Assembly: GCA_030674185.1 (NCBI GenBank)
Contig: CM060307.1
Span: 74,381,135-74,445,134, forward strand
Source: Monoplex corrugatus
Lineage: Eukaryota; Mollusca; Gastropoda; Littorinimorpha; Ranellidae
Reading direction: 5' to 3'
Length of the DNA: 64,000 nt
Shown here: one piece after another, positions 1 through 64,000 of the stretch
Numbering within the stretch: the stretch's first letter is position 1
Layout of the letters: every line of letters begins with the position of its first letter
The notes under the pieces: generated by a model
Told to the model about the DNA's origin: nothing
Databases searched by the model: none
The model's input: only the letters and a program-made list of their open reading frames with translations
Program-made: the position numbers and the translations under genes

Positions 1-290
1 TATTTTCCTCTATGGCAGTCTGGTGGGTAAAATGTTGCGATTTTTTTCCTATCTCCTAGTCTGGGTACTTCCTGTCTGATCGGTAAAATGTGGCGATTTT
101 TTTTTCCTTTCTCTCAGTCTGGGCATCTCCCGTCTGATGGGTAAAATGTGGCAATTTTTTCCTATCTCCCAGTCTTGGTACTTTCCGTCTGGTGGGTAAA
201 ATGTGGCGGTTTTTTTCCTATCTCCCAGTCTGGGTATTTCCCGTCTGATGGGTAAAATGTGGCGATTTTTTTTTTTTATACCTCCCAGAA
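1..290. repeat. Tandem repeat, about 5 units of 55-58 bp
   Basis: The phrase GGTAAAATGT (first copy slightly diverged) recurs near 26, 82, 140, 195 and 251. Each unit also holds CTATCTCCCAGTCTGGG and a T-run. The array starts at or before the window edge. Part of the unit (GGTGGG, T-run, TCTCCCAGTC) resembles the 3' part of the SINE family seen near 1985-2030, so the array may be an amplified SINE end (inference). Units are contiguous with no unique spacers, so it is not a CRISPR. Confidence 0.85.
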
Positions 291-506
291 ACTGAAACTG
301 AAAGTTTACATTCCACACATCGACATATATATTTTTTCTATGATAAAAACTAAGCGTTTCGTATTTGACCATTGCTCTTGAGATACATTCAATACACCTT
401 GCCTAGTTTGTGTCACGAACCCCTAGATAAAGCAAAATCTCTATTGACAAAGTCAAGACAGACCGACAAAGTATAAACATCACAGAGACAATCACAGAGC
501 TAACCA

Positions 507-870
507 GTTGCCGTGGTGTAGTGGTTAGCGCAAGGGACTACTGACTGGAAGGTTGTGGGTTCGAATCCCCATCAGTCCCTTCAAAAAATCATTGTGGGTT
601 TTTTCGGCTCTAACCGGATCCTACCCAGAGTTGGGCGTGCTATGGGCTCATTGGAAAGACTGGGACCACACAGTCGAGTCTCATCCACGTCACGAATGCG
701 TCATTGAGGGTGCTGCTCAAATCTTCTGACCAGCGCCGCAGGTGTCTGTATCTCTCGGGCTTGGTTGACGCCAGGATATGTTATGATAGTACAGCCCTGT
801 CACGCAGTCTCAATCCTAGATGGAACTCCATAGCATCATGATTATCATCCTCATTGACATCATCATCATC
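507..870 (+). repeat. tRNA-derived SINE
   Basis: A tRNA-like head at 507-580 has a box A-like TGGTGTAGTGGTTAGCGC and a box B GGTTCGAATCC, the internal RNA polymerase III promoter. A body of about 250 bp follows and ends in an ATC-rich tail near 833-869. The ends of the head do not form a convincing acceptor stem, and it runs into a long body, so this reads as a SINE and not a working tRNA gene. The 3' limit is approximate. Confidence 0.75.
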
Positions 871-972
871 GCATTGTAAAAACTGTGCCAGGTTATGTGG
901 CCATTAAGGTGATATGAAAAATGGGACGAAAAAAAGGTGAGCAGAAAGATAACCTCCCTGACTGCGATGTTC

Positions 973-1081
<109 letters not shown>

Positions 1082-1201
1082 CGAAACAAAAACCATCACA
1101 GAGATCTGCGAAAGAGGACAGATGAATAAGGAAAGAAAGAGAGCAGAAGGAGAGAATTTAATGTCAGAACTTTATTGACATTTGACCCCTGTAGGGCATA
1201 T

Positions 1202-1618
1202 GTGATCCTCCACCACAAAATGAGTCTTCATGTGCCACTTGATGAATTTAGATTTAAACACTTCCTAAAAGTACTTTTTCTGCTCTTTCTAATGGTACAA
1301 ACCGTTTTTGGATGCAAGGAAAAATAGCAGAGTTATAACCAACCAAAGTAAGCATGTGCTCAAATGTGAAAATGGAGAAAATGGAGAAAACAGTTCGCAC
1401 AAATGTAGTCAAATTGCTAGGGTAGATGGCTTGAAATGCATTTTTTTGTATCAAAGAGGTAAAACATACAATAAAACTTTGCATATGTGCACATTAAAGG
1501 TTTTACTGCAAGATAATGCCAAAAGCTGAAAACAGATGCTTACACCCCTTTTGTCATATTTTGGGCCGTAGCCGAAACGGGTTTGGCACAAGACGACTCA
1601 TTTCGTGCTGAGCGTCAC
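1202..1618. mobile_element. Candidate MITE with imperfect terminal inverted repeats
   Basis: The left end begins GTGATCCTCCACCAC, then AAATGAGTC and TGTGCCA. The reverse complement of the right end begins GTGACGCTCAGCACG, then AAATGAGTC and TGTGCCA. The termini therefore match over about 38 bp with a few mismatches and one gap. The 417-bp interior has no convincing ORF, which suggests a non-autonomous DNA transposon. AT-rich flanks (CATAT on the left, AATAT on the right) could include a short target duplication, but this is not clear. Confidence 0.55.
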
Positions 1619-1674
1619 AATATAGAAAAGGAAGAGAGAGAGACAGTGACATTCCGGGGCGCGTCAGTCAATGC

Positions 1675-1913
1675 TTAACCCTTTGACTCCTGCACCCTAT
1701 CCACCAACTGCAAGAAATTAACCCTTTGACTCCTGCACCCTGTCCACCAACTGTAAAAATTAACCCTTTGACTCCTTCACCCTATCCACCAGCTTCCTGC
1801 AGCAAGCTGGTGGATAGGGTGAGGGAGTCAAAGGGTTAAGTTTTTCGTTTTGCTAGCATGGTCGACCATGCAGGATGCTGATGGTAGAAAGGGTGTGGGA
1901 ATGAAAGGGTTAA
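1675..1913. mobile_element. TTAA-flanked MITE (piggyBac-like), copy A
   Basis: The element is bounded by TTAACCCTTTGACTCC on the left and AAAGGGTTAA on the right. Inside are two further TTAACCCTTTGACTCC left ends in series, and 1760-1839 is an almost perfect 80-bp palindrome with about 36-bp arms around CTTCCTGCAGCAAG. A TTAA target plus ends starting CCCTTTG is typical of piggyBac-group elements, so that assignment is family knowledge plus inference. Related copies lie at 14543-14735 and 27678-27829. Confidence 0.75.
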
Positions 1914-1918
1914 GACGC

Positions 1919-2066
1919 CGGATATCCAGTCAGAATGTTCTGGGTTCGAACCTGTTGGAATACCGCCTGATCTGTTCAGGGTGGACATTTTTCCCGTCTC
2001 CCGGGTCAACAGAATACATGTAGACCTGCCAGTGCTGCAATCCCTTTCGTGTGCATACGCATGCGA
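1919..2066 (+). repeat. SINE fragment (family shared with 7500 and 63440)
   Basis: A box B-like GGGTTCGAACC occurs near 1942. It is followed by the body GGGTGGACATTTTTCCCGTC, GGGTCAAC and GACCTGCCAGTGCT. Close relatives of this body lie at about 7500-7612 and 63440-63612, which makes it an interspersed family. The left boundary abuts TTAA-type MITE copy A. Confidence 0.65.
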
Positions 2067-2149
2067 ATAACAGCAAACGGCACAACCTTGTGACAGGTTG
2101 ATAAATTTAAATACCTGGAACGATCATTTCACCAGACGGCCGATGCACA

Positions 2150-2693
2150 TTAGAAATAGCCAGCAGAATCGGCCAAGCCAAAATAACATTCAAGAAGATG
2201 ACAAGCATTCTTACCAACAAATGCCTATCAATTAACATCAGGAAGAGAGTTCTTGAATGTTATATAGAACCGATAATGTTGTACGGTTGCGAGGCGTGGA
2301 CAGTCAACAAGCAAAGCCAGAACAAGATTGAGGCAGCCGAGATGTGGTTTTAAGAAGGATGTTGAGAGTTCCATGGACAGCAAAGAAAACAAACGAGACA
2401 GTCTTTATGGAGGCAGACACAAGTAGATCATTCATAAGGAAGATTAGGAAAAGGCAGGCAACATCCATAGGCCATTTTATGAGGCAAGGGGAATTGGAAC
2501 CCTGGTCACAACGGGAAGGCTGGTAGAAAGGAGAGCACCAGGTAGACCCAGGGAGAAAATACTAGACGGACTTGCAGAGTGGCTGAAGACAGGGAAGGTG
2601 GAAGAGATGATTGAGGCAACAAGAGATAGAGACAGATGGAAGTCCATGACCGCCAAAGCCATGCGGCAGGGCACCTGATGATGATGATGATGA
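2150..2693 (+). mobile_element. RTE-type LINE fragment, C-terminal part, broken
   Basis: Conceptual translation gives motifs typical of the C-terminal region of RTE-type endonuclease-reverse transcriptases: LYGCEAWTVNKQ, KIEAAEMWF, RRMLRVPWTAKKTNE, RRAPGRPREKILDGL and RDRDRWK. A one-base loss breaks the frame after AEMWF (near 2350), and a second frame change lies near 2495. The reading ends at TGA 2676-2678, which merges into a (TGA)n tail, the usual kind of 3' microsatellite tail. It is 5'-truncated and non-functional. Confidence 0.8.
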
Positions 2694-2820
2694 CGCATGC
2701 GAAACACCAATTGCAAACGTTAGGGATCCTGTAACTCGTGTCAGAGTTGGCGGCCTATGGAAACAGGAAAACATCCCGCATGCAGAACATACGAAAACGC
2801 TGTATGACGACTGGGCACGA

Positions 2821-3112
<292 letters not shown>

Positions 3113-3245
3113 GTTTTCTGGTTAAACTATTATTTCTTATCTGATACTTAAAGAAAAATGTTAGTTATTTCTTATCTGATATTTAAAGAAAAGAATATTA
3201 TTTGATACGAGGGTAACGTTGTTGAAAAATAATACTTGTTTGATG

Positions 3246-3510
3246 TTTGTTGTTTTTTTGTTTTTTTGTTTTGATTTTTTGTTTTGTTTGTTTGTTTGTT
3301 TGGGGGTTATTTTATTTTTCTCTGGACGGTTATTTGGTGTGTGATTATGCATGTTTGTTTGTTTGTATATGTTTGATTGTTTGTTTGTTTGTTTGTTTGT
3401 TTGTTTGTTTGTTTGTTGTTTGTTTGTTTGTTTATGGATTCGCCTTTATCTTTATTAATTTCTGTTTGTTTGTTTATTTTGTTTTGTTTTTTGTTTGTTG
3501 GCCAATTTTT
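3246..3510. repeat. (GTTT)n-rich low-complexity tract
   Basis: TTTG tetranucleotides dominate, purest near 3378-3432. No gene is seen. Confidence 0.9.
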
Positions 3511-3587
3511 TTTTTTAGTAAGTTGGACGATGTTTTGATGTGTTGTTAGGTGTGATTGTTTGCTTTAAACTGGGTATCAAGAGGTGT

Positions 3588-3588
<1 letters not shown>

Positions 3589-3625
<37 letters not shown>

Positions 3626-3840
3626 GTGTGTGTGTTGTGTCTGTCTGTCTGTCTGTCTGTCAGTCTGTCTGTGTCTGTGTCTGTGTGTACATGTTTTGTG
3701 CCTCGGTTGATTGGTGTCTTGGTACGTAAATATGCGTGAATAGGTATATGCGTATGTGTGTGTGTGTGCGCTCGTGTGCACACGCGTGTGTGCGTGCAGT
3801 ATGTGTGCAGTGCAGTGCGTGCGTGCATGAGCCCTTCCCT
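3589..3840. repeat. (GT)n and (GTCT)n microsatellite cluster
   Basis: A GT run at 3589-3640 is followed by GTCT repeats at about 3640-3690 and degenerate GT/GC alternations to about 3840. Confidence 0.9.
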
Positions 3841-4325
3841 TGCGTGCACGGACGTAGTCGTGCCAGTATCTCAGTGTGACCGAGTCGATGTGATTTGTGC
3901 ATTATCGATCTCAGCGGGGACGTGATGAGGCAAGGAGAGTAGGATCAGGATGGGAAAAGAATGAGAAAGAGGGGAGGGGGAAGGAACAGGGAGGGGAGGA
4001 GAAAGAGAGCAAAGGGGGGTGGTATGAGGAGAGGGTCCATATCACGTTTTAATTTGAGGATTCCTATGACAAGCCTGACAGGCCAGAAACCGACTCCTGC
4101 ACAAAGAAGGGAAATAATCGCTGCCCACCAAGAGCACGAGCTTCCGGAGTTCTCTCTTCCTGCGGCACGCTTAATTGCGTTTGAAAAACCTTAACATGAC
4201 AAGACAAATAATATGATATGATAACAAAACAATAAAAAAGCAAAACACCCGTGCTCTTCAAACACACGTACGCACGGACGCACATACGAATGCGCACACG
4301 TCTGTACACACGCACGCGAACACAC

Positions 4326-4378
4326 ACACATAGCCTCTCTGTCACTCTGTCTCCTCTTCTCTCTGTCTCTCTCTCTTC

Positions 4379-4411
<33 letters not shown>

Positions 4412-4509
4412 CTGTCCTCTCTCTCTCTCTTTCTCTCCTCTCTCTCTCCCCTTCTCTCTCTGTCTGTCTTTCTCTCTGTCTCTCTCTCTGTCTTCTCTCT
4501 GTCTCTCTC

Positions 4510-4542
<33 letters not shown>

Positions 4543-4572
4543 CTCTCTCTCCTCTCTCTCTCTCTCTCTCCT
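4326..4572. repeat. (CT)n microsatellite
   Basis: About 245 bp of CTCT with scattered interruptions. Open frames on both strands (Arg/Glu-rich or Ser/Leu-rich) are repeat artefacts. Confidence 0.95.
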
Positions 4573-5113
4573 GGCCACCCAGCCGATCCGACAAAGAAAA
4601 AATAATAGCAACAAATATTCAAGAATAAAACAAAAACGTTGCCCTAGAGTACAAGAGAGGCTTAAACCTTGCTGAAGATACCAGAAGATCTCCAGTAATG
4701 CAAGCCTGTAAAAGTGACTATTGTTCCCCAAAACCATGAGTCCAGCAAAGCCATTTACGACAAGTCACGAGACTGAACTAGCCATGATATGGAAAGTTTG
4801 CGGCGAAGTACAAAGCCTAGCTTTACAAGAGGATCAATTGAATTTTCGCATGAAACATCGTAAAAATTTAGAGAGGAACACAAGTAAGCTCTTTAGTGCG
4901 AGTGCATCACCACTAACTGGCTTAATGGAGTCGGAAATCATACAGACCATGCTGGTGTTAAATTAAGCACTGACATTAACTTGGTATAAATTTAGTCGAC
5001 ATATCGCTGTTTCTGTCTCTAAAACATTCAGGATCTTGCAGATCAGTATTGTTCATGATCCTCAACTCTCGATGCAGAAATTCGTCACCCAATCCTGTCA
5101 GTCGTGCCACTGC

Positions 5114-5637
5114 CAACTGCGACGTTTCATTTCTATTCGTCGCTATCTTTCAACTTCAGCGGCATCTTAACTCGCGACTTCTCTTACCTTGTCTTGTATC
5201 GATTGTTATAATCCTTGCTCTTTAGCTTGCCTGCTCTTTCTATTGCATGCCTCCAACGTATTCAGAATTCTGCGGCCCGTCTTGCCCTTCGTAAAAGAGG
5301 CATGATCAGATCATCCGCTTGCTTCATTTTCTTCACTGGTTGCCTGTTTCTCAAAGAATGTCATACAAAATCAATACATTATGCTACAAGCATATCAATG
5401 GTTACTGCACATATTCATCTTTGTGACTATCTCTGAATGTACACCTCTGATCGACCTCTCCGTTCTGCTTCTGATTCTAGCTGTTTACAAATTCTTCAAT
5501 ACAGATTTTTCAGTCGTTCGCCGCTGTTTTTCTGTTTGATCTCTACAATTGGAACGAGCTTCCCTTGCCTTATTCGATAGTCACAGTCTCTGTCTTCTTT
5601 CAAGTCTAATCTGAAGACGTACTTTTTTGTCCAGCAG
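5114..5637 (+). mobile_element. CR1/L2-group LINE relic, C-terminal reverse transcriptase region
   Basis: Translating across several frame changes gives the order of motifs usual near the end of CR1/L2-type ORF2: QLRRFISIRRYLST, then an SCIDCYN-like counterpart of S.LDYCN, CLQRIQNSAARL, a degraded LHWLPV-like block, RPLRSASDSSCLQI and SSFKSNLKTYFF. Stops and frameshifts show it is dead. It is 5'-truncated and the 3' end is approximate. Confidence 0.7.
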
Positions 5638-5975
5638 TGGTTTCCCCATCTATGTGCCTACCCTTTCGTCCTACTCCCCTCTTGTCCTGCCCCTCCCCGT
5701 TTGTGTTTTATGTACTCTTGAATTTTTGTTGTTGCGAGTGGGTGCTTTGGTAAATGATGAGAGTGTGCGCTTTGATTTAATTTGTATATATCAAGATTTG
5801 GCGTCATACAAATGTCTTTATTATCATTTAGTACTATTATTGTTACAGCAGGGTAAGATTTACATTACCACTGTTTGACAAATAGACCATAAAGATTATT
5901 GCCAACGAACTGTTGAATCTCTTAAGATAGTTGCTCCTGTGTTGTACAAGACATTGGGGCAGTTAAACGGTTCCA

Positions 5976-6278
5976 GTGGGCTCTATCAGCAACCATCCGT
6001 ATTGCATCGCCCTGACGCTAATCTTCACCGTGTGTTTGGCATTCCTTGTCATCGTCTGGCGCCAGTTCATCTTCAGGTTTCCTCGCTGTCTCTCTCTGTT
6101 CCTCGACTGGATTTCCATTGAAGGCCTGGCCTTGGTTTGTGGGTCTGTCTCACTGTCCTTAAAAAAATTGGGTGTGAAAAGTCTTGTGACTTGGCCTAGT
6201 CAGCTGTGGAAGTGCTTACATAGGGGAGGACACAAGGGGTTGGATGGGCTCATGTTCTCACGTCTTGATTCGTCATGA
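5976..6278 (+). other. Unassigned 100-codon open frame with one hydrophobic segment
   Basis: The frame includes a hydrophobic run (IALTLIFTVCLAFLVIVW) resembling one membrane span, and a CAG precedes it at about 5990. I do not recognise the protein. It could be a chance open frame, a repeat fragment or an isolated exon. No neighbouring exon was found. Confidence 0.15.
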
Positions 6279-6296
6279 AATCGATCCACTTAACCT

Positions 6297-6340
6297 CCCC
6301 CCCCCCTACTCACCCCCCCCCCCCCCCCCCCCCCCCCCGC
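6297..6340. repeat. Poly-C tract
   Basis: A nearly pure C run of about 40 bp with one short break (TACTCA). Confidence 0.95.
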
Positions 6341-6522
6341 GTCTTCTTTTTCCGATTTCTTTTTAAGCTTCTGCTGTCAAATGTGTTGACTGCGTTTCTT
6401 TCCTTAGCTCGTTTTTTATGTACCAGATTTCCCAGCTATATACACTGGTGTTAGAGAACTCATGTTTAATCTAGGCGACGTTTTCTTGTTCTTCCATATC
6501 TTGTTTAATTGAATGAATGCAG

Positions 6523-6633
6523 CAGAGGCTTTTTTGCCATCGGCAGCAATCAGTCAAACTCACTATTGATGTTTCCGTTGCTGTTGAGAGAGTTTTCGAG
6601 ATAGAAAAACTGACGAGTCTCTTCCAGCAAAAA
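6523..6633. repeat. Duplicated 110-bp segment, copy 1
   Basis: It starts CAGAGGCTTTTTTGCCA and ends GAGTCTCTTCCAGCAAAA. A closely similar copy lies at 7687-7791 in the same orientation. It may be a local duplication or two members of a dispersed repeat. Confidence 0.85.
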
Positions 6634-6816
6634 GGCAATGCACTTGTTTAGCCGACTGTCCTATGGCATATTGCATACGCGAGACTGATAATTCCAGTTA
6701 TCTTTAAACATGCAGACTTATTGGTACATGTTGGAGGAAATGATGCTTATCACGTGAAGATTGCATTCGTCGTAAATATTATCGATTTTGACGAGCGCGA
6801 TAATCAAGTGGGTAAG

Positions 6817-6818
<2 letters not shown>

Positions 6819-6857
<39 letters not shown>

Positions 6858-6878
6858 CGTGCGTGCGTGTGTGCGTGC

Positions 6879-6913
<35 letters not shown>

Positions 6914-6930
6914 TGCGTGTGCGTGCGTGC

Positions 6931-6985
<55 letters not shown>

Positions 6986-7110
6986 TGTCTGTGTGTGTCT
7001 GTGTGTGTGTACGTCTGTATGTGTGTGTGTTTTGTATGTGTGTGTGTGTGTGTGTGTGGTGTGTGTGTGTGTGTATGTATGTGTGTGTGTGTCTGCGTCT
7101 GTGTGTCTGT
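6819..7110. repeat. (GT)n/(GCGT)n microsatellite
   Basis: About 290 bp of alternating purine-pyrimidine GT with GTGC interruptions. No gene. Confidence 0.97.
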
Positions 7111-7115
7111 ATATG

Positions 7116-7456
7116 TATCATATAACCAATAAGGAAGTGAAAACCCGAATCGAAAACGCCATCGGGCCGTATGAAGACCTCCTGACCAGTGAAAAGACGC
7201 AAACTGAGGTGGTACGCGCACGTCACACAATCATCTGTACTGGCCAAGACCGTCTTGCAGGGAACAGTTCAGGGAGGGAGACGAAGAGGCAGACAGAGAA
7301 AGAGATGGGAAGACAATATCAGAGAGTGGACTGGCCTTGAATGGAACATCATTCTGCGGAAAGCTGAGGACCGTGAGGAGTGGAGGAAGTTGGTTGCAAA
7401 ATCTTCAGTGGTGCCCCAACGGTCAACCAGACTACGGGACTGATGATGATGATGAT
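7116..7456 (+). mobile_element. RTE-type LINE fragment, C-terminal end with (TGA)n tail
   Basis: Motifs in order are ITNKEVKTRIENAIGPYEDLL, here split by a frame change near 7190, then KRRKLRWYAHVTQS, GRRRGRQRKRWEDNIREWT and EDREEWRKLVAKSS. These are typical of the C-terminus of RTE-group endonuclease-reverse transcriptases in marine invertebrates. The stop at 7441-7443 merges into a GAT-repeat tail. The 5' end is truncated inside a GT repeat. Dead fragment. Confidence 0.8.
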
Positions 7457-7499
7457 ATGTGTGTGTCCGTGTGTATCTTTTTTCTTTCTTTGTTCGCCT

Positions 7500-7612
7500 G
7501 TTCCAGTCAAGGTTTGGGTTTGATGCTGTCTGGATATCTCCCGCTTCGTGGATATAAGGGTGGAGATTTTTCCCCATTTCCCAAGTCAACAAATGCGAGA
7601 TCTGATATTGCC
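7500..7612 (+). repeat. SINE fragment (same family as 1919)
   Basis: Contains AAGGGTGGAGATTTTTCCCC, then CCCAAGTCAAC. This matches the body of the repeats at 1985-2030 and 63530-63580. A degraded box B-like TTGGGTTTGATGC lies upstream. Confidence 0.55.
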
Positions 7613-7686
7613 TAAACCTCCTTAGCTCGTTGACCATCAAACACGCACCTAAATGAAAAGTGCTGTGATGACTTATGCAAATATCA

Positions 7687-7791
7687 CAGAGGCTTTTTTG
7701 CCACGGCAGCAATCAAACTCACTATTGATGTTTCCGTTGCTGTTGAGAGAGTTTTGGGAATAGAAAAACTGACGAGTCTTTTCCAGCAAAA
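7687..7791. repeat. Duplicated 110-bp segment, copy 2
   Basis: Copy of 6523-6633 with a few substitutions and one short deletion. Between the copies lie the GT microsatellite and the RTE and SINE fragments. Confidence 0.85.
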
Positions 7792-8568
7792 TGGGCGAAA
7801 GTACTGATCCATCAAATAGGTCTCAATGCCTGTTTGCTGTCACCTTGCCAACCATTATAGACATGTCCAGGTTCTGTACCCAACAGCGAAAAGTTGAGTG
7901 AAGGACAATGGTGACTGACAATATTTCCTAAATGTGATGCGCGCTTGTGGCCTGTGGTGTTTGCCACTAATTTACAGATCCATGCTACTGGGACATCAAA
8001 TCTGTCTCAATCCATCTGTCGCCCTAAAGAAGTCCTGTGATACAAACATAAAAATCACCCAGCATGCAGGCCCAATGAAGATGAAATATACAGACTGTGC
8101 AGAAACATACTACCTGCACAGTGTGAGCAAAGCAACGTGCATACATGCAGCCGAGAAAAATCAGAACGCTTAAAGGAAATAAATGAATGAAATCAATTTT
8201 AACAGTGTAAGTTCGACGTCTTTGTACGCAGAAGCGAGAAGTCCCTACGAAGGCGTAGACTATTAGTCTTTAGATATGTTCCTTCCTTTTAGGAGCTATG
8301 GTTTTATTTTCCACGTGGATGATCGGGTTGTGAAGAGAGAAACGAAAGGCAGCGTCGTGTAGAATTGCGGTACCGTGCTTCCTGCCCGAATGCAATAAAT
8401 GAAGCATGGAACACTAGTAGTTCTGTTTCTTGTCGGTTCTTACGAGTCAAAAGGTCGAGAGTGTAAGTCATCATGAAATCTGTTGTTGTGTCTATGTTGA
8501 AGTGGGGAAGGGAGTGAGGGTGGGGTGGGGTGAGTGGTTAATGGGAGAGGGGTGAAAATAAAGTAAAT

Positions 8569-8584
8569 GATGTGTGTGTGCGTC

Positions 8585-8636
<52 letters not shown>

Positions 8637-8669
8637 TGGTGTGTGTGTGTGTGTGTGTGTATGTGTGTG

Positions 8670-8716
<47 letters not shown>
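8569..8716. repeat. (GT)n microsatellite
   Basis: GT alternation with few breaks. The Cys/Val open frames are artefacts. Confidence 0.97.
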
Positions 8717-8718
<2 letters not shown>

Positions 8719-8817
8719 TTTGTATGTCTGTGTTTCTTTCTTTGTTCGTCTGTTACTTTGCTTATTTTCTTTCAGTCAAGATGGTAAAAAAAATGGGCAT
8801 ACACGAAAGTGAAATTG

Positions 8818-8872
8818 ATCTCTCTCTGTGTCTCTCTGTCTCTCTGTATCTGTCTCTGTCTGTCTCTCTCTT

Positions 8873-8947
<75 letters not shown>
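8818..8947. repeat. (CT)n microsatellite
   Basis: CT/GTCT tract, pure at 8879-8927. Confidence 0.95.
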
Positions 8948-8949
8948 AA

Positions 8950-9035
8950 GTATTATGTATGCACTGAAATGGTTATAGCCCTGGCCCTGATTTGACTCTA
9001 CGCAGTCGGCTGGGCTTGAAACAAAAAATAACAAT
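8950..9035 (-). repeat. Interspersed repeat fragment (shared with 19830)
   Basis: Its reverse complement carries CAGCCGACTGCGTAGAG, AAATCAGGGC and GGGCTATAAC. These align with CAGCCCACTGCGTAGAG, ATATCAGGGC and GGGCTATAAC at about 19846-19880. It sits between two CT microsatellites. Confidence 0.65.
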
Positions 9036-9074
<39 letters not shown>

Positions 9075-9110
9075 CGCACACACACATACACACACGCACA
9101 CACACACACG

Positions 9111-9151
<41 letters not shown>

Positions 9152-9168
9152 TGCACAAACACACACAC
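9036..9168. repeat. (CT)n followed by (CA)n
   Basis: A CT run at 9038-9072 joins a CA run at 9077-9168. Confidence 0.95.
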
Positions 9169-9973
9169 ATACATACAAATAACAGATAGAAAATACATAA
9201 TAAAATCTCGAACACTTCCACAACGTAGGAAAAGACGAAGAGTACTAACAGGAAGAAAACCTGTACGTGTGTTGCAGATGATGTGACGACAGTGACGCCT
9301 GGAATCATGCTGCCGACAGGGAAGCGGGCGTCAGACACACGCTCACAACGTGCCCATCAATCAGACAGCCGGCTACAGCGGCACCAGACCCGAACAGCGG
9401 GAAAGCAGCATGCTCCTAAATAGCAGGAAACGTGTGCACCTCCCTCTCTCCCCCATCCCCGCCGGTTGTCCCAGTCAGGACCATCCATGGCCGTGTGACG
9501 ACTCGGAGTACTAACTATCAGCTGGTGTGACGGCAAACAGTTCTCTGTGTGTGTGTGTGCCGCGTGTTTGTATAGTAGGCCATGATGGTCTAATTTGATA
9601 CTATTCGTCATCCTCACCATGGATCTTGCGGACTGATACGTTATAAGTGTAGTCCTCAACCCTACCAACTTTAAAAAAAAAAAGAAAGAAAAATATCTAC
9701 AAGCTTTCAGTTTGGATGGATATGAACCATGACGTTGCGTGTCAAGTTGATAGTTCATATTCTGTGCAGACTTGTGACACAAAACTCAAACTCAGTGATT
9801 CGAATATATGATTGATCAAATCGTGTACCGGTTTTGTGTTTCTTGAACATGTTTGAATCGTGTGTCTTTCAAGCAAACTAAAAGGGATAAAAAAAAAAAC
9901 ACCACAATGTCAGAAAAGGATCGGACCAGACACTGTAGGCCTACAAGTGTTTGAGGCTGGGTTTTTTGATGCC
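9169..9973 (+). other. Receptor upstream region
   Basis: This is non-repetitive sequence upstream of the serotonin receptor ORF, presumably containing its 5' UTR and perhaps promoter. No TATA box or initiator can be called with confidence. The open frame extends upstream of the first ATG to about 9860 but begins with GTG and has no ATG before 9974. A short out-of-frame ATG at 9969 overlaps the start and stops after six codons. Confidence 0.4.
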
Positions 9974-11206
9974 ATGGCTTCAGTTGTAGACAGTAACTTG
10001 GCTGAACAGAGTACTGTAGCTTACCTGGCCACAAAAGACCCGTCAATGATTGTCCGCAAAGACCACCAACCCGTGCAGCTTGGCCTCGCCAAGGTGTCTC
10101 TCATGAACTTCACAGTGGATACTGTGTACAACAACTCTTCGCTGTCTCTGCAAAGCAACGACACCACAGCCTTGGACTGTGATGCCATCTTAAAAGACAC
10201 AGCAGCCCCTCCTCCCCTGTACGGGCAGGCTGCTACCTATGGCGTGTCCTTTATCCTTCTGCTTGTTCCCCTTCTGACAATATTCGGTAACTCGGTTACC
10301 ATTCTAGCAGTGTTGACTCACCGGAAACTTAGGACTAAGACTAATGCCTTCATTGTATCACTGGCGATAGCAGACCTGTGTGTGTCGCTGTTGGTGATGC
10401 CTTTCGGGATCTACCAGCAGGCCAACAACAAGACGTGGTTGTTGGGGGACACCGTGTGCCAACTGTCCGCCAGTTTTGACGTCATGATGTGCACGGTGTC
10501 CATTTTTCACCTGTCCTCTCTGGCCATTGACCGATACCTGGCCATCTGCAGGCCCTTCCTTCACGAGCGCATGACGATACGCATGATTGTGGGCATGCTG
10601 GTCTTCTGCTGGGTCACGCCCATCTTCATCTCCTTCCTGCCCATCATGAACGGTTGGAACACGGTGGGGATCGAGGATTATCTCCAGTGTGCTTTCCCCC
10701 CTGATGCTCAAGCGTGTATGTTCATCGTCAACATCCCTTTCTCCATCGTTTGCTCCCTCATCGCGTTTTACATCCCTGTCATTTTCATGGGCGTCTGCAA
10801 TGTCAAGATCTACATGGCAGCCAGTAGACAGGCTCACCAGATCCGAACCTTGGAGGAGGCAGGCAACCATAACCATATGAGTCATCACAAACGGAAAAAG
10901 TTCCACCACGAAACCAAGGCGGCCAAGACTTTGGGCATCATCATGGGCTGCTTCAGCGTGTGCTGGTTCCCGTTCTTCATCATGAACATCATCGACCCCA
11001 TCATCGGCTACCGCATCCCCTACATTCCTTGGATGGTGGCCCTGTGGCTGGGCTACATCAACTCCATGATGAACCCCGTGCTCTACTTCTTCTTCAACAG
11101 ACACTTCAACTACGCCTTCCACCGACTCCTGCGCTGCCGCGTGTGCAAGGGAGTAAGAGACTATGAAGAGGACATGACCACGGGCATCACCAACACGTCG
11201 GAATGA
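9974..11206 (+). CDS. HTR4-like: 5-HT4-like serotonin receptor (class A GPCR), single coding exon
   Basis: A 410-residue seven-helix receptor of the plasma membrane, expected to bind serotonin and, by analogy with 5-HT4, to raise cAMP through Gs. The start ATG at 9974 lies in a strong context (GCCATGG) and is the first in-frame ATG. The N-terminus (1-87) is extracellular, with N-glycosylation sites at N45, N53/N54 and N62. TM1 is about 88-113 and TM2 about 125-147 (ALADL-type AIADL). C162 and C239 should form the usual disulfide. D169 is the amine-binding aspartate of TM3, DRY is 186-188, CWFP is 330-333 in TM6 and NPVLY is 367-371. Cysteines 388 and 391 could be palmitoylated. Family-specific matches to 5-HT4 are AFYIP in TM5, AHQI and EEAG in loop 3, ETKAAKTLGIIMGCF, and LWLGYINS. 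No intron interrupts it. Other amine receptors (trace amine, 5-HT7-like) are less likely. The same frame continues after the stop. Confidence 0.9.
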   Translation: MASVVDSNLAEQSTVAYLATKDPSMIVRKDHQPVQLGLAKVSLMNFTVDTVYNNSSLSLQSNDTTALDCDAILKDTAAPPPLYGQAATYGVSFILLLVPLLTIFGNSVTILAVLTHRKLRTKTNAFIVSLAIADLCVSLLVMPFGIYQQANNKTWLLGDTVCQLSASFDVMMCTVSIFHLSSLAIDRYLAICRPFLHERMTIRMIVGMLVFCWVTPIFISFLPIMNGWNTVGIEDYLQCAFPPDAQACMFIVNIPFSIVCSLIAFYIPVIFMGVCNVKIYMAASRQAHQIRTLEEAGNHNHMSHHKRKKFHHETKAAKTLGIIMGCFSVCWFPFFIMNIIDPIIGYRIPYIPWMVALWLGYINSMMNPVLYFFFNRHFNYAFHRLLRCRVCKGVRDYEEDMTTGITNTSE

Positions 11207-11464
11207 CTCCGAGCCTCGCATCATGATCTCAACATGGCAGACAGACGCAACTCCAGCCGGTCCAACCAGTCCATTCTCCCCAGCGCCAGTTCTTCAGAGC
11301 CCTTCTCCATCCCCCTTCCCGTCACTCACAGCCGACGCACCAGCAACTGTAGTCATGACGGCCGCCATCTCCACCCTAACGGTCATCAGCATATGGAAGG
11401 CATCAGGATGATTCCACATGACACGGAGGATACCGTGGCTGACTGTGAGGAGACTGCAACTTGA
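11207..11464 (+). other. In-frame 85-codon open extension beyond the receptor stop
   Basis: After GAA-TGA-CTC the receptor frame stays open for 85 codons and ends at TGA 11462-11464. The reading is Ser-, His- and Arg-rich, with blocks such as ADRRNSSRSNQS, PSASSSEPFSIPLPV and SRRTSN. This resembles the phosphorylatable cytoplasmic tail of a GPCR. It could be a stop-readthrough extension, the tail of an alternatively spliced form, a tail lost by a recent nonsense mutation, or chance. An ATG at 11234 lies in the same frame. Confidence 0.4.
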
Positions 11465-11551
11465 AGCGCACCGTCTTCATGGTCTTCTTTCTTCTTCTTT
11501 TGCTTATTCGGGCTTCTTCGTCCAGTTTATTTGCCACCTGTTTCACTCACC

Positions 11552-11557
11552 ATTAAA
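11552..11557 (+). terminator. Possible polyadenylation signal (ATTAAA)
   Basis: ATTAAA lies about 90 bp after the second in-frame stop, directly before a long CA tract. It is a common variant polyadenylation hexamer. No transcript evidence is available. Confidence 0.25.
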
Positions 11558-14038
<2,481 letters not shown>

Positions 14039-14225
14039 ATTTGTTTCTTGTTCTTTCTTTCTTTTTTTCTTTCTTTCCTTTTCTTTTCTTTTCTTTTCTT
14101 GTCTTGTCTTGTCTGTCTTTCTTTTTCTTTCTTTCATTCTTTTCTGTTCCTTCTTTCCTTTCTTCTAGCTTCTTTCATTTTCTTTCTTTTTTTTTTTCTT
14201 TCTTTATCTTTTCCCTTCTTCGTTC
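14039..14225. repeat. (CTTT)n-rich pyrimidine tract
   Basis: Mostly C/T on this strand with short interruptions. Phe/Ser-rich frames are artefacts. Confidence 0.9.
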
Positions 14226-14473
14226 TGTTATCTTCTCTGATAAAAGGACAGGTGATTCAGACTGATACATAACCTGTCTGTGTCTGTTTGCATGTGAAGA
14301 CAGAAATGTGTCAGCAAGAGTGTCTTGCTTGTTTGAGATCGAGCCCTCGCCAACTTTAGACCACAAGAGTATGATGTATTTATGAATATATGCGTTGTTG
14401 CCCCAGCCGACCCCAAAGGCCACCTCAGGAGTGACCAGGTAGTCGCAAACTAGTGCATAAGTTTGCGATAGCT

Positions 14474-14945
14474 TAGGTCACATCGACAGGAAACATGGAA
14501 CATCTTAAATGTTTTGGCAGGGATATTTCGTCTGTTTCTTATCCCTTTCATTCCCACACCCCGTCCACCAGCATCCTGTCTTGTCATCCATGATAACAAA
14601 GCAAAAAGTTAACCCTTTTGATTTCCTCACCCTATCCACCAGCTTCCTGCAGGAAGCTGGTAAATAGGGTGAGGGAATCAATGGGTTATGGGTTAAGTTT
14701 TTGCAGTTCGTGAACAAGGTGTGGGAGTCAAAGAGTTAATTAAAAGATTTCAACGAGTATAATAGAAACAGACTGACCCATCAGGAAGTTCTAACACTAC
14801 ATATGTCACATTGACGGGAAAAGCAGAATTAAAACGTTTTAGCGAGGATGTTTCGTCTGTTTCTTGCAAGATATCAACCAAAGTAATAAAAATACATTGG
14901 CCCATGATTTAGATGTAGTGTTCTAATACTATATCTCATCCCCTC
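14474..14945. repeat. Tandem duplication of about 130 bp, first unit interrupted by a MITE
   Basis: Blocks at 14474-14540 (GGTCACATCGACAGGAAA ... TTTCGTCTGTTTCTT) and 14745-14800 recur in the same order at about 14806-14866 (TGTCACATTGACGGGAAA ... TTTCGTCTGTTTCTT) and 14867-14937. The second unit is uninterrupted. The first is split exactly where the TTAA-type MITE sits. Confidence 0.7.
14543..14735. mobile_element. TTAA-flanked MITE (piggyBac-like), copy B
   Basis: The left end CCCTTTCATTCCCACACCCC is preceded by TTAT, a one-base variant of TTAA. The right end GTGGGAGTCAAAGAG is followed by TTAA (14736-14739). The interior holds the same palindromic core as copy A (14609-14696): TTAACCCTTTTGATT ... 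CCACCAGCTTCCTGCAGG and the reverse arm. The neighbouring tandem unit gives an empty-site comparison. Confidence 0.75.
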
Positions 14946-15040
14946 CTCCCCCCCCCCCTTACTTTCTTTTTTTTTCTACCTGTCACAGTCACAGTTGCAC
15001 ATGGCATATCTGAAGATTGTTAGAATGGTTTGGCTGTTTT

Positions 15041-15137
15041 CTTTTTTTTCTTTTTTCTTTTCTTTTTTTCTTTTTTTTTTCTTTTCTTTTTTTTCTTTTT
15101 TTTCTTCTTTTTCTTTCTTTTTTTTCTTTTTTTTTTG
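15041..15137. repeat. T-rich (CTTTT)n tract
   Basis: Almost entirely T with scattered C. No gene. Confidence 0.9.
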
Positions 15138-15296
15138 TATCCTCCTTCTTCCTGTACGCGTCGGAGATAAAATTGTGAAAGAATGTGTGCGTGTGGGAAT
15201 ATTGAAAGAGGGGAAGAGGAGAGATCTCAGTGTGCAAAGGATATGACAAAGGGGTAGGGGGGTTCGTTTGTGTGTGTGGGGGCTGTATGCTTGCAA

Positions 15297-15297
<1 letters not shown>

Positions 15298-15374
<77 letters not shown>
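15298..15374. repeat. (GT)n microsatellite
   Basis: Pure GT run. Confidence 0.97.
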
Positions 15375-15376
<2 letters not shown>

Positions 15377-15524
15377 TGTGTGTGTAGTCTTTGAGTGTGT
15401 GTACCAATGCATATGCGTGCGTAAGACAGCGTGAGGGCAAGCCTACCTCCAGTCATAACAGTTTATAATTCTGTGTCTGTGATTCTTAATGTCAGTTCGT
15501 CTTGTACATAGTTATACACATCTT

Positions 15525-15548
15525 ATAATAATAATAATAATAATAATT
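15525..15548. repeat. (AAT)n microsatellite
   Basis: Eight trinucleotide units. Confidence 0.9.
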
Positions 15549-15736
15549 ATCAGTGTGTGTTTCAAATGAGTTAACTGTTTGTCTTCGGTATACATGCTTG
15601 TCATACTCATAACTGTGTTTCAGATGAGTAACCCAAAAAAATTGTTTTCGATAACTTTGCGTAAACCAGTGTGTTTGTTGTGCGAGTCAAAAATGTGATC
15701 TGTTTCTAACACACACTTGGTGACATTTGTTTGTGA

Positions 15737-15760
15737 TATATATATATATATATAATTATA

Positions 15761-15844
<84 letters not shown>
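15737..15844. repeat. (TA)n microsatellite, left flank of a MITE
   Basis: TA repeats with TACATA interruptions. The repeat resumes at 16086-16101, so the MITE at 15845-16085 interrupts it. Confidence 0.95.
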
Positions 15845-16085
15845 CAGGGCGGTGCAAAAGTAGGTATACAGTTATGAAAAAAGAAAACACGTACAACACT
15901 CATTGCATTTATTATACAAACAAATGGATATTGCATATACATGTAATAACAAGCACAGCCTTAATCCCTCAGATACTCAAACTGCTTGCCGTCGGTATTC
16001 ACACACTCCTCTAATCGAGAGAGGAATTAAGCATCATAATAATGATGTGATACTTACTGTATACCTACTTTTGCACCCCCCCTTG
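15845..16085 (-). mobile_element. Mariner-type internal-deletion element (MITE) with transposase C-terminal relic
   Basis: The 241-bp element starts CAGGGCGGTGCAAAAGTAGG. The reverse complement of its other end starts CAAGGGGGGGTGCAAAAGTA, so both ends share GTGCAAAAGTAGGTATACAGT. TA-repeat sequence flanks both sides, fitting the TA target of Tc1/mariner elements. On the - strand, about 16015-15965 reads RLEECVNTDGKQFEYLRD followed by a stop, which resembles the last residues of mariner-type transposases. The element therefore looks like an internally deleted mariner keeping both ends. Confidence 0.75.
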
Positions 16086-16101
16086 TATATATATATATAT
16101 G

Positions 16102-17324
16102 TATGGATGGATATATACATATGTGTATAATATTGATTACGAAAACTGGTGTGTGCAATCTGGTACTACTAACTCGGCTGTTGTCTTCATAATCATTGTT
16201 CAATGTGAGCACCACAGTCATGACAATGCTCACTTTTTCATGGTTCGTAAAGCAATGTCTTGGCAACTGCCGTAAACGTGTACAATTATTATGTGACAGC
16301 ATACATCTACACGGTTCATCAATAACTGTTCTGGTTAATGCCAACAGGACCACGTTCATTTTCATGATTGTTGACTTTTTTTTTTTTTAAAGTACCGAGA
16401 CGTCAACGCTCAAAACCACGATGAGACTGCCAGTGTTACTTTCTTTGCATTCAAGACCATCTAAACGGGGAGGGAGATAAGCATAATAAAATTATTTTCT
16501 TGGTAATAGCGGGGGGAGGGGAGGTAAGCTTATCTGGCCACAGACAGGGTGGAAGTACAGACATCCTATATAACTATATGTAAGATGTCTGTGGGTGGAG
16601 CTAGTCCTCGCATACACTATGTGTGGTAGGACTTTAAGCCTCAATCTAATAATCAATCTGTGGATGGAAGTAAGCATGTTTTGGCCACAAAGCGAGAACT
16701 TTCATCGCTGCAAAGAATCAGGGAAATAGAAAAAACATCTTCTAACATTCTCAATATAGCCCTCCCACAAACGTTTAAAGTTCCTTTCTTAGTCACAGAG
16801 TGTGTGTAGTTGTATCAAATTTCTCTCGAAATTTGTTACAATCATTTTTGTTTTTGAATTTGTTTTCTTTCAGAAACTATTTCTAGGTAATTTGTTTTTA
16901 TTTGATCTTTGAAATTTAACGATATTGAAAATGGTTCGAGTTTTATTCGTGACTGGGTTTGATTATTTCAGTGTTGTGTTATGGGTTGTTCTTAATGTAA
17001 ATGTCAGTGCAAGATAACATGACAATTTTTTTGTAAAAACGATGCTGATGACTCCATTTTTCTATAAAACTGGTTTTGTTTTCAAGTTGATAGATGATTC
17101 ATGAAGATTCATTTTCACACTTCATCGAATACCACAAATATCAGTGTCTCTGTGTAATAAATCTCAATGCTAGACCTGCCATAAAAAAAATTACTGTTTA
17201 ATGTTTCAAGAATCTGTGTATTTCTACAATTTTGGTCGGTTTTTCTCGTGTCACAGTTAAATTTCAGAGAGCAAAGTTAAAACGCTTTTTCAACTCATCA
17301 GTGCTTATCTCTTTCAGAAAAGCT
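16102..17324. other. Unannotated sequence with one small hairpin
   Basis: No gene is recognised. A 9-bp inverted repeat (ACAGACATC at 16557-16565, GATGTCTGT at 16584-16592) encloses an AT-rich loop. Confidence 0.45.
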
Positions 17325-17440
17325 GATTGGTTCTCTTGATAAACCCTTGGACTCTAGGTTTCATGACCTCCAGTTCAACCCCAGCCAGCAACGTTAAAAA
17401 TTGGCCTGTTCACTGTCCATCTTAATGTTTCCATTACTCT
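17325..17440 (+). repeat. SINE-like repeat (family shared with 37590)
   Basis: GGTTCTCTTGATAAACCCTTGGA, then a box B-like AGTTCAACCCCAG and TTGGCCTGTTCACTGTCCATC. The repeat at 37595-37735 has GGTTCTTTTGATAGATCCATGGA, TGTTCAATCCCAACCC and CTGGCCCATTAGCTACCCATC. The shared order suggests a tRNA-derived SINE family with diverged copies. Confidence 0.5.
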
Positions 17441-17595
17441 GGTGGTGCCAGCTTAACATTTCAAGGTCCTTCTTTCTCCCTCCCCCCACCCCCTTCTCTA
17501 CTTTTCCCCTCAAGAACTTGCCAATGCACAGGATTTTGCACAGGCTCGCAGAGTCTGCCAAGATAAATGTTGGCATATATATGGAATGAATAGTC

Positions 17596-17716
17596 CGATT
17601 TTGTTGTTGCTGTTGTAGTTGTTGTTTGTTGTTGTTGTTGTTTTTCGTTGTTGTTTTTTTGTTTGTTTGTTTGGTTGGTTGGTTGTTGTTTTTTTGTTGT
17701 TGTTTTTTTGTTTTTT
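17596..17716. repeat. (GTT)n-rich tract
   Basis: GTT and GTTT repeats. Confidence 0.9.
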
Positions 17717-17739
17717 GTTCAGTTTTTACGTCGACACCC

Positions 17740-17962
17740 AACCTCAGGTGATATGGCCGACGGGGATATACAGTATAACTATCCCTGGGAAATTGGGGAA
17801 GGGAGGCTTATCTAATCCTATACTGACACCACCAGAACAACAATGATGTTAAAATGGGACAGTGAGAAGGCCAGTTTGAATACAGCGCACCCCGGGACTC
17901 GAACCCACAACCATACCATGTGAATCCGACGCTCAACCAACTGAGCCTCTGAGGCCTGCGCG
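17740..17962 (-). repeat. tRNA-derived SINE
   Basis: Read on the - strand, the head has a box A-like TCAGTTGGTTGAGCGTCGG and box B GGTTCGAGTCC preceded by GGTTGT. A body of about 130 bp follows. The tRNA-like head lies at about 17885-17962. Confidence 0.75.
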
Positions 17963-18367
17963 TTTAGTCCGAATAGTCCGAATGCGTCGAACCCTTCTTA
18001 AATAAACTCGAGTCCAAATGATTTGAACTCCAAACTCTTACAGAATTGTGTCAACAGGCCAAAATTCAGGTTCAGCACATTGTTAATGTATACATTTTTT
18101 GACGTTACCAACTTGACAAATTTCTCAAATTTTTGCATTCCCCGTATGCATATGTTGTTTCGGAAATAAACAGGTCCTAATATACTTCAGCTTTATAAAG
18201 TTTCGTGAATTAATGTTTTGGTTAGAACCAGCTTACTACAAGCATTTCGTTTTCTAAAAGACATGACATATTCAGCTGTACCTCTTAATCTTTTATTCCC
18301 CTTTATCTGTGTTGATATAGATCATGATACATTGAAATATTGAAGTACGCTTCCAAAATTTTTTTTC

Positions 18368-18422
18368 GGGGGGGGGGGGGGGGGAGGAGCTGTTTGTTTG
18401 TTTGTTTGTTTGTTTGTTTGTT
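18368..18422. repeat. Poly-G then (GTTT)n
   Basis: A G-run at 18368-18384 and TTTG repeats at 18397-18422. Confidence 0.95.
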
Positions 18423-18742
18423 AAATCTGTAAAGACTATTTTGATATTTTGACAAGTTGACATAACAAAATTTAGTTTAAATCGCTATTTTGTGGATGCG
18501 TTTTAGTATGATTTCGATGTATGCATTGGGTGAGAATCTCAGTGATGGTGTGGAAATTGAAAGATAGATGTTTCATTGTCATTATCACTCTGTCATTCTT
18601 AATCAATATTGTCATCGTGAAATTATCGCTGTTGTTCAGTGATTGTTGCCGTGAAGAAAATATGAAGCTATTGAAACTGTCTGGACATCAAACGTCTGTG
18701 TCGTGTTGTGGTGTGCTTGTGTTGTGTGTAATTATAATAATA

Positions 18743-19117
18743 ACGACAACAACAAGAAAAATATGAAGAAAAAGAGAAAAAGAAGACGACGACGACGACG
18801 AAGAAGAAGAAGAACATGAAAAAAAGAAGAAGAAGAAGAAGAAAAGAAGAAGAAGAGAAAAAGAAGAAAAAGAAGAAGAAAAAGAAGAAGCAGCAGAAGA
18901 AGAGGAAAAAGAAAAAGAAGAAGAAGAAGAAGAAAAAGAAGAAAAATATAAAGAAGAAGAGAAGAAGAAGAAGAAGAAGAAGAAGAAGAAGAAGAAGAAG
19001 AAGAAGAAGAAGAAGAAGAAGAAGAAGAAGAAGAAGAAGAAGAAGAAGAAGAAGAAGAAAAGAAAGAAGAAAGAAGAAGAAGAAGAAAAGAAGAATATAA
19101 GAAAAGAAGAAGAAGAA
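18743..19117. repeat. Purine-only (GAA)n tract
   Basis: About 370 bp nearly free of pyrimidines on this strand. A long pure GAA run occupies 18962-19059. The Lys/Arg and Ser/Leu frames are artefacts. Confidence 0.95.
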
Positions 19118-19341
19118 AACTGTCCATTGATTTATTGCTGGATCTGCTTGTCATAATGTAACAGACAAGCGCGCAAGTACGTGTACACACCTAATGCACG
19201 CGAACGCGGACACCCACATTCCCAAACACACACGCACGTGCACATGTGTTGAAAGCACACAAACATTCTAATGTGATGAAAGCATACAAATATTCTGTCC
19301 TTTTCGGGTGTTATTGGTATTTCCCTCAATCAAATAGTTAC

Positions 19342-19346
<5 letters not shown>

Positions 19347-19405
<59 letters not shown>

Positions 19406-19412
19406 GTCTCTC
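19347..19412. repeat. (CT)n microsatellite
   Basis: CT run with one CCT break. Confidence 0.95.
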
Positions 19413-19829
19413 TCATTTTTACTTCCAAGCCTTTCCGACATTTCATATATTATGACTCAGAAAAGTCATACAGAGTAGGTCAAGCAAGTAAAAGGCTCAC
19501 TAGTCAATCTTTGCTTTAGACCTACCTGCCATCTTTAATCAATACGGCACTGAATCAGAGTGTAAGCATAAATCTTCCTGTGATTTTTTGATTTTCTTGT
19601 AATTTGTGTGAAATTCAGCCTTTGGACAGTTCAGAAAACAGTGTTTTTTGTTGTTGTTGTTTTTTGTTTTTTGTTTTGTTTTGTTTTTTGTGCAAAGCGA
19701 TTGTGTTTTAGAGACAAAACATGATTTGTTCTGCAGTCACTGGTAATGGGCCTATACGACTCGATTCTTGCTGGATTCCATCTTCACTGTGGAATCCTTT
19801 TCAAATTATACAGTACTGTTACAGTTATT

Positions 19830-20130
19830 TTTGTTTAAAGCTCAGCCCACTGCGTAGAGCCATATCAGGGCTATAACTGTTTCAAAACATACACAATACT
19901 TCAACAGGACAGGGGAGAAAAGGAACAGAAAATTAAGTACAAATATCAATGCATTAGCGCACATAATTTAAGGTGATGCCTCTGGCGTTGACCACTCCGT
20001 CCAATTTATCGCACAGGGGATTTAGAAAACATACCAGAAACAAATTTAAGCATAACTAAGGACAACAAAACATGTATAAGAACGGGCCTAAATTGCCTAA
20101 AATTGCTTCCGCATATCCCATTTCCACAGA
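19830..20130 (+). repeat. Interspersed repeat, about 300 bp
   Basis: The left part (19830-19910) matches the reverse complement of 8950-9035. The right part (19973-20130) matches 25858-26020: CCAATTTATCGCACAGGGGA against CCAATTTATCACCAGGGGA, then GGGCCTAAATTGCCTAAAAT against GGGCCTAAACTGCCTAAAAT. I do not recognise the family. Confidence 0.65.
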
Positions 20131-20584
20131 TGATGAGCAAAATGTGCGACAATAAATGGTAGATGAGAGAATTCAAATATCCACGATTCTCAATGAGTAG
20201 TGGGTACTATCTTGGAAGAGGTAAAAAAACAACACAATATGACTAGAAAGCATGTAGCGTAATTTTGGACCAGTTTCAAACCAAGGGAAAATCCTTTAAT
20301 GTTTATTTCTCAAAAACAAAATTGCTTTTTTCTTTGTTTTCTCTCAGTTCTCTTTGAATTATATTTAGTAAATCGATGAAATCTATGTCCGATGAATATG
20401 TAACGATATCTTTTGTTATCAGGAAATGCGAACACTTTTCCTTCAACACATGAATTTAAACCAGAACTATACAAAATGGACCTTGCACGCCGTTTATAAT
20501 GCAGCCATTCGAACGATGTCAGAAAAAAAAAACGGACAAGACCCTTGCAAGGTGGTGTGATAATTTCCTGAAAGAGGAGATAGG

Positions 20585-20589
<5 letters not shown>

Positions 20590-20643
<54 letters not shown>

Positions 20644-20738
20644 CAGAGACAGACAGACAGACAGAGACAGACAGACAGACAGAGAGACAGACAGACACAG
20701 AGACAGACAGACAGACAGACAGACTGAGACAGAGAGAG
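20590..20738. repeat. (GA)n/(GACA)n microsatellite
   Basis: GA run at 20590-20625, then GACA-type repeats. Confidence 0.95.
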
Positions 20739-20784
20739 ACGAAACCAAGCAAAGGACGGAAGGAAGCCTGTAATAGACCAATAT

Positions 20785-22417
20785 GGCGTCCTTTGGCAAA
20801 TACAAAGTCTGATGCCTGCATTTATGCTGATTCCAAAGCTCGTCTGACCTCTACTGATGTATGATATCAGCACTAATATGGTGGAATCGATGGAGGCCAA
20901 AATCAACAGATACACAAGGAAATGGCATGGTGTCCCACCTGGATTCACTGACGTTATGTTTTATGTTTTTCCAAGTAAAGCTTAAATCCATTGTCAAGAA
21001 GTAGGCTACAAGGTCAGAAAGGTCGGGCTTCTAGCATGCTTTTAGACTCAGCAGTCAATGTCATGAGATAAGTCCAGCCCAAGCTGAAGACTAGCTAAAA
21101 ATGGAAAGCCTTAAGATCAGAGAAAATGCAGGACATACATCAACCAACACGCAGGGACTGGAATCAACCAAAAATAGAACAGTGGTCAAAGCCAAGGAAA
21201 AAAGCAAGAGAGAGACATGGTAAGACAAGAGATTGAGAAAGAAGAGGATGGCAAAAGAATCCAGAAGCTATCCACAAAGGCCAACAGGGGCTACAGATAA
21301 CATGGGGAAAATGCACTCCAAGAATGTCTCGGCTGGAATGGCCTATGGCATACGGTCACTCTCGGATTCAGTTTCATCCTCAGATCTTTATAAGACCTCC
21401 TGCCCTCCAGTGCAAATCTGGTGAGATAGGGGAAATCAGATGACCCTGCGTGCCCGCTTTGCCAGGGCCAATAAACAGAGGAACATACCCTGAGCTCATG
21501 CAAGGTGGCGCTAATCCCAAGGATGTTACACATAGGGGCACAATGAAGTGCTTAAAGAGATTGCGCCAACGATTAATACAGCCAGGGAAAAAAATCGCTC
21601 CAGCAGAAGCCCCAGGAACGTTCCATATGGCAGGAGGCAGCAAACTGTGGTATGAAAAAGCAGTGACATCTTGGGCAGGGAAGTGAGGTCTACAGGACTG
21701 AGTGAATGACTGGAAGCGTAGAGCAGATCTTCCTTAAAAAAAAAGAAATAAAACAAAACAAAAACACCAAGAAATCGTCAGCAAAAGCAGCTTGGGACCG
21801 AACACAGTACTTCACTTCCTTTCATCAAAACACATTATTCTGATTGAACTCACTGTGCCGTATAAAAGAAGAATAGAGGAAGCTCATTTCTATAAGACTA
21901 AAAGGTGTACCAATCTAGCCAGTAATTTGAGGAAATACCGCTTCCAAGCCAAAGCCCTCGCCATGGAGTTTGGAGCGAGGGGGTTGGTAGGCACAACTGC
22001 CAGTGACCTCAAGAAACAGCTCTCGAATTCTGAGGAGAGGAACAGAGCCCTAAAGGCAAGGAAGCAACTGAAAAGAGTTCTAGGAAGAATAAAAAGTGAA
22101 TTTCATAGGACTGAAAATTTCTCTTTGCACAGTGTCATTAGCTATGTGGTTAAGACATCCGTCACATAAAGATGACTTGGCCTCAAGGCGCTCAACCACT
22201 TGGGAGGCGCAAGTTCGAACCCAGATGGAGGAAAGAAAAGTTGATGACAGAAGGGCATCCAGGGGTTATGACCTGGATGTGGCCCGGTCTCCTTACAGTC
22301 TAAGATGTTAAAGCCGAAACAATTGCTTGAGAGGGCTTCTTCTCTGAGGACTCTCTGCTGTCCAACTCTCCTAAGCGTTTTTTTTTTTGTTTTTGTTTTT
22401 TCCTACCTTTAAGTTCT
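20785..22417 (+). mobile_element. R2/HERO-like LINE, degraded 5'-truncated copy
   Basis: The sequence is collinear with 58900-60523. Shared blocks include ATACAAAGTCTGRTG, GCCAAAATCAACARATACAC, the stretch encoding ILIELTVPYK, and GTGAATTTCATAGGA at the ORF end. Stops, insertions and deletions are frequent. After the ORF remnant come a tRNA-like block (22138-22250) and the tail (22251-22417) shared with the 57-60 kb copy. Confidence 0.85.
22138..22222 (+). other. tRNA-like block in the 3' UTR of the degraded HERO-like copy
   Basis: Box A-like TTAGCTATGTGGTTAAGA at 22138-22155 and box B-like AGTTCGAACCC at 22212-22222. It starts about 35 bp after the position aligned with the ORF end of the other copy. 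The same position there holds a different tRNA-like block. Confidence 0.6.
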
Positions 22418-22971
22418 TAGATTTTTTTCACAGTATTTTTCTTTGCATCTTTCCATTAGCAAACAATCGAACGTATTTGCTGCGAAGCCCTCCCATGCAG
22501 ATTATTAAATATGCACTTTAAAAGATCCTATACGTAATGCGAGTAGCTGACTCACGAAAGCAAGAAAACACCCAGCATGCACGCTCTCAATATCTGCGAC
22601 ACATAGTGGAATGTGGTTAGTTTGCTAAACAGCTTGAGTTTTCCCTGCTCCACTAGAACGTCTGAATATGTGTAATGTGCAGTGAGTTTAAATGAATTTG
22701 GAGAACAAAAGTGTACAAAAAGAATTTATAATGTATTCACTCGAAAAAGCCAGCCAATTTTAAGGGAGGCTATCAGGTTAAAAAAATCTTTCGCAACAGC
22801 TCAGGTTGTTTCCCTTGGATTAAAGTTGTCGAGTTTGTCAGCTCTTCCAAAGAACAATCGGAACTTGCTGCGTTTTCCATCTGACATATCCAGGGAAACA
22901 CTGTAAAGTGGCTTTTCATCAGAAATTCCAACATATTTATTTTTCTCTACAATTTATAGGTTAAAACCAGA
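22418..22971. other. Unannotated sequence between two LINE relics
   Basis: A 74-codon open frame at 22682-22906 is not recognised and could be chance or repeat-derived. Nothing else is supported. Confidence 0.4.
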
Positions 22972-23835
22972 AATGTGCTGAACGATTGGGAAACTAAATG
23001 GAGGATGTCTTTCCACCCTGACAAGTGCCAAGCCATATCTCCAGGAAGAGAAACACACCGACAGGCACGTACCATCTCCACGGCCAAAATCTCAAAAGAG
23101 TAGAGGAGACAAAGTACCTGCGGGTCACCATCTCCCAAGACCTCAGCTGAGATGCCCACATTTCCAATATGACAAACAGGGCAAACAAGACCTTAGGTTT
23201 TCTCAGGCAAAACCTGAGAGTGGGTTCCATCAACATCAAGGAAACAGCCTATACTTTAGAATATGCCTCACCTGTCTGGGACTCCTACACTGCCAAAAAC
23301 ATTGAGAACATCGAGAAGGTCCAACGTCGTGCAGCTCGATGGGTTGTGAACCGCCACCGTCACACCTCAAGTGTCGATTCCCTGCTGACACATCTACAGT
23401 GGTCCACCCTAGCAGACAGAAGAAGAGTAGCAAGGCTGACCACCTTCTTCAAATACCATCGAGAAGAGGTCAGCATCAACACCCCATTCAGGCCCACACC
23501 AAACATCCCTGCACGGTCCACAAGACAGTCACAGAGAAGACTTATCTCCTCCCTGCCTGTAAAACGAACTACAGGAAGTACTCATTCTTCCCGAGGATCT
23601 TAGGGACTGGAACAGTCTGTCCCCCGAGGTTATCTCCTCAGCCTCGGTGGAGTGCTTCAAGTCCCGAATCTGACCAGCCAGCCCCCCTCCCCCATCCTCT
23701 GCCAACACACCACCCACTCCAAAGCCCCCCACTGCCAGTTCTACATACCAGCATCCTAGCCAGTGAAAACCCCCAGTTCTATACACATCAGAACCATCAA
23801 AATGATGATGGTGGATGTTCAAAGAAAGAAGACAT
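22972..23835 (+). mobile_element. Jockey/CR1-group LINE, degraded 3' part
   Basis: Motifs follow the order of the LINE at 60.8-63.1 kb: WETKWRMSFHPDKCQ, NRANKTLGFLRQNLRVGS, LEYASPVWDSY, KVQRRAARWVVNR and LADRRRVARLT. Frameshifts and a deletion make it inactive. A very C-rich 3' UTR (23640-23790) follows and ends AACCATCAAAATGATGATGG. That terminal block also appears in reverse complement at the window's end (63935-64000). Confidence 0.8.
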
Positions 23836-25040
23836 ATACTGCAATTCTTATGGAAGCAGTCTTCACTTATAATTTACCGAAACTGGACAAATCATAGGTC
23901 CAGCCCAGTGCAAATCTTTAAGCATTCTGAAATGTGCAAGGTGTTATCTGAACCACATCAACTTCTAATTTTCAACTCATTTTCATTTGTCAGCAGTTTT
24001 AAACGATTTTTATCCAAATTTGAATTAAATGTTTGAATAGTTTCAACACCTACCTCCACTTCCACTTCCTTGATTCTCACCTTTATCATTTGGATCACAG
24101 ATGCAAGCAACACAGATGCATGCAAACACACAGGTTTGGTTGTTTGGTACACAGTGTGAGACATTGTATTGCATCTGCATACTCCTTTTATGTACAGTTG
24201 AACATCTTTCAATAGACAACCACAATCACCATCAATCCAGACAGCATTACCCAGTAGTCCTATCACCTATCCATGGATTTTTGACACTGACAATTCCGCC
24301 CATCCCCCCCTATGTTGTGCATTTATCCAGAGCATCAACTTCTATTCGAAAACTGAATCTTTAGCAGACAGGTTCAAGATATCATCATGCCTCTGAGAAG
24401 GACGTTAATGGGGCATTAAGGATCTTAACTGTTTAATGTCCTTGAAGGACTGCCTTTTATATCGATTCTCAGTGCATGCATCTCAGATCCATGGGTTTTT
24501 ATGTATCCATCTCTTTCTCTGCTTGCACTTTCCTTTACCATCTTACAGGTTTTCCTGCAAGATAGTGACGGTTCTTGCAGTACTATAGACTTTGATTCTA
24601 TGCAACATGAACGAACCAGCTCGCTTCCTTCTCTTTAGCATGCAAAACCTAAACGAAAGGAAGGTTTTTTTTGATGGTCAAACGTAAAATGACCCATTTT
24701 ATACAAAACCTTTGGTCTCCAAGTTCAACTAGGTAGTGCTCACTCTCGGTTGTTTGAAATCATCTTGGCATTATAAGCCATCAAGTGTGTTGGTGTGCGT
24801 ACATGTAGGCCTACATGTTATGCAGAATTACATGGTTAGATTACGGAAGTGAATGCCTGGGTTGATGGGCGGGTATGTGCCCAGTGGATACATGTGTGCA
24901 TGTACGCATATTATGCAGCAATGGAGTAGAAAGGAGAATAAGGGGAAAGCAAGAAAGAATATAAATTGAAAACTAAACGAATACTTTCAAAATTAACATT
25001 TTCACAGGTTCAAGTCTATTGCAGTACTGCCTCATCTTGC
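23836..25040. other. Unannotated sequence downstream of PUF60
   Basis: This intergenic stretch lies between a LINE relic and the 3' end of PUF60. No ORF or RNA gene can be supported. It may hold part of the PUF60 3' UTR. Confidence 0.4.
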
Positions 25041-25055
25041 ACAACCACCACACAC

Positions 25056-25087
<32 letters not shown>

Positions 25088-25097
25088 ACACACACAC

Positions 25098-25138
<41 letters not shown>
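25041..25138. repeat. (CA)n microsatellite
   Basis: CA run with two small breaks, possibly within the PUF60 3' UTR. Confidence 0.95.
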
Positions 25139-25140
<2 letters not shown>

Positions 25141-25577
25141 ACAAAAACAAATCAGGTTCTTTCTTTTTGTTTTTTTCTTGTAAATCCACAAGCAAAATTC
25201 ATAACAATCAAAAACTGCATGTGGAAATAATCATAACAAACCCACACACACATTCTCTTGACTCATATCCCAATCACATTTGTACACACATACAGGCCTA
25301 TTCACACAATTTCTCCTCCGCACATCATAGTCACATTTGTACATACACACAACACTGATGGCAACAAGAGAAACCAGTATCTGCTGGTCAGAGTAAGTCT
25401 TCATTTCACATATTCACCCACATGTTGTCTTGATTACAAGTTATCTTCCTCCAATCATTCAAAACACTCCATGGTTCAGCACAACATACTGCAGGGACTG
25501 TTCACAGATTGACAGCTGCAGCACCACAATCATTCTACTCCCTCACAAAACTTTTACAATACCCTGAATTCATTCTC

Positions 25578-56510
<30,933 letters not shown>

Positions 56511-56807
56511 CGCTGTCTGAAATGGTATCAATAAAAATAAGAACGGTAACCCCCAAAAAATCAATTTTCATTTATTTTCTGTACTTCTGTCTCTGAGTGT
56601 TGAGTTTATTGAAAATATACATATGCGTTCAACTAAAAATTGAAACAATTTTCAGAAATACTATTGCATTTATTTGTCAGACTTAGTCCTCGCCGTGCAT
56701 TCAAGTGTGTATGTACACAGCAGTAGTACTACAAGTGCTTCGCCTACTCCAAGGCACGATATACTGTAGACCCACAATGCTTGTTAACTGAATGCCCAAT
56801 GTCTGTC

Positions 56808-56855
56808 TTAGTATGTATGTATATGTATATGTATATATATATATATACATATACA
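56808..56855. repeat. (TATG)/(TA)n repeat at the 5' side of the HERO-like LINE
   Basis: TATGTATG, then TATATG and TA repeats directly precede the inferred LINE 5' end. A longer (TA)n lies at its 3' end. Confidence 0.85.
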
Positions 56856-56896
56856 TGCGGGCTTTGTGGGTTGGCTTCCCACCTTGCCTTTGATAA

Positions 56897-57499
56897 CATG
56901 CCACGAGTTTTCCAAATGAAAGATGCTCCCAGGATTCACCGAAAGGGGGAGAGAGTGATGAATCCATCGGCACTGACTCCATCACGACTGGAAACGCACA
57001 ACGGACCATGATTGATGACCAGTTGGAATTTCCGTGTGCGTGTGGAAGGAGATTCACCACCAAACGCGGCATGAAGATCCACAGGACAAAAATGGGCTGT
57101 TTGAAGACACATACGAACCAGCAGCAGCGCACTGCGATAGCAGGTGAGACGTTGGATGACCAAGGCCAGGAATTAAACCATAGTGCCAAGGACATCCACG
57201 CTGACGGTTCTGATGCGGATTTTGCACAAGCTCTTAACGCCAAACGTGGAAAACTCAATTTGCCGCCTGCCGGTGCAAAAGAACAATGGGAGAAATTAGA
57301 TGAGGAACTTGTCCTTAAGCTGAATGCGCTAATAGGGAACAGTACGCTGGAACACAAACTTGACACATACGGAGACATCATATACTCTATCTGCAGGGAC
57401 ACTTATGGAGTGAAGCAGCCAAAGACAAAAACGCCTCCCCAGAAATCCAGAAGACAGCAAACAGATGGAGAGCATCCGGAGGGAGAAAAGGAAGCTTAA
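56897..57499 (+). CDS. HERO-like LINE, N-terminal zinc-finger segment
   Basis: The frame is open from 56897 (after TAA at 56894) to 57499, with its first ATG at 57008. From that ATG, residues 9-31 read FPCACGRRFTTKRGMKIHRT then KMGC, a C-x-C ... H ... C finger of the sort at the N-terminus of R2-type proteins, which binds nucleic acid and helps choose the target. It overlaps the main ORF by 35 bp in a +1-related frame. In related elements both parts are one protein, so either a one-base indel broke the ORF or the frames are joined by +1 frameshifting. Confidence 0.65.
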   Translation, partial: HATSFPNERCSQDSPKGGESDESIGTDSITTGNAQRTMIDDQLEFPCACGRRFTTKRGMKIHRTKMGCLKTHTNQQQRTAIAGETLDDQGQELNHSAKDIHADGSDADFAQALNAKRGKLNLPPAGAKEQWEKLDEELVLKLNALIGNSTLEHKLDTYGDIIYSICRDTYGVKQPKTKTPPQKSRRQQTDGEHPEGEKEA

Positions 57500-60257
57500 A
57501 AAGCGAATGAAAACTGCCTCAGAATTCGAGAAGCAAGGGCTCCTGGAACTCTGGAAAGATCTGAAGGCCAAACACAATGCTCTCAGCAAAGTGGAATCAG
57601 CAAGGCGAAGAAAGAGCAAAAAGAAGAAGACTCAAGATCGTTTCTTCAAAGATCCCTTTGACTTTGCAAGAAAGCTGTTTGAACAACCCAAATCAGGGAC
57701 TCTCACAGTGGGCAAGGAAACCCTAGAGCAGCATCTCAGGGAAACATATTCCGATTCTCAGCGCGAGGCACCACTTGAAATCCAAAATCTGGTTTGGCCT
57801 GCAGCGCCAGAAGGAAAATTCAATAACAAACCACCAACACTGGATGAAGTGAAGAACGTAGTAAAGAAAGCCAGAGCCAAGTCAGCACCTGGACCAAACG
57901 GAATACCATACCTGCTCTACAAGAAATGCCCAAAAGTGCTCGAGTGGCTCCACAAGATGATTCGATCAGCATGGAGGAACCAGAAGATCAGCGACCAATG
58001 GATGAGAGCTGAAGGAGTGTACATTCCGAAGGAGCAGAACTCCAGCAGCATCAATCAGTTCAGGCCAATATCACTTCTGAACGTCGAGGGGAAAATCTTC
58101 TTCTCTGTTATGGCAGCAAGATTGACAAAATACCTGACTGAAAACAAGTATCTGGATATGTCAGTCCAAAAGGGAGGCATACCAGGAATGCCTGGATGCT
58201 TGGAACATGCCACGTTGATTTGGGATGCCATCCAAAAAGCAAGAACAGAGAAGAGAGACATTGACGTAGTTTGGCTTGATCTGGCAAATGCATATGGATC
58301 AGTTCCACACGATATGATCCAGCTGGCTCTTGAAATGTATCACATCCCAGAAAACATCCGAACAATGCTGAGGAAGTATTTCCAAGGGTTCTCAATGCGG
58401 TTCTCTACCAAAGAATACACCACGGACTGGATAGACCTAGAGGTGGGCATTGCAATGGGCTGTGCAATCTCTCCCATACTGTTCGTGTTGGCAATGGAAG
58501 TCATCTTGAAAGCTGCAATGAAGACTTCAGGTCCAGTGAATCTGGGAGATGGATACCAGATGCCTCCTCTGAAAGCTTTCATGGATGACACAACAGTCTT
58601 GTCCACGGATGAGGAAGAGACACACCAAATCTTAAAGCAGCTGGATGAGCTGGTGGCCTCTTCAAGAATGAGGTTCAAACCTAAGAAATCCCGAAGTCTC
58701 TCACTGCGAAAAGGAAAAGTGGCAGATTCAGTCAAATTCATGGTAGCCAACCAAGCCATCCCCACTGTCACAGAAGAGCCAGTAAAAAGTCTCGGAAGAT
58801 GGTATGATGACTCCCTGAAAGACACACAAAGGGGATGTGAAACCAAGCAAACAGCAGAAGAAGGCCTGAAGAAAATAGATAACTGCGGACTGCCAGGCAA
58901 ATACAAAGTCTGGTGTCTACAGTTCATGCTGATACCAAAGCTGCTGTGGCCACTGCTAATCTATGACATTTGCACCAGCACAGTCGAAGCAATGGAAGCC
59001 AAAATCAACAAATACACAAGAAAATGGCTCGGTGTCCCACCTGGTCTCACTGATGTTGCATTCTACTGTCGTCAAGCAATGCTGAAGCTACCTCTGAAAT
59101 CCATAGTGGAGGAATACAAAGTTGGAAAAGCAAGACTGTTGAGCATGCTGGAGGAATCGGAGGACAATATCGTGAGAGCAGTTCATCCAAAGCTGAGAAC
59201 TGGCAGAAAGTGGAAAGTCCAAGAGGCTGTAAACAATGCCAAGAGAAACCTCAGCATCAAAGAAATAATTGGACACACGCAAACCAACAGACAGGGACTG
59301 GGAGCAACAAAAATGCAGTGGTGGTCCAAAGCCAAAGGGAAGAAAAAAAGAGACATGATCATACAGGAGTTGAAGGAAGAAGAAGATGTCAAAAGAGTGC
59401 AGAAGGCAGTCCAGCAAGGTCAACAGGGGCAATGGACAACATGGGACAGTGCACTCCAAAGAAGTCTCAGCTGGAACGATATGTGGCACATGGCTCCTCT
59501 AAGGATAAGCTTCCTCCTCAGATCTGTATATGACCTGCTCCCCTCGAATGCAAACTTAGTGAAATGGGGGAAAGCAGACGACCCAGCATGTCCGCTCTGT
59601 CAGAAGAAACAAACAGTGGAACATGTCCTAAGCTCTTGCAAAGTAGCGCTAGCCCAAGGAAGGTATACATGGAGGCACAACCAAGTTCTGAAAGTGATCA
59701 CAGATGTGGTTAGCGAAAAAACCATGACCCCAAACGCACCAATTGCTATGACAACGTTCTACAAAGCAGGAGGGAAACAGGTCTGGCCCGAAAGGGCTAT
59801 GACAACCAGCACATTGCCAAAGGGTCTTCTGGATGGAGCAGTCGACTGGGAGTGTACAGCAGACCTCCCAGAGTGGAGAAATTACCCAGATGTCATCAGC
59901 AAGACAGGCATGAGACCAGACATCGCTCTCCACTCTGACTCCTCGAAACAAGTGATTCTGATAGAACTCACTGTGCCATACGAAAGCAGAATGGAAGAAG
60001 CACATATCTACAAGACCGAAAAATACGCCGGTCTTGCCAGCACCCTGAAGAAAGCAGGTCTGCGGGTCAAAATCTTCGCCATAGAGGTCGGGGCAAGAGG
60101 GTTTGTGGGCACCTCCGCTTATGATCTCATGAAACAACTCGCCATTTCTGGGAAGAAGAGGACTAGAGCCCTTAAAGCGATGGCAGAGGCAGCAGAAAGG
60201 AGCTCAAGCTGGATCTGGGCAAGGAGGAACCAAAAAAGTGAACTTCATAAGGATTAA
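57465..60257 (+). CDS. HERO-like LINE, reverse transcriptase and endonuclease
   Basis: A 930-codon intact frame. Reverse transcriptase spans roughly residues 130-420: KARAKSAPGPNGIPYLLYKK, NQFRPISLLNVEGKIF, VVWLDLANAYGSVPH, GIAMGCAISPILFVLAMEV and AFMDDTTVLS (catalytic DD near 58585). The thumb follows. The zinc knuckle CPLCQKKQTVEHVLSSC is near 59590-59640. The restriction-like endonuclease motif RPDIALHSDSSKQVILIELT is near 59913-59970. The protein would nick a target and copy the element RNA from the nick (target-primed reverse transcription). The ATG is the first in the overlapping frame; the real N-terminus is probably the zinc-finger segment upstream. Confidence 0.9.
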   Translation: MESIRREKRKLKKRMKTASEFEKQGLLELWKDLKAKHNALSKVESARRRKSKKKKTQDRFFKDPFDFARKLFEQPKSGTLTVGKETLEQHLRETYSDSQREAPLEIQNLVWPAAPEGKFNNKPPTLDEVKNVVKKARAKSAPGPNGIPYLLYKKCPKVLEWLHKMIRSAWRNQKISDQWMRAEGVYIPKEQNSSSINQFRPISLLNVEGKIFFSVMAARLTKYLTENKYLDMSVQKGGIPGMPGCLEHATLIWDAIQKARTEKRDIDVVWLDLANAYGSVPHDMIQLALEMYHIPENIRTMLRKYFQGFSMRFSTKEYTTDWIDLEVGIAMGCAISPILFVLAMEVILKAAMKTSGPVNLGDGYQMPPLKAFMDDTTVLSTDEEETHQILKQLDELVASSRMRFKPKKSRSLSLRKGKVADSVKFMVANQAIPTVTEEPVKSLGRWYDDSLKDTQRGCETKQTAEEGLKKIDNCGLPGKYKVWCLQFMLIPKLLWPLLIYDICTSTVEAMEAKINKYTRKWLGVPPGLTDVAFYCRQAMLKLPLKSIVEEYKVGKARLLSMLEESEDNIVRAVHPKLRTGRKWKVQEAVNNAKRNLSIKEIIGHTQTNRQGLGATKMQWWSKAKGKKKRDMIIQELKEEEDVKRVQKAVQQGQQGQWTTWDSALQRSLSWNDMWHMAPLRISFLLRSVYDLLPSNANLVKWGKADDPACPLCQKKQTVEHVLSSCKVALAQGRYTWRHNQVLKVITDVVSEKTMTPNAPIAMTTFYKAGGKQVWPERAMTTSTLPKGLLDGAVDWECTADLPEWRNYPDVISKTGMRPDIALHSDSSKQVILIELTVPYESRMEEAHIYKTEKYAGLASTLKKAGLRVKIFAIEVGARGFVGTSAYDLMKQLAISGKKRTRALKAMAEAAERSSSWIWARRNQKSELHKD

Positions 60258-60277
60258 ATTCCCTACAGATGATGTGT

Positions 60278-60355
60278 GCCCCGTTAGCACATTGGTAAAA
60301 CCGCGTACCGCAGTTCTGAAGCGCAGAATCGCCCAGGTTCGATCCCCGGCGTGGG
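60278..60355 (+). other. tRNA-like block in the 3' UTR of the HERO-like LINE
   Basis: Begins 20 bp after the ORF stop. It has a box A-like GTTAGCACATTGGTAAAA (60283-60300) and a box B GGTTCGATCCC (60336-60346), followed by an A-run. The degraded copy at 22.1 kb has a different tRNA-like block at the same place. A chance SINE insertion is therefore unlikely for both. Confidence 0.7.
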
Positions 60356-60370
60356 AAAAAAAAAAAAAAT

Positions 60371-60521
60371 AGACAACAGCAGAAGGGCATCCAGGAGTCA
60401 TGACCTGGATGTGGCCCGGCCCCCCGAGAGTGTAAGGAATTCAGGGCCGAAACACTTGTCTAAAGGGGGTTACTTCTCTGAAGACCTTCTGTTGTCTAGC
60501 TCTCCCTAGAGTTTCTTTCTA

Positions 60522-60523
<2 letters not shown>
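60371..60523 (+). other. Conserved 3' tail of the HERO-like LINE with predicted stem
   Basis: AGACAACAGCAGAAGG (60371-60386) can pair with CCTTCTGTTGTCT (60485-60497) with one bulged base. An inner hairpin CCAGG-AGTCATGA-CCTGG (60391-60408) is kept in the 22.25-kb copy as CCAGG-GGTTATGA-CCTGG. It is probably the RNA feature bound by the element's own protein, by analogy with R2 (inference). Confidence 0.6.
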
Positions 60524-60604
<81 letters not shown>

Positions 60605-60675
60605 CAAGCAATTTTGTTTGTGTAATGTATGTATATGTATATATATATATATTCCAAGCAATTTTGTTTGTGTAC
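60524..60675. repeat. (TA)n microsatellite with duplicated flank
   Basis: TA run at 60524-60602, then ATTCCAAGCAATTTTGTTTG at 60601-60620, a shorter TA run, and the same phrase again at 60650-60669. Confidence 0.95.
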
Positions 60676-60799
60676 ATAAACTGATACTCGACTTAGCCAT
60701 ACTCTGCATACTAAAAGTGATTCCTTTTTGGAGTTAATTCATCATCGAGTGGGTAACGTTTCAATCTCTTCCCAAAAATTCAATCAGCCCGCAGATAAG

Positions 60800-63080
60800 G
60801 GTTCTGAATATAAGTCTTGATCGATTGACTGCAACCAGAGACAGGAACAGCCAACCTTGGGTTACAGAAAAAATCCGGAGACTCATACACAAGAGGGACA
60901 GAGTATTCAAAAGAATGCGCAAAACCGGGTCTGAGGAACTGAAGGCTGAAATGAAGACTCTCCGACGCTCTGTACAACGGAAGCTCCGCCGATCCTATTG
61001 GAAATACCTGAACGGCATCTTTACCGAGGATGAGACACCAGACCAGGCAGCTAAGAACAAGCGCTTTTGGAACTACATCAAGCACCAGAAGTCATCAAAC
61101 ATAAGTGTCTCTCCCCTCAAGAAGAATAGCCGAATGACCTCCAATCCAAAGGAACAGGCAGAAGTCCTCAACCAGCAGTTCCAATCAGTGTTTGGGAATG
61201 GAAGACAATATACAGAGGAGGAGTTTCAGGACAAGACTGAGATGCCCAATACTGACATACCATCCATGAACAACATCACCATCATGAAAATGGTATGAAG
61301 TCAATGCTGAAAAATCTAAACCCTCACAAGGCCTGTGGACCTGATGGAATCCGTTCAAGAGTTCTCAAAGAACTGGCAGAGGAGCTCACGCCTAGCCTAA
61401 CTATACTGTTCCGCTCATCCCTGTCCACAGGTATCGTACCTGCAGACTGGGGGACAGCTCATGTAGAACCAATATTCAAGAAGGGAGAACAGTACAACCC
61501 AGCCAACTACCAGCCAGTGTCCCTTACCAGCATTGTGTGCAAAATGTTGGAGCACATCATAGTTAGCACAGTAATGAAACACCTTGAGAGCCATCAGATA
61601 TTGAGCGACAACCAGCATGGGTTTAGAAAAGGAAGATCATGTGAGACCCAACACCTTGGGTTCACTGAAGAGCTGACTGCAAACCTGGAAAGAGGCAAAC
61701 AGACCGATGTCTTCATAATGGACTTTTCAAAGGTATTTGGCCAGGTCAATCACTCTTTGCTAATGCATAAACTCCAGAGATACAGTATCAGAGGAACTAG
61801 GCCCTACAGAAGCATGGATCTCCAACTTTCTCAAGGATCAGCAGCAAGTAGTAGTAGTGGCTGGAGCGTCCTCCTCTGCAGTGAGCGTCAAATCTGGTGT
61901 ACCTCAGGGGTCTGTGCTAGGTCCATGCTTGTTCCTAGTCTATATTAACAACCTCCCTGAGAAGCTCTTAGCAAAGACACGGATGTTCGCCGATGACACA
62001 GCAGTATCCAGGATGATAGCCAAAAGCCAAGACCAAGAACAGCTTCAAGATCTCCAACGCCTAGCCAATTGGGAGAGGAACTGGGATATGGAGTTTCATC
62101 CTGCGAAATGCCAAACCCTTCGTGTCACAAGGAGTAGGTCCTCACTTCACCATGACTATTCCCTTCAGGGACATGCCCTCGACACCGTAACATCTGCAAA
62201 ATACCTTGGTGTCACCGTAACCAAAGACATGAGTTGGGACGAAAACATAAACAACCTGTGTTTCAAAGGAAATAGAACACTCAAATTCCTCCGACAGAAC
62301 CTGAAAATCAGCTCCTCAGAGATCAAGGAACGTGCCTACAAAGCGCTAGTTCACCCCTATTTGGAGTACGCGTCTTCCGTCTGGGACCCCCATACAGAGA
62401 AAAACATAACTAAAATAGAAGCGGTTCAAAGACGAGCTGCACGCTTCGTCCTTAACAGATATAGGAACACTTCTAGTGTTAGCAGCATGCTGGACACATT
62501 GGGCTGGCCCTCATTGGAGAAACGACGGCAAGTAGCAAGACTCTCTATGCTGTTCAAAGTGCACCAAGGCCTTGTTCACTGTCCCAGCCTAAAAGCAAAA
62601 CTAGTCCCTCTACCTGACCGTAAGCGGCATGGCCATGACAGACAATTCCACTTGATCGCATCAAGGACCCAGTATAGAGCTGCTTCTTTTCTGCCTAGAA
62701 CTGTCAAGAACTGGAACAATCTCCAACAAGGAACAGTTGAGGCCACAACACTTGACACATTCGTGTCAAGGGCCTCCAAAATCCCAGACTAGACCGACCC
62801 CCCTTCCCTCCCCCCACTTTCCCTCAGAGCCCCTCACCCGCCCCCCCCCCTGCTGCCCTCTTCACCCACTACCCCCCTCTTGCCCTCTTCACCCCCCTTC
62901 CCCCTCCTGCCTCCTCACCCCACCACCTTCATTCCCCCCACCACCCACCCCACCATCATCACGATTATAACTGTCCACTACCCAGATTTATCTGCTGCAA
63001 ACCCCCCAGTTATAGGTGCCAGAATAATCAAGTTTGATTGTGGGCCCTCAACACTGAAGAAGAAGAAGAAGAAGAAGAGA
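60800..63080 (+). mobile_element. Jockey/CR1-group LINE, 5'-truncated and frameshifted
   Basis: Pieces of one ORF lie in different frames (60825-61298, 61295-61948, 61857-62792). Motifs in order: NKRFWNYIKHQK, KACGPDGIRSRVLKEL, IFKKGEQYNPANYQPVSLTS, QHGFRKGRSCETQ, IMDFSKVFGQVNH, SGVPQGSVLGPCLFLVYIN, MFADDTAVS (catalytic, near 61982), FHPAKCQTL, KYLGVTVTKDMSW, YLEYASSVWDPH and AVQRRAARFVLNRY. The endonuclease is absent. A C-rich 3' UTR (62792-62960) and a (GAA)n tail at about 63054-63078 follow. Two frameshifts show it is inactive. Confidence 0.88.
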
Positions 63081-63439
63081 GGGGCTGGTCCAGTATTTTC
63101 TGCAAGGATTGTTCACTTGTGTGAGAAACTACCAGGAAGCAGAACAGTATGTCTCAAGATTCCAGATTCTGTTTTATAATATATAAAAGATGGATTATAT
63201 ACATTTCCTGGCCACAATGTCAGTCCCATATCAGTCACATACTTACGAAGCATAATAGTAAAATAACTAAACAGACCAAACAAACAACAGACTAACCGAC
63301 AGATAATTTGCTCAACTGATTTTGCACTACAGCCACATGGCTATGAGGGACCCAAACTATGAATCCTCTCGAGGGCAGAAAAGACATCTCGACATAATGA
63401 ACAAGTGCTCCAAACAGTCAAGCCAACTTGGCTACCATG

Positions 63440-63612
63440 ACTGTCTGCTCATCAAGTGCCAAATGAGTAAACGTTGAACCTCCAATCAGGAGTTCTGGGG
63501 TTGATCTGCTGAGACATCTCTGCCTGGTGAATGTAGGGTGGAGAGTTTTTTTAATCTCTCGGATCAACATGTGTGCAGACCTGCCAGTGCTTAAACCCCC
63601 TTCATGTATGAT
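63440..63612 (+). repeat. SINE (same family as 1919)
   Basis: Box B-like GGGGTTGATCTGC near 63497, then AGGGTGGAGAGTTTTTTTAA, TCTCTCGGATCAAC and CAGACCTGCCAGTGCTTAAA, matching 1980-2040. Confidence 0.65.
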
Positions 63613-63904
63613 ACATTGCAGAATATCAGAATATAGAATATGCACGTCAAAGATTCTGTAAATCAAGTCAGTAGCTGGCTTATAGAAACAAAAAGCAAAC
63701 AACCAAACAGAAACCAAACCAACCAACTAAACAAAAATCCAAAACAAACAAACAAATAAACAAAAAACACCCAGCATGTACTTCTACCAAGGACAGAGTA
63801 CACAGAAATGTTCAACAACATACCATCTACACGGTTCTAGCAAAAACAGATATCCAAAAACCAAAACAAAACAAACAAAACAAAAAAACGACACAAAACG
63901 ACCT
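63613..63904. other. A-rich unannotated sequence
   Basis: AAAC/AACC-rich stretches near 63690-63770 and 63850-63900. No gene. Confidence 0.5.
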
Positions 63905-64000
63905 CCTCTTCTTCTTCTTCTTCTTTTTTTTTTTTTCTTTAAACATCCACCATCATCATTTTGATGGTTCTGATGTGTATAGAACTGTGAGTTTCCACTA
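63905..64000 (-). mobile_element. 3' end of a Jockey/CR1-group LINE running off the window
   Basis: On the - strand, AGTTCTATACACATCAGAAC and CAAAATGATGATGGTGGATG match 23778-23820 almost exactly, then an A-rich and (GAA)n tail at 63904-63935. The rest of the element lies beyond the window. Confidence 0.75.

Follow-up and report, generated by a model that had tools for sequence, protein, structure and literature searches.

A tRNA-related module is a fixed part of the 3' end of an R2/HERO-like LINE in Monoplex corrugatus and differs between LINE families

The window analysed here (64,000 nucleotides of the gastropod Monoplex corrugatus; assembly GCA_030674185.1, contig CM060307.1, positions 74,381,135 to 74,445,134 of the forward strand) contains two LINE copies with the same order of parts, in which the ORF end is followed by a block bearing box A and box B sequences and then by a tail. 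An earlier note on this DNA had placed such a block between the ORF end and a common tail, and it is indeed present in both window copies. The features, in window coordinates, are as follows.

56857..60257, + strand: LINE copy 1, 5' part and coding region (RT, zf-RVT)
60267..60355, + strand: module A (tRNA-related; left edge approximate), with box A and box B
60356..60369, + strand: A-run (A14) between module A and tail, copy 1
60370..60523, + strand: structured 3' tail of copy 1, 154 bases, opening with TAGACAAC at 60370
20741..22111, + strand: decayed coding region of copy 2, 66.4% DNA identity to copy 1
22112..22239, + strand: module B of copy 2 (tRNA-related), homologous to the block of locus L172
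22240..22384, + strand: tail of copy 2, 77.7% identity to the copy 1 tail

The frame of copy 1 consists of two overlapping ORFs (56897-57499 and 57414-60257) with the stop codon at 60255-60257, and about 84 bp of 5' end present in other copies are missing from it. Its block begins about 10 bases past the stop and carries box A TAGCACATTGG (60285-60295) and box B GGTTCGATCCC (60336-60346). Copy 2, a decayed relic, has box A TAGCTATGTGG (22139-22149) and box B AGTTCGAACCC (22212-22222), each with one mismatch to the consensus used; its 44-base tail pattern found no further genomic match at fewer than 3 mismatches. Identity between the two copies is 77.7% in the tail (139 bp) and 66.4% in the coding part (1378 columns), and blastn of copy 1 against copy 2 listed no match between the two blocks, which agrees with the earlier description of different blocks between alignable ORF ends and tails. 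Likeness of the between-box stretches is at shuffle level (314 of 1000 shuffles reach the score). For the whole interval from stop to tail, the score was reached by 14 of 1000 shuffles in global and 5 of 1000 in local alignment, and the common boxes and A-rich end could be the source of this similarity.

The main frame matches the Pfam domains RVT_1 (E 1.8e-22) and zf-RVT (E 2.5e-7, residues 682-746), and among proteins of solved structure the best relatives are R2 retrotransposon proteins (E 7.2e-32); a restriction-like endonuclease motif was spotted by eye, without a Pfam hit. A protein search scored 7982 candidates, of which 921 are relatives at an E of 0.001 or below. Identities within the best 120 of these 921 run from 98% downward, and the few with names include Dreissena, Pecten, Branchiostoma and fishes. 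The element thus appears, from its sequence, to be an R2-type non-LTR retrotransposon, putatively of the HERO clade. An excerpt of one study places R2-Hero elements in molluscs (PMC10294476), and an excerpt of another describes the HERO clade as holding many non-specific families as well as some microsatellite-targeting ones (PMC4640811). Outside eukaryotes, protein-based scans of viral contigs gave no relative and the long tail pattern had no match in these contigs, where at least 120 hits to 14-base patterns were merely short stretches in common with the tail. Prokaryote contigs contained one R2-like RT fragment at 28% identity, on a 4.4-kb contig (L001) filed under a Rhodospirillales MAG, which is probably eukaryotic contamination. 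The tail translated as an ORF found nothing in the protein set, and an HDV-like 5' ribozyme was absent among the hits in two loci, which were repeat-like miRNA models and weak others. By eye, the window also holds RT-like frames of other LINEs (60800-62800, + strand, and 33992-35374, - strand) and an open frame of 449 codons resembling a rhodopsin-type G-protein-coupled receptor (9857-11206, + strand).

Since the 64-kb window has nine box-B-like sites with at most one mismatch, counting both strands, a single box is not rare. ARAGORN predicted no tRNA at the blocks, Rfam at gathering score returned nothing for the whole window, and no tRNA was among the Rfam hits up to E 10 at the two blocks. 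A genuine tRNA gene is ruled out by these searches, neither of which recognises a tRNA. We also compared a home-made cloverleaf score with 60 shuffles per sequence: 3 of 60 shuffles were as good as block 1 and 13 of 60 as good as block 2, and for two other SINE heads of the window the figures were 60 of 60 (a failure) versus 1 of 60 (a good score). Both blocks are tRNA-related only, which corrects the earlier description: the tRNA models of ARAGORN and Rfam are negative and the cloverleaf score is weak. Sequences resembling tRNA-headed SINEs, without the LINE tail, lie elsewhere in the window at 505-580 (+ strand) and 17955-17885 (- strand), and relatives of the former occur in the adjoining 200 kb (L122, L126/L127, L134).

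Whether the block belongs to the LINE was assessed across the 3.02-Gb assembly. With up to 3 mismatches allowed, a 35-base tail pattern matched 9705 places (reversed control, 0), a block 48-mer 7204 places and a 48-mer across the ORF-block junction 7247 places; block and junction agree within 1%, and both figures are mismatch-tolerant pattern counts, not exact element numbers. Truncation, divergence or membership of other families may account for the roughly 2,500 surplus tail places. The 200 kb beside the window contain neither a tail nor a block copy. We read 43 tail loci, a non-random set: 30 are the exact matches that come first on one contig, and 13 were chosen by tail variant among the 63 places at which the 44-base tail pattern of copy 2 matched with 3 mismatches; the genome-wide counts are free of this bias. 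Among the first 30, 25 consist of ORF end, block and tail with one junction, two of block and tail without ORF, and three of tail alone, and the block is 95-100% identical across 27 of the 30. The 13 extra loci comprise ten with ORF, block and tail of family 1 (that of copy 1), two with tail only (L173 and L174, with neither ORF nor block in the ~290 bases inspected by eye) and one from another LINE family (L172). Over all 43, therefore, 35 have ORF, block and tail, two block and tail, and five the tail only, and L172 represents the other family.

The earlier note reasoned that the blocks would be independent SINE insertions if most copies passed straight from ORF to tail and the blocks showed SINE-style target duplications. 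No such passage from the family-1 ORF to the tail occurs in the 43 loci, 35 of which have the block in between. Because of these 35 loci, and of the 7247 junctions against 7204 blocks, we conclude that the block is fixed in a LINE with about 7,200 copies and is no independent SINE insertion, an origin that the junction counts rule out for copy 1. A chance arrival of two unrelated SINEs in the 3' UTRs of two LINE copies would suit the resemblance to SINE heads and the difference between the window blocks, but it can scarcely be credited when one junction recurs in 35 of 43 loci and at about 7,200 places genome-wide, and when the downstream tail is the LINE's own and common to both families. The suggestion that this LINE acts as a source of SINEs is weak. 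ORF-less elements with block and tail were found at two of the 37 block-bearing loci (L143 and L158), and together with the genome-wide counts this speaks against it, while both ORF-less loci start near the module edge, as such a source would have it. The block heads no large SINE family, and ORF-less copies with a module A head are few.

The borders of the module bear on what it once was. By eye, homology between copy 1 and L172 wanes about 10 bases past the stop, and L143 and L158 start within a few bases of that fading point, about 18 bases before box A. L143 is isolated and lies within a minisatellite, which hides any target-site duplication; its flank and the element have some letters in common, leaving its edge uncertain by several bases. 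L158 is followed downstream by the 5' end of another LINE unit. At the right border, the 37 loci with a module all have an A-run of 7-40 bases ahead of the tail, and three of the 30 loci (L153, L159 and L170) are truncated at the tail border. The flanks of 18 truncated loci were inspected by eye for target-site duplications; of the 16 truncated loci with readable flanks, three end at the tail border and two (L143 and L158) at the module's left edge, so that truncation seems to fall preferentially at module borders. We rejected the idea that L153, L159 and L170 are chimeras of the tail with other RNAs: the sequence upstream of their tails recurs in other parts of the genome that were retrieved, and simple 5' truncation is enough to explain them. 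Overall, such borders suit a module that once was, or still is, a separate RNA ending in poly(A), although those on the right-hand side could also come from polymerase halting at the A-run.

One possibility is that the module works as a pol III promoter, from which a short module-plus-tail RNA is made and either inserted as a SINE or left to compete for the protein. Box A and box B are suitably spaced for this, and the starts of L143 and L158 only a few bases apart, ahead of box A, are what it would give. Against it, the ORF is absent from just two of 37 block loci, the block count differs from the junction count by less than 1%, and box B is changed in many copies: it reads TTCGATCC in 23 of the 37 module-bearing loci and TTCGCTCC in 14, all 14 of them ORF-linked, and the A altered in the changed form is a conserved base. 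We consider a working promoter decidedly unlikely, and in view of the same 14 copies a need for pol III expression is not supported. Loci with the C-type box B often have a short A-run (8-17 bases, one of 25). Another possibility is that the block is an RNase P/Z-type processing signal at which the LINE RNA is cut at the module borders and the tail freed. The three stops at the tail border and two at the left edge would suit such cutting, but these numbers are small, the fold is too weak for tRNA models, and polymerase slipping in the A-run accounts for the border stops equally; we think a processing signal very improbable.

In both copies the tail itself is predicted to fold as a long basal stem enclosing a CATCCAGG/CCTGGATG hairpin, and by eye one basal pair apparently changed from A-T to G-C on both sides between copies 1 and 2. 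In R2, structured 3' RNA is the start site for reverse transcription. By analogy with R2 and other stringent LINEs, the tail is most likely the RNA bound by the R2-like protein to begin target-primed reverse transcription. At seven of the 30 loci, a LINE 5' end (GCACATGGTCAG...) follows directly after the ACC(T) of the tail, forming head-to-tail arrays (L148, L153, L158, L159, L163, L170 and L171). Among the tail places listed, those on the same strand are mostly spaced 3.71-3.77 kb apart (one pair 3.93 kb), with up to four in a row (C1:13838823-13850130). Some upstream members are 5'-truncated (L148, L163 and L171), block and tail (L158) or tail only (L153, L159 and L170). Arrays with truncated upstream members fit end-to-end template jumping between RNAs. 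Rival explanations are unequal recombination and a later copy landing behind an earlier one.

Copy 1 is flanked on either side by (TA)n (window 56812-56856 and 60524-60602). The targeting of (TA)n or tandem repeats suggested by this copy was rejected on the varied flanks of other loci. A TRF tandem repeat starts within 40 bp of the 3' end at nine of 30 loci, compared with 106 of 400 random places, all taken from one 200-kb stretch; as seven of the 30 loci continue into a next LINE unit, nine of 23 is the fairer figure. There is no clear preference for tandem repeats at the 3' end either way.

The second module provides evidence on how the first was acquired. L172 (C5:80486560-80486900, minus strand) has a related ORF, a different tRNA-related block and then the tail. 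Its block aligns with that of copy 2 at a local score of 101 (maximum of 500 shuffles, 52) and with that of copy 1 at 55.5 (maximum of 500 shuffles, 52); the blocks of copies 1 and 2 score 52.5 (maximum of 500 shuffles, 51). At the ORF end L172 is 77.6% identical to copy 1 (104/134) versus 68.9% to copy 2 (82/119), and at the tail start 89.3% (50/56) versus 85.5% (47/55), whereas in the module it is 56.8% identical to copy 1 (63/111) versus 66.7% to copy 2 (80/120); between copies 1 and 2 the values are 71.7% (ORF end), 54.0% (module) and 77.6% (tail start), all from three sequences compared over short, gap-rich stretches. The reversal of the ORF and tail order in the module favours replacement, and since the decay of copy 2 hits ORF and module alike, the reversal points to a module replaced in the family-1 line. 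Genome-wide, the L172 block pattern matched only itself within 3 mismatches; as the copy 2 tail pattern also matches only itself within 2 mismatches, module B looks like a relic. Of the module swapping proposed in the earlier note, then, the conflict between modules and ORF/tail similarity is upheld, on just three sequences.

A single ancestral module, kept throughout, might instead account for these patterns if its loops and variable arm diverged fast and family 1 lost about 25 bases, with no swap. The block sits a few bases past the stop in copy 1, copy 2 and L172 alike, the three-way alignment is continuous with one larger gap, and the similarity in the stop-to-tail interval (14 and 5 of 1000 shuffles) and the scores of module A, which exceed all 500 shuffles against both L172 and copy 2 (55.5 and 52.5, with maxima of 52 and 51), are as common descent would have it. 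These scores count against a swap, as does its dependence on one fossil (copy 2) and one single locus (L172). Common descent is in turn opposed by the between-box stretch at shuffle level (314 of 1000), by module similarities (56.8% versus 66.7%) that invert the order in ORF and tail, and by the ease with which the common boxes alone could yield so weak a signal. We regard one ancestral module as possible, though somewhat improbable.

Our preferred reading, over which we divide belief and doubt about equally, is that template jumping onto a SINE-type RNA with a tRNA head and a poly(A) end brought the module in, and that the module was later replaced. The 3' UTR is built in SINE fashion, with a tRNA-headed module, an A-run and then the LINE's own structured tail. 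During copying, reverse transcriptase would leave the tail for the poly(A) end of the SINE-type RNA, and a second jump would take it from there to LINE mRNA just past the stop codon. The resulting chimera, retaining ORF and tail, would still have been mobile and could have expanded to about 7,200 copies, the module now being carried, we infer, mostly as a tolerated passenger. Joining of a poly(A)-ended RNA to the tail should leave an A-run exactly between module and tail, as seen in the 37 module-bearing loci, and the 7 of 30 head-to-tail junctions fit end-to-end jumps. As the older relatives copy 2 and L172 have a different module at the same place, capture probably happened more than once. 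Template jumping is suggested by R2 itself: an excerpt of a Drosophila study reports in vivo R2 template jumps that attach tRNA and U12 RNA to elements, one such join perhaps having founded a subfamily (PMC3414825). Against capture, two jumps would be required in one event, and the R2 jumps described in that excerpt are at the 5' end; against the passenger role, an active pol III promoter would also explain ORF-less starts at the module edge.

How LINE tails and small RNAs give rise to SINEs is usually deduced from SINEs that are already complete. An abundant LINE with a fixed module between ORF and tail, together with relatives that have another module in that position, would record such fusions from the LINE side, and head exchange by R2-type template jumping would become testable in a cell-free R2-type assay. 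A bolder reading, which we think unlikely, is that the 3' UTR is a complete tRNA-headed SINE, which this LINE lineage would carry as an exchangeable cassette, captured repeatedly by the R2-like enzyme, able to be emitted ORF-less from its edge and replaced over time. If so, LINE and SINE would be two states of one 3' end, and SINE birth would run in both directions.

tRNA-derived SINEs consist of a tRNA head joined to a LINE tail, and the 3' end described here resembles them in its order of box A/box B head, A-run and LINE tail. Unlike them, it lies downstream of an autonomous ORF and is copied along with it, and independent ORF-less amplification is not seen (two of 37 loci; block 7204 versus junction 7247). 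In molluscs, SINEs and LINEs reportedly exchange heads, bodies and tails, as Matetovici and colleagues (in 2016), Kojima (in 2018) and Nishihara and colleagues (in 2016) are said to have described. The exchange of parts between SINEs and LINEs is similar; that work reportedly concerns SINEs and short elements, whereas here a tRNA module lies inside an R2/HERO-like LINE. The element shares with R2/HERO elements of the restriction-like endonuclease type the RT and zf-RVT domains, R2 proteins as best relatives and a folding 3' tail; it differs from those described in the excerpts by a tRNA-related module between ORF and tail that differs by family. By titles and abstract openings, we recognised no tRNA-related module in an R2/HERO LINE in the literature searched. 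The Drosophila R2 elements with joined tRNA or U12 RNA, and R2 SIDEs, are alike in that an R2-type enzyme attaches small RNAs; in the Drosophila elements of that excerpt the RNA is at the 5' junction, whereas here the module lies between ORF and tail, in thousands of copies (PMC3414825).
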